From positions 1 through 55,410 of the forward strand of contig CACZIO010000014.1 in NCBI GenBank assembly GCA_902781215.1: 55,410 bases of DNA, given 5' to 3'. Shown piece by piece: positions 1 through 55,410 of the stretch. Below the pieces are notes generated by a model that saw only the letters and a program-made list of their open reading frames with translations, was not told where the DNA came from and did no database searches. The stretch's first letter is position 1, and every line of letters begins with the position of its first letter. The DNA comes from an uncultured Lachnospiraceae bacterium (GTDB lineage: Bacteria > Bacillota > Clostridia > Lachnospirales > Lachnospiraceae). The position numbers and the translations under genes are program-made.

Positions 1-120
1 CTGAGCATAAGCAAGCCTTAGTACATCTTGACGACGAACTCCTGAACGAGCAGAGAGGTGCAGCCGCAAGTCCGTCCCTCCTCGACAAACCCGCATTTGC
101 TTTTCCCTCCATTTCCTCCA

Positions 121-129
121 TGATATAAT
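121..129 (+). promoter_or_regulatory. Extended -10 promoter for the zinc-ribbon gene
   Basis: A perfect TATAAT at 124-129 is preceded by TG one base upstream, which makes an extended -10 element. No good -35 is visible; TTGCTT at 97-102 is weak and too far away. The box lies about 60 bases before the start codon at 190. Bases 1-120 hold no gene I can defend. Confidence 0.5.
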
Positions 130-189
130 ATGATCAACCCTTCTAAACGTCTACATACCCCATCCATTTTTCAAGGAAGGAGAATGCAT

Positions 190-1366
190 ATGAGTCAGAT
201 TGCGGAACAGAAGTGCCCGGCCTGCGGTGCGCCCTTACGTTTTGATCCGGCATCCGGCAAGCTGGTCTGTGATTACTGCGGCACTGTCGTGGATCTGCAG
301 CAGGAGGCGGAAAAGCCATCCGGAAAGCCTGCTGCCGGAAAGGGCCCAGGCGTCTTCTGCCGGGGAGGAAAAACCTGCGGCAGGCTCTCCGGAAGACGCT
401 GCCTCGGTTGAACTGACCCAGGACACGATGGAGGGCTTTGACTTTGCCAACATCACGGACCTGGTCACAGACCCGAACGCGGCGGACCTGCCCATCTACA
501 ACTGCGTCTCCTGCGGCGCGGAGGTGATCGCGCCCGCGGAGCAGATGGCCCTAACCTGCCCCTACTGCGGCAACAATATCGTCCTCACCCAGAAGGTCAG
601 CGGCAAGCTCCGGCCGGACGGCGTGATCCCCTTCCGGATCCAGGCAAAGGACCTTCCGGACGCCGTCAACCGTTTTTACAGAGGCAAAAAGCTCCTCCCG
701 CGGAACTTTTTCAGCGAGAGCACGATGGGTAAGGTGACCGGCGTCTATGTGCCCTTCTGGGTCTTTACCGGCAAACTCTCCGGCCGCCTGACCTACAAGG
801 CGCAGACCAGCTCCTCCGCCCGCCACGGCGATTATGTCATCACCAAGACCAACTACTACAAGCTGGTGCGCGACGCGGCCATGGACTTTGAGAGGCTTCC
901 CGTCGACGCGGGCGGCAGGTTTGAGGACCGATTCATGGATTCACTCGAGCCCTTTGACCAGAGCCAGATCCAGCCCTTTGACATGCGTTATCTGGCAGGC
1001 TTCACGGCTGACCGCTTTGACCAGAAAAAGACGGACATCACCGAGCGGGCGGAAAAAAGAATGCGCTACAGTGCCCTGAACCTCATCGGTCAGAAGGCTG
1101 TCTCCGGTTACGGCACCGCAACCCGGACAGGCGGCTGGTTTCACACGGATCTCGATGCAAAATATATCCTGTTTCCCGTCTATATGTTTGATATCTCCCA
1201 CGCCGGCAAAAATTATCATTTTGCCGTCAACGGTCAGACCGGCAAGGTCGTCGGGGACCTGCCGGACGACAGCGGCGTGAGCAGCATGTATTTCCTCAAG
1301 CGGTTCGGGCTCGTCACGGGCGGGCTCATCCTCTTTTCCGTCGCAAAATACATGCTGGGCATGTGA
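190..1366 (+). CDS. Double zinc-ribbon (TFIIB-type) protein with an apparent frameshift
   Basis: The start at 190 is set by AAGGAGA at 177-183. The first frame encodes a zinc ribbon with CPAC near residue 9 and CDYC near residue 27. It then loses homology around base 345, near AAAGGGCCC. The +1 frame continues smoothly with a second zinc ribbon (CVSC, CPYC), a long soluble domain rich in aromatic residues, and a hydrophobic C-terminal segment before the stop at 1366. One missing base in the GGGCCC run would restore a single protein of about 390 residues. The family is a TFIIB-type zinc-ribbon protein of unknown function that tends to sit beside TPM-domain genes, as here. The break may be a real mutation, programmed slippage or a sequencing error. 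Confidence 0.75.
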
Positions 1367-1440
1367 CCACATGACCGAAGGGATCCAGGCCGATCATTCC
1401 CGCGGTCATGATTTCACAAGGTTATGCCACATGGTGATGC

Positions 1441-1536
1441 CTCACACGACGTCCTCTGATCCTTCAGAGAATCTGCCATCCCGAAATTCTCTGAAGACTG
1501 CAGCTCCGACGGGCTGCATGGTTGAATCGTCGTGAG
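1441..1536 (+). other. Nested inverted repeats, possible three-way-junction leader RNA
   Basis: The intergenic region holds three nested pairings. CTTCAGAGAAT (1462-1472) is perfectly complementary to 1486-1496. TGCAGC (1499-1504) pairs with GCTGCA (1513-1518). An outer stem joins CACGACG (1445-1451) to CGTCGTG (1528-1534), extendable by CTCA/TGAG around a two-base bulge. Together they enclose two hairpins inside one closing stem. The structure ends about 50 bases before the TPM gene start, so it would lie in its 5' leader or act as the terminator of the zinc-ribbon gene. There is no T-run after either hairpin, which argues against a simple terminator. I do not recognise a known riboswitch class. 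Confidence 0.45.
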
Positions 1537-1585
1537 AATGCGCCAACATTTTTCAGACATATATGCACAAAAAGGAGCTGCCTCG

Positions 1586-3685
1586 ATGAAAAAAAGGAAT
1601 CTCTTTTTCAATCTGACACTTATCCTGATCGTTACCTGCTGCGCGGCGGCAGCCGCGCTTACCGCCCCCATCCCGGTACGGGCGTCGGAGCAGGCACCGG
1701 CGGAGCAGACATCGGCCGACCAACAGGACGGGGAAATGTGGAGTGAAGCCTATTACCGGGCCTCCTCCACGACCGGGAGTCTCTCAGAGGCCGAAAAGCA
1801 GTCTCTCGACGAGGCCTGCCTGGAATTTATGCGGGATAACCGGGCGGACATGGCTGTTCTAGAGGTCACCTCATCCAATTATGAGGGCAGTAATCTGGCC
1901 GACCTCTCGGACGGCTATTATGAGGACTGCGGATTCGGTTACGGCCCGGGCCGGGACGGCTTTCTGATGGTCTGGGATTCCTCCACCGATCAGGTCCTGA
2001 TCACAGGCTACGGCGCGGCCGGGGATATGATCCCGACCTCCTACCTGGACTTTGTATCCCGCTCCGTCGTCACCTACAAGGATAAATACGGCAGCTACGG
2101 TCCCCTGTATGCCGGAATCCGTTACCTGTCCAACTATTTGCGCGGCAACGGCGAGGAAACGGCCGCCGCGGAGACGGAGGGACAAGTCGGGGATCAGACG
2201 GAGGAAAAGGGCGCGGATGGTCCCGCTGCCACGGCTGCAGATTCCGCCGCCGGCTCCACTGCTTCAGGAAATACGGAAACTGCACTTGATCCCGCGCTCT
2301 CCATGGAGGAAAAGCCGGAGGCGACAGGTGCCGCGGGCGGCCAGGGCCGCATGCTCCCGGACGGGGAACGGCCGGATCCCGGACTTCGGCTCGGTGAGGA
2401 AGCGGAAGCAGCCGGCAAACCTGCCTGGTATCCGAAGGAGCCGCCGACATTTCCTTATTATCACGATGAGACAGCGCCCCGCGTCGTTGATATCGCGGAT
2501 ATCTTCACGGACGATGAAGAGGCGCAGATGGAGACCCGCCTGTCTGAACTGCGCGGCATGCTTGGCAAAGACATCGTCGTCTTCACGGACCTGTCGACCT
2601 ACGGCCTCTCCCGCTCCGTATATGCGGCCGACTTCTATGATTTCAACGGTTACGGCATCGGCGACGACCGCGAAGGCATCTGCCTCATGGTCTGCATGGA
2701 CCCCGATGACAGAGGCTGGTGGTCCTGCTGCACGGGGCCGGAAACCATGGGCTTGTATACAGAGGAAGTCGCAAATCAGATCGACGACCTTCTCTTTGAA
2801 AAAATGCGGGCGGGCGACTACGGCACAGGTGCCATCGACTGGATCGAAAATGTCCGCCGCATGTATACGACAGGTTCTCCCTACAACGAGGAATGGGCCC
2901 TCGCTTACGCGGATGAAAATACATCGGAGCGCTTCCATGATCCGGAAGCCCCCCGCGTTGTCGATGACGCCGGCATCCTCTCCGCAGAGGAGATCGACAG
3001 GCTGACGCAGAAGGCAGCAGAACTCTCCGGCAAATACAAGCTCGACATCGTCATCCACACGGCACTCAACGAGGGAATTCTGGACCGCGAGAGCTACGGT
3101 GATGTCTTCTACCGGGCAAAGGGGTATGGATCGGGAGACGCCTATGACGGGATCCAGCTGACCATTTTCAAGCGCCCCAACTATTCCGGCTATGCAATCG
3201 TCAACGCCTCCGGCACCGGCCTTGACAAGCTCTCCGGCGTCAACAGGAGCCGTCTGCAGGACCGCTGTACGGACGTCGTCCTGCACCAGGACTACTTTAA
3301 GGCAGCCGACCAGTGGCTCGACCAGACCGGCCACATGCTGCGGACAGGCCGTGTGCCCCGGTCCGCCGGATCCTGGCAGTTTACCCTCATCATTGAATTC
3401 CTTGCGGGCCTGATCTTCGGCGGCGTCTCCCTGGCCAGGGCCAAGGCTAGTATGGCAACACCGGCGATCAGGGAGGACGCGGATTCCTATATTGTCAGGG
3501 ACAGTGTCCATATCAAAAAAGTTGAGGACACACTCCTCGATTCCGTCGTTTCCAGACATTACTCTCCGCCGCCCAAAAGAAACGATGATGACGACCGCGG
3601 ATCCTCCTCGGGACGGTCCTCCTACTCCCACTCCTATTCCGGCTCCTCCGGCAGTTCCCACTCCGGTTCCGGCAGGAGTTTCTGA
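1586..3685 (+). CDS. Secreted membrane-anchored protein with three TPM-like domains
   Basis: The start at 1586 (MKKRNLFF) has AAAGGAG at 1571-1577; an upstream in-frame ATG at 1532 lacks a site. The 699-residue protein has an N-terminal signal segment (about 1-33). A divergent TPM-like domain (about 50-190) and an acidic, Ala/Gly-rich linker follow. Two clearer TPM domains begin at APRVVDIADIF and APRVVDDAGIL. After them come one membrane helix near residue 610 and a Ser/Gly/His-rich tail. TPM domains are found in envelope proteins, some with phosphatase activity or roles in photosystem and membrane-protein repair; the activity here is unknown. The topology suggests that the TPM domains are outside and the Ser-rich tail inside. 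It follows the zinc-ribbon gene, a pairing seen in related genomes. Confidence 0.85.
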   Translation: MKKRNLFFNLTLILIVTCCAAAAALTAPIPVRASEQAPAEQTSADQQDGEMWSEAYYRASSTTGSLSEAEKQSLDEACLEFMRDNRADMAVLEVTSSNYEGSNLADLSDGYYEDCGFGYGPGRDGFLMVWDSSTDQVLITGYGAAGDMIPTSYLDFVSRSVVTYKDKYGSYGPLYAGIRYLSNYLRGNGEETAAAETEGQVGDQTEEKGADGPAATAADSAAGSTASGNTETALDPALSMEEKPEATGAAGGQGRMLPDGERPDPGLRLGEEAEAAGKPAWYPKEPPTFPYYHDETAPRVVDIADIFTDDEEAQMETRLSELRGMLGKDIVVFTDLSTYGLSRSVYAADFYDFNGYGIGDDREGICLMVCMDPDDRGWWSCCTGPETMGLYTEEVANQIDDLLFEKMRAGDYGTGAIDWIENVRRMYTTGSPYNEEWALAYADENTSERFHDPEAPRVVDDAGILSAEEIDRLTQKAAELSGKYKLDIVIHTALNEGILDRESYGDVFYRAKGYGSGDAYDGIQLTIFKRPNYSGYAIVNASGTGLDKLSGVNRSRLQDRCTDVVLHQDYFKAADQWLDQTGHMLRTGRVPRSAGSWQFTLIIEFLAGLIFGGVSLARAKASMATPAIREDADSYIVRDSVHIKKVEDTLLDSVVSRHYSPPPKRNDDDDRGSSSGRSSYSHSYSGSSGSSHSGSGRSF

Positions 3686-3750
3686 TACTTCTCTAAAATC
3701 TTCTGATACGCTTTAACACGCTCTGCATTTTTATATTGTGCCTCAGATAC

Positions 3751-3798
3751 AAAACGGCTCCGGAGACCGGCGCAAAGCCAGGTCTCCGGAGCCGTTTT
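3751..3798. terminator. Bidirectional terminator between convergent genes
   Basis: A perfect 18-bp inverted repeat (AAAACGGCTCCGGAGACC and its complement) flanks a 12-base loop. The run of A on the left and T on the right lets it stop both the plus-strand TPM transcript and the minus-strand hydratase transcript. Confidence 0.93.
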
Positions 3799-3819
3799 CA
3801 GTTCTCATTCAGTTCTCAT

Positions 3820-6123
3820 TCAGCTCTTTTTCCGGTTGCGGTTGAAGTTGATCAGGCAGCCGGCCTTGACGATCTCCCGCTCATTCTCTGTCATATCCAG
3901 GATATAGAGGTCGATCGGCGTCGTGCTGCCGTCAGCCTTGATCACATATCCCTTCAGGTCGGACAGGTCGCCGTCCAGGGCGGACCTGATGCCGGGCACA
4001 TAGATGTAGTCGCCGATGTCAAAGGCGTCCGGGCTTCCTTTGAGGTGGAAGGGCAGCATGCCCCAGTTCATGACATTGGAGCGGTAGCGCTTGGTGGCGT
4101 ACTCCTGGGTGATGTTCGCAAGACCACCGATCACACGCTGGCAGGAGGCCGCCTGCTCGCGGGCACTGCCGTCGCCGGGCTTGTTGGCGTAGACCACAGA
4201 ACCGATCTCGATGTCCTGCACGTCGACATCTGCCGATCCGGGGATCGCCTTGACCGCGGCGTAGACTGCCTTCAGGGCTGGATCCTTCTCAGAGGCATCT
4301 TTGCCCTGCACGCGCCAGCGCTCGGTCTGGTCGACTTCCTTGGACCGACCCACGTACTCGGGGTCGCGTCTGGAGAGGGTAAACTCAGCCAGGCCCAGGG
4401 GGTTCGACCGGAAGGAGGAGGTCTCACCGGAAGGGATCAGTTCATCCGTCGTTGTGACCTCGTCCAGGATCCTGGAGCAAACCTTGAGCAGGATGTTTTC
4501 CGCCAGAGGCTCCAGATCCGGCCAGGGCTTGATGTTGGGGCCGTCGAACAGCTCGACGGCGGGATCGGCCTTGCCGAAGCCCTGGTAGACGCGGGCCCTG
4601 TAGACCGTATCGTCGTAATCGTGGGCAGGGATCTCTCCCCAGCCGTCAAATTCCGCCGCAGAGGTCAGGATGCCGCCGTTTGCGGCAGACGCGGCGATCG
4701 AGCGCGCGTCCATGAGCGCCGCGGCCGCCATCTGGCCGTTGCCGGGCTTGGAGCCCTCGCGGTTGGGGAAGTTCCTGGTGGTGTGGCGGATGGAGAGGCC
4801 GTTGTGCATGGGCGTATCGCCCGCGCCGAAGCAGGGGCCGCAGAAGGCCGTCTTGACGATAGCGCCAGCCGCCATGAGGTCAGCGACATAGCCCTTCCTG
4901 GCCAGGTCGATGAAGACCGGCTGTGAAGAGGGATAGACATCCAGGGAGAACTCTCCGTTGCCGCAGCTTCTGCCCCGCAGGAGCTTAGCCGCCTCCACGA
5001 TGTTGGAGTAATTGCCGCCGGCGCAGCCGGCGATGATCCCCTGCTGGACCTGGAGCCTGCCGTCCCTGATCTTGTCGAGCAGGGTGAACTTCGCGCGTCC
5101 GTTCGCGATCCGGTCCGCCTCGACCTCCACGGTGTGCAGGATGTCCGCCAGATTGGCGTTCAGCTCGTCGATCTCGTAGACATTACTGGGATGGAAAGGC
5201 AGGGCGATCATGGGTTTGATGCTGCTCAGGTCCACATAGACACAGCCGTCGTAGTAGGCGACGTCCGCAGGATTCAGTTCGCGGTAATCCTCAGGCCTTC
5301 CGTGCGCAGTGAGATAATCCTTTGTATCCGCGTCCGTGCGCCAGATGGAGGAGAGGCAGGTCGTCTCTGTCGTCATGACGTCGATGCCGTTCCGGTAATC
5401 GGTGTCCATGGCACTGATGCCGGGGCCTACAAACTCCATGACCTTGTTCTTGACATAGCCGTTCTTAAAGACCGCACCGATGATCGCCAGCGCGATATCC
5501 TGCGGGCCGACATAGGGCGCCGGCTTTCCGTCCAGATAGACCGCGACCACGTCGGGACAGGCCACATCATAGGTGTCCTCGAGCAGCTGCTTGCCGAGCT
5601 CTCCGCCGCCCTCGCCGATGGCCATGGTGCCGAGCGCACCGTAGCGCGTGTGGGAATCCGACCCCAGGATCATTTTTCCGCAGCCGGCCATGGCCTCGCG
5701 CATGTACTGATGGATGACCGCGATGTGGGGAGGGACATAGATCCCGCCGTATTTCTTTGCAGCGGTCAGGCCAAACATATGATCATCCTCATTGATCGTA
5801 CCGCCGACTGCGCACAGGGAATTGTGGCAGTTGGTCAGCACATAGGGGATGGGGAATTTCTCCATGCCGGAGGCCCTGGCGGTCTGTACGATCCCGACAA
5901 AGGTGATGTCATGGGACGCCATGGAATCAAAGCGGATCTGCAGGTTCTCCATATTCCCGGATGTATTGTGGGCCTGCAGGATCGAATATGCGATCGTGCC
6001 CTTTCTCGCCTCTTCAGGACTGACACTTCCGCCGGCCAGCTGACCGGTTTTTGCCGCTTCCACAGCAGGTACGATCTGTGTCCCTCCGACCAGGTAGACA
6101 CCGCCTTCATACAGTTTTATCAT
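3820..6123 (-). CDS. Aconitase-superfamily hydratase (YbhJ-like)
   Basis: The 767-residue protein belongs to the aconitase/isopropylmalate isomerase superfamily. Visible signatures are GSDSHT at 154-159 and the likely [4Fe-4S] ligands Cys367 (GCAGGNYSN) and Cys428/Cys431 (CGPC). RNFPNREG follows at about 450-457, matching the substrate-binding segment of the family, and a C-terminal swivel-type domain contains [16 protein letters not shown]. The length fits the E. coli YbhJ-like group, whose substrate is unknown, rather than housekeeping aconitase (about 900 residues) or LeuC (about 460). The start is set by AGGAGGT at 6131-6137. It has its own promoter with a repeated operator-like motif. 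Neighbouring acid-metabolism genes suggest a role in hydration or dehydration of a hydroxy acid, but that is inference. Confidence 0.88.
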
Positions 6124-6139
6124 AAATAGGACCTCCTGT

Positions 6140-6171
6140 TGCTCTAAAGAATATTTCTGCTCTATAGAATA
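6140..6171 (-). promoter_or_regulatory. Tandem operator-like repeats overlapping the hydratase promoter
   Basis: On the minus strand TATTCTATAGAGCA (6158-6171) and TATTCTTTAGAGCA (6140-6153) are direct repeats with one mismatch, 18 bp apart. The upstream copy includes the predicted -10 hexamer and the other covers the start region. This is the geometry expected for a repressor, but the regulator cannot be named. Confidence 0.5.
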
Positions 6172-6194
6172 GCGTTTTTACCTGTCTTCTGCAA
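6166..6194 (-). promoter_or_regulatory. Sigma-A-type promoter of the hydratase gene
   Basis: Minus-strand -35 TTGCAG (6189-6194) and -10 TATTCT (6166-6171) are separated by exactly 17 bp and lie about 45 bases upstream of the start codon. The -10 is embedded in the first operator-like repeat. Confidence 0.55.
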
Positions 6195-6249
6195 GAAAAA
6201 TCGATCGGCAGGCGCGCTTGCCGTCAACGTGCATCCGTGCTGCATCCGA

Positions 6250-6374
6250 CAAACCTTCGGTTTGCGGGCGCGTTTATCTCGATGGGGGATTGTGACCCGT
6301 CACTGAGACGAGCAAGCTGCAGCTTTTATCCCACCGCTTATAGAAGCGGGGATCTTCCCTCACTGAGATAAAAG
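6250..6374. repeat. Structured intergenic repeat element, copy 1
   Basis: This element of about 125 bp is alignable end to end with 33454-33577. It contains a UUCG-loop hairpin (CAAACC/GGTTTG, 6250-6264) and an outer stem TTTATCTC (6273-6280)/GAGATAAA (6365-6372). Inside these are a short stem GTGA/TCAC around CCCG (6292-6303) and a hairpin CCGCTT/AAGCGG around ATAG (about 6332-6347). Stems are conserved by compensatory changes in the second copy. It may be an uncharacterised RNA or an IS200/IS605-like palindromic remnant. No transposase is nearby. It lies about 55 bp upstream of the hydratase -35. Confidence 0.6.
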
Positions 6375-6409
6375 AAACCCGTGCAGAGGATCGCTCCACC
6401 GCACGGGTT
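6366..6409 (-). terminator. Terminator of the small membrane protein transcript
   Basis: AACCCGTGC (6376-6384) and GCACGGGTT (6401-6409) form a 9-bp stem. On the minus strand it is followed by TTTCTTTTATC. It lies about 80 bases beyond the stop of the gene at 6491. Its T-run overlaps the closing stem of the repeat element. Confidence 0.8.
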
Positions 6410-6490
6410 CAGGATTTCCGGGTCACCGCTCCTCCTCAGAGAGGGAGGATGCACTGCCTCGTCTGTGATACCTGCCTGACCGATCTGTTA

Positions 6491-6838
6491 TCAGTTCGGA
6501 GACAGGTATTTTTTTTGTGCTCTTGCAAGAGCAACTGCATACACGACATAGACGAGAACATACGCCACATAAATATAGACGCCGGTCTGATCGTGTCCCA
6601 TGATGTCCGCCACAACGTAATGAGCCGCACCCACCGCAATCGTGATGATGCCGATTGCGATATTGGGCAAGTACATGCTGGCAATAAACCCGGGGAGATC
6701 TTTTGCCTTCTGGGGGTCGTACTTTTTGCTCGTAAGCATGCGGTTTACCTTGCCATGCGCCTTCATCATCGCCGTTGATACCAGAAAGTAGAAACCTACA
6801 AACATGATGATCGTATCAGCGAGATTCATTGTCGGCAT
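6491..6838 (-). CDS. Small three-helix membrane protein, unknown function
   Basis: This 115-residue protein begins MPTMNLADT. GGAGGT at 6845-6850, six bases upstream, fixes the ATG at 6838 over a TTG two codons earlier. It has an N-terminal hydrophobic segment (about 6-22), a basic stretch, then two further hydrophobic segments (about 55-75 and 82-105), and ends in a short charged tail. I recognise no motif. It sits 200 bases after the CoA-transferase and before the hydratase, so it is probably part of the same acid-metabolism island, perhaps as an accessory membrane protein. A hydrophobic-protein size and pattern like this is common and not diagnostic. Confidence 0.75.
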   Translation of the reverse strand: MPTMNLADTIIMFVGFYFLVSTAMMKAHGKVNRMLTSKKYDPQKAKDLPGFIASMYLPNIAIGIITIAVGAAHYVVADIMGHDQTGVYIYVAYVLVYVVYAVALARAQKKYLSPN

Positions 6839-7037
6839 GTGCAAACCTCCGGTCCACTAAGAAACTGTTATCTGTAATAATGCAGTAAACTTTCGTTTAT
6901 GTTTTCGTGTACGCATAACCCCTTCATCACCCTGTGCGGCAGGAATCCGAAAATCCTTTGCCACCCAGGGCATGAGAGGAATTATTCAAATATCATTTCT
7001 GAAGATTCCCTGTATCCGGGAGATCCTGGATCAGAAA

Positions 7038-8597
7038 TTATTTGATGCCCATGGGCTCATCGCGGAAGATGCGCTCGTCCATAAGCTTGGGGCCGCCCTC
7101 AGGGATGATGGGCTTGAAGTCCATGAGGTCAAGGACCTGGGTCTGCAGGTCGATTCCGGGTGCGACTTCGAGAAGGTGGATGCCATCCTTCTCAAGCTTG
7201 AAGACAGCGCGCTCTGTGATGTACATAACGGGCTGGCCGACCTTGTTTGCATACTCACCGGAGAAGGTGATCTGCTCAACAGTGTCGATGAACTTCTTCT
7301 GACGGCCTTCCTGATCGATGATCAGCTTGCCATCTTCGCAGTGCTCCTTGAGGCCGCCTGCGGTGAAGGTGCCGATGTAGAAGACCTTCTTGGCGTTCTG
7401 TGTGATGTTGATGAAGCCGCCGCAGCCTGCAAGACGGGGACCGAACTTGGAAACGTTGATGTTACCCTTCTTGTCGCACTCTGCAAGGCCGAGGAATGCA
7501 AGGTCAACACCGCCGCCATCGTAGAAGTCGAACTGATAAGGCTGATCCAGGATCGCCTCGACGTTGATGGAGCCGCCGAACTTGTTGCCGCCCTGCGGAA
7601 CGCCGCCGACAGGACCTGCCTCTACGGTCAGGGTCATGTAATCGCCGATGCCCTCTTCGTTCGCAACTGCGGAAACGAACTCGGGAGCGCCGATACCAAG
7701 GTTGACGACCTTGTCAGCCTCGAGCTCCATAGCAGCACGGCGGCCCATGATCTTCTTGGCGCTGAGCTTAGGAGCAGGGATCGCACCCATAGGGATGCGG
7801 ATCTCGCCGGTCATGCTGGGATCAAATCCGGGAGTGCCCTGGCACTGAGCCTGGTCTTCCTCAGCCTCAGCAATGACGATCGCGTCGACATAGATGCCGG
7901 GGATCTTGACGAGGCGGGGATCCAGAGTGCCGGCCGCAACGACCTTCTCAACCTGGACAACAACTTTGCCGCCGCTGTTGTGGACAGCTGCCGCAATAGA
8001 GGTGGCCTCGTTGGTGCAGCACTCACGCTCCAGAGTGACGTTACCGTTCTCATCCGCAAAGGTGCCGCGAAGGAAACCGACCTGAAGAGGGAATGCCTTG
8101 TAGAGCAGTCTCTCTTCACCTGCGATGTTGACGACCTCGACCAGGTCTTCCTTGGTGACGTCGTTGAGCTTGCCGCCCTGGAGGCGGGGATCGCAGAAGG
8201 TGTTCATACCGACGTGTGTGATGGTGCCGATCTTGTGGGCAGCGATATCACGGCACAGCTCGGACAGAGTACCCTGAGGAAGGTTGTAAGCTTCCAGCTT
8301 GTTGGCGAAGATCAGCTTGCCGAGCTCGGGAACCATGTTGTAGTGGCCGCCGATGACTCTCTTGAGCATACCTTCGTGTGCGAAGTGGTCAGCGCCTGAG
8401 CCGTCGCGGTTGCCCTGTGCAGCCGCATAGAAGAGGGTCAGATCACGGGGATGGCCGGTCTCCAGGAAGCTCTTCTCCAGAGCCTTGTTGAGGGACTCAG
8501 GCATCTCGCAGGCAACGAAACCAGTGGTAACAAAAGTCATGCCATCCTGCACAAACTTTGCAGCTTCGGCAGCGCTGATAATAGGTTTAACAGACAT
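7038..8597 (-). CDS. Acyl-CoA:acetate/3-ketoacid CoA-transferase (YdiF/Pct-like)
   Basis: The 519-residue protein is a fused alpha/beta family I CoA-transferase. The N-terminal half carries the family glycine-rich start (about 16-30). The C-terminal half has GIGAPE (301-306) and TVEAGPVGG with Glu326, the predicted nucleophile that forms the glutamyl-CoA thioester. Known members move CoA from acetyl-CoA or another donor to short acids such as acetoacetate, lactate, propionate or 3-hydroxybutyrate. AAGGAG eight bases before ATG 8597 supports the start. It is preceded by a terminator after the crotonase gene, so it may depend on its own weak promoter or on read-through. With the crotonase and permease it would activate an imported acid; the exact substrate is open. 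Confidence 0.92.
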   Translation of the reverse strand: MSVKPIISAAEAAKFVQDGMTFVTTGFVACEMPESLNKALEKSFLETGHPRDLTLFYAAAQGNRDGSGADHFAHEGMLKRVIGGHYNMVPELGKLIFANKLEAYNLPQGTLSELCRDIAAHKIGTITHVGMNTFCDPRLQGGKLNDVTKEDLVEVVNIAGEERLLYKAFPLQVGFLRGTFADENGNVTLERECCTNEATSIAAAVHNSGGKVVVQVEKVVAAGTLDPRLVKIPGIYVDAIVIAEAEEDQAQCQGTPGFDPSMTGEIRIPMGAIPAPKLSAKKIMGRRAAMELEADKVVNLGIGAPEFVSAVANEEGIGDYMTLTVEAGPVGGVPQGGNKFGGSINVEAILDQPYQFDFYDGGGVDLAFLGLAECDKKGNINVSKFGPRLAGCGGFINITQNAKKVFYIGTFTAGGLKEHCEDGKLIIDQEGRQKKFIDTVEQITFSGEYANKVGQPVMYITERAVFKLEKDGIHLLEVAPGIDLQTQVLDLMDFKPIIPEGGPKLMDERIFRDEPMGIK

Positions 8598-8640
8598 GGA
8601 TAATACTCCTTCACTTGAAAATCATTGATACCCATTCTTT

Positions 8641-8685
8641 AAAAAATGCTGCCGCCGGCGGTTGCAGGATCGCCTGCGGCAGCAT
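8641..8685 (-). terminator. Terminator after the crotonase gene
   Basis: ATGCTGCCGC (8646-8655) is perfectly complementary to 8676-8685. On the minus strand it is followed by at least six T. It lies between the crotonase stop and the CoA-transferase start. Confidence 0.9.
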
Positions 8686-8767
8686 CGGATCATTGCGGGG
8701 CAGGCCCGCTAAATCCTAAAAATGGGAAATGTATGGTTACCTGAGTTGAAATGATTTTCCGGACGAA

Positions 8768-9565
8768 TTACTTGCCGATGAACTTTCTCTCTTTCATTCT
8801 CTTCTCAAGGAAGCAGGTCATGCCTTCCTTCTTGTCGGCAGTCGCGAAGGACAGACCGAAGAGGTTAGCCTCGAGCTTCAGGCCGGCATCGATGTCGGTG
8901 TCAAGACCAACGTTGATGGCCTGCTTAGCCAGAGCGATGCTGTAGGGGCTGCTGAGCATGAAGTGCTTAGCAAGCTTCTTAGCCTCGTCCATCAGCTCAG
9001 CCTGAGGATAGACATGGTTGACCAGGCCGATGCGCATAGCTTCGTCAGCGGAGATCATGATGTCAGCGCCGAAGATGAGCTCTTTTGCGATCTTCTTGTT
9101 GGTCAGACGAGGAAGTCTCTGTGTGCCGCCGAAGCCGGGAAGGATTCCCAGACCAGCTTCAGGCTGACCAAACTTGGCATTGTCGGAAGCAAGGGTAATA
9201 TCGCAAGCCATGGAGATCTCGCAGCCGCCGCCCAGAGCGAAGCCGTTGACTGCAGCGATGGTGGGCTTTTCCATATCCTCAAGGCGCTTGAAAGCAACGC
9301 GAGCCAGCAGGCCCATGGTGCGGCCTTCGGGAGCGGAAGCATTGACCATCTCGGAGATGTCAGCGCCTGCAACGAAGGACTTCTCGCCGGAACCGGTGAG
9401 GATCAGAACCTTAGCCTCGGGATCAGCTTCGATTGCTGCGAAAGCTGCATCCAGCTCAGCCAGTGTCTCGCTGTTCAGAGCGTTCAGAGACTTCGGACGA
9501 TTGATTGTAACAACCGCGATACCATCAGCGACTTCGACCAGTAAGTTCTTGAATTCGTATGCCAT
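8768..9565 (-). CDS. Short-chain enoyl-CoA hydratase (crotonase)
   Basis: The 265-residue length is typical of crotonases. The oxyanion-hole segments AGADI (66-70) and GGG (112-114) are present, and both catalytic glutamates are visible: Glu116 in GGCEISMACD and Glu136 in GQPEAGLG. It should hydrate crotonyl-CoA or a similar short enoyl-CoA to the 3-hydroxyacyl-CoA, or run the reverse reaction. GGAGGAAAAAA precedes ATG 9565. The usual butyrate-pathway partners (thiolase, 3-hydroxybutyryl-CoA dehydrogenase, butyryl-CoA dehydrogenase) are not in this window, so it serves the CoA-transferase/permease island rather than a complete butyrate operon. It has its own promoter and terminator. Confidence 0.93.
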   Translation of the reverse strand: MAYEFKNLLVEVADGIAVVTINRPKSLNALNSETLAELDAAFAAIEADPEAKVLILTGSGEKSFVAGADISEMVNASAPEGRTMGLLARVAFKRLEDMEKPTIAAVNGFALGGGCEISMACDITLASDNAKFGQPEAGLGILPGFGGTQRLPRLTNKKIAKELIFGADIMISADEAMRIGLVNHVYPQAELMDEAKKLAKHFMLSSPYSIALAKQAINVGLDTDIDAGLKLEANLFGLSFATADKKEGMTCFLEKRMKERKFIGK

Positions 9566-9661
9566 TTTTTTCCTCCTTTGAATTGAATGGATTCCTTCAA
9601 TGAATACTGTTGACAGTTACTATTGTTCTGCTCCCCCTCGCGGGGCAGCGGTTACACAAAT

Positions 9662-9690
9662 ATGATACAACTTTTTCACGTCCCGGTAAA
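9662..9690 (-). promoter_or_regulatory. Predicted promoter of the crotonase gene
   Basis: Minus-strand TTTACC (9685-9690), a 17-bp spacer and TATCAT (9662-9667) lie about 100 bases before the crotonase start. Both hexamers are imperfect. The 9566-10009 gap otherwise holds only this promoter and the permease terminator; I saw no credible gene. Confidence 0.4.
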
Positions 9691-9832
9691 CGAATCTTTC
9701 AAATTTGTTTGCCATCTTTAACATGAAGCTGTTGAACATAACATCCCTGAAACCATACACATTCCCAAGTTCAGGTCCTTTGATAGTTAGCGCAGAACAC
9801 CGGCGTGGAAAAAGCACCGGTCCCTTACATAA

Positions 9833-9865
9833 ACTGTCCCGTGTCCGCGGCGGGCACGGGACAGT
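9833..9865 (-). terminator. Hairpin terminator after the permease gene
   Basis: ACTGTCCCGTG (9833-9843) is perfectly complementary to 9855-9865. The minus-strand tail is TTTATGT, a modest T-run. It lies about 145 bases past the permease stop. Confidence 0.7.
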
Positions 9866-10009
9866 CCTGAGGCTTTTATATTGAAAAATGAAACAAATAT
9901 TATAGTTACAAGAGTACTTCCCTCAAGAACTTTCTCACAGAGCAAACTTGCGTATCCCCTGCAAAATCATTCCATATAGAAGCTCATAATACCATGACAA
10001 CTCTACTTC

Positions 10010-11353
10010 TTACATAAAACCGCAGCATGCGATAAAGACGAAGCATGCGATGAAAGGAATGGCGATCTGTGTGACGAAGATATCGAAATATGCTTCCTTG
10101 TGAGTCATCTTGCAGATGCCGAGCAGAGTGATCTGTGCGCCCTGGTGAGGCAGGGTATCCAGAGTACCGGCCGCGATGGCAGCGATTCTGTGGACCTGCT
10201 CGAGGTTAGCACCGAGCTCGATGTAGGTGTCTGTCAGAGCGTTGAAAGCAACACCCATACCACCGGATGCGGATCCGCATGCACCTGCGCAGATCGCGAC
10301 GGTCAGCATAACGAATACCAGAGGGGAGATGTTCCATGTCTTCAGAGCCGCAACCAGATCCTGGAAGCCCTGGGTCTTCTGAACGATACCGCCGAAACCG
10401 ACGACGATTGCAGTGTTCAGAATGGAGACACCGGAGTCAGCAGCGCCCTTGTTGAAGACCTTGAGCCATTCCTTGATTCCGCCCGGGACCTTCTTCCACA
10501 TGAGGATGGTAGCCGCAGCAACACCTGCGAAAACGGCCGCCTCGACGGGAACCTTGAAGCCGTTGAAGAGAACCAGGATCAGAATGATGGGAGCAAGAGC
10601 GATGCCCCAGTGAGGAAGGTCCTCACGGCCGCCCTGGCCGATCTCCTCGGGATCAAGCTGGAATTTCAGTCTCTGATCATCGAAGAAATAGCCCTTGGCT
10701 GTGAAGGAACGAGCCCTCCACTCAAGCCATACGAAGATGAGAACGAACTCGACCACGACTGCGACCATGGAAGGCGCGAATGCAGCGGTGGAAGGTGTTC
10801 CCAGGTTGGTCATAGCGATGACGTTCTGGATGGAAGGAGAACCGGGAGCGACCATGGAAACGGTCCAGCAGCCTGCGGAGATCGCGGCAGGGATCAGACG
10901 TCTGGTCAGGTTGGACTCCTTGAAGAGGTTCAGCGCGATCGGGTAGATAACGAAGAACACAACGAATCCGGAGACACCGCCGTAGGTCAGAATGGTGGTG
11001 ATGATGAAGATGATGGGAGCAGCAAATTTGCCCTTGCTGAAGCCTGCGATCCATTTGGAAATGGACTCTGCAGCCCCGGTAAACTGATAGACTGCACCAA
11101 ACAGGGCGCCTACGAAGAATACCAGGAAATAGCTTGTGACATATGCCGATGCTGCGGGCATGAAGAGCTGTTTCAGTCCAGTCAGGATGGTCATCTTCTC
11201 AACGCCCTCGGGCAGCAGTTCAACGGGGAACTTACTGCAGACAATGACGAAGATGGAGACCAGCGGCGCCAGGATCAGCGCACTGAGCTGAAGGAATGCC
11301 AAAACGCCGAACAGCACCAAGGCAAGTACCAAAACCAAGATTCCAAAATTCAT
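10010..11353 (-). CDS. GntP-family organic-acid permease
   Basis: The 447-residue protein is almost entirely hydrophobic, with about a dozen predicted membrane segments. It has the family-like re-entrant motifs GGVSGFVVFF (about 120-130) and GSASGGMGVAF, and a late AAGTLDTLPHQGA segment. GntP proteins are proton symporters for gluconate and related small acids; paralogues beside CoA-transferase or 3-hydroxybutyrate genes are thought to carry hydroxybutyrate-like acids. The start MNFGILVL at 11353 is chosen because GGAGGAG at 11364-11370 lies ten bases upstream; an in-frame upstream start would run through that site. Inferred role: importer for the substrate of the CoA-transferase and crotonase. 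Confidence 0.9.
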   Translation of the reverse strand: MNFGILVLVLALVLFGVLAFLQLSALILAPLVSIFVIVCSKFPVELLPEGVEKMTILTGLKQLFMPAASAYVTSYFLVFFVGALFGAVYQFTGAAESISKWIAGFSKGKFAAPIIFIITTILTYGGVSGFVVFFVIYPIALNLFKESNLTRRLIPAAISAGCWTVSMVAPGSPSIQNVIAMTNLGTPSTAAFAPSMVAVVVEFVLIFVWLEWRARSFTAKGYFFDDQRLKFQLDPEEIGQGGREDLPHWGIALAPIILILVLFNGFKVPVEAAVFAGVAAATILMWKKVPGGIKEWLKVFNKGAADSGVSILNTAIVVGFGGIVQKTQGFQDLVAALKTWNISPLVFVMLTVAICAGACGSASGGMGVAFNALTDTYIELGANLEQVHRIAAIAAGTLDTLPHQGAQITLLGICKMTHKEAYFDIFVTQIAIPFIACFVFIACCGFM

Positions 11354-11426
11354 TTGATGAAAACTCCTCCTTTCGGGTAGACCCCCTTGCCGCGGGTAGC
11401 GGCTAAAAACTTGTTTTTCCAAATAT

Positions 11427-11438
11427 TTAGCGCGCTAA
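11427..11438. promoter_or_regulatory. Palindrome TTAGCGCGCTAA, candidate MarR operator
   Basis: A perfect 12-bp palindrome sits in the leader of the permease gene, about 40 bases downstream of its predicted start point. Flanking A/T positions extend the symmetry imperfectly. Size and AT ends fit a MarR-type half-site pair, and a MarR gene lies next upstream. No copy is seen at the marR promoter, so the link is tentative. Confidence 0.4.
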
Positions 11439-11481
11439 CTATTTGTGCAAAAAAATATAAGCCTCATGCTTTTATGGAAGT

Positions 11482-11510
11482 ATACTAACATGAACACGTG
11501 CAAATGACAA
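11482..11510 (-). promoter_or_regulatory. Promoter of the permease gene
   Basis: Minus-strand TTGTCA (11505-11510), a 17-bp spacer and TAGTAT (11482-11487) form a good sigma-A promoter about 130 bases before the permease start. The marR terminator lies just upstream, so the permease is transcribed separately. Confidence 0.6.
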
Positions 11511-11590
11511 GAGTTTGACGCTATCTTCCGTCGATTCGTTAAAAAGTCAAAAACACGCGTCACAATTTTGTGCAAAATGTACAAGCACAT

Positions 11591-11631
11591 AAAAACCGGT
11601 ATTGCACGCCCATAGGAACGCACAATACCGG
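11591..11631 (-). terminator. Terminator of the marR gene
   Basis: CCGGTATTG (11596-11604) pairs with CAATACCGG (11623-11631), and inner G-U pairs extend the stem. On the minus strand it is followed by TTTTTATG. Confidence 0.88.
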
Positions 11632-11745
11632 CAGATTATCAATTCCTGTTATTCATAAATTTTTTTCAATCAATTCGAGGACTTTACGGCTTTCATCCGC
11701 ATGCATGATCCTCTGAAATAACCATCCGGATCATCTGCGGATGGA

Positions 11746-12177
11746 TCACAGCTCCTCCGCATTGATCCTGCGGAGCATATCCTTGAGCATGCCGATCTCC
11801 TTCTCCCCGAACTTCGCCAGGACCACCTTGTCGACCTCCGTCACAACTGTTCGAACGGGAATCTCAAGATCCCTGGACACATCCGTCAGTTCGATGTGGA
11901 TGAAGCGCCTGTCCGAGCTGTCGATCATCCTGCGGATCAGGCCCTTGTTCTCCATTCTCTCCAGAATTCCGGAGATCGTCGAGTTCTCGACGCCCAGATG
12001 GGTCGCAATATCCTTGGGATTGTGCATGTCAAATTCCCAGATACATCCCAGAACACCATACTGGATCGGCGTGATACCGAACTGGGCAAGATTCTTCTTC
12101 ATGTACTGGAAAACAGCATGCTGCGCACCGGTCAGCAGGAAATTGATGCAGTTGTCCAGACTGTTCAGGTTGTTCAT
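11746..12177 (-). CDS. MarR-family transcriptional regulator
   Basis: The 143-residue size and helix order match MarR. A winged helix-turn-helix is seen at about 38-100, with ITPIQYGVLGCIWE, the recognition region HLGVENSTISGILERMENKG and the wing DSSDRRFIHIELTD. The start MNNLNSLDN at 12177 has GGAGGG five bases before it; the longer frame upstream lacks a site. MarR proteins are dimeric, usually repressors released by small aromatic or acidic ligands. Its place upstream of the permease, crotonase and CoA-transferase suggests that it controls the island. A palindrome at its own predicted transcription start suggests autoregulation. Confidence 0.9.
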   Translation of the reverse strand: MNNLNSLDNCINFLLTGAQHAVFQYMKKNLAQFGITPIQYGVLGCIWEFDMHNPKDIATHLGVENSTISGILERMENKGLIRRMIDSSDRRFIHIELTDVSRDLEIPVRTVVTEVDKVVLAKFGEKEIGMLKDMLRRINAEEL

Positions 12178-12303
12178 TGTTTTTCCCTCCGTATCTGTTA
12201 AGTGACAGTACTCTGATGACCAGCTCAATCCCCGGCCTTCCTGCTTCCTGCGCATTTTCCCCCCATGCAGGAAAATCTAATGACTGAACAACCTGAGCTT
12301 TCG

Positions 12304-12316
12304 GGTATCAGATACC
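12304..12316. promoter_or_regulatory. Palindrome GGTATCAGATACC at the marR start point
   Basis: A perfect 13-bp palindrome with a central base lies just downstream of the marR -10 and would cover the transcription start. This position and symmetry fit an autoregulatory MarR operator. It does not resemble the palindrome in the permease leader. Confidence 0.5.
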
Positions 12317-12323
12317 AATGAGC

Positions 12324-12332
12324 ATTCTAACA
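12324..12332 (-). promoter_or_regulatory. Extended -10 promoter of marR
   Basis: Minus-strand TGTTAGAAT gives an extended -10 with no clear -35. The rest of the 12178-12539 gap has two short inverted repeats (12451-12467 and 12470-12487) that could end the CHAP lipoprotein transcript but lack a T-run. No gene is visible there. Confidence 0.45.
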
Positions 12333-12539
12333 TACTTTTGGTGTCTGTGCTACGAATCTTAGCAAAATGTTCTACATTTTTTGATAAAAAATTATCAAAA
12401 AGCTGTTTATCCGATAGTCTTCTGTTTATATATCGGTTTCTGCACAGCCTCCGGAACGGCTTTCCGGCAGGTTAAACGGATTTAACCGCAGAAAAAGAAA
12501 TACTCACAAATCATCTCTTCCCTGACTGCGCACGGGCTC

Positions 12540-13874
12540 TCACCATTCCGGAACGACAAACCCGGCAATGCGGTCGGACCCCACGGAGATGGTCCCGTGA
12601 TGGATGCTGCTGCCGCCGCCGGCGATCGTGTGAATGGTATGACCGTCGCAGCTGACCACACAGCTGGTGTGGCGAGCCCCCGCCGAATCCTGTGTGATCA
12701 CAATATCTCCGATATTGGGGATATATCCACCGCCGCTGACCCAGGCCCCGATCGACCTGGCATTTTTTTCATAGGAAAAGCCGTTGCTGGCCATTCCGCC
12801 GATCCTGTCCGCAGCTCCCAGGGCGGCATAGGCTGCACTGACGGTCTCCGAACACCACTGGTCCCCGCCGTCCATCCTGCTGCGGCCGTAATCGCCCGCA
12901 AACTGATTGTAGGCGGCCACGACTTCGCCGTGTCCGCCATGACTTTTCCACTCCTCCAGGAGGGCGATGACATCCGCGCCGGAGAGAGGCGGTTTCATCC
13001 TCTCCCCCGCTTTTGTGCCCAGGGAAATGAGCTCGTTTCCCTCTACATCCTCTACCTGCTGGATCTTTCCTTCCGGTGTGAGAATGATATTGTAAAAGAG
13101 ACCCTCCTCGTCGAATACTGTCAGAACGGTCCCGCCGTTCACTTCTCCGACCGTGGGGTATCCGCTCATGCGCCCGAATCCCATCTGCCACAGATAGGCC
13201 GCGACACCCAGCGCTCCCTCTTTGGTGATCGACTCATCCGCGAGCATGATCTGCCGCGCATTGTATTCAAGGTCTGACTCACCGTCAAAGCTGATTCCGT
13301 TCTGGTCCTCCTGCACCTGCTGTGCTCCCGGACCGGCTGAATCTGCATCAGCAATCTCAGCTGTTTTTGTGCCTGCTGTTCCCGGCTCTTCCTCTTCGGT
13401 GGGTGCAGCTCTGGTCCCTGCCGCGTCCGGGTCCGCCTCTTCCATGGCGGCAGCTCTGGTCCCTGCCGCTTTCGGATCCTCTTCTTCGATAGAGGCAGCT
13501 CCTGTCCCTGCCGCGTCCGGAATCTCCTCTCCGGCAAAGGCGCCTTTGACCGTATCCTTACGGCCGTCAACGGCACCTGCGTCCTTCTCCGCCTGATCAT
13601 CCGATGACACCGATGACAGGTGTGGGTCCTCTTCTGCCGCAGCCGGGGCAGCTGACGTCAGATCTGTCTCTGCTGTCTCTCCGGTTTCCAGAGTTTCTGC
13701 CGCTTCAGACACATCCTCGACGACAACGGTCACGGCTTCCCCGTCCTGGTCGTTATTCCGGGCACAGCCTGCTGTCAGAGAGCACATGACCGCAGCCGCA
13801 AGAACAAAGACAAGCCGGGACAGCTTCTTATTCATATTCTTCATCCATTGATCATGCACGGTCCTTTTGTTCAT
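12540..13874 (-). CDS. CHAP-domain lipoprotein, probable cell-wall amidase/peptidase
   Basis: The start at 13874 (MNKRTVHDQW) has GGGAGG upstream; a longer in-frame ATG at 13889 overlaps that site. The 444-residue protein has a hydrophobic signal ending LTAGC, a lipobox with the Cys as lipid anchor. A long acidic Ala/Thr/Glu-rich spacer follows, with four 15-residue repeats (AAGTRAA type). The C-terminal domain of about 130 residues holds QWCSETVSAAYAAL, with the likely catalytic Cys, and ARHTSCVV, with the likely His, as in CHAP/NlpC-like cysteine hydrolases acting on peptidoglycan. The spacer probably lets the enzyme reach through the wall. It follows the FNT gene by 42 bases and ends the housekeeping block. 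Confidence 0.8.
   Translation of the reverse strand: MNKRTVHDQWMKNMNKKLSRLVFVLAAAVMCSLTAGCARNNDQDGEAVTVVVEDVSEAAETLETGETAETDLTSAAPAAAEEDPHLSSVSSDDQAEKDAGAVDGRKDTVKGAFAGEEIPDAAGTGAASIEEEDPKAAGTRAAAMEEADPDAAGTRAAPTEEEEPGTAGTKTAEIADADSAGPGAQQVQEDQNGISFDGESDLEYNARQIMLADESITKEGALGVAAYLWQMGFGRMSGYPTVGEVNGGTVLTVFDEEGLFYNIILTPEGKIQQVEDVEGNELISLGTKAGERMKPPLSGADVIALLEEWKSHGGHGEVVAAYNQFAGDYGRSRMDGGDQWCSETVSAAYAALGAADRIGGMASNGFSYEKNARSIGAWVSGGGYIPNIGDIVITQDSAGARHTSCVVSCDGHTIHTIAGGGSSIHHGTISVGSDRIAGFVVPEW
13357..13536 (-). repeat. 45-bp coding tandem repeat in the CHAP lipoprotein
   Basis: Four imperfect units are spaced exactly 45 bp (CCTGC marks at 13372, 13417, 13462 and 13507). Each encodes about 15 residues of the form EEEDPKAAGTRAAAM. 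In-frame gain or loss of units would change spacer length without breaking the protein. Confidence 0.85.
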
Positions 13875-13916
13875 AGTGACCTCCCGCATCTATTCCTGAT
13901 CATGTTCTTTGTGATT

Positions 13917-14531
13917 TTATCGCAGTTTTCTCATCAAGGGCAGCAGCACGCCGCCGAAAGCATTGCCCAGTGTGATCACCAGAAGGCAGAGCAGGGTGCG
14001 CCCGTTCCACATGCCGGCGACGGAGAAATAATACATATCTGCGACGCAGTGTTCTGTGCCGCAGAGGATAAAGACCGTGACACCGAAAAACAGGGAGAGA
14101 TATTTGCCGACTTCATGGGGGTTCTTGTTGAAACCATCCACAGCGATGTAAATCAGTATATCGCACAGGATCCCCAGAATAAAGAGACTCAACAGGGAAT
14201 CTCCCGCCTTGACGGCGCACATGGAGGCGGCCTTTTCCTGAAGGGCCGGACCGACCCTGGTCAGACGCTCCGCGGTGGCAGTCAGCCAGGCGCCGGCGAA
14301 ATTGCCGGCCCACATGACAGGAAGCCCGACCGCGTAGTCCCTGTCTCTCTCAAACACATAGCAGACTTTTCCTGTAAAAAGGTCAAATCCGAAGGTACAC
14401 ACAGTAAACAGTCCCACTGTAAAAAAGACAGCGCCCAGGACTTTGTCATCCAGAGAGAGGAACACGGTCCCCCCGATGGAAATGGAGATACCCGCCAGGA
14501 TACCTCCCAATAATGTTTTCAGATATTTCAT
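13917..14531 (-). CDS. Compact formate/nitrite transporter family channel
   Basis: The 204-residue protein has six hydrophobic segments with very short loops. The fifth ends in CGTEHCVADMY, matching the conserved FNT motif with the central His (G-x-EH-x-x-A-x-M). FNT channels are pentamers carrying formate, nitrite or hydrosulfide, and most are about 260-280 residues, so this is a short form, although all six segments appear present. The ATG at 14531 has a weak AGGAG 13 bases upstream. A longer frame to 14903 overlaps rsgA and is not credible. It follows rsgA by 16 bases and is likely co-transcribed. Formate export in a fermenting anaerobe would be logical. Confidence 0.82.
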   Translation of the reverse strand: MKYLKTLLGGILAGISISIGGTVFLSLDDKVLGAVFFTVGLFTVCTFGFDLFTGKVCYVFERDRDYAVGLPVMWAGNFAGAWLTATAERLTRVGPALQEKAASMCAVKAGDSLLSLFILGILCDILIYIAVDGFNKNPHEVGKYLSLFFGVTVFILCGTEHCVADMYYFSVAGMWNGRTLLCLLVITLGNAFGGVLLPLMRKLR

Positions 14532-14547
14532 GATGGCAATTGATCTC

Positions 14548-15465
14548 CTATTTCCTGCCGTACACAGGTTTTCTGGTCCGCAGGTCTTCATAGATCTCGC
14601 AGTAGTTTCTGTAACGGATGCGGCTGATCTCTCCCCTGCCCAAGGCGGCCTTGACCGCGCAGTCCGGTTCGTTGATGTGGACGCAGCCGTTAAAGCGGCA
14701 GGCGGGCTCATACTTTTCAAATTCCGGATAATAATAGTGCAGCTGGTCCGGTTCAATATCCTGGACCCAGAGCGACGTGAAGCCGGGTGTATCGACCAGA
14801 TAGGTATCCGGGAGCCAGTCCCCGCCGCCGCGTTCATCCACGGCGAGCAGCTCGACGTGACGGGTCGTGTTTTTGCCGCGGTGTATTTTGCGCGAGAGCT
14901 CACCCGTCTGCATGTTCGCGTCCGGGCAGAGCGTATTGATGAGCGTGGATTTGCCGGCGCCGCTGGGGCCTGTCAGGACGGTGGTCTTCCCCGCCAGGAC
15001 GGCCTGTACTTCTCCCAGGCTCTCCGGCATAAAGCTGCTGATAAAGAGGACCCTGCAGCCGCAGGCCTCGTAGGTCTCCCGCAGCTCCTGCATCTCCTCC
15101 TGCGTCGCGAGGTCCTTTTTGGTAAAACAGAGGACCGCATCCAGCGCCCGCTCCTGCATGGTGATCAGAAAGCGGTCCAGCATATTGTAGCTGGGGGCGG
15201 GATGGGTGATGGCAAAGATCAGGAGGGCCTGATCGACATTTGCGACATTGGGACGCACCAGCTCGTTTTTCCTGGGCAGGAGCGCCCGCACATTTCCCTC
15301 CTTCGGAACGCTCACCGTATCCGTGATATCGATTTCCACATCATCGCCGACCAGCGGCTTTTTGCCCAGCGCGCGAAAAATCCCCTTTGCCCTGCACCGG
15401 TACACACAGTCCCCCGTGTGCACTTCATAGAATCCCGCTATGCTCTTGATGATCTTTCCCTTCAT
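14548..15465 (-). CDS. rsgA: Ribosome small-subunit GTPase RsgA
   Basis: The 305-residue length is standard. An N-terminal OB-fold (about 1-65) is followed by a circularly permuted GTPase with TKKD near 115-118, the P-loop GPSGAGKST (166-174) and DTPG further on. A C-terminal zinc site has C-x5-C-x-H-x5-C (CRFNGCVHINEPDC). RsgA releases late maturation factors from the 30S subunit. It lies directly after prkC in the conserved Gram-positive order rsmB-rlmN-stp-prkC-rsgA. Confidence 0.97.
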   Translation of the reverse strand: MKGKIIKSIAGFYEVHTGDCVYRCRAKGIFRALGKKPLVGDDVEIDITDTVSVPKEGNVRALLPRKNELVRPNVANVDQALLIFAITHPAPSYNMLDRFLITMQERALDAVLCFTKKDLATQEEMQELRETYEACGCRVLFISSFMPESLGEVQAVLAGKTTVLTGPSGAGKSTLINTLCPDANMQTGELSRKIHRGKNTTRHVELLAVDERGGGDWLPDTYLVDTPGFTSLWVQDIEPDQLHYYYPEFEKYEPACRFNGCVHINEPDCAVKAALGRGEISRIRYRNYCEIYEDLRTRKPVYGRK

Positions 15466-15526
15466 ACCGGTGGTTATGGTCTCCGTTCCATCATTCGTCT
15501 GCGTGCTTCCAGGATTCCAGCCCTTT

Positions 15527-17851
15527 TCAGTCCCTGCTGAAAGTCAGTTCTCTGGTGATCTCCATGGGAACACCGTACTCTGTCGTCTGCTGTCCGCCGT
15601 CACCGTCCGTCGCTCCTGTCTCCGCCTCTTCCTGTACGATGTTCGTATAGGACATGTGGAGTGTTCCGCCGGAGGCGGAGATCCCGGTAAAGGAAACGGG
15701 ATAGGGGAAGGAGGTCGTGGTCTTGTTGAGGATCGTCTCCCCGTCGTTGGTCTCAATGACCAGCGTCACGGCCGTTCCCTCTTTATAATCCGGATCCTCG
15801 CTGTAGCGGGGCGCCTCGATCTTGGCGGAGTAGCTGTAGAGTACATCCCCGCTGATCTCCAGATCGATCTGGGTGTTTTTCTCGACATATTCGCCCTGAT
15901 CCATGGACTGTCCGATGACAACGCCGGGTGCATAGCGGCCGCTTGTATCCGTCACCTCGGATTTCCCGAGCTTCAGGCCGGCCTTGAGCAGCTCTTCCGC
16001 CGCCTCCTGTTCCGTGAGGCCCAGGACGTTGGGAACCTGCACCATTCCGGTCCGGTCCGGCCCGTCACTGACATAGATCGTGACCGATGAACCGGCGGGT
16101 ACTTCCGTGTTCTCCTTCGGATTCTGCCGCTCGACATAGCCCGCGTCCGTCTCTTCGCTGTACAGATGTTCCACCACCGGCGTAAGGCCGGCATCCTCCA
16201 GTGTCTCCGCGGCAACCGCCTGGGTCTCTCCCGTGACATCGGGAACAGTGGTCTTTTCGACGACGGCGACCGTCAGTGTGATCCTGGTCCCGGCTTCCAC
16301 CTGCGACCCTTCTGCGGCGCTGCAGGCCATGACAATGCCTTCGCCGTACTTGTCAGAGCTTCCGTACTCGACGTCCCATTCCAGGCCGGCACGTCCCAGG
16401 GCGGCCTCCGCTTCCGCCTCGCGCAGGCCGATCACCTGCGGGACGGTCAGAAGCTCCGGCTTTTCTTCCTCCTGCTCTTCTGTATCCTCCTGCGCAGACT
16501 GCGCGGCGGCAGTTTCCTGCGCGGCATCCTGTTTGTCGGAATCATGATCCCGGTTTACGAAAACCATCACGAGGACGACGCCGATCACGATGACGGCGAC
16601 AACCGAAAGGATCTGGATCAGACGGTCCAGTCTGCGCTCATCCTCCTCCAGTTCCTTCTCTTCCTCATCTTCTTCATCAGATCCATCATATTCCTTGTTA
16701 TCACTGGACTCCGGATAGGGATCCGGATCTTTGTCCGTCAGGCGGCCTGCTTCTCCGGGCCGGGCCGCGATCTCTGCTCCGGGGCCGGCAGGATCTGCTC
16801 CGTTCATCCTCCCGTCTGCACGGGCCATGCCCGGATCAGCCTCCCCGGTCCCTGAGACGAGGGCGGAAGCTCCGGCGGCGGCGCCTGCAGCATCCGATCC
16901 GGCAGCATCCGTTCCTGCTGCGGCAGGAACGGATGCGGAAGATCTCCTGCGGATCTCCTCGCGCTCTCTGGCTGTCACAGCGCGGGTCTCGGACAGGTTT
17001 TCGTCTCCGATCCGGTGTACAAAATCTCCGTCGGGTTCATTGAGGGAACGGCGAAGGTCAGCCGTGAGTTCCTCCATATTCTGGTAGCGGCGGTCCGGGC
17101 TCTTTTCACAGCACTTGAGCACGATCTGCTCCACACTGCGGGGAAGGTCCGGGACCAGTTCCCTGGGAGAGGGAAAGGGATCCTGGATATGCTGAAGGGC
17201 AACAGCCACGGTGGTCTCCCCGTCAAAGGGCACGCGGCCCGTCAGCATCTCATACAGAGTGACGCCCAGAGAATAGACATCGCTCTTTTCGTCACTGTAG
17301 CCGCCCCTTGCCTGCTCCGGCGAAGTATAGTGGACAGACCCCATGACATTGGATGTGATCGTGTTGCTGGTGGAGGCCTTGGCGATGCCGAAGTCCGTCA
17401 CCTTGACCTTGCCCTCCTTGGAAATAATAATATTCTGCGGTTTGATATCCCTGTGGATGATGTGGTTGCGGTGGGCTGCCGCCAGTCCCATCGAGACCTG
17501 GATGGCGACCGTCACGGCCTCGCGCGGTACAAGCCTTTCTTTTTTCTCAATATAGCGCTTGAGCGTGATCCCGTTGACCAGCTCCATGATGATGTAATAG
17601 GCACCTTTTTCCTCGCCCACATCATAGACATTGACAATATTCGGGTGCATCAGACCGGCAGCCGCCTGTGCTTCCACGCGGAATTTGGATACAAACGTCG
17701 CGTTCTCGGAAAACTCCTGTTTGAGCACCTTGACAGCCACCATGCGGTTGAGCCGGTGGTCCTTTGCCTTATATACATCGGACATGCCGCCGGTACCGAC
17801 CTTTTCCAGCACCTCGTAGCGGTCCGCAATCAACATACCTATCTTTATCAT
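15527..17851 (-). CDS. prkC: Ser/Thr protein kinase with PASTA repeats
   Basis: The 774-residue protein begins with a Hanks-type kinase domain: glycine loop GTGGMSDV near 19-26, Lys41, HRDIKPQN (133-140) and DFG (153-155). A long Ala/Gly-rich then acidic juxtamembrane linker (about 300-408) precedes one membrane helix (about 411-432). Three extracellular PASTA repeats follow (about 468-533, 535-603 and 605-672) and a C-terminal beta-rich tail of about 100 residues. PASTA domains bind muropeptides and lipid II, linking wall state to phosphorylation of division, wall and translation proteins. GGAGGATC precedes ATG 17851. The partner phosphatase is immediately upstream. Confidence 0.97.
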   Translation of the reverse strand: MIKIGMLIADRYEVLEKVGTGGMSDVYKAKDHRLNRMVAVKVLKQEFSENATFVSKFRVEAQAAAGLMHPNIVNVYDVGEEKGAYYIIMELVNGITLKRYIEKKERLVPREAVTVAIQVSMGLAAAHRNHIIHRDIKPQNIIISKEGKVKVTDFGIAKASTSNTITSNVMGSVHYTSPEQARGGYSDEKSDVYSLGVTLYEMLTGRVPFDGETTVAVALQHIQDPFPSPRELVPDLPRSVEQIVLKCCEKSPDRRYQNMEELTADLRRSLNEPDGDFVHRIGDENLSETRAVTAREREEIRRRSSASVPAAAGTDAAGSDAAGAAAGASALVSGTGEADPGMARADGRMNGADPAGPGAEIAARPGEAGRLTDKDPDPYPESSDNKEYDGSDEEDEEEKELEEDERRLDRLIQILSVVAVIVIGVVLVMVFVNRDHDSDKQDAAQETAAAQSAQEDTEEQEEEKPELLTVPQVIGLREAEAEAALGRAGLEWDVEYGSSDKYGEGIVMACSAAEGSQVEAGTRITLTVAVVEKTTVPDVTGETQAVAAETLEDAGLTPVVEHLYSEETDAGYVERQNPKENTEVPAGSSVTIYVSDGPDRTGMVQVPNVLGLTEQEAAEELLKAGLKLGKSEVTDTSGRYAPGVVIGQSMDQGEYVEKNTQIDLEISGDVLYSYSAKIEAPRYSEDPDYKEGTAVTLVIETNDGETILNKTTTSFPYPVSFTGISASGGTLHMSYTNIVQEEAETGATDGDGGQQTTEYGVPMEITRELTFSRD

Positions 17852-17956
17852 ATGATCCTCCGGACTTTATGACCGTCGAGGACATCCCGCCAGGGTCCAT
17901 GCGCTTTAAGGATGTCCGGGTATCAGAACTGGATCCTCCAGTGTGTACCGGGTCCG

Positions 17957-18715
17957 TTACCGGTACAGTGAATATGCTTCAAAAGGATTGACGAGGATAG
18001 CGGATATGTTGTCCTGGCCCCCCGCCATATTGGCTTCATAGATCAGTCTGTCCGCCGCATCCTCCAGATTCCTGTAGGAAAAAACGATCCTGACGATCTC
18101 CTCATCGGTCAGCATATTGGTCAGGCCGTCCGAGCACAGCAGGAGCAGCTCTCCCTCTGTCAGATCCTCACGGAAAAAATCGACAGTGAGATCGTCCTCT
18201 GCGCCGACGGCTCTTGTAATGATGTTTTTATCCGGTAGGGTCCTGGCCGTCTCCCGGTCGATCCTGCCCGCCTGGACCATCTCCTCGACATAGGAATGAT
18301 CCACAGTGATCTGACGGATCCGTTCCGGTCCGCGCAGGATATAAAGCCGGCTGTCGCCGACATTGGCCGCCAGGAGTCTGCCGTCGCGCACTGACGCGGA
18401 GACAAAGGTCGTCCCCATGCCGAACAGGGATTCATCCTTTGCAGCGATCTCACGCAGCTTTTGATTGGCATCTTTGAGCGCTTCCGCCAGTATGGCTGCA
18501 GGATCGGACTTGGACATTCCGGCCGCCGCGACAGCTGCTGCCACACGGTCAACTGTATACCTGGAGGCATAATCCCCTGCGTTATGACCGCCCATCCCGT
18601 CGGCGACGATATAGAGGTTGGGAAGAGGACCGACCGGAATGTCACTGGTAAAGACATAATCCTGGTTCATTTTCCTCCGTCTGCCCGTATCAGTGATTGA
18701 AAAAGAAGATGGCAT
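17957..18715 (-). CDS. stp: PP2C-type Ser/Thr phosphatase (Stp/PrpC)
   Basis: The 252-residue protein has the PP2C metal-binding motifs TDTGRRRKMNQD (8-19), VADGMGGHNAGD (about 38-49), GDS in NVGDSRLY, CSDGLTN and GGQDN near the end. It removes phosphates placed by the neighbouring kinase. The start at 18715 is kept although its ribosome site (GGGGGAG) is unusually close. An ATG at 18670 has a better-looking GGAGG, but using it would delete the first conserved motif; that GGAGG is simply part of the Arg-Arg-Lys codons. Confidence 0.95.
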   Translation of the reverse strand: MPSSFSITDTGRRRKMNQDYVFTSDIPVGPLPNLYIVADGMGGHNAGDYASRYTVDRVAAAVAAAGMSKSDPAAILAEALKDANQKLREIAAKDESLFGMGTTFVSASVRDGRLLAANVGDSRLYILRGPERIRQITVDHSYVEEMVQAGRIDRETARTLPDKNIITRAVGAEDDLTVDFFREDLTEGELLLLCSDGLTNMLTDEEIVRIVFSYRNLEDAADRLIYEANMAGGQDNISAILVNPFEAYSLYR

Positions 18716-18776
18716 AACTCCCCCCGATTATCTGTCACATTGATCATGTAGCATCGATCAGAAATCCATCAGGCAC

Positions 18777-19883
18777 TTAAGAGGTGACATATCTGTTGCG
18801 CAGTTGTCCGCAGGCCCCCTCGATATCCCGGCCCAATGCTCTTCTAATACTAACATTTACACCATGATTTTCAAGTTTCTTTTTAAAGGCCTGTACGTGG
18901 TTCCTGTCGGGATGGCGGAAGCCGCTCTCCCGGACAGGATTCACCGGGATCAGGTTGACATGGGCCTGCAGAGGCCTGGCGAGCCTGGCCAGACCGGCTG
19001 CATCCGCCTCGCTGTCATTCACATCGCGGATCAGGCTGTATTCAAAGGTGATCTGCCTGCCGGTCGCGCGATAGTAGGCCCTGCAGGCCTCCATCAGTTC
19101 CTCGATGGACCAGCGCCGGGCGATCGGCATGATCTTCTGCCTCTGTGCATCGGTCGCAGCATGGAGGGACAGGGCCAGGGTAATATGCAGGCCCTCCTCC
19201 GCCAGACGGTAGATGTTGGGGACGATCCCGCAGGTGGAGACCGTCACGTTCCTCTGGCTCAGATGCATCCCCTCCGGACATGTCAGAAGCCGCAGGAAAC
19301 GCAGCAGATTTTCATAATTGTCAAGGGGCTCGCCCATTCCCATGACAACGATATGGGAGATCGTCTCCCCGGTCTCACGGGCAATGGCATAGATCTGTTC
19401 GAGCATCTCCGAGGCCGTCAGGGAACGGACCAGTCCGTGCAGGGTGGACGCGCAGAAGCTGCATCCCATCCGGCACCCGACCTGGGAGGATATACAGACG
19501 CTGTTACCGAACCGGTAACGCATGAAAACACTCTCGACAAGGCACCCGTCAGGCATCTCAAACAGGAATTTCTGCGTCCCGTCGACGGCGGATACCTGCC
19601 GGTCCCGGACGGAGGCTCTGACGAGCGGATAGTCCCTTTCCAGCTGGTCCCGCAGCGCAGCCGGCAGATTTGTCATGCCGGCATATTCTTTTGCCCGCCG
19701 GACATGGATCCATTCAAAGAGCTGTTTGGCCCGGAAGGCGGGCTGTCCGATCTCCAGCACCAGTTCTTTCAGTTCCTCCGGGAGCATGGACTTGATATCC
19801 GGGGATGACACGGCAGCCTCCCCCGGTCCGGTCCCGTCAAAAGCCTGTATATTCAGTTCTGTCCTTCTGCTCTCTGTATTCAT
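18777..19883 (-). CDS. rlmN: 23S rRNA/tRNA (adenine-C2)-methyltransferase RlmN
   Basis: The 368-residue radical SAM enzyme has CRMGCSFC (Cys137, 141, 144) for the [4Fe-4S] cluster, GMGEPLDNYEN for SAM binding and a C-terminal GACGQL carrying the methyl-transfer Cys. It methylates A2503 of 23S rRNA and A37 of some tRNAs using a two-step methyl transfer. The N-terminal 25 residues are non-conserved. The upstream gap to rsmB is 178 bases and holds a short tandem repeat, so it may have its own promoter. Confidence 0.97.
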   Translation of the reverse strand: MNTESRRTELNIQAFDGTGPGEAAVSSPDIKSMLPEELKELVLEIGQPAFRAKQLFEWIHVRRAKEYAGMTNLPAALRDQLERDYPLVRASVRDRQVSAVDGTQKFLFEMPDGCLVESVFMRYRFGNSVCISSQVGCRMGCSFCASTLHGLVRSLTASEMLEQIYAIARETGETISHIVVMGMGEPLDNYENLLRFLRLLTCPEGMHLSQRNVTVSTCGIVPNIYRLAEEGLHITLALSLHAATDAQRQKIMPIARRWSIEELMEACRAYYRATGRQITFEYSLIRDVNDSEADAAGLARLARPLQAHVNLIPVNPVRESGFRHPDRNHVQAFKKKLENHGVNVSIRRALGRDIEGACGQLRNRYVTS

Positions 19884-20005
19884 CGCTTCTTTCTGATCTG
19901 TGATCCGGCAACAATGCCCGGCTGAATGCTGTCACTTGTGCGTCGTCAGCTGCGTTTCAGCTCTTTTGAATCTCCCGCAGGCTGCCCGCTTTCTTTATTC
20001 ATATA

Positions 20006-20051
20006 TGTATGAATGCTGCTGTCCGTTCTGTATGAATGCCGCAGTCCGTTC
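20006..20051 (-). repeat. 23-bp tandem repeat upstream of rlmN
   Basis: Two head-to-tail copies (20006-20028 and 20029-20051) begin TGTATGAATGC and differ at a few positions. The first overlaps a 7-bp inverted repeat ATTCATA/TATGAAT. It lies just downstream of the rsmB stop codon. No function is evident. Confidence 0.7.
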
Positions 20052-20061
20052 TTTCCGCTGT

Positions 20062-21501
20062 TCATACCGGGGGCCTGCGGAAACGTGAGATGAAAAACCC
20101 GTCGGTACCGTGTTCATGCGGCAGCAGCTGCAGCATATGTCCCTGAAGTCCCGGAATCCCATCCGGCAGATGGGGCTCCAGCGCATCCGGCACCAGGCCC
20201 AGCTCCTTCTCGATCCAGGCCGCATTGTCTTCATTTTCCTCCCGGCTGATGGTACAGGTGCTGTAGATCATGACGCCGCCGGGCTTGAGATACCGGACGG
20301 CACTCTTGAGGATCTGACGCTGCAGGGTCTGCAGGGAAAGGATCCCCTCCCTGCTGGCCCGGTATTTGATGTCCCGCTTTTTTCCGATGACACCGAGTCC
20401 CGAGCAGGGCAGATCGCAGAGCAGGACGTCCGCCCGCTCCCTCTCCGCAGGCTGGTCCAGTCTGGCGTCGCGCTCCTGCACAATGATATTGGTCAGCTGC
20501 AGGCGGGCCGCGCCCTCCCGAATCCGGTCTGTCTTGCGCGCTGTCAGGTCAAAGGAGAAGACCCTCCCCACCTGAGCCGCTCCGGGCTCACCGGCCGCCT
20601 GCAGGATCTGCGCCGCATAAAAGCTTTTACCGCCGGGGGCGGCACAGACATCGTACACCGTCTCCGTTCCGGTCAGTCCCGCCGCCCGGACGGCCAGCAT
20701 GGAGCTTTCGTCCTGCACCGTCCACAGTCCCCGGTCAAATCCGGGGAGTTTCCGCAGGTCGGAGGTCCTGCGGATCCGCAGTGAATCCTCCAGCCACATG
20801 CCTTTCTCCACGACGGCACCGGCCTCCCGCAGCTGCAGGATCAGCTTCTCCCTCTCCTGCACAGCCAGCCCCGGCGCGGTCCTGACTGATACCGGGCGCA
20901 CCTCCATCAGTGCCTCCAGCAGGCGCACGGCCGTCTCCTCTCCCAGCTGCTCTGTCCACATCTCTGTCAGCCAGGCAGGCATGGAATAGCGGACGGAAAT
21001 GTCCGGGTCCTCCTTTTTCCTCTCAGAATCCGCATCCCGCGCCGCATTGCGCAGAACGCCGTTGACAAATCCCGAGAGCCTTGCAGGCGCATGCTTTTTG
21101 GCCAGACGGACAGACTCATTGCAGGCCGCGCTGTCGGGCACGGCATCCATGTAGAGGATCTGATAGATGCCCATGCGCAGGATCTGCAGAACGGCCGGAT
21201 GCAGGCGCGTGACCGGCCGCTTCGTATAGTGGGTGATCCGCGCGTCCAGCTCAGGCTCACGCTCGATGACCCCTTCCAGAAGGCGCTTGATAAAGGCCCT
21301 CTCCGCTGTGCTCATCTCCGCGCAGTCATCCAGTGTTCTCTTCACCAGCACGTTGCTGAAGGTGTCATTTCTGACACGGGAAAGAAGGGCAAGCAAGACG
21401 GCTTCACGCGCGTCCCTCCGTGCCCTTCCAGGTCTGTTCGTCTGTTTCTGATCTCTCATCCGGGTATCTTCGCCCCCGCTTCGGGCTTTTCTCCCGCTCA
21501 T
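20062..21501 (-). CDS. rsmB: 16S rRNA (cytosine-967-C5)-methyltransferase RsmB
   Basis: The 479-residue protein has a NusB-like N-terminal RNA-binding domain (about 25-165) and a Rossmann methyltransferase domain. The latter has VYDVCAAPGGKS for SAM, DLPCSGLGVIGKK with the first catalytic Cys and STCTISREENED with the second. Its start codon overlaps the stop of the upstream zinc peptidase gene (ATGA), a sign of translational coupling. A second Met (MRDQKQT) 14 codons in is possible. Confidence 0.96.
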   Translation of the reverse strand: MSGRKARSGGEDTRMRDQKQTNRPGRARRDAREAVLLALLSRVRNDTFSNVLVKRTLDDCAEMSTAERAFIKRLLEGVIEREPELDARITHYTKRPVTRLHPAVLQILRMGIYQILYMDAVPDSAACNESVRLAKKHAPARLSGFVNGVLRNAARDADSERKKEDPDISVRYSMPAWLTEMWTEQLGEETAVRLLEALMEVRPVSVRTAPGLAVQEREKLILQLREAGAVVEKGMWLEDSLRIRRTSDLRKLPGFDRGLWTVQDESSMLAVRAAGLTGTETVYDVCAAPGGKSFYAAQILQAAGEPGAAQVGRVFSFDLTARKTDRIREGAARLQLTNIIVQERDARLDQPAERERADVLLCDLPCSGLGVIGKKRDIKYRASREGILSLQTLQRQILKSAVRYLKPGGVMIYSTCTISREENEDNAAWIEKELGLVPDALEPHLPDGIPGLQGHMLQLLPHEHGTDGFFISRFRRPPV

Positions 21502-22208
21502 CTGCGCCTTCGTCCGCCGTTGACCAGCATGAGCAGACGCAGAAGCTGCATGACCGAGGCGGCCGCGGAAGCCACATAGGTCAGCGCCGCTGCATTGAGT
21601 ACAGACCGGCTCCCCTTCACTTCGGCCTGGCCCAGGATCCCGTAGTCCTGCAGCATGACCAGGGCCCTGCGGGATGCGTCAAACTCGACGGGCAGGGTCA
21701 CCAGCTGGAAGAGGACGCCGAAGGAGAACAGATAGATCCCGATCATGGCCAGGGTGTCATTGAGGCCGAAGATCAGGCCCAGCATAACGATCCAGATACC
21801 CACATTGCTCCCGATGTTCGCGACAGGCACCAGAGCTGTCCTGAGGCGGAGCGGCAGGTAACCGTTCTCATGCTGCATCACATGTCCGCATTCGTGGGCC
21901 GCCACACCGATGGCCGCCACCGATGTGGAGTTGTAGGTGGTGTCCGAGAGATTGACCACGCCGCGGGCGGGGTCATAGTGGTCGGTCAGTTCACCGGCCA
22001 CATGCTGGACCGTCACACCGATCACACCGTTTCTGCGCAGGATCAGCTCAGCCGCCTGCGCGCCGGTCATGCCGCATGCGCTCCCGGCCCTGGCATATTT
22101 GCGATAGGTCGATTTGACATGCGCGCTCGCCAGCATGCAGAGCAGGGCTCCGACAATGACAAGCAGATATGTTCCGTCAAACATTCCATAGCCGCCGTAG
22201 TAATACAT
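21498..22208 (-). CDS. Membrane zinc metallopeptidase (YugP-like)
   Basis: The 236-residue protein begins MYYYGGYG, a Tyr/Gly-rich start typical of this family; GGAGG seven bases before ATG 22208 fixes it. It has a first membrane helix (about 12-30) and the zinc-protease motif AAHECGHVMQH near residue 105. Two or three C-terminal membrane helices follow. It is a putative neutral zinc peptidase conserved next to fmt and rsmB in many Clostridia; its substrate is not known. It overlaps rsmB by four bases. Confidence 0.9.
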   Translation of the reverse strand: MYYYGGYGMFDGTYLLVIVGALLCMLASAHVKSTYRKYARAGSACGMTGAQAAELILRRNGVIGVTVQHVAGELTDHYDPARGVVNLSDTTYNSTSVAAIGVAAHECGHVMQHENGYLPLRLRTALVPVANIGSNVGIWIVMLGLIFGLNDTLAMIGIYLFSFGVLFQLVTLPVEFDASRRALVMLQDYGILGQAEVKGSRSVLNAAALTYVASAAASVMQLLRLLMLVNGGRRRR

Positions 22209-22274
22209 ACAGAAGCCTCCTTCCAATCCTTACTGCTGTACCGGTGCCTGCTGGCAGCCGCAAGCAGATTCATA

Positions 22275-23216
22275 TCATGCTCCGAGAAGTGTACCCGCAG
22301 GGATCTTTGTGCCGCGGAGAAAGGCATCCGTGCCCATCCGCTTTTTTCCTTCCGCCTGCACTTCCAGCAAGGCAAGGACTCCATCGCCGGTACGGACACA
22401 GATCCTGGACTTATCCGTATAAAGAACAGTCCCGGGCAATACCGGTCCGGCATCCTGTTCAGGCTCCGCGACTTCCGCCTTCCAGACCTTGAGGACATGT
22501 CCGTCCAGCTTTGTATAGGCCCCCGGCCAGGGCAGCATGCCCCGCAGCCGGCGCTCGATCTGTGCCGCGGGCATGGTCCAGTCGATCTCTCCCATCTCTT
22601 TGCGAAGCATGGGCGCATAGGAGGACCGCTCATCATCCTGCGGGACCGGGTTTATGTCCCCGGACTCGATCGCGGGGAGATAGCGGACGATCATCTGTCC
22701 CCCCAGCTCCGCCAGTTTCTCATACAGGCTCTCGCCGGTCTCCTGAGGTCCGATCGCCACCTTTTCCTGAAAGAGAATATCACCGGTGTCAAGGCCGGCA
22801 TTCATCTGCATCAGGGTCACACCGCTCTCCGCATCCCCGTTGATCACAGCCCACTGGATGGGGGCAGCGCCCCTGAGCCCGGGAAGGAGGGACGCGTGAA
22901 TGTTGACACAGCCCAGCCTGGGTATATCCAGCAGTTCCTGCGGCAGTATCTGGCCGAAAGCCGCCACGACGATCAGGTCCGGCTGGAGGCTCCGGATCTT
23001 CTCGACCGCCTCCGGCTCACGGATGCGCGCCGGCTGAAAGACCGGGACGCCCCATTTCTGCGCGCAGACACTGACCGGCGTCTGGATCACCTTCCTGCCG
23101 CGGCCCTTCTGTCTGTCCGGCTGTGTCACGGCCAGAATGACATTCTGACCTGCCGCGCACAGGGCATCCAGCGCAGCGACTGCGAAATCCGGTGTCCCCA
23201 TAAAAATAATCTTCAT
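22275..23216 (-). CDS. fmt: Methionyl-tRNA formyltransferase
   Basis: The 313-residue protein starts MKIIFMGTPDFAV. It has the folate-binding and catalytic segment NIHASLLPGLRGAAPIQWA (Asn-x-His-x-Ser-x-Leu-Pro motif), VTLMQMNAGLDTGD, and a C-terminal OB-like tRNA domain. It formylates initiator Met-tRNA using 10-formyl-THF. GGAGG six bases before ATG 23216 marks the start. It pairs with def immediately upstream. Confidence 0.97.
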   Translation of the reverse strand: MKIIFMGTPDFAVAALDALCAAGQNVILAVTQPDRQKGRGRKVIQTPVSVCAQKWGVPVFQPARIREPEAVEKIRSLQPDLIVVAAFGQILPQELLDIPRLGCVNIHASLLPGLRGAAPIQWAVINGDAESGVTLMQMNAGLDTGDILFQEKVAIGPQETGESLYEKLAELGGQMIVRYLPAIESGDINPVPQDDERSSYAPMLRKEMGEIDWTMPAAQIERRLRGMLPWPGAYTKLDGHVLKVWKAEVAEPEQDAGPVLPGTVLYTDKSRICVRTGDGVLALLEVQAEGKKRMGTDAFLRGTKIPAGTLLGA

Positions 23217-23297
23217 ATGATTCCTCCATCCGGAGCGCTTCGTACCCCGCGCTTCGCACAATCCGTCACTTTCCTGCGGGGTGCTGAACAGATACTA

Positions 23298-23813
23298 TTA
23301 TTCAGCTTCCGCTTCGCTTTCTTCCTCCAGGGCGGCTTCCTCGAGTTCCGACGCCTCGAGGAGGTCTCCGTTGACCTTCTCGACATAGAGGTGTCCGTCC
23401 AGATGATCCAGTTCATGGCAGATCGCGCGGGCCAGGAATTCCTCCGCCTCCATCTCCCATTCATTCATGTCCAGGTCGCTGTAGCGGACGACCACCCTGT
23501 TGGGGCGGGTGACTTCGCCCACCTTGCCGGGGACGGACAGGCAGCCTTCGTAGCCGGTCTGCTCGCCGTCGGCTTCAATGATCTCGGGGTTGAGCATGGT
23601 GTAGGGCTCGTTCTGTTCCTCTGTGACATCGATCACGACCAGCCGCTTGAGGATCCCCACCTGGGGCGCTGCCAGTCCGACGCCGCCGGCATCGTACATT
23701 GTCTCCAGCATGTCCTCCGCGAGAGATCGGATGCGGGGCGTCACCTCTTTGATCACCTTTGCCTTTTTTTCGAGGACAGGATCCCCCATCTCCCTGATGT
23801 TTCTGAGTGCCAT
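23298..23813 (-). CDS. def: Peptide deformylase
   Basis: The 171-residue enzyme has the three deformylase motifs GVGLAAPQVG, EGCLSVPG (metal-binding Cys) and HELDHLDG (two metal-binding His and the catalytic Glu). It removes the formyl group that Fmt adds. The tail is strongly acidic (Glu/Ala-rich). The ATG at 23813 has GGAGGT upstream; the earlier ATG at 23825 overlaps that site. Confidence 0.97.
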   Translation of the reverse strand: MALRNIREMGDPVLEKKAKVIKEVTPRIRSLAEDMLETMYDAGGVGLAAPQVGILKRLVVIDVTEEQNEPYTMLNPEIIEADGEQTGYEGCLSVPGKVGEVTRPNRVVVRYSDLDMNEWEMEAEEFLARAICHELDHLDGHLYVEKVNGDLLEASELEEAALEEESEAEAE

Positions 23814-23836
23814 GTAAACCTCCATCTTATATTTGT

Positions 23837-26137
23837 TCAGAATGTATTGACCGGGTCGAAGTCAAACTGGACCTCCGTCTGCCGGAAAAGCCCTCCGCCG
23901 GGCCGCCTGTCGGCGGCCTCCATTTCTTCGATCAGGTCTTTGCAGGAAATCAGTGTATCATATTTTTCGGATTTCAGGTATATCACAAAGCGGAAGAGTC
24001 CCCTGAGTTTCCGGTAGGACCCTTCGGACGGGCCGATGATCTGCAGGCCCGCCCTGTTTTTCTTCATCAGGACAAGGCGGATCTCATTGGCCGCGCGCAG
24101 GGCCGCGTCCTCTTCCTCCGACTGGATCTGGACCGCCATCATATGGGCCACAGGCGGATAGCGGAGGAGACGGCGGTAGGCGATCTCCTCCCGGTAGAAT
24201 CCTTCATAATCCTGATTGGCGGCATGACGGATGGCGTAGTGATCGGGCTGATAGGTCTGGATCACGACATCTCCCGCTTCCGTGCCCCGGCCGGCCCGGC
24301 CGGCCGCCTGGGTGAGCAGCTGGAAGGTCCGCTCCGCCGCCCGGTAATCATCCCCGTACAGGGACAGGTCCGCCATGAGGATCCCGACCAGGGTCACGCC
24401 GGGAAAGTCATGTCCCTTGACGATCATCTGGGTCCCCAGCAGGATATCCGCCTCCTCGGAGGAGAATGCGGACAGAATCTTTTCGTAGCTTCCCTTGCGT
24501 CGGGTCGTATCCGCGTCCATGCGCAGGATCCTGGCGGTCGGGAAGGTCTCCCGCAGGGCGTCCTCGATCTTCTCCGTCCCCGCCCGCATGGCCAGAACAT
24601 AGCGGGAGCCGCATTCGGGACAGGTCCGGAAGGCGCTCCGCTCATACCCGCAGTAGTGGCAGACCAGCCGTCCGTTTCCGTGGAGCGACAGGGAGACGTC
24701 ACAGTGGGGGCACTTGGCCACAAATCCGCAGCTCCTGCAGGACACAAATCCCGCGTATCCTCGGCGGTTGATAAAGAGCATACTCTGCTGACCCCTGCGC
24801 AGCCGGTCCTCGATTTTTTCGTACAGGCTTGCGGAGAGCATGGATTTGTTGCCGCGCTGGAGCTCCGCCCGCATATCGACCGTCTCCACCCTCGGAAGGG
24901 TTCCGCCGGTCAGTCTCTCCTGCAGACGGAAGAGACGGATCTCTCCCTGCTGTGCCCGCCAGTAGGATTCCAGGGAGGGCGTCGCCGACCCCAGGACCAG
25001 GACGGCGCCGTGCATGCGCGCGATCTGCTCCGCCACTTCCCGGGTCTGGTACTTGGGCATGGATTCATTTTTATAGCTGTGCTCGTGCTCCTCGTCAATG
25101 ACGATGACGCCCGGTTTCGCAAAAGGCGTAAACAGGGCGCTCCGGGGCCCGATGATCACATCGATCTCTCCCCTGCGGGCCCTTTCCCACTGGTCCGCGC
25201 GCTCCGCCTCGGACAGGGAGGAATTGACGACGCTGACCCGGTCCCCGAAATGGCTGTAGAAGCGCATCAGAGTCTGAAAGGTGAGGGAGATCTCCGGTAT
25301 CAGCATGATCGCCTGCCGGCCACGCGCACAGATGCCGCGGATGATCGAAATGTAGACTTCCGTCTTGCCGCTGCCGGTCACACCGTGAATGAGGCTGACC
25401 GGCGGCGCGGGCTCCTCTCCCGGCGCGGCGCCCTCCCCGGCCTTCTGCATCCTGTCAAAATCCGCGATGACGGTCTCGACGATCCGCCGCTGGGCCGGAC
25501 TCAGTTCCATGCCGGTCTGCGTGCTCGGGGATACATGGACCGGATTTCTGAGCTCCTGCACCTTCTCCACCTCGATGATCCCCGCCCGTTTCAGCGCATT
25601 GACCGCGGATGCAGACACATGGAGCCGCTCCGTGACCAGGGACCAGGGCAGGACCGGCGCATCGAGGAGTTCCCGCAGGAGTCTGGCCCGGGCCGTCTGA
25701 TGCTTCTTTTCATAGACCTCCAGGTGCCTGGCGGCCTCTTCCCTGTCTGTCAGGAGGCGGATCTGGCGGCGCTCCCGGATCGTCCCGGTCTTCCGGGAGG
25801 CCAGGACCGTCCGCATGGCGGTCGCCATGGTTGAACCATACCTGTTTTTCATCCAGGCAGCGAGCCGCAGATAGAATTCACTGTCGTCCTCCAGGGTATA
25901 TCCCCTGGCCGGTTCCACGGTCTCCGCGATCTCCTTGATCTTTTCAGCCGGCACATCCGTGCTGTCGGAAAACCCTGCCACATAACCTTTCCGGAGGGTG
26001 TTCCCCTTTCCGAAGGGCACCATGACGATACTGCCGGCCCGCACCCGGTCCCGGAGATTGTCAGGTACCAGGTAGCTGAAGGGCCGGTCAAGTCCCCGTC
26101 TGGAAATATCGATGATCACCAGTGCGTATTTTTCCAA
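23837..26137 (-). CDS. priA: Primosomal replication restart helicase PriA
   Basis: The 766-residue protein starts with TTG at 26137, supported by GGAGG a few bases upstream. It has an N-terminal DNA-binding domain, then the helicase core with P-loop GVTGSGKTEVY and DEEHEHSY. A cysteine-rich zinc-binding insert (CRSCGFVAKCPHCD, CHYCG, CPECG) is followed by motifs V and VI (GTQMIVKGHDF, QAAGRAGRG). PriA reloads the replisome at stalled forks. It ends 23 bases before def. Confidence 0.97.
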   Translation of the reverse strand: MEKYALVIIDISRRGLDRPFSYLVPDNLRDRVRAGSIVMVPFGKGNTLRKGYVAGFSDSTDVPAEKIKEIAETVEPARGYTLEDDSEFYLRLAAWMKNRYGSTMATAMRTVLASRKTGTIRERRQIRLLTDREEAARHLEVYEKKHQTARARLLRELLDAPVLPWSLVTERLHVSASAVNALKRAGIIEVEKVQELRNPVHVSPSTQTGMELSPAQRRIVETVIADFDRMQKAGEGAAPGEEPAPPVSLIHGVTGSGKTEVYISIIRGICARGRQAIMLIPEISLTFQTLMRFYSHFGDRVSVVNSSLSEAERADQWERARRGEIDVIIGPRSALFTPFAKPGVIVIDEEHEHSYKNESMPKYQTREVAEQIARMHGAVLVLGSATPSLESYWRAQQGEIRLFRLQERLTGGTLPRVETVDMRAELQRGNKSMLSASLYEKIEDRLRRGQQSMLFINRRGYAGFVSCRSCGFVAKCPHCDVSLSLHGNGRLVCHYCGYERSAFRTCPECGSRYVLAMRAGTEKIEDALRETFPTARILRMDADTTRRKGSYEKILSAFSSEEADILLGTQMIVKGHDFPGVTLVGILMADLSLYGDDYRAAERTFQLLTQAAGRAGRGTEAGDVVIQTYQPDHYAIRHAANQDYEGFYREEIAYRRLLRYPPVAHMMAVQIQSEEEDAALRAANEIRLVLMKKNRAGLQIIGPSEGSYRKLRGLFRFVIYLKSEKYDTLISCKDLIEEMEAADRRPGGGLFRQTEVQFDFDPVNTF

Positions 26138-26182
26138 AGAAGCCTCCGTGTCAAGCTGTAACTTCCGACTGTCTTCCTCCGG

Positions 26183-27733
26183 TCACTGTTCTTTTGATTC
26201 TTCGAGGACCTCGCGGATCAGTTCGCGCTCATCCATGTGGTATTTCTGCCCTCTGATCTCCTGATAGTCCTCATGCCCCTTGCCGGCCAGGACAATGATA
26301 TCTCCTGGCTGTCCGTGGGTAATAGCATAGCGGATGGCCTCCTTGCGGTCCGGCACAGTCACATAGGCGCCGCCGGTCGGCCTGATGCCGGTCTCAATAT
26401 CCGCGATGATGTCCATGGGCTCCTCAAACCTCGGATTGTCCGATGTGATCACGGTCAGGTCGGCCAGTCTGCCGCTGACCTCTCCCATCTCAAAGCGGCG
26501 GGCACGGGACCGGTTGCCGCCGCAGCCAAAGACACAGACCAGCCGGCCGGGATCATACTCCCGCAGGGTGTGCAGCAGGCTCTCCAGAGCCATGGCATTG
26601 TGGGCGTAGTCGATCATGAGCGTAAAGTCATCGCTGACCTTCACCATCTCGATCCTGCCGCGCACATGGATCTGCCTGAGCGCCTCCCGGATCTCGTTTT
26701 CATTGACATCAAAATGCCTGCAGACCGCGATCGCGCACAGGGCGTTGTAGACGCTGAACCGTCCCGGCGCCGGGACATGCGCATGGACATGCAGCAGGCC
26801 GTCCGTCTCAAAGGAAATGCCCAGCTCACCGGGTGTGTGGATCAGCCGGATATTCTGCGCGCGCAGGTCGTTGTCCTGGCCGAGTCCGAAGGTCTCGACC
26901 GCACATGTATGTCCCTGCAGGATCGCGCCGCAGTGCGGATCGTCGCCGTTGAGGATCCCGGTCCGGCACTGTTGAAAGAGCATGCTCTTGCAGTGCAGAT
27001 AGTCTTCAAAGTCCTTGTGCTCATTGGGACCGATGTGGTCCGGAGACAGGTTGGTGAAGATGCCCAGGTCAAACACAAAGCCTGCTGTTCTGTGCAGCAT
27101 CAGCGCCTGTGAGGAGACCTCCATGACGACAGCCTCCACGCCGCTGTCCGCCATCTCCTTAAACCGCCGCTGCAGGACAATGGACTCAGGGGTGGTATTG
27201 GCGGAAGGGATCCGGACTTCTCCCTTTTCCGTCTCAAAGAGGGTCTCGATCGTGCCGACCAGTCCGGTCCTGATGCCTGCCGCCTCGAGGATGGAGCGGA
27301 CCATATAGGTGGTCGTCGTTTTTCCCTTGGTCCCCGTCACCCCGATAATGCGCATCCTTTTTGCCGGATGTCCGTAAAAAGCAGCAGACATGACTGCCAT
27401 GGCATAGCGGGAATCCTCTGTCAGCAGGATGACCGGCTCATCCTTCCCATCTTCCTTCCAGCTGCCGCTCATGACCTCCGGGTCCGGACTCTTCTGGACG
27501 ACCAGGGCGGCAGCGCCCTTTTCGATCGCCATGGCGGCGTAGTCGTGTCCGTCGCTGTTGGCACCCTTGATGCAGAAGAACAGACTTCCCTGCTCCACCT
27601 TTCTCGAGTCATTGGTGATCGAAGTGATCTCGCGGTCCCTGAGTGCCTGTACGGCACCCTCATCAGAAATGGTCTCTCCCCTGAGATTCAGAAAGGTACA
27701 GGGCAGATTTTCAATCAGTTCATGTATTCTCAT
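26183..27733 (-). CDS. murE: UDP-MurNAc-tripeptide synthetase MurE, DAP-type
   Basis: The 516-residue Mur ligase has the ATP loop GVTGTKGKTTTTYM (about 130-143), a carbamylated-lysine region and the substrate-selecting motif DNPR near residue 423. DNPR is the diaminopimelate signature, so the wall peptide probably carries meso-DAP at position 3. AGGAGG lies 13 bases before ATG 27733. The gene sits between recJ and priA rather than in a dcw cluster, so there may be another murE-like gene elsewhere. Confidence 0.95.
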   Translation of the reverse strand: MRIHELIENLPCTFLNLRGETISDEGAVQALRDREITSITNDSRKVEQGSLFFCIKGANSDGHDYAAMAIEKGAAALVVQKSPDPEVMSGSWKEDGKDEPVILLTEDSRYAMAVMSAAFYGHPAKRMRIIGVTGTKGKTTTTYMVRSILEAAGIRTGLVGTIETLFETEKGEVRIPSANTTPESIVLQRRFKEMADSGVEAVVMEVSSQALMLHRTAGFVFDLGIFTNLSPDHIGPNEHKDFEDYLHCKSMLFQQCRTGILNGDDPHCGAILQGHTCAVETFGLGQDNDLRAQNIRLIHTPGELGISFETDGLLHVHAHVPAPGRFSVYNALCAIAVCRHFDVNENEIREALRQIHVRGRIEMVKVSDDFTLMIDYAHNAMALESLLHTLREYDPGRLVCVFGCGGNRSRARRFEMGEVSGRLADLTVITSDNPRFEEPMDIIADIETGIRPTGGAYVTVPDRKEAIRYAITHGQPGDIIVLAGKGHEDYQEIRGQKYHMDERELIREVLEESKEQ

Positions 27734-27872
27734 CGTATCGCAGCAGCCTCCTGCTTCTGTTTTTTACTGGACAGGATGCACCGGTCCCATATCCGGTCAT
27801 TCACAGGTTCGCCTCTGATGACGGCGATGGTCTGCATCCGGTCATTGAACAGCTGTCTTTCGGGCTGAAAAA

Positions 27873-29666
27873 TCATGCCCGGAAATGTATATCCTTGGCA
27901 ATATACTGCATGGATCTCCTGCCCCGGTAATCGTTGATCTCCGGGTAATAGACCATGCGGACGGGCAGGTCCGCATATCCCGCACACAGGGTATCCCAGG
28001 TCCTGCTGCCCGCAGCGGAGACAAGGCTTTCCCTGAATACCGCCTCCTCCTGGAAGCGGATCAGGGTCATACGCCTTCCGGAGGTGTCAGATGCCTCCAT
28101 ACGCAGGACATTCCTGCCTTTTCCCAGGACCCGCAGGGAATGGAGTCTGATGTCGCGTGCCGCGAACACGGGCCTGGGATTGGCCATGCCAAAGGGCTCC
28201 AGCCGGTCCAGTTCCTCCGTCATCTCCATCGTCCACAGGTAGGGAGGCAGTTCCATATCGATGTGCAGGACATCCGTCAGGTCCTCCTCGCGGAGTGTGC
28301 ACTCCTCCTCCAGTCTGGCCTGCAGGACCGGGATGTCCTCCTCCCGCATGGAAAGGCCCGCCGCCATTTTGTGGCCGCCGAACTGGATGAAGCAGTCCCT
28401 GACCGCCGTCATGGAGGCAAACATATCATAGGCGTCGATGGAGCGGCCTGAGCCCTTGACCGTCCCCTGCTCCGTCCTGGTCAGGACAAAGACCGGGCGG
28501 CTGCAGCGCTCCCGGATCCTGCCGGCGATGATCCCGGCCAGAGACTCATGGCAGTCCGGCAGATAGATCACCATGACGCGCTTTTTCATCAGTCCCTGTT
28601 CCCGGACCTGGGTCATGGCTGCCTCGACCCCCTGCTCCGTCAGGCTCTTGCGGCTGTCATTGAGCTCCCTCAGTTTCTGGGCGCTGCGCAGCGCCGCCGA
28701 AGGATCCTCCTCCAGAAAGAGGGCCAGGGCGCGCTCCGCGCTGTCCAGGCGTCCGGTCGCGTTCAGGCAGGGGCCGATCACAAATCCGGCGTGGTAGGCG
28801 CTAAGCTTTTTCCCCTCCAGTCCGTTGACGATGAGAAGGCTTCTGAGGCCGACATTGGAAGTGACCGCAGCCCCGGCCAGTCCCTCCCTGACCAGGATCC
28901 TGTTCTCATCCAGCAGCGGCATGACATCGCAGACCGTCGCCAGGGCACAGAAAGGCAAGAGGTCCTGCAGGACCCGGGTCCGCTGGTCCGGCTGCAGTTT
29001 CTCCAGCAGCAGGTCCGCCAACTTCCAGGCGACCACGGCCCCGCAGATATCGGTATAGGGATAATCCATTTCTCCGGAGACCGCACTGCGCACTTTGGGG
29101 TCCACAACGGCATCCGCCGGCGGCAGGATCCAGTTCTTCTCTCCCCGGTCATCCTCCTCAAAAGGCACCTCGTGGTGGTCGGTCACGATCACACAGATCC
29201 CGGCTTCCTTTGCTGTCCTGACCGCCTCTGCAGCCGCGATCCCGTTGTCGCAGGTCAGGATCAGGCCGATCCCGTCCTCCGCGGCGTCCCGGGCCATCTG
29301 GGGATTCATGCCGTACCCGTCCCTGACCCGGTCCGGCAGCACGACATCCGCCCGGGCTCCGCAGGCCGCAAGCGTCCTGAGCAGGATATAGGAAGCGCAG
29401 ATCCCATCGACGTCATAATCCCCGATCACACGGATCGGCACGCCTTCAAGGATCTTTCCGGCCAGGATCTCCACGGCCCTCTCCATATCCGGCAGGAGCC
29501 GCGGATCATGCAGGTCCTCCAGCCTGCCATCCAGAAACCGCATCGTCTCACCCGCACCGATCACATCCCGGTTGCGGATCACACGGGCCAGCACCGGCGA
29601 GATCCCGCATTCCTGCGCGATCGCGCGGAAATCCTCCCGCTTCTGATAGACCATCCATTTTGCCAT
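27873..29666 (-). CDS. recJ: Single-stranded-DNA exonuclease RecJ
   Basis: The 597-residue protein has the DHH-family motifs VIGDYDVDGICASY, LTCDNGIAA and VTDHHEV (motif III). The DHHA1 region with GGHKMAAGLSM and a C-terminal OB-fold follow. It degrades single-stranded DNA 5' to 3' in recombination and mismatch repair. The secDF terminator lies 56 bases upstream, so recJ probably heads the recJ-murE-priA-def-fmt transcript or depends on read-through. Confidence 0.96.
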   Translation of the reverse strand: MAKWMVYQKREDFRAIAQECGISPVLARVIRNRDVIGAGETMRFLDGRLEDLHDPRLLPDMERAVEILAGKILEGVPIRVIGDYDVDGICASYILLRTLAACGARADVVLPDRVRDGYGMNPQMARDAAEDGIGLILTCDNGIAAAEAVRTAKEAGICVIVTDHHEVPFEEDDRGEKNWILPPADAVVDPKVRSAVSGEMDYPYTDICGAVVAWKLADLLLEKLQPDQRTRVLQDLLPFCALATVCDVMPLLDENRILVREGLAGAAVTSNVGLRSLLIVNGLEGKKLSAYHAGFVIGPCLNATGRLDSAERALALFLEEDPSAALRSAQKLRELNDSRKSLTEQGVEAAMTQVREQGLMKKRVMVIYLPDCHESLAGIIAGRIRERCSRPVFVLTRTEQGTVKGSGRSIDAYDMFASMTAVRDCFIQFGGHKMAAGLSMREEDIPVLQARLEEECTLREEDLTDVLHIDMELPPYLWTMEMTEELDRLEPFGMANPRPVFAARDIRLHSLRVLGKGRNVLRMEASDTSGRRMTLIRFQEEAVFRESLVSAAGSRTWDTLCAGYADLPVRMVYYPEINDYRGRRSMQYIAKDIHFRA

Positions 29667-29721
29667 CTGCGCACACCTTTCACTGAACTGAGATCGCCGG
29701 ATCTGCCGGGATGCACAGTTT

Positions 29722-29755
29722 GAAAAACAGGGAGGATGCTGTTACATCCCCCCTG
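29722..29755 (-). terminator. Terminator after secDF
   Basis: On the minus strand CAGGGGGGATG pairs with CATCCTCCCTG, one G-U pair included, around a six-base loop. TTTTT follows. It lies 30 bases past the secDF stop. Confidence 0.9.
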
Positions 29756-29786
29756 TCGTTAATCATGAGATCAGGAGCGGCCATGA

Positions 29787-32201
29787 TCAGACGGTGATCT
29801 TGGCCCTGTTCTTTGCCTCCTCCTCTCTGCGGCGGCGCTCTTTGCGCTCCCTCTTGGAGAGGTTGGAGTAATCATCCTTTTTCTTTTTGGACTGCTGGCC
29901 TGAGCCGCTGCCGCCCTTGCCGGAATTCTTCGATCCGGAGCTGCTCTGCGCAGCATCATCCGCCTTTTTGCGCATGACATACCAGATGGAACCCGCCAGG
30001 CAGACGGAGGAATAGGCACCGCAGATGATGCCGATCATGATGGGCAGTGCAAACTCCTTGACACTGGCCACACCGAAGATGTAAAGGGCCAGCACCATGA
30101 AGAAGGTGGTCAGCGACGTGAAGATACTTCTGGACAGGGTGTCCGTGATGCTCTCGTTGACGACATCCGCCAGGGTCGCATCCCTGCGCCTGGAGCGCAG
30201 GCTCTCGCGTACACGGTCAAAGATGACGATGGTGGCGTTGATGGAGTAACCGACGATGGTCAGCATGCAGGCGATGAAGGTGCTGCCGACGCTGATCCGC
30301 ACAAAGGCATAGAAGGCCAGGACGACCAGGACATCGTGGGCCAGGCAGATGACGGAGGACGCACCGAAGCGCAGATCCTTGAACCGGAACCAGATATAGA
30401 GCAGCATCAGGACCAGGGCCGCGCCGACTGCCAGAAGAGCGTCGCGCTTCATCTCATCACTGATCGTGGAGCTGATGGTCTCGGACGTGATGCTGTCCTT
30501 GTTGACCTTGAATTTTTCCACGAGCTGGTTGGACAGCTCCGTACTCTTGTCATTGTCCAGAACGGCGGTCTTGAAGATGACCTCGTTGCCGCCAGATACC
30601 TTCTGGACCTGCACATTGCTGTCGCCGGTGATCTGTGTGAAGACAGGAACGACCTCTTTTTCAATCTCCTCCAGGGTCATGTCCTCATTGAAGCTGACAT
30701 TCGTGGCGGTACCGCCGACAAAGTCAAGGCTGTAGTTGAGGGCATTGCCCTGCCGCACATGGAAGATGCCCATGGCGACAAAGCCGGACAGGACCAGTGC
30801 GATTGAAACCGCAAAGAAGATATTTTTGCGCTCGACAAAGCGGATCGGCTCTTTCTTTCTGCCGATGCCGTAGAGCTTTTTGTTCGTCAGTCCCAGTCCG
30901 TAGAAGATGTTCATCAGGAAACGGGTGACGAACAGGGAGGTGATCATGGACAGAATGATACCGATGGCCAGTGTGTAGGCAAAGCCCTTGACCGTACCGG
31001 AACCCAGGATACCCAGGACCGCCGCCGCGATCAGGGTGGTCACGTTGCCGTCGATGATGGCGGACAGGGCCTTGTGGTAGCCGTTATTGATGGCGGTCTT
31101 GACACCGATGCCGGTCGCCAGCTCTTCGCGGATGCGGGCGAAAATGATGACGTTGGCGTCGACGGCCATACCGACAGACAGCAGGATACCCGCGATGCCG
31201 GGCAGGGTGAGCGTGATGTCAAATCCGTTGAGGACCAGGGCCATCATGAGCACATAGATGCCCAGGGCCAGGACTGCCGCGAAACCGGGCAGCAGGTAAA
31301 TGGCGATCATGAGGATCGCGACCAAGGCAAAACCGATCATGCCGGCAAACTTACTGGTCCGGATCGCGTCCTGTCCCAGCTGGGCGCCGACGATCTGGGA
31401 GCGGAGCCGCTCCAGCTCGACCTTCAGTCCGCCGATGCGGATGGTGGAGGCGAGGTTTTCGGCCTCTTCAATGGTGCTCTCACCGGTGATGATGGCGCGT
31501 CCGTCCGTGATCTCGGCCTGAACAGTGGGAACACTGATGAAATGACCGTCATAGTAGATACCGATCGATTCACCCTTGGCAAAGGCGTCTTTCGTTGCAT
31601 CGGCAAATTTTGCCCTGCCGTCCTCATTGAAGGTCAGGGAGACAACGATCTGCTTGTTGCCCATGTCATCCTGCTGGTAGCCGGCCTTGGCGTCCGAGAC
31701 CTCGGTACCGGTGACGACCGCGTCCCCGTCCGCTATGATCTGCTGCAGGTCCTTGGTCAGGACATACTCGATCCCGCCGTCCTCGGTGACGCCCAGCTGA
31801 TAGTTCTGGTTGCCGGATCCATCAGTCTGACGGATAAAATACAGGGAGCCGGGCCGTCCAAGTTCCTCCAGGATCTTGTTTGTCTCCGCGACACCGGAGA
31901 TACCCGGGATCTCGATGTTCAGACGGTCCGTGCCTTCCGTGTACACCTGTGCCTCCGTGCTGTACTGGTCGACACGGCGCTGCAGCTTGTACTTGGTATC
32001 ATTGAGGTCTTCCTGGGTCGGGGGCTCTTCGCCCACCGCCTGGTAGGTGATGCTGGCGCCGCCGGCCAGATCCAGACCTTTCTTGATGTTGTGATACGAA
32101 CCTCTGTGACCCTTGCCAAGTCCGACCAGCACGGTATATGCCATCAGGCCTGTGACGACAGCTACCAGCAGGAGGGAAATGACCGCTCTCGTTTTCTTCA
32201 T
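29787..32201 (-). CDS. secDF: SecDF fusion, protein translocase subunit
   Basis: The 804-residue protein joins SecD and SecF in one chain, as in many Bacillota. The SecD half has an N-terminal helix, the first periplasmic-type domain with LDLAGGASI and IEIPGI, and GMAVDANVIIFARIREEL in its membrane region. The SecF half has LDFVGGT and later GYSINATIVIFDRVRE. About 12 membrane helices are expected; the C-terminus is basic. It uses proton motive force to aid late steps of export. I place the start at 32201 (MKKTRAVISL), with AAGGAG nine bases upstream. The frame stays open for 48 more codons to an ATG at 32345 without a ribosome site. Confidence 0.95.
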   Translation of the reverse strand: MKKTRAVISLLLVAVVTGLMAYTVLVGLGKGHRGSYHNIKKGLDLAGGASITYQAVGEEPPTQEDLNDTKYKLQRRVDQYSTEAQVYTEGTDRLNIEIPGISGVAETNKILEELGRPGSLYFIRQTDGSGNQNYQLGVTEDGGIEYVLTKDLQQIIADGDAVVTGTEVSDAKAGYQQDDMGNKQIVVSLTFNEDGRAKFADATKDAFAKGESIGIYYDGHFISVPTVQAEITDGRAIITGESTIEEAENLASTIRIGGLKVELERLRSQIVGAQLGQDAIRTSKFAGMIGFALVAILMIAIYLLPGFAAVLALGIYVLMMALVLNGFDITLTLPGIAGILLSVGMAVDANVIIFARIREELATGIGVKTAINNGYHKALSAIIDGNVTTLIAAAVLGILGSGTVKGFAYTLAIGIILSMITSLFVTRFLMNIFYGLGLTNKKLYGIGRKKEPIRFVERKNIFFAVSIALVLSGFVAMGIFHVRQGNALNYSLDFVGGTATNVSFNEDMTLEEIEKEVVPVFTQITGDSNVQVQKVSGGNEVIFKTAVLDNDKSTELSNQLVEKFKVNKDSITSETISSTISDEMKRDALLAVGAALVLMLLYIWFRFKDLRFGASSVICLAHDVLVVLAFYAFVRISVGSTFIACMLTIVGYSINATIVIFDRVRESLRSRRRDATLADVVNESITDTLSRSIFTSLTTFFMVLALYIFGVASVKEFALPIMIGIICGAYSSVCLAGSIWYVMRKKADDAAQSSSGSKNSGKGGSGSGQQSKKKKDDYSNLSKRERKERRRREEEAKNRAKITV

Positions 32202-32392
32202 TTTCATCAACTCCTTCATGTATACATTGGATCTTTCCGCGATCCGCCCCGCATGCGAAGGCCTGCGTGCGGTTCCACGCGGAATATATGGACATTGCAG
32301 AAGACTGTGATGGATAAAAACGCTCTGCAGCTCCTCAATGTTCATCTCATGTACGCGCGCTCCTGCATACAGCAGAAGGCAGACACTGTGCC

Positions 32393-32421
32393 ATTATAGC
32401 ACCATGCCTGCCTCAATGCAA
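32393..32421 (-). promoter_or_regulatory. Strong promoter of secDF
   Basis: Minus-strand TTGCAT (32416-32421), exactly 17 bp, then a perfect TATAAT (32393-32398) that also has TG one base upstream. Transcription would start near 32386, giving an untranslated leader of about 185 bases. Confidence 0.8.
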
Positions 32422-32437
32422 AAGGTTATTTTGTGAC

Positions 32438-33346
32438 TTAGAAAGCCCCCTCCCATTTCTGACGGAAGGATTCATACAGCTCCCGGACGAAGATCCTGCC
32501 CCTGAGGTCCAGATCCCACTTGGAAATCTGATATGCGCTGCCGTCGTCCAGCTGGACGTAGATCACATAGCCCTCCTCATAAGGAAAGACCTCATCACCC
32601 GCCTCTGCAGGGTCCATGGGCCCCGCCATGTTGAAGAGCATGTGGGCTGTCTCCGCGCGGAAATCGGGAAGATCCTTGTTCAGCCGGAAGAAGAACTCCT
32701 CGCTCTCCTTGTAATAAGTCAGGCCGGCCTCGGAATAGCGGGTCTTGACCTCAAATCCGGAGTCGTAGACAAGGGTCCAGACGCCATAGGGAGTATAATA
32801 ATCGGGGATCGGCTCTTCCGGATATTCCGGAAAGACATAGGCGGATGCCGCGCCGCCGGGCACGACCCTGTCGGGCAGGCCTGCGGACTTTTCTTCCTCC
32901 CCGCTTTCTTCCGCGCCCTGGTCTTGGCCCTGGGCAGATGCTCCCGCCCCGCCGGCTGCCACTGTCTCTTCTGTTTTGACCGCACCTTCGGACGCCGCCT
33001 GCTCTTGCCCGGCCGCCTCTTCAGGGACCGCCGCTTCCCCGGTGCCTGCTGCCGGTTCTGCAGCCGCTTTCTGAGAAGTCACGGCGGCAGCATCTGCTGC
33101 TTCTTCAGATGTCTCTTCTGATGTCTCTGATGCTGCGGCAGAAGCTGTATCTGCAGATCCTTCCAGGTCTCCGGACAGGCCGGTCTGTGCAGCGTCTGTT
33201 TTTTCTTCTTTTCCGGCATCCTCCACGGCACTCTCCTGCTTTGCATCCGCCTCCTTCTGCGCCCCGGAGGAACCCGCGCCGGGTGCCGTGCATCCCGCTG
33301 CCAGAAGGGCTGTGCAGAGGATGACTGCCAATACTGTTTTTTTCAT
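32438..33346 (-). CDS. Lipoprotein with a low-complexity stalk, unknown function
   Basis: The 302-residue protein has a signal peptide ending LLAAGC (lipobox). Roughly residues 22-165 are an Ala/Glu/Ser/Gly-rich acidic stalk. The conserved-looking part is the C-terminal 130 residues, which start PDRVVPGGAASAYVFPEYPEEP and are rich in Tyr, Phe and acidic residues. I do not recognise the fold. The design (lipid anchor, long disordered stalk, small domain) matches the CHAP lipoprotein at 12540 but with a different head domain. GGAGT precedes ATG 33346. A 6-bp GC hairpin (33362-33376) lies just 5' of the ribosome site and could reduce its access. Confidence 0.75.
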   Translation of the reverse strand: MKKTVLAVILCTALLAAGCTAPGAGSSGAQKEADAKQESAVEDAGKEEKTDAAQTGLSGDLEGSADTASAAASETSEETSEEAADAAAVTSQKAAAEPAAGTGEAAVPEEAAGQEQAASEGAVKTEETVAAGGAGASAQGQDQGAEESGEEEKSAGLPDRVVPGGAASAYVFPEYPEEPIPDYYTPYGVWTLVYDSGFEVKTRYSEAGLTYYKESEEFFFRLNKDLPDFRAETAHMLFNMAGPMDPAEAGDEVFPYEEGYVIYVQLDDGSAYQISKWDLDLRGRIFVRELYESFRQKWEGAF

Positions 33347-33412
33347 AGATACTCCATTCCCGGGGCTGACAGCCCCCTCATATACTTGTTTATTTCCCTG
33401 CAGTATTTCAGT

Positions 33413-33441
33413 ATACTAACATTTTTTATTTTATGGTACAA
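33413..33441 (-). promoter_or_regulatory. Promoter of the stalked lipoprotein
   Basis: Minus-strand TTGTAC (33436-33441), 17 bp, TAGTAT (33413-33418). The spacer is A-rich. It resembles the permease promoter at 11482. A GGGGCT/AGCCCC hairpin lies in the leader. Confidence 0.6.
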
Positions 33442-33453
33442 TCCTGCGGGAAT

Positions 33454-33577
33454 CAAGACTCGCTTGCGGTGCGGAGCGTTTATCTCTGCGAGGGATTGCG
33501 GCCCGCCGCCGAGACGGTCAGGTGCAGCTCTTATCCCGCCCCTTATAGAAGCAGGGGCTTCCTCCACTCTGATAAAA
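33454..33577. repeat. Structured intergenic repeat element, copy 2
   Basis: Matching copy of 6250-6374. It keeps a short 5' hairpin (CAAG/CTTG, 33454-33466), GCGTTTATCTC, and GGGATT followed by the stem GCGG/CCGC around CCCG (33498-33509). GAGACG, the TTATAGAAGC loop region and the closing GATAAA also remain. In the middle stem two base pairs differ from copy 1 and both sides changed, which keeps pairing. It lies 12 bp upstream of the lipoprotein -35 and about 75 bp upstream of the plus-strand PPTase gene. Confidence 0.6.
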
Positions 33578-33653
33578 ACCTCTGTAAAAAACAAAAAAGC
33601 AGGTGCGCAGCTATTCCTGATCCTCGTGCGTGCCCAGGGCGGAAAGGACATCT

Positions 33654-34466
33654 ATGCTTTTTATCTTATATTGCGAAAATAAGGACAGCAGTCACACAAG
33701 TACCGGCCCCAGTGCCTCCGGAACCTCTCCGGAAACAGGATCTGCCGGATCCTCCTCCGCAAAAAAATATAAAGTCCTGTCCGCCGGTGAGCGTCTCCTC
33801 CTGGAGACCGGCCTCCGTGAAATGGGGATTTCCTGCAGTGCTGTGACGCCGGACAATATGATCGAGCGGGGGCAGTACGGAAAACCTTTTTTCCCTTCCT
33901 GTTCTCATGTCCATTTTAACTTTTCACACTCAGGCAGCCTGACTGCCTGCGCTTTCTCCGACCGGGAGGTCGGCCTGGACATTCAGGCACATGACCAGCT
34001 GCGGGTGGATGCTCTGCGAATCGCAAAACGTTTCTTCACAGGCCCCGAATACCATGCGCTTCTCGGCCTGTCCTCAGATCAGGCTGCCATGAACAACCTT
34101 TTCTTCCGCTTCTGGACCATCAAGGAGGCCTACCTCAAGTATGTCGGATGCGGCCTTTACGCGGAGCCCGAAAGCTTTCTGCCTGTTCCGGACGACCACA
34201 GATCCGGACCGATCAGTTCTCCCGGCGATCCGGACTGTACCTCCGAGGTCATGCAGCATAAGATGCGGGATGGACTGAGTCCCTTCGATCCGGATCCTTA
34301 TTTTCCCGGCTCCCGCGGCAGGATCGAGATTCTGAAGAGAGAGGATCTGCTCACTCCCGGCGTCTACGTGCTCCTCCCCGCCCCCACCGGCTATACCATG
34401 GCCGTCAGCGCGCAGGGTCTCCCCGGGGAAATCGCTGTGCGCAAGGTCGACGCCCCGCATCCCTGA
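33654..34466 (+). CDS. Sfp-type 4'-phosphopantetheinyl transferase
   Basis: The 270-residue protein has FNFSHSGSLTACAFSDREVGLDIQ split over the usual first motif (SHS, then the metal-binding Asp in GLD). The second signature, FFRFWTIKEAYLKYVGCGL, carries the catalytic WxxKEA. It attaches the phosphopantetheine arm of CoA to carrier proteins. Sfp-type enzymes usually serve non-ribosomal peptide or polyketide synthases, but some serve fatty-acid ACP. No such synthase is in this window. AAAGGA five bases before ATG 33654 sets the start. It stands alone between two opposite-strand transcription units. Confidence 0.9.
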   Translation: MLFILYCENKDSSHTSTGPSASGTSPETGSAGSSSAKKYKVLSAGERLLLETGLREMGISCSAVTPDNMIERGQYGKPFFPSCSHVHFNFSHSGSLTACAFSDREVGLDIQAHDQLRVDALRIAKRFFTGPEYHALLGLSSDQAAMNNLFFRFWTIKEAYLKYVGCGLYAEPESFLPVPDDHRSGPISSPGDPDCTSEVMQHKMRDGLSPFDPDPYFPGSRGRIEILKREDLLTPGVYVLLPAPTGYTMAVSAQGLPGEIAVRKVDAPHP

Positions 34467-34504
34467 TGCATGCGATTGACCTTATGTACGGATGAGCGAA
34501 TCCA

Positions 34505-34557
34505 AATGAAAGAACAAACGGGCATCACACCGGCTTCCCGCCGTCTGTGATGCCCGT
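34505..34557. terminator. Terminator between aspS and the PPTase gene
   Basis: ACGGGCATCACA (34518-34529) and its complement (34546-34557) form a 12-bp stem. On the minus strand TTTGTTCTTTC follows, so it mainly ends aspS; the convergent PPTase transcript may share it. Confidence 0.85.
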
Positions 34558-34584
34558 TCTATGCTGTAACTTATTGCCTGCTCT

Positions 34585-36369
34585 TCACTCTTCCACAGCG
34601 ATATGGAGGTCTGTGAGCTGGGCGGGATCGACCACATCGGGGGCGCCGCTCATCAGGTCCGCCGCGTCCTTGTTCTTAGGGAAGGCAATGACTTCGCGGA
34701 TGCTGTCCGCACCGGCCAGCAGCATGACAAAGCGGTCGACGCCGTAGGCCAGTCCTGCGTGCGGAGGTACGCCGTACTTGAAGGCTGTCAGCAGGAAGCC
34801 GAACTTCTCATTGGCCTCCTCCCTGAAAAGGCCGATGACCTCAAACATCTTCTCCTGAATGTCGCTCTGGTGGATTCGGACACTGCCGCCGCCCAGCTCG
34901 ACACCGTTGAGGACGATGTCATAGGCCTTGGCACGGACACTGCCGGGATCCTCGTCGATCCGCTCCCAGTCCTCCTCGACAGGCATCGTGAAGGGATGGT
35001 GCATGGCGACAAAGCGGTTCTCCTCCTCGGACCACTCGAGCAGCGGGAAGTCCACGACCCAGAGGAAATTGAATTTGCTGTGATCGATGAGGCCCAGGTC
35101 CTCGCCCAGCTTCAGACGGAGCGCACCCAGGACGTTCCAGACAATTCCGTTCTTGTCCGCCGCAAAGAAGGTCAGGTCGCCCTTTTCCGCGCCGACACGG
35201 TCCAGCAGAGCCTGGATCTCCTCCTCCGACATAAACTTGCTGAAGGAGCACTTGATGGAGCCGTCTTCCTTCCAGGCAATGTAGGGGAGACCCTTGGCGC
35301 CGTTGCCGCGGGCCATCTCGACGATCTTATCGATCTGCTTGCGGCCCATGCCGCCCTGGCCCTTTGCGGTGACCGCGCGGACACTCCAGCCCTTTTTGCC
35401 GGCCGCTTCGGCAAAGACGCCGAAGCCGCAGTCCTTCACGAGGTCGGAGACATCCACCAGCTTCATGCCGAAGCGGGTGTCAGGCTTGTCCGAACCATAG
35501 TCATTCATGGCATCGATCCACTTCATGCGGGGGAAGGGGAGCTGGACCTTGAGCCCGATCGCGCGCTCGCAGACATACTGGATCAGACGCTCATTGACGT
35601 CAATGACATCGTCGATATCCACAAAGGAAAGCTCCATGTCCGCCTGGGTGAATTCAGGCTGGCGGTCGGCGCGCAGGTCCTCATCGCGGAAGCATCTCGC
35701 GATCTGGAAATAACGGTCATAGCCGGAGCACATCAGCAGCTGCTTGAACAGCTGCGGAGACTGGGGCAGGGCATAGAAGGTGCCGGGTTTGACACGGCTG
35801 GGTACCAGATAATCGCGCGCACCCTCGGGCGTGGATTTGCACAGGATCGGTGTTTCGATCTCCAGGAAGCCCTCCTTGTCCATAAAGGTGCGCATATCCT
35901 GCACGATCCTGCTGCGGAGCATGAGCTTGCGCTGCATGTCAGGCCTGCGCAGGTCAAGGCTTCTGTACTGCAGACGGAGCTCCTCCTTGGTATTGCTGTT
36001 CTCCACGATGTGGAAGGGAGGGGTCTCGGACTCGGACAGGATCCTGGTGTCCGTCACACGCACCTCGATCGTGCCTGTGGGGAGGTTGGGATTGACCGCG
36101 CCGCTGCGCATGGTGACCGTGCCGGTCGCCGCCACGACAAATTCCGCACGCATCTTTTCCGCCTTGTGGAAGTTCTCCTCGCCGCAGTCCGCCTCCTCAT
36201 AGATCAGCTGGATGATGCCGCTCCGGTCGCGCAGGTCGACAAAGACAATTCCGCCCTTGTTCCTCTGCTTGGCGACCCAGCCCATCACTGTCACTGTTTT
36301 TCCAACATACTCTTCTGTCAGCTCCGCGCACCGGCATGTGCGGTGCAGGCCTCTCATCGATTCTGCCAT
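34585..36369 (-). CDS. aspS: Aspartyl-tRNA synthetase
   Basis: The 594-residue class II synthetase has an N-terminal OB anticodon-binding domain (VTVMGWVAKQRNKGG), motif 2 (RCFRDEDLRADRQPEFTQ) and the bacterial insert domain. Motif 3 (GLAYGVDRFVMLLAG) is near the end. The length is typical of bacterial AspRS. Whether it is discriminating or also acts on Asn-tRNA cannot be read from motifs alone. It follows hisS by 75 bases, the common hisS-aspS pair. Confidence 0.97.
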   Translation of the reverse strand: MAESMRGLHRTCRCAELTEEYVGKTVTVMGWVAKQRNKGGIVFVDLRDRSGIIQLIYEEADCGEENFHKAEKMRAEFVVAATGTVTMRSGAVNPNLPTGTIEVRVTDTRILSESETPPFHIVENSNTKEELRLQYRSLDLRRPDMQRKLMLRSRIVQDMRTFMDKEGFLEIETPILCKSTPEGARDYLVPSRVKPGTFYALPQSPQLFKQLLMCSGYDRYFQIARCFRDEDLRADRQPEFTQADMELSFVDIDDVIDVNERLIQYVCERAIGLKVQLPFPRMKWIDAMNDYGSDKPDTRFGMKLVDVSDLVKDCGFGVFAEAAGKKGWSVRAVTAKGQGGMGRKQIDKIVEMARGNGAKGLPYIAWKEDGSIKCSFSKFMSEEEIQALLDRVGAEKGDLTFFAADKNGIVWNVLGALRLKLGEDLGLIDHSKFNFLWVVDFPLLEWSEEENRFVAMHHPFTMPVEEDWERIDEDPGSVRAKAYDIVLNGVELGGGSVRIHQSDIQEKMFEVIGLFREEANEKFGFLLTAFKYGVPPHAGLAYGVDRFVMLLAGADSIREVIAFPKNKDAADLMSGAPDVVDPAQLTDLHIAVEE

Positions 36370-36444
36370 GTTGATCGTTTCCTTCTTTCTATTATAATGA
36401 TCTTATCTATTGATTTTCGTTTACCGGAGAATGATCCATCGATC

Positions 36445-37707
36445 TTACTTCGAGATCGGATTGGTATAAAACTCCTCGAACGACTCGTAACCGCGGTCCC
36501 GCAGCTGCTGCTTCTGGAACTTCTTGTTCTTGGCCATTCTGGCCAGCAGCACCTGTTTTCCTGCCGCCCTGGCCTGCTGTGCCTGAACCATGGCGTCCTG
36601 CATGCGGTTTGCGGGGAGGTTCTTCTCCAGCAGGAATGCCACCTTCTCGCGGCTTCCCGGAATCTTGAAGCCCTGTTCCATCAGGATCAGGATGATGCGT
36701 TCAAAGCCGATGGAGAATCCGCAGGCAGGGACATCCTTGCCTGTAAACTTCCCGACCATGGCATCGTAGCGGCCGCCGCCGCCACAGCTGATGCCCAGCT
36801 CCGGCATGGCGATCTCAAAGATCGTGCCGGTGTAGTAACCCATGCCGCGCACGATGGTGGGATCAAAGACAATGGCAAAATCTGCCTCTTTGACGCCGTC
36901 CACACTGTCAATGACCATGCGAAGATCCGGGATCACCTGCGGCGCGATGACATCTGCCAGCTTGTCCTCCAGATAGGCCAGCTGGTCTCCCGCTTCGTCC
37001 AGGCCCTTGAACAGGCTGATGCAGGCATCCGTGCTCTCCTGCGTAAAACCGCTCTCCACGAGCTCCTTCGCCGCGCCGTCCAGCCCGATCTTGTCCATCT
37101 TGTCCAGAATAATGAAAAACTCGCCGAAGCGGTCCTCCGGGAATCCACAGGCAGCCGCCATGGCGGCCAGGATCCGCCGGTCATTGATCCGGATCTGGAA
37201 GCCCTTGAAACCAAGTCTGCCCAGTGTCGTGGTCGTCGCCAGGATCAGCTCGATCTCCGCCAGGTTCGTGGGTTCACCGATAATGTCGATATCGCACTGC
37301 ATGAACTGGCGGTAGCGCCCCTTCTGGGGACGGTCTGCGCGCCAGACATTGCCCATCTGCAGGGCCTTGAAGGGCATGGGCAGGTCGTTGGCGTGATTGG
37401 AATAGTAGCGGACCAGCGGGACCGTCAGGTCATAACGGAGTCCCCCGTCCACCAGATCCTCCTCGGACTTTGCTGTCTCCAGCTTCAGCTTCTCGCCGCG
37501 CTTGAGGATCTTGAAAATCAGCTTCTCGTTGTCACCGCCCTGCTTGCTGGTCAGGTTGGCGATATTTTCGACACAAGGTGTCTCGATCGAGGAAAAACCA
37601 AACTCCGCATAAGTCTTTTTGATCACGGCGATCGCGTAGTCGCGGATTTCCATCTCCTCCGGCATGATATCCTTCATACCTGTGACAGGCTTTTTGATGA
37701 GTGCCAT
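36445..37707 (-). CDS. hisS: Histidyl-tRNA synthetase
   Basis: The 420-residue class II enzyme starts with KPVTGMKDIMPEEM. It has motif 2 (GNVWRADRPQKGRYRQF), the histidine-A motif near VRGMGYYTGTIFEIA and motif 3 (ACGFSIGFERI). AGGAG precedes ATG 37707. I looked for a T-box leader upstream and did not find the conserved TGGNACCGCG core, so His-tRNA control of that kind is not supported. Confidence 0.96.
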   Translation of the reverse strand: MALIKKPVTGMKDIMPEEMEIRDYAIAVIKKTYAEFGFSSIETPCVENIANLTSKQGGDNEKLIFKILKRGEKLKLETAKSEEDLVDGGLRYDLTVPLVRYYSNHANDLPMPFKALQMGNVWRADRPQKGRYRQFMQCDIDIIGEPTNLAEIELILATTTTLGRLGFKGFQIRINDRRILAAMAAACGFPEDRFGEFFIILDKMDKIGLDGAAKELVESGFTQESTDACISLFKGLDEAGDQLAYLEDKLADVIAPQVIPDLRMVIDSVDGVKEADFAIVFDPTIVRGMGYYTGTIFEIAMPELGISCGGGGRYDAMVGKFTGKDVPACGFSIGFERIILILMEQGFKIPGSREKVAFLLEKNLPANRMQDAMVQAQQARAAGKQVLLARMAKNKKFQKQQLRDRGYESFEEFYTNPISK

Positions 37708-38037
37708 ATCTTCCTATCTCCTGAATCCTTTGATAATGATGCCTGCTGTCGTGCATATACTTAATGGTATTATTCAGGCGCAGGACATCGAAAGAAAACC
37801 GCAATGCCCCGCGCACAGACAATTTGCTATTTTACCCTTTTTCCGGAACTTTTTCAACATCCGCCTGCATACATATTCAGACAATCCGACAGCCATTTGT
37901 CCCTCTTTTAACGAATCTCATAAAAAATCGTGGATATTACGGATATTTTTGTGCACATTTCAGGTAAGAGGTATATAATATTAGCAAAGCGGCACATAAA
38001 TGCCGTATTTAATCATGTCAGAAGGGAGTTGAGGAAT
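37708..38037. other. Divergent intergenic region between hisS and dhaL
   Basis: 330 bases, AT-richer than the flanks. On the plus strand it holds the dha promoter and a small CGGCA/TGCCG hairpin (about 37990-38005) in the dhaL leader. A clear hisS promoter and T-box were not found. GGATATT occurs twice near 37932-37947. Confidence 0.5.
37974..37979 (+). promoter_or_regulatory. -10 box of the dha operon
   Basis: A perfect TATAAT about 60 bases before dhaL. The best -35 is TTGTGC at 37949-37954, two bases farther than ideal, so the promoter may need an activator. Confidence 0.5.
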
Positions 38038-38661
38038 ATGGCTTCAAAAGTCTACGAATGCATCTCGAAAATTGCGGACATCATCATAGAAAACAAGGAT
38101 TTTCTCACCGAGCTGGACCGCGAGATCGGCGATGCGGATCACGGAATCAACATGGCGCGGGGCTATACCGAAGCGCTCGGACAGCTTCCGCAGGATGAGT
38201 CGGACATCGGCGCTGTGCTGAAGAAGGCCGGCATGGTCCTCCTTTCCAAGGTCGGCGGGGCCTCCGGCCCGCTCTACGGCACCGCCTATATGAAGGCGGC
38301 CAAGGCCGCAGCCGGCAAGACGGAACTGACGGTCCAGGACGGAAAGGATATCCTCGATGCCATCATCGGAGGCATCAAACAGCGCGGCAAAGCAGAGCGC
38401 GGCGAGAAGACCATGCTTGACGCCATCATTCCCGGATATGAGGCATACTGCGCAGCTGCGGATGCGGGAAAGGATCTCGCGGAATGCCTCGATGCCATGT
38501 GCGCCGCAGCCGCGGAGGGCGTCGAATACACCAAGACCATCATCGCCACCAAGGGCCGCGCCAGCTATCTTGGCGAGCGCAGCATCGGCCACCAGGATCC
38601 CGGCGCAACCTCGTCCCTGCTGACCATGGAAGCGATCCGCGACTGGGTGCGCGCCCTGTAA
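38038..38661 (+). CDS. dhaL: Dihydroxyacetone kinase, ADP-binding subunit DhaL
   Basis: The 207-residue subunit has GDADHGINM near residue 29, whose Asp residues bind the Mg-ADP, and KVGGASGPLYGTA and GERSIGHQDPGATS further on. In the PTS-type kinase DhaL keeps a bound ADP that is rephosphorylated by DhaM and passes phosphate to dihydroxyacetone on DhaK. The start at 38038 follows GGGAGTTGAGG. It opens the operon dhaL-dhaM-dhaK-rhodanese, an order different from the E. coli KLM order. Confidence 0.95.
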   Translation: MASKVYECISKIADIIIENKDFLTELDREIGDADHGINMARGYTEALGQLPQDESDIGAVLKKAGMVLLSKVGGASGPLYGTAYMKAAKAAAGKTELTVQDGKDILDAIIGGIKQRGKAERGEKTMLDAIIPGYEAYCAAADAGKDLAECLDAMCAAAAEGVEYTKTIIATKGRASYLGERSIGHQDPGATSSLLTMEAIRDWVRAL

Positions 38662-38725
38662 ACAGCCCTTTTTCGTTTCGTCTCTATTTTTCATGTGATC
38701 ATCTGCACAGGATTTGAGGTGTAAC

Positions 38726-39133
38726 ATGGTTGGAATTGTGATCGTATCCCACAGCCGGCTGGCCGCAGAAGGGATCCGCGAGCTCGCGGCACAGATGGCC
38801 GGCCCCGATCTCCGCATCATCGCCTGCGGAGGTATGGAGGACGGCAGCATCGGCACGGATGCCATGCGCATCCAGAACGCCCTGATCGAGGCCGACAGCG
38901 GCGACGGTGTCTGCGCCATGGTGGATCTGGGCAGCGGTATTATGAGTACAGAGACGGCCATCGAACTTCTGGAATTTGACGATGACCATTCGGACATACA
39001 GGTCCGGATCGCGGATGCTCCGGTCCTGGAAGGTTCTGTCAGTGCTGCGGTCTCCGCCTCGTCAGGCGATTCACTGGAGGAAGTGATTGCCGCTGCCGAA
39101 GAGGCCCGCGGAATGAAGAAACTATTAGATTAA
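38726..39133 (+). CDS. dhaM: Dihydroxyacetone kinase phosphotransfer subunit DhaM
   Basis: The 135-residue protein is a single EIIA-mannose-like domain with VSHSRLAAEGI near the start; the His in SHS is the phospho-acceptor. It lacks the HPr-like and EI-like extensions of E. coli DhaM, as usual in Bacillota, so phosphate would come from the general HPr. GAGGTG precedes ATG 38726. The 64-base gap after dhaL and 13-base gap before dhaK fit one operon. Confidence 0.95.
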   Translation: MVGIVIVSHSRLAAEGIRELAAQMAGPDLRIIACGGMEDGSIGTDAMRIQNALIEADSGDGVCAMVDLGSGIMSTETAIELLEFDDDHSDIQVRIADAPVLEGSVSAAVSASSGDSLEEVIAAAEEARGMKKLLD

Positions 39134-39146
39134 ATGGAGGGTTATC

Positions 39147-40145
39147 ATGAAAAAACTGATCAATGGTGTCGACAATGTAGTTGATGAGATGCTCAACGGT
39201 ATGACAGCTGCTTTTCCGGAGTACATCGAGCGTGTCCCCGGCACGGACGTCGTGGCCCGCACCGGAGCAAAAAAGACCGATAAGGTCGTCCTGATCAGCG
39301 GCGGCGGCAGTGGACATGAGCCCGCGCACGGCGGCTATGTCGGCAAGGGCATGCTGGACGCGGCAGTCGCAGGCGCAGTCTTCACCTCTCCCACCCCGGA
39401 CCAGGTCTATGAAGCGATCAAGGCCACAGAGTGCGGCAAGGGCGCCCTCCTGATCATCAAGAACTACACCGGTGATGTCATGAATTTTGAGATGGCCGCC
39501 GATATGGCCGCCGATGAGGACATCACAGTCGACAAGGTCGTGGTCGCGGATGACGTCGCCGTCGAGAATTCCACCTGGACAACCGGCCGCCGCGGCATCG
39601 CCGGCACTGTTTTCGTCCACAAGATCGCAGGTGCATGCGCAGAGACCGGCGCAGACCTCCCCGAGGTCAAGCGCGTCGCAGAGAAAGTCATCGCCAACGT
39701 CCGCTCCATGGGCATGGCCGTTGCCCCCTGCACCGTTCCCGCCGTCGGCAAGCCCGGCTTCGATCTGGCCGAGGATGAGGTCGAGATCGGCATCGGCATC
39801 CACGGTGAGCCCGGCACCCACCGCGAAAAGATCTCCCCTGTCAACGATATCGTCGACCACCTTGTCGGCAAGATCCTTGACGAAGGCATCTACGCAGAGG
39901 GCGACGAAGTTGCCGTCATGGTCAACGGCATGGGCGGAACCCCGCTGAGCGAGCTTTTCATTGCCAACCTGCGCGTCAAAGAGATCCTTGACGGCAAGGG
40001 GATCAAGATTGCCAAGACCGTCGTGGGCAACTACATGACCTCCCTCGACATGGAGGGCTTCTCCGTCACCCTGCTCAAGCTCGACGACGAACTCAAGGGA
40101 TATCTCAACGCGCCTGCTGACACACCGGCCTATAAAGAAGTATAA
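39147..40145 (+). CDS. dhaK: Dihydroxyacetone kinase substrate subunit DhaK
   Basis: The 332-residue protein has SGGGSGHEPAHGGYVG near residue 50 (substrate pocket) and GIGIHGEPG near residue 217. The His there forms the covalent hemiaminal with dihydroxyacetone. It phosphorylates dihydroxyacetone to DHAP using phosphate from DhaL-ATP. GGAGG precedes the start. No glycerol dehydrogenase is nearby, so the source of dihydroxyacetone is not shown. Confidence 0.97.
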   Translation: MKKLINGVDNVVDEMLNGMTAAFPEYIERVPGTDVVARTGAKKTDKVVLISGGGSGHEPAHGGYVGKGMLDAAVAGAVFTSPTPDQVYEAIKATECGKGALLIIKNYTGDVMNFEMAADMAADEDITVDKVVVADDVAVENSTWTTGRRGIAGTVFVHKIAGACAETGADLPEVKRVAEKVIANVRSMGMAVAPCTVPAVGKPGFDLAEDEVEIGIGIHGEPGTHREKISPVNDIVDHLVGKILDEGIYAEGDEVAVMVNGMGGTPLSELFIANLRVKEILDGKGIKIAKTVVGNYMTSLDMEGFSVTLLKLDDELKGYLNAPADTPAYKEV

Positions 40146-40183
40146 GAGGCAGGTATCATTCTTTAAAATTGTATGGAGGTTTC

Positions 40184-40513
40184 ATGTCAATTCTGGATAT
40201 TTTTAAATCTGTCGATATCAACAAGGAAGTCAACCGCTGCAGGACTACAAAGGGGTCTGTACTCCTCGATGTCCGCACGGAGGGAGAATACCGCCAGGGA
40301 CACATCGGCGGCAGCCGCAACATCCCCGTCGAAAAAATCGATAATGCCGTGAACCTCCTGCATGACAAGTCCGCACCCATCTTTGTCTACTGCCAGAGCG
40401 GCTCGCGTGCCCGCAAGGCATCCTCGAAGCTCCGCAAACTCGGCTATGTCGAGGTCTACAATATCGGAGGCATCGAGCAGTATCAGGGCCAGCTCCAGCG
40501 CGGCAAGAGATGA
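40184..40513 (+). CDS. Single-domain rhodanese
   Basis: The 109-residue protein has DVRTEGEYRQGHIGGSRNIP near residue 27 and the active loop VYCQSGSRARKA with the catalytic Cys. Rhodaneses carry sulfane sulfur. GGAGG precedes ATG 40184. It follows dhaK by 38 bases and shares its terminator, so it is probably in the dha transcript, although no functional link to dihydroxyacetone is known to me. Confidence 0.9.
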   Translation: MSILDIFKSVDINKEVNRCRTTKGSVLLDVRTEGEYRQGHIGGSRNIPVEKIDNAVNLLHDKSAPIFVYCQSGSRARKASSKLRKLGYVEVYNIGGIEQYQGQLQRGKR

Positions 40514-40535
40514 ACCGATCCATCATCATGATTAT

Positions 40536-40573
40536 AAAAGTCCTGCACCGGTCTTCCGGTGCAGGACTTTTTT
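40536..40573. terminator. Near-perfect bidirectional terminator of the dha operon
   Basis: A 16-bp perfect stem (AAAAGTCCTGCACCGG at 40536-40551 with its complement at 40556-40571) around TCTT, with T-runs in both directions. It serves the dha operon and the convergent gene at 40679. Confidence 0.95.
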
Positions 40574-40678
40574 CACAGCTTTCATACAGAACGATCGGGA
40601 TCGTTCCGGCAGCTCAGATCACAGAAATATCGATCCGGTCCGGGTCGTTGTTGTGCATGCTGTCGCCCGGAGAAACCT

Positions 40679-41140
40679 TTACAGGCGGATCTTCGAGAAA
40701 TGCAGGCCAGACGCCTTTTTGACTTCCGGTTTTTTCGTGAGCTCATGGACGGCCGCCAACAGCAGTAGATTCCGCAGCCTGTGCGGGGTCTTTTGACGGG
40801 TCGCCCGGGCCAGATTCTGACTGTTTAATTTCCCGGCAGGACTTATTCCTTTCCGCTCCTCCCTGCGCAGTTCTTTCACCTGTCTGGCGGCGAGTTTTGA
40901 TCCCGCGTACACAAGGGAGGAAGGGCTTCCCCCGATCGCATGAAAGAGCATTTTTTCCGGGCTGGGTAAAACTGCATCGGCCCTGGAGCGGATCCCGGCC
41001 CTGCGGCCGGACATACCGCCGGCCATCCGCGCCTCTGCCCGCTCCAGATCCTTCCGGGCTATACTTTTGCTCAAATATCTCAGCAGTATGATCTTCGCGA
41101 CAGTCCCCGCGGGGCTTTTCCTTTTTTTATTTTTACTCAT
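40679..41140 (-). CDS. Basic hypothetical protein
   Basis: This 153-residue protein starts MSKNKKRKSPAG and is rich in Lys and Arg, with few acidic residues. A weakly hydrophobic helix (KIILLRYLSK) lies near the N-terminus. No family is recognised. The ribosome site (GGGAGC) is 13 bases away and weak. Support comes from the open frame, a convergent terminator at its end and absence of a better frame. It could also be a poorly conserved remnant. Confidence 0.5.
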   Translation of the reverse strand: MSKNKKRKSPAGTVAKIILLRYLSKSIARKDLERAEARMAGGMSGRRAGIRSRADAVLPSPEKMLFHAIGGSPSSLVYAGSKLAARQVKELRREERKGISPAGKLNSQNLARATRQKTPHRLRNLLLLAAVHELTKKPEVKKASGLHFSKIRL

Positions 41141-41280
41141 ATGATTTCTATCTGCTCCCTGACGTCCCGGCAGTATATTGTTTTTCTGACAGGGCATGCC
41201 GGAACACACAAGTGTTCAGGCAGGGACCTGCAGATACCAATTGCTTATACAGTAAAATCCCGCCGCTCGGTGCACATCCA

Positions 41281-41934
41281 TCATTCCTCTATGAGGCCCC
41301 ACTCACAGCCGTTTCCAAGGCTGGAATAAGTGACCGATTTGACCTTCAGATCTTTGATCATTTCATTGTCGTCACCGTCTTCCGTCGGCTCAGCTGTTCC
41401 TTCAAAGACGACCGTATACATGAAGGGATCCTTGTACATCCAGAATTCCATATTCTCCAGATTGTAACCGCCTGAATACCAGCCGTCATCCAGAAGATCC
41501 TGGCCGGTTTTGCCCACAAGCTTGTCCAGCTCCTCCTGAGGTATGATCAGCTCACTGAAGTTGTCCTTCCTGGTGATCTCCAGAGACTTCATCAGTTCAT
41601 TGACTTTTTCATCGCGGTCTTCATCCTCGAAGTCTATGCTCCAAATCTGTTTCGAAACATCCTCCGGCAGTTCTGCCGCAAGACGGTACAGCGTTCCGTC
41701 CACATCGATCACACAGGCGTAGAAATCCTCAAAATATGCCTCCTCCCGGACCATGTCGTCATCCAGCTGCTTGATATCCCCGATCGTTTTCAGGTTATCA
41801 ACGATGTCTTTTCCTGCCTCCTGACCGGAGGCCTTCCCCTGAGATGAACCCGCAGCCGGACTGCCCGTACTGCCTGCACCACAGCCCGCCAGCAGGATCA
41901 CTGCCGCCAACAAAAAAAACATGATTCTTTTCAT
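41281..41934 (-). CDS. Lipoprotein, unknown function
   Basis: The 217-residue protein has a signal peptide ending VILLAGCGAG (lipobox). A short Gly/Ser linker (about 20-45) is followed by an acidic domain of about 170 residues with DVDGTLYRLAAELPEDVSKQ, a DDDM..EEAYFEDFYACVIDV stretch and a C-terminal SLGNGCEWG. The two Cys in the domain may pair. GGAGGTGG precedes ATG 41934. I do not recognise the fold. Its own promoter is likely and the gene appears monocistronic. Confidence 0.82.
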   Translation of the reverse strand: MKRIMFFLLAAVILLAGCGAGSTGSPAAGSSQGKASGQEAGKDIVDNLKTIGDIKQLDDDMVREEAYFEDFYACVIDVDGTLYRLAAELPEDVSKQIWSIDFEDEDRDEKVNELMKSLEITRKDNFSELIIPQEELDKLVGKTGQDLLDDGWYSGGYNLENMEFWMYKDPFMYTVVFEGTAEPTEDGDDNEMIKDLKVKSVTYSSLGNGCEWGLIEE

Positions 41935-42041
41935 TCATCCACCTCCATACTGATCAACGCCTGAGAAAGGTTTCTTACTACTCCAAATCTGACCAGATAA
42001 GATGGGGCGTTCATCTGCAGTGTAGTTATCCGGCTGATCAT

Positions 42042-42050
42042 ATTGTATCA
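42042..42050 (-). promoter_or_regulatory. Extended -10 promoter of the 41281 lipoprotein
   Basis: Minus-strand TGATACAAT: a TACAAT -10 with TG upstream. No clear -35. The same nine bases occur at the exonuclease promoter (52174-52182). Confidence 0.45.
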
Positions 42051-42078
42051 CAGAACATAGGTATTTCACATTCATTTC

Positions 42079-43485
42079 CTATGCACCGGTCCTCCTGTAA
42101 TATCCCGCCATCGTCTCGTCCACCTGTCCGTCCATTTTCATATGGAAGAGACAAAGGTTCAGCTCCGCCAGCCCGACGCCTGTCTCTATCTCTTTGCCTG
42201 CCGCTGTTTCTGTGCCGCTTTCCTGCTCTGCCATCTCACCGAGCTCTGTCAGGATCTGTTCGATATGCTTCCCGTCTTCATACGAAAGAAGGGTAAGGAT
42301 CCGGTCAGCAAGCGTAAGCGGCTGGCGGACGGTCTCTTCCGGCTCCATGAGATCATCGATCCCGGAATCGTTCTTCTCCAGCTCATTTTTCTGCGCATGA
42401 TACGGATCTCCTGCTGCAGCTTCCATGCTCGCAGTCATACTCCCCCTCTTCACTGCCATATCTCCGGCCATGCCGGCAGGCTTTTCCTCCCCCTGTCCGG
42501 TCTTTTTTATGATTTCATCCCCTTCTCCATATCCTGTCCCGTAGAAGTATTCCAGGACATCCTCCGGGCAGGTCGCGATCCAGGCCCCCTGCCGGATCAG
42601 CCGGTTACAGCCGTCACTGAGCGCATCGCTCACGCGCCCGGGAAGTGCAAAAACTTCTCTACCCTGTTCCAGGGCCATATCGACGGTGATTTGAGTCCCC
42701 GAGCGCTTTCTGGCTTCGATCACGAGGACCAGGTCTGCAAGGCCGCTGATGATCCGGTTCCGCTGCGGGAAGTTTTTTGAATCCGGCGGTGTCCCGGGCG
42801 GGAACTCGGAGAGGATCCCACCCGCTTCGAGAAGCCGGTCATATAGCGCCTGATTTTCATCCGGATAGCACAGATCAACGCCGCAGCCCAGAACCGCAAA
42901 GGATCTGCCGCCCGCATCGAGTGCCGCTTTCTGGGCGATTCCGTCAACTCCCCGGGCCATTCCGCTCACGATCGTGATCCCCCGTGCCGCCAGCCGAAAG
43001 CCGAACCGCCGCGCCTGTTCCCGGCCATATCCGGAAGCCAGCCTCGCCCCGATCACTGCGGCGGCATGCTGCAGATCATCTTCATCCGGCAGGCTTCCCC
43101 GGCAGTAGAGACCGAAGGGCGGATCAGGGATCCTGCGCAGTCTTTCGGGGAATCCTTCCTCCGCCAGGCAGATATAGCTGATATTCTTCTGCCGGAGGTC
43201 ATCCGCGATTTTCTCCGGCTCCTGCCTCTGCGCTCTTTTCAGGATCTGTGCGGTTCTTTCCGCATCTGCCTGAAATGTGCACGCTTCTCCGCAGAGAAAG
43301 CGCAGTTCCTCCTCCGACGCCCGGTAGATCCGCTCCGCTCCGGCCCGGCCGGTCGGGGCATCTGTCAGTTCAGCGGAAAACAGATCTCTTTCTTCCGCGC
43401 TCCGCAGCAGGCGCAGTTTTGTGATTCGTCCGATTCCTCTGACCTGGTCCATCCAGCAGTAATACCGGTGCAAAAAAGCTCCCAT
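42079..43485 (-). CDS. dprA: DNA-processing protein DprA
   Basis: The 468-residue protein has a SAM-like N-terminal helical region and the Rossmann-like core. Core motifs are GARLASGYGREQA, IVSGMARGVDGIAQ and SGTQITVDMALEQGREVFALPG. A long acidic insert (about 310-390) precedes a C-terminal winged-helix domain. The insert makes it longer than the usual 290-380 residues. DprA loads RecA on incoming single-stranded DNA in transformation. It starts six bases after the comM stop. Confidence 0.95.
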   Translation of the reverse strand: MGAFLHRYYCWMDQVRGIGRITKLRLLRSAEERDLFSAELTDAPTGRAGAERIYRASEEELRFLCGEACTFQADAERTAQILKRAQRQEPEKIADDLRQKNISYICLAEEGFPERLRRIPDPPFGLYCRGSLPDEDDLQHAAAVIGARLASGYGREQARRFGFRLAARGITIVSGMARGVDGIAQKAALDAGGRSFAVLGCGVDLCYPDENQALYDRLLEAGGILSEFPPGTPPDSKNFPQRNRIISGLADLVLVIEARKRSGTQITVDMALEQGREVFALPGRVSDALSDGCNRLIRQGAWIATCPEDVLEYFYGTGYGEGDEIIKKTGQGEEKPAGMAGDMAVKRGSMTASMEAAAGDPYHAQKNELEKNDSGIDDLMEPEETVRQPLTLADRILTLLSYEDGKHIEQILTELGEMAEQESGTETAAGKEIETGVGLAELNLCLFHMKMDGQVDETMAGYYRRTGA

Positions 43486-43491
43486 TTCCTC

Positions 43492-45045
43492 TCAGCCCCC
43501 TCCCTGCAGGATCTCTGCCTGCCGGTAATTATAAGCCAGGAAGAGGTCCTCTTCCCTGATCCGCTCCCTGCCCTCCAGGTCCGCGATCGTCCTCGCCACC
43601 CGGATGACCCGGTGATAGGCGCGCACACTCATGCCGCTCGCCTCAAACAGCTCCCGCAGGCAGCCCTTCTCACGCGGCCCCAGCGGGCAGTAGACCTCCA
43701 GATCAGCGGGCCTCATCTCCGCGTTAAATCTCAGACCGGTCCCGCGGAACCGCTGCTCCTGGCGGGCGCAGGCCTCCATCACCCTTTCCCGCACAAGACT
43801 GCTGGGTTCCTCCCGCGAGTTCCCCTTTTGCAGGTCATCGATCCTGGCCCGGGGCACCGTGATGCACAGGTCCATTCTGTCCAGCAGCGGCCCCGAGATC
43901 CTGCCCAGATAGCGCCTGATCTCCCTGTTCGTGCATCTGCAGCGGTTTCTGTCCGGGTAGTGGCCGCACGGGCAGGGGTTGCAGGCGCCCAGCAGGATAA
44001 AGCGCGCCGGATAGCGGTAGCTTCCCGACTGGCGCACAATGGTCACCTCGTGATCCTCCAGAGGCTGCCGCAGCAGGTCCAGCTGGTCTCTGCCAAACTC
44101 CGGCAGCTCATCCATGAACAGGACGCCCCGGTGGGCCAGCGAGATCTGACCGGGCATAGGGATCATACCGCCCCCTACGAGGGCGGCTTTTGTAATGGAG
44201 TGATGCGGAGCCAGAAACGGCCGGCGCAGGACCAGTGGCTCCCCCTTCCCCAGCATGCCTGCCACGCTGTAGACTGCGGACACCTCCATGCTCTCCTCCA
44301 ATGTCAGAGGCGGCATGATGCCGGGCATACACTTGGCCAGCATGGATTTCCCGGTTCCGGGAGGGCCCAGCATCAGCATGTTGTGGAAACCGGCCGCCGC
44401 GATCTCCATGGCCTTTTTGGCGACCGCCTGGCCCCTAACATCCGCGAAGTCGACATCTGCTCTGTGTGACTCGTCGGAAAACAGGGCGTCCAGGTCGACC
44501 CTGCCGGGCGCAAGGACTGTGTCCCGCCGGACTTCAGGCGTCTCCATGTACATGATCAGTTCATTGAGCGACCGGACCCCGACGACCCGTATCCCCTCGA
44601 CGACCGCCCCCTCCTCCAGATTGTCGCGCGGAAGAATGCAGAGCCCGATTCCATGCGCCTTCGCCTCCTGTACAATTGGAAGCACGCCGCGCACAGGCCG
44701 GATCTCGCCGTTGAGGCCCAGTTCCCCCGCGACCAGAACATTGTCAAAATCCTCCTGCCGCAGCATTCCGATACAGATCAGCTCTCCCACCGCCACCGGC
44801 AGATCGATCACGATCCCCCTCTTCTGTATATCGGCCGGTGCCAGATTGACCGTGATCCGTGAAGCCGGCAGGCGGATCCCCGCGTTTTTCAATGCGACCC
44901 GGACCCGCTCACCTGCCTCGCGGACCTCGCCGCTCATAAATCCCACCATATTAAAAGCCGGCAGGCCGTCCGATATATTGGTTTCAACGCGCAGCAGGTA
45001 GCTGCTGACACCCCGCACTGCGCCGGACATCACTGTGCTGTACAC
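43492..45045 (-). CDS. comM: ComM/YifB-family Mg-chelatase-like AAA+ helicase
   Basis: The 517-residue protein has an N-terminal Lon-like fold and the AAA+ core with GPPGTGKSMLAKCMPGIMPPL, VLFMDELPEF and a zinc-binding cluster near ACNPCPCGHYPD. A C-terminal Mg-chelatase-like domain ends it. ComM helps branch migration during integration of transformed DNA in some bacteria. The start is GTG at 45045 with GGGGAGG upstream. The comM-dprA order is common in Clostridia, which are often not known to be competent. Confidence 0.95.
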   Translation of the reverse strand: MYSTVMSGAVRGVSSYLLRVETNISDGLPAFNMVGFMSGEVREAGERVRVALKNAGIRLPASRITVNLAPADIQKRGIVIDLPVAVGELICIGMLRQEDFDNVLVAGELGLNGEIRPVRGVLPIVQEAKAHGIGLCILPRDNLEEGAVVEGIRVVGVRSLNELIMYMETPEVRRDTVLAPGRVDLDALFSDESHRADVDFADVRGQAVAKKAMEIAAAGFHNMLMLGPPGTGKSMLAKCMPGIMPPLTLEESMEVSAVYSVAGMLGKGEPLVLRRPFLAPHHSITKAALVGGGMIPMPGQISLAHRGVLFMDELPEFGRDQLDLLRQPLEDHEVTIVRQSGSYRYPARFILLGACNPCPCGHYPDRNRCRCTNREIRRYLGRISGPLLDRMDLCITVPRARIDDLQKGNSREEPSSLVRERVMEACARQEQRFRGTGLRFNAEMRPADLEVYCPLGPREKGCLRELFEASGMSVRAYHRVIRVARTIADLEGRERIREEDLFLAYNYRQAEILQGGG

Positions 45046-45410
45046 AATTTCCTCCCCATGATACAGTTACTTCTCGCGCCATCTGCAAAGTCAGACATCC
45101 ATTTCTAATGCATGAATAATAATTCCAAATAATATCCCATTCCAAATAATATTCCTTTTGCTAATTTGTCCGTTTATATGAATATTCAGTGATAAAAAAA
45201 CAGTGGCCCTGTACCTGCGGCCGGTCACCGCTTCCTCATGCATCACCACTTATGTCTAATATTTTTTCACATCGCAGATCTTCTGTCAACTGAAATAATT
45301 TGCGAATATATGATACCGTTTTTACGGTATTTCATCCCAGGCCAGTAGAACCCGGTTCATTCCACAGAACATCCAACCGGCTTAAGTCTGTCTCCAGCCG
45401 GAGTTCAAAA
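45046..45410. other. AT-rich intergenic region upstream of comM
   Basis: No gene is visible. It holds the comM leader, two direct repeats (45122-45152) and a bulged GC stem followed on the minus strand by TTTTTTTA (about 45190-45230), which may be a second terminator for the hydrolase gene. Confidence 0.5.
45122..45152 (-). repeat. Direct repeats upstream of comM
   Basis: ATTCCAAATAATAT occurs twice (45122-45135 and 45139-45152), offset 17 bp, about 80-110 bases before the comM start. It could be a regulator site or a duplicated promoter-like segment; TATTAT within each copy resembles a -10 on the minus strand. Confidence 0.5.
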
Positions 45411-45459
45411 CAAAAAAAGACATGGCAAGGCAGCTGAACGCACCTTATCCATGTCTTTT
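45411..45459 (-). terminator. Terminator of the alpha/beta hydrolase gene
   Basis: AAAAGACATGG (45415-45425) pairs with CCATGTCTTTT (45449-45459). On the minus strand seven T and then GTTTTG follow. Confidence 0.9.
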
Positions 45460-45535
45460 CATGAACCGGACCAATGAATCTCACGATGGTCCGCTGTATT
45501 CATGGCTTACAGAAATACAGGACCGGCGACTGCCG

Positions 45536-46468
45536 TCAGACCCTGTTCAGCATCCAGTCCCGCAGGTCCTCAAAGACCTTTTCCTTCCCGATCTCATTGA
45601 GGATCTCGTGCCTGTATCCCTCATAGAGGGACAGTTCCACGTCGCGCAGGCCGGCCTGGCGGAACATGTCCGTCACCTTCCTCACGCCCTCTCCGTAGCC
45701 GCCGACGGAGTCCTCCGCGCCGGAGACAACGAGGACCGGCAGGTCCTTCGGAACCTTGTCGACATTCTCCTGCAGGCAGGAGAAGCGGACCGTCTCAAAC
45801 AGGTTCTTATAGCCGTTGAGCGTAAAGGTATAGGTGCAGCCCGGCTGGCTGTAGTACCATTTGACGATCTCCGGATCTCTGGTGAGCCAGTTGTTCTCCA
45901 GATCTTTGCCACTCATGTCAAAGCGGTGGTTCTTGCGAAAGGCCAGTTTGGTCAGGAGGACACTGCGGTGCCGCCAGCCGAAGACCTTCGCCATGGTTCT
46001 CGTCATCAGGATCCCCATTTCGGAGGAATGCGGCTCAGTGAATCCGGACCCCATGACGATGGCTCCGTGCAGGCCTTCGCCGCGGGAGACAATGTACCTG
46101 CGCAGCAGGAAGGATCCCATGCTGTGTCCCAGCATGAAATATGGTAGGCCTGGATGGTCCTTCTGGGTGAGCAGACGCAGCTGGTGCATATCCTGGACCA
46201 GGATCCTGCCCGCATTGCCCGGGGCAAAATATCCCCAGTCCTTCTCGGTCACGATCGACTGGCCGTGCCCGATGTGGTCGTGCCCCACGACCAGAAAGCC
46301 GTTGTCCGCCAGGTAGGTGGCAAAGGGCTCATACCTGTCGATAAACTCCTGCATGCCGTGGGTCAGCTGCAGGACCGCCCTGCACTCTCCCGAATCCGGT
46401 GCCCAGCGGACAGCGTGCACCGGTGTCCTTCCGTCCTTTGACATGAATGTAAAATCTGTCCGAATCAT
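45536..46468 (-). CDS. Alpha/beta hydrolase (lysophospholipase/monoglyceride-lipase type)
   Basis: The 310-residue protein has the oxyanion region LQLTHGMQEFIDRY (about 34-47), GHDHIGHGQS and the nucleophile elbow GHSMGS near residue 112. The acid VSGAEDSVGG and the catalytic His in YEGYRHEILNE complete the triad. This set matches the lysophospholipase/monoacylglycerol lipase group (Hydrolase_4). There is no signal peptide, so it acts in the cytoplasm. AAGGT precedes ATG 46468. It has its own terminator. Confidence 0.9.
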   Translation of the reverse strand: MIRTDFTFMSKDGRTPVHAVRWAPDSGECRAVLQLTHGMQEFIDRYEPFATYLADNGFLVVGHDHIGHGQSIVTEKDWGYFAPGNAGRILVQDMHQLRLLTQKDHPGLPYFMLGHSMGSFLLRRYIVSRGEGLHGAIVMGSGFTEPHSSEMGILMTRTMAKVFGWRHRSVLLTKLAFRKNHRFDMSGKDLENNWLTRDPEIVKWYYSQPGCTYTFTLNGYKNLFETVRFSCLQENVDKVPKDLPVLVVSGAEDSVGGYGEGVRKVTDMFRQAGLRDVELSLYEGYRHEILNEIGKEKVFEDLRDWMLNRV

Positions 46469-46580
46469 TAATTTACCTTATCTGTTCCTTTCAATGTTCC
46501 TGAGACAAACCATTTCGTTTCTTAATGCGGCCGTGAACGGACACGGGCATATTACTGACCGGAAAAAATCCGCAGGGATT

Positions 46581-46700
46581 TCAGCAGTCATGGCATGAGG
46601 CTTCTTTCCCCCGCTTTTTGACGGTCATAGCAAAACCTTTCCGTGCCCGCCCTTTTTGACGGTCATAGCAAAACCCTTCCGCGCCCGCCCTTTTTGACAT
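46581..46700 (-). CDS. Possible 39-residue basic peptide encoded by the tandem repeat
   Basis: The frame starts ATG 46700, 14 bases after the YitT stop, with GAGGG upstream. It encodes a Lys/Arg/Gly-rich peptide with Cys near its end. It is built almost wholly of the 38-bp repeat, whose period is not a multiple of three, so each unit is read in a different frame. This may be an accident of the repeat. Confidence 0.25.
   Translation of the reverse strand: MSKRAGAEGFCYDRQKGRARKGFAMTVKKRGKEASCHDC
46587..46698 (-). repeat. 38-bp tandem repeat after the YitT gene
   Basis: CTTTTTGAC marks recur at 46614, 46652 and 46690, exactly 38 bp apart, with a degenerate unit before the first. Read on the minus strand, each full unit has a GGAA(A/G)GG stretch and then an ATG about seven bases on, like a repeated ribosome site and start codon. 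Confidence 0.8.
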
Positions 46701-46714
46701 TCGCAGCTGAGCCC

Positions 46715-47596
46715 TCAGTCCTTGGCCTCCTGGTGGAAGCGGCCCATGATCCGCTCCGTGGGGATGGCATTGATGAAGGCGCCCGGATCGATCTCCCGCA
46801 CCACCGTCGTCACGCGCTTGACATCCGACCGGGCCACGACGGAGTAAACGACATTGCGCCAGTCCTCCTTGTAGCCTCCCTCTGCCGCCCAGATGGTGGA
46901 TCCGTGCCGGCAGGTGTCGTAGATGGCCTTGCTGACCTCTTCCCACTTGTCCGTCACGATAAAGAGGGTCTCCTGCTGATAATTTCTGTAGAGCAGGCGC
47001 AGGGTCTGGGTGGACGTGTACTGGAAGATAATGGAGTACAGGGCCTTGTCCCATCCGAAAAAATAACCCGCAACAAGGAGGATCACCGCATTGAAGCCCA
47101 GGACCAGGTTGAAGCTGTCCACGCCGCGTTTCTGCGAGAGGTAGATGGAGATGAAGTCCGTTCCGCCCGTCGTCGCATTGACACGCAGGCACATAGTCAT
47201 CACGCAGCCGTTGATCAGGCCGCCGAAAATACTGATCAGGAGAGTGTCATAGGTCAGCGGGTGCGCCGGAATGATATCTGTCATGAAGCTGCTCAGCACG
47301 ATCATTTCACACGAAAAAAGCGTGAACTTGGTCCCTATATATCGGAAACCCACATAGACCGGGAAAGCATTGAGCAGAAGGTTGACGATCGAATAAGGGA
47401 TCTCCAGCCCGAAATACTGCAGGCCGATCCGCTGGATCAGCACCGTCAGGCCGGTCGCCCCGCCGGGGTAGAGTCCGCCCGTGCGGACAAAGGTCTTGAT
47501 ATTGAGGGCCATGACAGCGGCCGCTACCGCGACGACCAGGGCCCTCCTGAAATCATTCTTCGGATCGAATTTCAAACCTTTCACAGATCCTTCCAT
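46715..47596 (-). CDS. YitT-family membrane protein
   Basis: The 293-residue protein has five or six N-terminal membrane segments. Family motifs are GGLYPGGATGLTVLI near residue 40, NATTGGTDFIS near 145 and a C-terminal cytoplasmic DUF2179 domain (TLFIVTDKWEEVSKAI to the end). The family is widespread in Bacillota and its transport substrate is unknown. GGAAGGAT lies directly before ATG 47596. A sirtuin gene ends 36 bases upstream. Confidence 0.9.
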   Translation of the reverse strand: MEGSVKGLKFDPKNDFRRALVVAVAAAVMALNIKTFVRTGGLYPGGATGLTVLIQRIGLQYFGLEIPYSIVNLLLNAFPVYVGFRYIGTKFTLFSCEMIVLSSFMTDIIPAHPLTYDTLLISIFGGLINGCVMTMCLRVNATTGGTDFISIYLSQKRGVDSFNLVLGFNAVILLVAGYFFGWDKALYSIIFQYTSTQTLRLLYRNYQQETLFIVTDKWEEVSKAIYDTCRHGSTIWAAEGGYKEDWRNVVYSVVARSDVKRVTTVVREIDPGAFINAIPTERIMGRFHQEAKD

Positions 47597-47632
47597 ATCC
47601 TTCCCGTGGTGGCAGGGGCGCTTGCCGCCTGC

Positions 47633-48433
47633 TCAGACCACAATGTGTGAGAACACCTCACCGATACTGTCGTGGAAAGCCAGGTCCGCATAGCTGTCCT
47701 GCGATGTTTTGTCCCGGTTGACGATGACCAGGTATTTGCCGTGGTAGGAGCTGACCAGGGAGGAGGCAGGATAAACCGTCAGGGATGTCCCGCCGACGAT
47801 CAGCAGGTCCGCCCGGGAGATCAGACGCCCCGCGCCCGCCCAGGCATCCTCGGGCAGCATCTCTCCGTAGAGAGTGACGTCGGGCCGGATCTTGCCGCCG
47901 CAGCTGCAGCGCGGCACCGCCTCATCACTGGTATAGATCGCATCCGAAGGATATTTTTTCCCGCAGCGGTCACAGTAATTGCGGAGAGTGGATCCATGCA
48001 CTTCGTAGACCGTCCTGCTGCCGGCAGCCTGGTGGAGGCCGTCGATATTCTGTGTGATCACGCCGTCCAGCTTGCCCTTCTCCTCCATCTCCGCCAGCTT
48101 GTAGTGGGCCTTGTTGGGCGCGATCCCGCGCGCGTCCATCTTCTGGCGATAGAACTCATAAAACACCTTGGGCTCGCGCTCCAGGCAGGGGTTGCTGAGC
48201 AGATACTCCGGCTGATAGGCATCGAACCGCACATCGTGCTGGTTGTACAGACCGTCCTTGCTGCGGAAATCAGGGATCCCGCTCTCCGTGGAGACGCCGG
48301 CACCGCCAAAGAAAGCGATGTGCTTTGCCGCCGCGATCATCTCGTTGAGCGCCTCATACTTCTCGTCGCCCTGAAGCCCTTTCAGGTGCGCCTTTTCCTC
48401 TTTCAGCGTCGCAAAGCATCCGATATGTTTCAT
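47633..48433 (-). CDS. Sirtuin, NAD-dependent protein deacylase
   Basis: The 266-residue protein has GGAGVSTESGIPDFRS near residue 44, TQNIDGLHQAAG, the catalytic His in EVHGS and a zinc site of CDRC and CSC pairs. RPDVTLYGEMLPE and GTSLTVYPAS follow. It removes acetyl or longer acyl groups from lysines using NAD. AAGGGGG before ATG 48433 sets the start; a longer frame to 48502 lacks a site. An N-terminal extension of about 20 residues precedes the core. Confidence 0.93.
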   Translation of the reverse strand: MKHIGCFATLKEEKAHLKGLQGDEKYEALNEMIAAAKHIAFFGGAGVSTESGIPDFRSKDGLYNQHDVRFDAYQPEYLLSNPCLEREPKVFYEFYRQKMDARGIAPNKAHYKLAEMEEKGKLDGVITQNIDGLHQAAGSRTVYEVHGSTLRNYCDRCGKKYPSDAIYTSDEAVPRCSCGGKIRPDVTLYGEMLPEDAWAGAGRLISRADLLIVGGTSLTVYPASSLVSSYHGKYLVIVNRDKTSQDSYADLAFHDSIGEVFSHIVV

Positions 48434-48602
48434 ACTGACTGCCCCCTTTCCTTGATCTTTTATGCGAATATTCTCATCGTGTATACCAATACTGCGTGTC
48501 ACAGCCCCAACGATCCTGTTCGGCGTATGATCGGTATAATCGTCTTCCGCCCCTCTGCAGGGCTGACCTGCCGCCGGTTCTGTGCGCTGCTTTTATCATA
48601 TC

Positions 48603-48638
48603 AAAAAAAGACCGGTGACGCCATATTGTCACCGGTCT
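48603..48638 (-). terminator. Terminator of the VTC operon
   Basis: AGACCGGTGAC (48609-48619) is perfectly complementary to 48628-48638. On the minus strand seven T follow. It ends the transcript of the genes at 48721-50622. Confidence 0.9.
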
Positions 48639-48720
48639 GTTTCAACTCTGTTTATTTCCGCTTCCATTTTTCCAGTCAGCCTAGCTGACAGGGCCCTCCA
48701 CCGGGCATCCATCGTTTTCA

Positions 48721-49008
48721 TCAGGAGTAGCGCCGGTTCAGAGGGCCTGCAGTGCCGCTGCTCCTCATTTTCGGATGGTCCGCCTCTTCCACCTGCGCCA
48801 CAGTCAGGAAATTCCGGATCTGCTCGATCCTGCCCTTGCAGGCAAAATAGCGCTTCTCCCGGCCCTCTTCCGTCCACCAGCGCGTAAACGCCGCGGCAGA
48901 ATGACTCTGATGATACAGCTCCATATCGATCAGGAGCTGCCTCATTTCATCCTCCAGCTCCCTGATCTCGTCCTGATACATCTGATAATCAAACTGGGAA
49001 ATAACCAC
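48721..49008 (-). CDS. Small coiled-coil protein in the VTC operon
   Basis: The 95-residue protein starts with GTG (AGAGGT upstream). It has a predicted coiled region (YQDEIRELEDEMRQLLIDM) followed by FTRWWTEEGREKRYFACKGR. No family is recognised. It lies 18 bases after the DUF4956 gene and before the operon terminator, so it is probably co-expressed. Its helical, charged form suggests a partner protein rather than an enzyme. Confidence 0.65.
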   Translation of the reverse strand: MVISQFDYQMYQDEIRELEDEMRQLLIDMELYHQSHSAAAFTRWWTEEGREKRYFACKGRIEQIRNFLTVAQVEEADHPKMRSSGTAGPLNRRYS

Positions 49009-49026
49009 CGCACACCTCTGGCTTCC

Positions 49027-49704
49027 TTAGAAGGTCACCTCACCGTCGTGGGACAGCAGGGAGACGGAGTGGATCGAACGGACGGAGGAGAGCTCTCCGG
49101 TCAGCTGGGAACCATCCTGGACTGCCAGCTCGATGACCAGATTCAGCTGGCCGCCGGAAATATTGCGGGACTTCTCCGTGTAGAAGCGGCTGTGCTTTTT
49201 GACGATCTGGCGGATTGCCTTGTTGGTTTCCTTGTCATTGTCAGCATTTACGACCAGGATCATGGGTGCACGTCCGAGCGGGATCCGGTTGAGGATAAAG
49301 ACCGCCAGCGTCACGACGATGGACAGGATAATGGCGATCTCGGACAGGCCCGCGCCGCAGATGATGCCGACGCTGATCGCCCAGTAGAGAAAGACCAGGT
49401 CCATGGGCTCCTTGATCGCTGTGCGGAAACGGACAATGGACAGAGCACCGACCATACCGAGGGAGACGACGACGCTGGACTGGATCGTCAGGATGATCGC
49501 CGTCGTGATCAGGGACATGCAGACCAGGGAGATATTGAAGTTTTTGGAATAAAAAGTCCTTCTGGTCAGGAGTCTGTAGCAGAAAAAGATGTACACACCG
49601 AGCACCAGCGAGAAGCACAGTGCGACGATGATCCCCTTCGTTCCGAGTTCGATCGTTGAATAACCCTGCAGAAATGATTTTTTGAAAATATCCGAAAATG
49701 ACAT
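49027..49704 (-). CDS. DUF4956 membrane protein
   Basis: The 225-residue protein has four membrane segments in its first 130 residues, with the conserved SLGMVGALSIVRFRTAIKEP between helices. A soluble domain follows (ILVVNADNDKETNKAIRQIV to the end). DUF4956 genes often pair with VTC-domain genes, as here, and some pairs also have a CotH-like kinase, which is absent here. A role as membrane partner of the polymer-making VTC protein is inference. AAAGGA precedes ATG 49704. Confidence 0.9.
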   Translation of the reverse strand: MSFSDIFKKSFLQGYSTIELGTKGIIVALCFSLVLGVYIFFCYRLLTRRTFYSKNFNISLVCMSLITTAIILTIQSSVVVSLGMVGALSIVRFRTAIKEPMDLVFLYWAISVGIICGAGLSEIAIILSIVVTLAVFILNRIPLGRAPMILVVNADNDKETNKAIRQIVKKHSRFYTEKSRNISGGQLNLVIELAVQDGSQLTGELSSVRSIHSVSLLSHDGEVTF

Positions 49705-49812
49705 ATTGCGATTCCTTTCTGTTCCATCATCATAATATGGGACGCATCCCGTCTGCGTATCCGCTCACAGCGCATGAACTGCATCCGAGCTTTTCAAACA
49801 CAGCTCCGCTCA

Positions 49813-50622
49813 CTATAAAATGTATCCGCGCAGATTGTACTGCCTGCAAAGATAATATTTTGAAAAGGTCTCCAGACGCATGTTGGTCATCTGGATCGCA
49901 TGGTAGATGTAATCCGGCAGATACTCGTCGAATTTCACCTCCAGCAGATGCTGACCCCTGGGCAGCACCGGCCTCTCATCAATATCCTCTTCAAAGAAGC
50001 GGTCGAACGAAGGCGAGGACGTAATGTTCATGTCAAAGGTCACACGGACATTGCCTTCGTCGCACACAAAAGGCCTTCGCAGGTACTGGACGATCACCTT
50101 GGGCTGCATCAGCTGCGTCTGCTGTTGCAGCAGCATGCGGTTGAGCAGCGGAGGATTCTCCGCCGTGATCGGAACCGGCTCCATGGCCGCCATCCGCTCA
50201 TACTGGTCTCTCGTGATCCTGCAGCTCTTTTTCTGGATCATCCCGTATTCCTTGCGCTTGCACTCCAGGGAGATCCTCCGGTCGCTGCAGTTGTAGATGC
50301 GGACGCGCCACTTCTCTCTCGGACTTACGCCGCTCTCGTTCTCGTTGAGGCACCGGTCATACAGATCATCAAAATATGTGCTTCGGATCAGGTAGCACCC
50401 GTTCTCATCTGTATGCGGATCCGGCCTCATCACATCCTGCAGCCGTACCTCCAGCATTTTGAGCTCGGCGGCAGAACACAGATATTTCAATTCATGCCGG
50501 AATTTCGGCTCCTTTACTGTCTTTGCCACTTTTTCTAATTCCTTGTTATATGTCTTTTCTTCTGTCGATATGAATCCATGAATGTTCCGACCCACAGACA
50601 GCATGCAGTCGTACGGATCCAT
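49813..50622 (-). CDS. VTC-domain protein, putative polyphosphate polymerase
   Basis: About 269 residues. The VTC fold is recognised by FRHELKYLCS, RSTYFDD, WRVRIYN, LECKRKEYG and LLEVKFDEYLP. The basic residues and paired Glu on its strands line the polyphosphate tunnel in the yeast Vtc4 homologue. Thus a role in making or binding polyphosphate is likely but not proven. The first 50 residues are not conserved. The start is uncertain: ATG 50622 has a weak AGGA, GTG at 50637 or 50640 has AGGTG, and a TTG farther up has no site. Its promoter has a Pho-box-like array. Confidence 0.82.
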   Translation of the reverse strand: MDPYDCMLSVGRNIHGFISTEEKTYNKELEKVAKTVKEPKFRHELKYLCSAAELKMLEVRLQDVMRPDPHTDENGCYLIRSTYFDDLYDRCLNENESGVSPREKWRVRIYNCSDRRISLECKRKEYGMIQKKSCRITRDQYERMAAMEPVPITAENPPLLNRMLLQQQTQLMQPKVIVQYLRRPFVCDEGNVRVTFDMNITSSPSFDRFFEEDIDERPVLPRGQHLLEVKFDEYLPDYIYHAIQMTNMRLETFSKYYLCRQYNLRGYIL

Positions 50623-50786
50623 CCATTCCTGTTCCACCACATCACCTGTTTTGTACAAGTTATATCAAACAGCCAACGCCTATTCTATCACAACTTCTAC
50701 TAGTTAAAACAGTCTTTTTGTCTCTACAAGTGTATTTTTGCGATTTTCCGCCTGTCATCTGTTCATAATTTCAAAAAATCATTAGT

Positions 50787-50832
50787 ATTATACCGTTAAT
50801 TCCATATTAATTCCACGTTTGATTTTTGTTAA
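50787..50832 (-). promoter_or_regulatory. Promoter with Pho-box-like 11-bp phased repeats
   Basis: On the minus strand four hexamers lie exactly 11 bp apart: TTAACA (50827-50832), CAAACG (50816-50821), TTAATA (50805-50810) and TTAACG (50794-50799). One base later comes a perfect TATAAT (50787-50792), with no usable -35. This spacing and consensus match the TT(A/C/T)A(C/T)A repeats bound by Bacillus PhoP at about -20 to -55. The remaining 50623-50975 region has no gene. Confidence 0.55.
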
Positions 50833-50975
50833 TATTGAAATCTTTTCCGATCGCCGCCTCTCTGCGCCCCCTCCGGTGGATCCGGCAGCCTCCTGTTTTC
50901 TGCTGTCTGATCACATTATAGGTGCACCATCCTTAGATGTACCTTAAGCAGACAACTTTTTTCGCAATATCACGA

Positions 50976-51983
50976 TTATTTTCCGGACCTTGCTGCAGTC
51001 CCCCCGTGCGCCTCAGGGCCAGTCTCTGCGATCTTGTTTTTCGTCCAGTCCCGGACCTCCTCGCGCAGGGCGCGCAGGAAGGGGGAAAACTGTACTTCCG
51101 CTTCCCCATAGGTCATCTGCAGATCATATTCCAGAGGCAGCCAGGAGGCAATATCCGACTCATTGTGCTGGATCACAGCCTCCAGCTTGTCCAGGGCCTT
51201 GTAGAGCCTGGCTTCCGGCGTCTGAAGCGCCTGCATCTCAGCCAGCAGATCCTGAAAGACACTCCTCTGTGCCGCCGGAAATCCATTGATCCACCGGTCC
51301 AGCAGCGAGTCCTCCCTGGCTGTGTCCATCTCTGTCTTTTCAAAGGTGGGGATATCCCCGGTAAATGCTTCTCCGAGGTCGTGGATCAGGCACATGCGGA
51401 TCACCCTGTCCATGTTCACGTCCGCAAATTCCTTCTGTCCGGACAAAAGCATGGCCATCAGGGCCACCCGCCAGCTGTGCTCCGCGACGCTCTCCCGCCG
51501 GCCGCTGGAGGTATCACAGTGCCTGGTGGCGCACTTGAGCCGCTCCGCCACCCTCAGAATATCGAGCAGATCCCGCGGACTCATCTCCTCCTGATCCACA
51601 CCCGCATTTCCCTCTAAAGGGTCCTGACCCAGAAGCTCTGTCAGGTCCGCCTCCCTGTCCAGGGAATTGGTCGTGATCGACCGGCTTCCCTGCGTCAGCT
51701 CGACTGTCAGGGGATGTCCCTCCGTGCGCACGACAATATCAAAAGCCAGGCCGGACCCATAGGAATCCAGCTGCGGATATATTTTTTTAAATTCATCCGG
51801 CGTAAAGGACTTAGCGTCGACCTGCATGGGATCCTCTCCCTCAAAGACATAGGAGATGATCTCCTGGACCTCGCCCGGCCCGGCCTCCAGCCGGCGCACC
51901 AGGGCCAGAAAGTCAGGTTCACCGTCACACATATACTCTTTGATCGTAAAAATTCCGGATTTGGATTCGCCGATTTTTTCCAT
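50976..51983 (-). CDS. HD-domain protein (YfbR/HDDC2-like) with an extra N-terminal domain
   Basis: The 335-residue protein has a C-terminal HD hydrolase domain (about 120-320) with RESVAEHSWRVALMAM (first metal His) and LIHDLGEAFTGDIP (the HD pair). An ExxxLLDRWI stretch and the late Asp in LDKLEAVIQHNE follow. This set fits the 5'-deoxynucleotidase-like YfbR/HDDC2 group, usually only about 200 residues long. The N-terminal 110 residues are unrecognised, with KSGIFTIKEYMCDGEPDFLALV. The ATG at 51983 lies 12 bases after AGGAGG, while a TTG four bases after that site is an alternative start. Confidence 0.8.
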   Translation of the reverse strand: MEKIGESKSGIFTIKEYMCDGEPDFLALVRRLEAGPGEVQEIISYVFEGEDPMQVDAKSFTPDEFKKIYPQLDSYGSGLAFDIVVRTEGHPLTVELTQGSRSITTNSLDREADLTELLGQDPLEGNAGVDQEEMSPRDLLDILRVAERLKCATRHCDTSSGRRESVAEHSWRVALMAMLLSGQKEFADVNMDRVIRMCLIHDLGEAFTGDIPTFEKTEMDTAREDSLLDRWINGFPAAQRSVFQDLLAEMQALQTPEARLYKALDKLEAVIQHNESDIASWLPLEYDLQMTYGEAEVQFSPFLRALREEVRDWTKNKIAETGPEAHGGTAARSGK

Positions 51984-52028
51984 CCTGGTCAATGTCCTCC
52001 TCAAGGTAAATATCGATTATGTTTCATT

Positions 52029-52114
52029 GTAAGCGCATAAACGCCTGGTCTTCTGTCTGATGCTCTGTATCGTAAGCGCAAAGGCGCCTGATCCTCTGTC
52101 TGATACTCTGTGCT
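52029..52114. repeat. 43-bp direct repeat upstream of the exonuclease gene
   Basis: Two adjoining copies (52029-52071 and 52072-52114) both begin GTAAGCGCA and contain TCTGTCTGAT, with about eight differences. They lie between divergent genes, upstream of the exonuclease promoter. No function is evident. Confidence 0.75.
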
Positions 52115-52154
52115 CTCATCAGGGCCAAAACGGTTCCCTGTCCGCAGATCAGTC

Positions 52155-52182
52155 TTCGCATTTCCCGAAAATGTGATACAAT
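52155..52182 (+). promoter_or_regulatory. Promoter of the exonuclease gene
   Basis: TTCGCA (52155-52160), 16 bp, TACAAT (52177-52182) with TG upstream of the -10. A GTGCC/GGCAC hairpin (52189-52203) lies in the leader. Confidence 0.5.
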
Positions 52183-52255
52183 CACCTTGTGCCTTTGCGG
52201 CACCCCGATCTACTCTATGACAACACTGCAATAATACATCCCGAGGAGAGCATTT

Positions 52256-52912
52256 ATGTATAAAATATTCGTTGATCTTGAAATGCATCCGATCCCCAGA
52301 AGCCTGAAAGAGGAGAGGAAAATCTGCACACAGGAGATCATCGAGATCGGCGCGGTCAAACTCAATGAAGAGAATGAAGAAATCTCCAGCTTCTGCGAAT
52401 TCGTCAAACCCGGCTACGTCTCAAAGATCTATTCCAAATTCCAAAAGCTGACCGGAATCCGGACCGAGGACATCGCCTTTGCGGATCCGGTTTCCGAAGT
52501 CCTGCCCCGCTTTATCGAATGGTGCGGCAGCGACTACGAGATCTATTCCTGGAGCGACAGCGACATCTGGCAGATCATGAATGAGACAAACCTCAAACAG
52601 CTGACCGACCTGGACGGACTCTCCTACATGTTCAACCACTGGCACGATTTTCAGCAGGAATTCTGCGAGATCCTCCACCTGGAAAAGGTCATGAACCTGG
52701 GACGTGCCGTCACCCTGGCCGGCCTTGATTTCTCCGGCCGTGAACATGACGGCCTCGCGGACGCCCGCACGACCTCCCGCCTCTATGTGGAGAGCCGGGA
52801 CAGCAAGTCCTTCGACCGCCTGCGCAAGCTCGTCGTCGATGCCTTCAAAGGCCACACCTTTACCATGGGCGACATGTTCGATTTCGGGAGCATTTCCTTC
52901 CCCGCCGAATGA
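52256..52912 (+). CDS. DEDDh-family 3'-5' exonuclease
   Basis: The 218-residue protein has FVDLEM (first Asp-Glu pair, residues 5-10), an Asp in the SWSDSDIW region and HDGLADARTT (the His and last Asp). This is the DEDDh pattern of ERI-1/KapD-type exonucleases acting on RNA or DNA ends. GAGGAGAG precedes ATG 52256. It has its own promoter and a 43-bp direct repeat upstream, and stands apart from the next gene by about 250 bases, so it is probably monocistronic. Confidence 0.88.
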   Translation: MYKIFVDLEMHPIPRSLKEERKICTQEIIEIGAVKLNEENEEISSFCEFVKPGYVSKIYSKFQKLTGIRTEDIAFADPVSEVLPRFIEWCGSDYEIYSWSDSDIWQIMNETNLKQLTDLDGLSYMFNHWHDFQQEFCEILHLEKVMNLGRAVTLAGLDFSGREHDGLADARTTSRLYVESRDSKSFDRLRKLVVDAFKGHTFTMGDMFDFGSISFPAE

Positions 52913-52954
52913 GGCTGACACGGAAATGGCACTCGCGCTCGTTTTGTTCCCCTT

Positions 52955-52983
52955 TTGAACAGAGACTGTTGGTATATTATAAC
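52955..52983 (+). promoter_or_regulatory. Promoter of the toroid-like membrane protein
   Basis: TTGAAC (52955-52960), 17 bp, TATAAC (52978-52983), about 175 bases before the start codon. The rest of 52913-53159 holds no gene I can defend. Confidence 0.5.
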
Positions 52984-53159
52984 AGAATCATTTCGTTTTC
53001 CAGTGGGAACTGCCCGCCGCCTGCTTGAAGAACCCGGGAGGCGGCTGCCGGTCAGGCTGTCCCGGAACGTGAGGCATTTTCGTGGCATTTTCTCGAAAAG
53101 CCCGGGCTGAACAGCGTGATTCTTCTGCAATAAACATCGTAATGACAGGAGCAACGAAA

Positions 53160-54401
53160 ATGTACAATATTGTCCGCCTGCTGATCACAGCTCTTCTGAC
53201 AGCTGTCCTCTTTCTGATCGCCCGCCTCTATCCTGCCCAGACCGGTTCACTCCTGTCTCTCAGGATCTTCGGCATCCCCGTTCTCAATATCTGGTCGATC
53301 GCGGCACTCGTCATCCTCATCTGGCTCCTCATCGCGCCGCCCGTCTGCCGTTTTCTCAGGCGCGTGCGCTTCCGCCTCTCCGCCAGAAGGCAGATCCGCC
53401 GACAGATCCGCAGCCGTCAGCACGCCCTGCTCAACTGGCTCATGTCCCGTCCTGCCCACTGGGGCATCACCGGAACCGCCTCCGACCCTCAGTATGCAAA
53501 TACCTGTGAAGGCCTTCTGGCCCTGCGCGGCTCCGGTTATATGGACAAAAAACGCGAGTCCTACCGCACTGCCCTGCAGACACTCACAGAGGCTGTCATG
53601 CCGACCGGCCTTCCCAGCCGCACGGTGAACCGGCCCACTGTCATCAATACCTCCATGCTGCTCTGTCTGATCGCAGAGGAGAAAAAAAACTCCACCGGTG
53701 TCATCGAATCCTGGGAGCTCTATGACGATATCGCCGCCAACCTCTGGTTTCTGCACACCGAAAACGGATGGGGTCCTCTCATTCTGCGCGCAGAGAAAAA
53801 AGAATGCCGCCTGGTCAATACCTGGTGGGCGCTCCGCGCCCTGCTCCATTACGGCTATCTGGACCGGGAGGAGGAGAAGGACGCTTTCCGTCAGCTGATC
53901 ATCGGAACATTTGAAAAAAACCGGGAGGGTACCTTCGGTTTCAGCGCTTCGGATTCTCCCCGCCTGACCGTGACAGCCATGTATCTCCTGCTCTACTACG
54001 AGCTTCCCCGCGCCCTCCGTCAGCAGATCCGCAAGGACTACGATCCCCGGTCTGCCGCGGAATATATTTTCGAACGCTTCGTCAGAGAAAAATGTCAGGT
54101 CGAAGTCGAATCCATCGACGGGACCTTTGCGGGCGGCTCCTACATCGCTCACACGCCCTGGAAGCACATCGCCTCCGCCTATGCCATGCGGGCCCTTGCG
54201 GCCGCCCGCAAAAACGGCGACTGCAGCGCCTCGCATTTGAATGATGTCTACCGCAGGACCTCTGAGATCCTGACAAAGGACCTCCGGTCACCCGGATCAG
54301 GCGAGTGCTGCTACGTCCCTGCCGACGTCGAGACCTCCAGGACCGGCCCCTACACCTTTGCGGCCGCCCACCTCATCCTCGGCCTGCAGGCCCTTCTCTG
54401 A
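53160..54401 (+). CDS. Membrane protein with a predicted alpha/alpha-toroid domain
   Basis: The 413-residue protein starts MYNIVRLLITALL, with AGGAG eight bases before ATG 53160. Two membrane helices (about 4-24 and 38-58) and a very basic stretch (RRQIRRQIRSRQ, near 78-89) are followed by about 320 residues of regularly spaced helices. Recurring pieces such as VINTSMLLCLI, VNTWWALRALLHYG, LTVTAMYLLLYYE and HIASAYAMRALAA resemble the helical repeats of terpene cyclase/prenyltransferase toroids. No catalytic DxDD motif is seen, so an enzyme role is doubtful. A peptide- or glycan-binding scaffold is possible. Its family is not known to me. Confidence 0.7.
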   Translation: MYNIVRLLITALLTAVLFLIARLYPAQTGSLLSLRIFGIPVLNIWSIAALVILIWLLIAPPVCRFLRRVRFRLSARRQIRRQIRSRQHALLNWLMSRPAHWGITGTASDPQYANTCEGLLALRGSGYMDKKRESYRTALQTLTEAVMPTGLPSRTVNRPTVINTSMLLCLIAEEKKNSTGVIESWELYDDIAANLWFLHTENGWGPLILRAEKKECRLVNTWWALRALLHYGYLDREEEKDAFRQLIIGTFEKNREGTFGFSASDSPRLTVTAMYLLLYYELPRALRQQIRKDYDPRSAAEYIFERFVREKCQVEVESIDGTFAGGSYIAHTPWKHIASAYAMRALAAARKNGDCSASHLNDVYRRTSEILTKDLRSPGSGECCYVPADVETSRTGPYTFAAAHLILGLQALL

Positions 54402-54494
54402 TCGGCTGTCAGATCCATATATTCACATTGGAATAAAGCGTAATAACATTTTCATGAAGCTTCCCCCTCATTTCTTTGAAACAGGAGATGATCC

Positions 54495-55166
54495 ATGCTG
54501 CAGCTCCTGATCTGTTCTGATCTTCATACCTTTATACAGAATATCCCGCCGGCATTAGACCGGATCGACCGCGTCGATGCCATTCTCATTGCCGGCGACC
54601 TGGAGGCTGAACAGGACGAGCTCCTGGATCTGGCCGGCGGGATTCCAGTCTATGCCGTCGCAGGCAATAACGACTACTATCTCAACACTGAATATCCGGA
54701 GGAGCTCCTGATCGATATCAAATCCACTGCAGGCTCATCTCCATACATTGAAAATGTACGCGAACTCCGTTATTCGGACCAACCGGAAAAATACGCGCGT
54801 CTCCCGTCAATTCTGCGCCGTCAGCCATTTGATAAGATCTCTGCAGCAAGATGGGGCGAACATCGCCCCAATACAGTATCGCACAGGATCCTGATAACCC
54901 ATGGGAAAGAATACGGCGTTCCGGATCTGCAGCTGCTTACAAGCCGCGCAGTCCTCTGGGGAGCCAATCTCGTCATCTACGGCCACACACACAGATTCGC
55001 AGATACGACAGTCAGAGGCGGGAATTTACGTCTGATCAACCCCGGCTGCCTGATGGGAGATCCGCATGATACTGTCCGGACCTATGCAAAATATGAGATC
55101 TGCAGCTTTGCCGTCCTCCGCCTGGGCTTTGACAACGAAATAAGCCTGCAGCACTTGTACGTATGA
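54495..55166 (+). CDS. Calcineurin-like metallophosphoesterase (YfcE/MJ0936 type)
   Basis: The 223-residue protein has the metal motifs in order: CSDLH (8-12), GDLE, GNND near residue 57, ITHGKE and GHTH near residue 163. This fits the YfcE group of small phosphodiesterases. A segment of about 45 residues between GNND and ITHG (ARLPSILRRQ) is an insert compared with typical 160-180-residue members. AGGAG lies eight bases before ATG 54495. Substrate unknown. Confidence 0.88.
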   Translation: MLQLLICSDLHTFIQNIPPALDRIDRVDAILIAGDLEAEQDELLDLAGGIPVYAVAGNNDYYLNTEYPEELLIDIKSTAGSSPYIENVRELRYSDQPEKYARLPSILRRQPFDKISAARWGEHRPNTVSHRILITHGKEYGVPDLQLLTSRAVLWGANLVIYGHTHRFADTTVRGGNLRLINPGCLMGDPHDTVRTYAKYEICSFAVLRLGFDNEISLQHLYV

Positions 55167-55224
55167 TTTGGATTATAACAATCCAGCATATCAACAATCA
55201 GGTATATCAATAATCAGGTATAAC

Positions 55225-55261
55225 AAAAACCCCGAAGCACTTTTGCTTCGGGGTTTCGTTT
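55225..55261. terminator. Terminator between the phosphoesterase and the rRNA operon
   Basis: AAACCCCGAAGC (55227-55238) pairs with its complement (55245-55256). Both strands have a T-rich tail; on the minus strand it would end the rRNA transcript about 90 bases past the 23S gene. Confidence 0.9.
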
Positions 55262-55348
55262 ATCCATACCTTCAAAACCGAATAGAAAACAAATTTTTCA
55301 TCTATCATCAGGCACTGCTTATCTCGATCCCCGATCTAAAGAACCTGA

Positions 55349-55410
55349 GGATAAGCAACCGACCTATTAGTACGCGTCAGCTCCATACGTTACCGTACTT
55401 CCACCTCGCG
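55349..55410 (-). rRNA. 23S rRNA, 3' end (partial)
   Basis: On the minus strand the last 62 bases read GAGGTGGAAGTACGG, then GACGCGTACTAATAGGTCGG and GCTTATCC. This is the highly conserved 3' end of bacterial 23S rRNA (ACTAATAGGTCG). The mature end is placed at the GG before CTCAGG and could be off by a few bases. The gene runs off the window. No 5S gene lies between it and the terminator. Confidence 0.93.

Follow-up and report, generated by a model that had tools for sequence, protein, structure and literature searches.

A gene-less repeat of up to four hairpins in Lachnospiraceae genomes, probably a non-autonomous mobile DNA element

Group IIC introns insert beside terminator hairpins, and PATEs of the IS200/IS605 family have hairpin ends and produce no target duplication. 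Nearest in kind to the element analysed here are the REP/REPIN repeats and the bcr1 repeat. REP units are described as 20-40 bp long with a GTAG or CGTC tag, the CGTC-tagged REPs as palindromic repeats without a dedicated transposase (PMC3733652), and bcr1 of the Bacillus cereus group as a dispersed, structured repeat, 147-167 bp long, that shows traits of mobile elements (PMC2267715). Two copies of our element lie in a 55,410-nucleotide stretch of DNA from an uncultured Lachnospiraceae bacterium (contig CACZIO010000014.1, positions 1 to 55,410), which is part of a 3.33-Mb draft genome (G000) and is called the window below. Like the REP, BIME and REPIN repeats the element is short, palindromic, multicopy, mostly intergenic and gene-less; unlike them it has several distinct hairpins in a fixed order over about 130-240 bp, with no RAYT link found. 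Its ends, read by eye, are TTCAAG, GTCAAG or AAAGAG and TAAA, with neither a GTAG nor a CGTC tag. By description, size and architecture set it apart from the CGTC-tagged REPs, and its hosts differ from those of bcr1, a repeat likewise compared by description. With group IIC introns it shares insertion beside terminator hairpins; it differs from them in that no ribozyme core or reverse transcriptase was noticed on inspection, and Rfam scans of the window and eight element loci returned no intron family. It differs from PATEs in having no ends in common with the Y1 or TnpB loci examined. The defining features of REP/RAYT repeats, PATEs and MITEs that were tested are lacking in the element.

The two elements in the window are, in our judgement, probably copies of a mobile DNA element, non-autonomous and made up of hairpins only. 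Alignment of copies in related genomes showed the element to be longer than the bounds drawn in an earlier, sequence-only reading of the window: at full length it comprises four hairpins, P1-P4, and no gene. The left-end motif is accompanied by hairpin P1 (GACTCGC-nn-GCGAGTC) and followed by GCGCGCC. P2, for example GGATGCGG...CCGCATCC, is a stem that includes an inner hairpin and leaves an ATCTTCC-like segment unpaired, and P3 (GCATCC...GGAG) has an extension that may be present or absent. P4 is the right-end stem of roughly 10-20 bp, built as TTTA-arm...arm-TAAA with a possible inner insert, and long bodies carry an inner hairpin, P5, and repeat the arm complement a third time in the middle. 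Subfamilies are set apart by their P4 arms, which read TTTATCTCAGTGGGGG in F1 (the subfamily of the window), TTTATTCTTCATCGCG in F2, TTTAACTCAGTGGGGG in F3, TTTTAACTCATAGGAAAT in F5 and TTTAACTCAGTCGGAG in a subfamily outside the genus. F3 copies have no P3, some matches in the window's own genome span the right part only (TATAGAAGCGGGG...GAGATAAA), and internally deleted copies retain both ends.

Copy 1, of subfamily F1, was delimited as a whole recognisable element at 6204..6373 on the + strand from a leader-model match (6204-6277, 33.3 bits, E 3.7e-6), the BLAST family and the alignment. Its P1 is not recognisable and its P2 is degraded, so that P3-P4 are retained with a P2 remnant (GGCAGGCGCGCTTGCC ... 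TGCATCCGTG, 6207..6239, from sequence and model match). All further parts lie on the + strand: P3 (CTGCATCCGACAAACCTTCGGTTTGCGGGCGCG, 6240..6272), read from the sequence and with a helix that covaries; the P4 left arm (TTTATCTCGATGGGGGA, 6273..6289), which the predicted fold pairs with the right arm; a loop with the left arm's second complement, the middle copy (6290..6311), in a layout common to F1, F2 and F3; P5 within the long body (TCCCACCGCTTATAGAAGCGG, 6329..6349), read from the sequence; and the P4 right arm, which is the right end by predicted fold and sequence (CCCTCACTGAGATAAAA, 6357..6373). A hairpin adjoining copy 1 outside the element, at 6376..6412 with no strand assigned, has hairpin scores of 11.5 and 12.0. 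Copy 2 (33453..33577, + strand) is internally deleted with both ends retained, as indicated by a BLAST match at 33473-33577 and by its left end, TCAAGACTCGC, which begins at 33453. It consists, on the + strand, of the 5' part of P1 (TCAAGACTCGCTTGCGG, 33453..33469), a left end as in full-length copies, and of the P4 left arm (TTTATCTCTGCGAGGGA, 33479..33495) and the P4 right arm with the right end (TCCTCCACTCTGATAAAA, 33560..33577), both read from the sequence; P2 and most of P1 and P3 are gone, and there is no match to the leader model. The sequence GCGTTTATCTC occurs twice in the window without mismatch, at 6270-6280 and 33476-33486. Both copies in the window appear to be old and to have lost some of their parts. 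At 6273-6373, and in long bodies generally, the left arm can pair with either the middle or the end complement, making two exclusive folds possible; this alternative pairing is seen in F1, F2 and F3 despite their differing arm sequences.

The sequence-only reading had placed the two elements at 6250-6374 and 33454-33577. Both are present there, with the blocks they were said to share at the expected coordinates and in identical order, but copy 1 extends left to about 6204 and copy 2 starts at 33453. Their similarity is beyond chance (copy 2 is 78% identical to copy 1, BLAST E 9.6e-16), and further copies exist, with 20 BLAST matches to copy 1 in its own genome, itself included. That reading had also pointed to an inner stem, GTGA-CCCG-TCAC in one copy and GCGG-CCCG-CCGC in the other. 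The description is true of these two copies; however, all four pairs form in only 3 of 12 copies read (14 were tried and two were unmatched by the pattern), and the stem therefore does not characterise the family. The 5' hairpin fared better, as its pairing despite sequence change is real and covaries in both the genus and the family-wide sets described below.

BLAST gave matches in 5 of 41 relatives, all within the genus, and in 14 of 62 genus genomes when another copy served as the query. A covariance-model search, which the sequence-only reading had proposed, extended this range to 17 of the 62 genus genomes (1 to 43 matches each, up to 55 candidates scored per genome), with no match in the other 45, and to 57 of 299 family genomes sampled from 298 genera (11 candidates scored per genome). 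The 21 named loci returned by one pattern scan belong to MAGs labelled Lachnospiraceae or Eubacteriales and to Sarcina sp. DSM 11001; one of these MAGs is from sheep duodenum, and the RUG-numbered MAGs bearing the element we take to be from the rumen. Sarcina sp. DSM 11001 (L094, L105) stands under Clostridiaceae in the NCBI taxonomy. Phage, plasmid and viral records held no match to the copies or exact patterns used as queries, and nothing in the literature surveyed (titles and abstract openings, mainly of open journals) was recognised as this repeat.

Evidence that the element moves comes from sites that hold it in one genome and lack it in a relative, gain and loss not being distinguished. 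We compared genomes G044 and G049, which are 91-94% identical over their three longest aligned blocks. At site 1, G044 holds a 176-bp element (TTA/TTCAAGG...GAGTTAA/CTGTC, slashes marking the junctions) where G049 is empty (TTA/TTTTGTTCC), and the BLAST blocks reach within 10 bases of the element on both sides. At site 2 the element is in G044 and unrelated sequence occupies that place in G049, and at site 3 a whole element in G049 corresponds to a remnant in G044. At site 4 the G049 element lies directly past a stop codon (GTT-TAA-CTCAGG...CCTT-GAATTCCGG) and G044 is empty (TAA-GAATCCGG), with a terminator-like hairpin further on in both; this junction was read by eye because the gene end is variable, the BLAST blocks stopping some 200 bases short of it and resuming about 70 beyond. 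In another pair of genomes a right part of about 70 bp in G010 is missing from G062 between blocks of 97-98% identity. Filled and empty sites support the idea, raised from the sequence alone, that the copies are palindromic mobile remnants. Near-identical copies occur in four genera and are abundant in three. The 16-base arm of the subfamily outside the genus, allowing at most two mismatches, occurs 166 times in G180, 77 times in G088, 60 times in G368 and three times in G216; a reversed-arm control gave none in G180 or G088 and two in G216, which therefore holds little more than one copy. The 50 left ends read in fetched loci fall into near-identical copies of 129 bases (24) and of 190-193 bases (17) and copies of other lengths (3), the remaining six having no readable right end. 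Loci L166 (G069) and L253 (G008), in two genomes of the genus, are 99.2% identical over about 1.4 kb including the element, which suggests recent transfer or assembly contamination.

Placement of the element is not uniform with respect to genes. In the subfamily outside the genus, 33 of 43 copies with enough flank meet a converging open frame at the right end, defined on simple open frames as at least 90 codons ending at most 200 bases from, or inside, that end. Fifteen of these frames use the TAA of the element, always at the same offset, as their stop and one stops a base off, four read further into the element and 13 stop ahead of it. For 16 of 20 in stop register the probability is 2.5e-5 if frame entry is random, in a test that, like the hairpin threshold, was set after the pattern had been seen; the register could also be favoured by selection against protein tails. 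Converging genes are found on the right side in 33 of 38 cases and on the left in 12 of 37 (Fisher 1.5e-6). When seven stop-register proteins were compared with NCBIfam, five matched a profile through to its final or penultimate position (CobA 177/177, MetA 303/304, signal peptidase I 161/162, RecD2 712/713, Rrf2 131/132); for HemW the best model ends at 353/361, with 388/390 reached by a lesser one, and one protein has no NCBIfam family. Judged by how far the profiles run, these genes seem to have their proper ends. In 12 of 43 copies a hairpin begins no more than 30 bases from the left end, as against 4 of 43 at the right end and 38 of 400 at random places, a pattern that fits a place for the element between stop codon and terminator.

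Within the genus, stop register was seen in 5 of 19 F3, 1 of 22 F1, 0 of 24 F2 and 0 of 15 F5 copies, and a terminator-like hairpin after the right end in 13 of 15 F5, 5 of 22 F1, 4 of 24 F2 and 1 of 19 F3 copies, against 10 of 199 in the control (the F2 counts leave out one copy, L087). Of the F1 copies in the window, copy 1 has such a neighbouring hairpin and copy 2 does not. As F1 and F2 rarely show stop or hairpin placement, end-of-gene placement rests on the other subfamilies. Family-wide, the terminator-like hairpin lies on the right in 10 of 23 and on the left in 4 of 23, those four being two tandem pairs. Flanks are AT-rich, those of fetched copies yielded no motif, and possible target duplications of at least 4 bases occurred in 2 of 43 copies of one subfamily against a shuffled mean of 3.8, none above chance. 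A role of the element end as a promoter -35 was rejected on the evidence of a related subfamily. There a -10 box, sought at -35 spacing next to the element, turned up no more often than in shuffled flanks, with 5 of 6 matches reached in 0 of 50 cases (shuffled mean 2.2).

In the explanation we favour, the folded DNA of the element would be recognised by an enzyme acting in trans and its P4 end joined just past a stop codon or terminator at gene 3' ends, and copies would later decay through internal deletion and template switching in the palindromes. Action as DNA is suggested because the genus set is without strand asymmetry and the element is mobile. That no autonomous copy or mobilising enzyme was found counts against this explanation. 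More tentatively, and with somewhat more doubt than conviction, we propose that the element represents a separate, family-wide class of minimal mobile element, with four hairpins and no gene or known transposase, oriented at gene 3' ends so that its terminal TAA serves as stop codon or its end is joined to a terminator, and mobilised by an undescribed enzyme. Small palindromic mobile DNA is the best label for it, short of the discovery that its enzyme is new. Small palindromic repeats are widespread; the interest of this one lies in a fold that is conserved across a family of gut bacteria although the sequence varies, and in a placement that in some hosts is tied to stops or terminators. Together these suggest a rule by which insertion does no harm, and an enzyme worth seeking.

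Covariation in the stems is strong. A nine-row model had both-sided change at 12 of its 39 pairs, a number reached by 0 of 500 shuffles. This model was used to find the genus loci, with 106 matches in 100 of them. In the resulting genus set (103 distinct rows) the conserved pairing with compensatory change noted in the sequence-only reading holds for 35 of 39 pairs, with 393 both-sided cells against 118 in shuffles and 90.8% of cells paired against 22-47% when the structure was slid, values that are flattered by model-based selection of loci and an alignment fitted to the structure. The family-wide set (25 distinct rows) gave both-sided change in 24 of 30 pairs, with 142 cells against 38.9 in shuffles; alignments A3 and A4 were fitted to the structure. 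Such a signal could arise without selection if template switching kept the palindrome arms matched, a possibility that is compatible with mobile DNA and that we regard as unlikely, if still the strongest of the alternatives. It would account for arms that are entirely different from one subfamily to the next, one-sided changes being few, for the body of L323, which resembles an inverted duplicate of its right half, and for the loss in L216 versus L236 of a whole body hairpin between short repeats. Template switching alone leaves unexplained, however, the sharp ends at many unrelated sites and the stop-codon register. Palindrome correction may nevertheless contribute part of the covariation, and compensatory change outside genes is not by itself proof of a functional RNA.

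Less likely again is a structured RNA, either a 3'-UTR element or a small RNA, selected for its RNA fold. Strong covariation, the conserved unpaired segment and a subfamily that sits in gene 3' ends in a single orientation would suit it, as would the family-wide mismatches (G-U 11 versus A-C 3). The genus set, however, has G-U 91 versus A-C 95, so that the two sets combined neither indicate nor exclude RNA. Presence and absence at orthologous sites speak against it, as does the mixed gene context in the genus: among 67 separate copies, 19 with an open frame across them were set aside and the other 48 were +/- (13), +/+ (12), -/+ (9), -/- (6) or had a gene on one side only (8). On the same mixture a cis-regulatory RNA upstream of genes was rejected. 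At the gathering threshold Rfam gave no match in the window and none in eight element loci, and the unnamed RNA family that the sequence-only reading had considered is not borne out.

The element might instead belong to the REP/BIME-type repeats moved by a RAYT, or to the PATEs moved by an IS200/IS605 Y1 transposase, which we consider improbable. It is palindromic, intergenic and gene-less with target duplication not above chance, 44 of 62 genus genomes carry Y1 genes of RAYT-like and IS200-like type, and Y1 matches are found in five of eight other element-bearing genomes (G180, G187, G087, G368, G216). The other three, G088 (86% complete), G144 and G079, have no Y1 match in their draft assemblies, and the only two in G044 are both long-form. 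At 20 long-form Y1 loci there was no element match (best E 0.45, none below E 0.4) and other palindromes in many, so that no RAYT link was found. The IS200/IS605/TnpB descent considered in the sequence-only reading found no support in the window's own genome, where the two copies gave chance-level BLAST hits only against 10 Y1 and TnpB loci (best E 0.39) and the IS200 ends read differ from those of the element. The mobilising enzyme seems not to be a Y1 transposase. Many of the long-form RAYT-like Y1 genes in several genus genomes (L138-L149 and L151-L154) have nearby palindromes of their own, for example of AACCGTCCCC- and ACCCCAGAGGTC-type, unlike the element, and the four-contig genome G051 has 38 Y1 transposase matches and no leader-model match.

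A classical MITE with terminal inverted repeats and a DDE transposase is very improbable, for although the P4 arms resemble a 17-bp inverted repeat, both sit in the right part while the left end is P1, and target duplications do not exceed chance.

Some copies adjoin one another. In L392 (616-831) and L400 (661-880) two elements form a direct tandem, in which the P1 hairpin of one takes the position that a terminator-like hairpin has beside other copies. An F3 leader copy in L225 (G049:C87:1-900) is repeated in direct tandem with a 142-base period, and in L070 (G048:C310) a single terminator-like hairpin separates an F1 from an F2 element, the two being turned towards each other (about 638-876).
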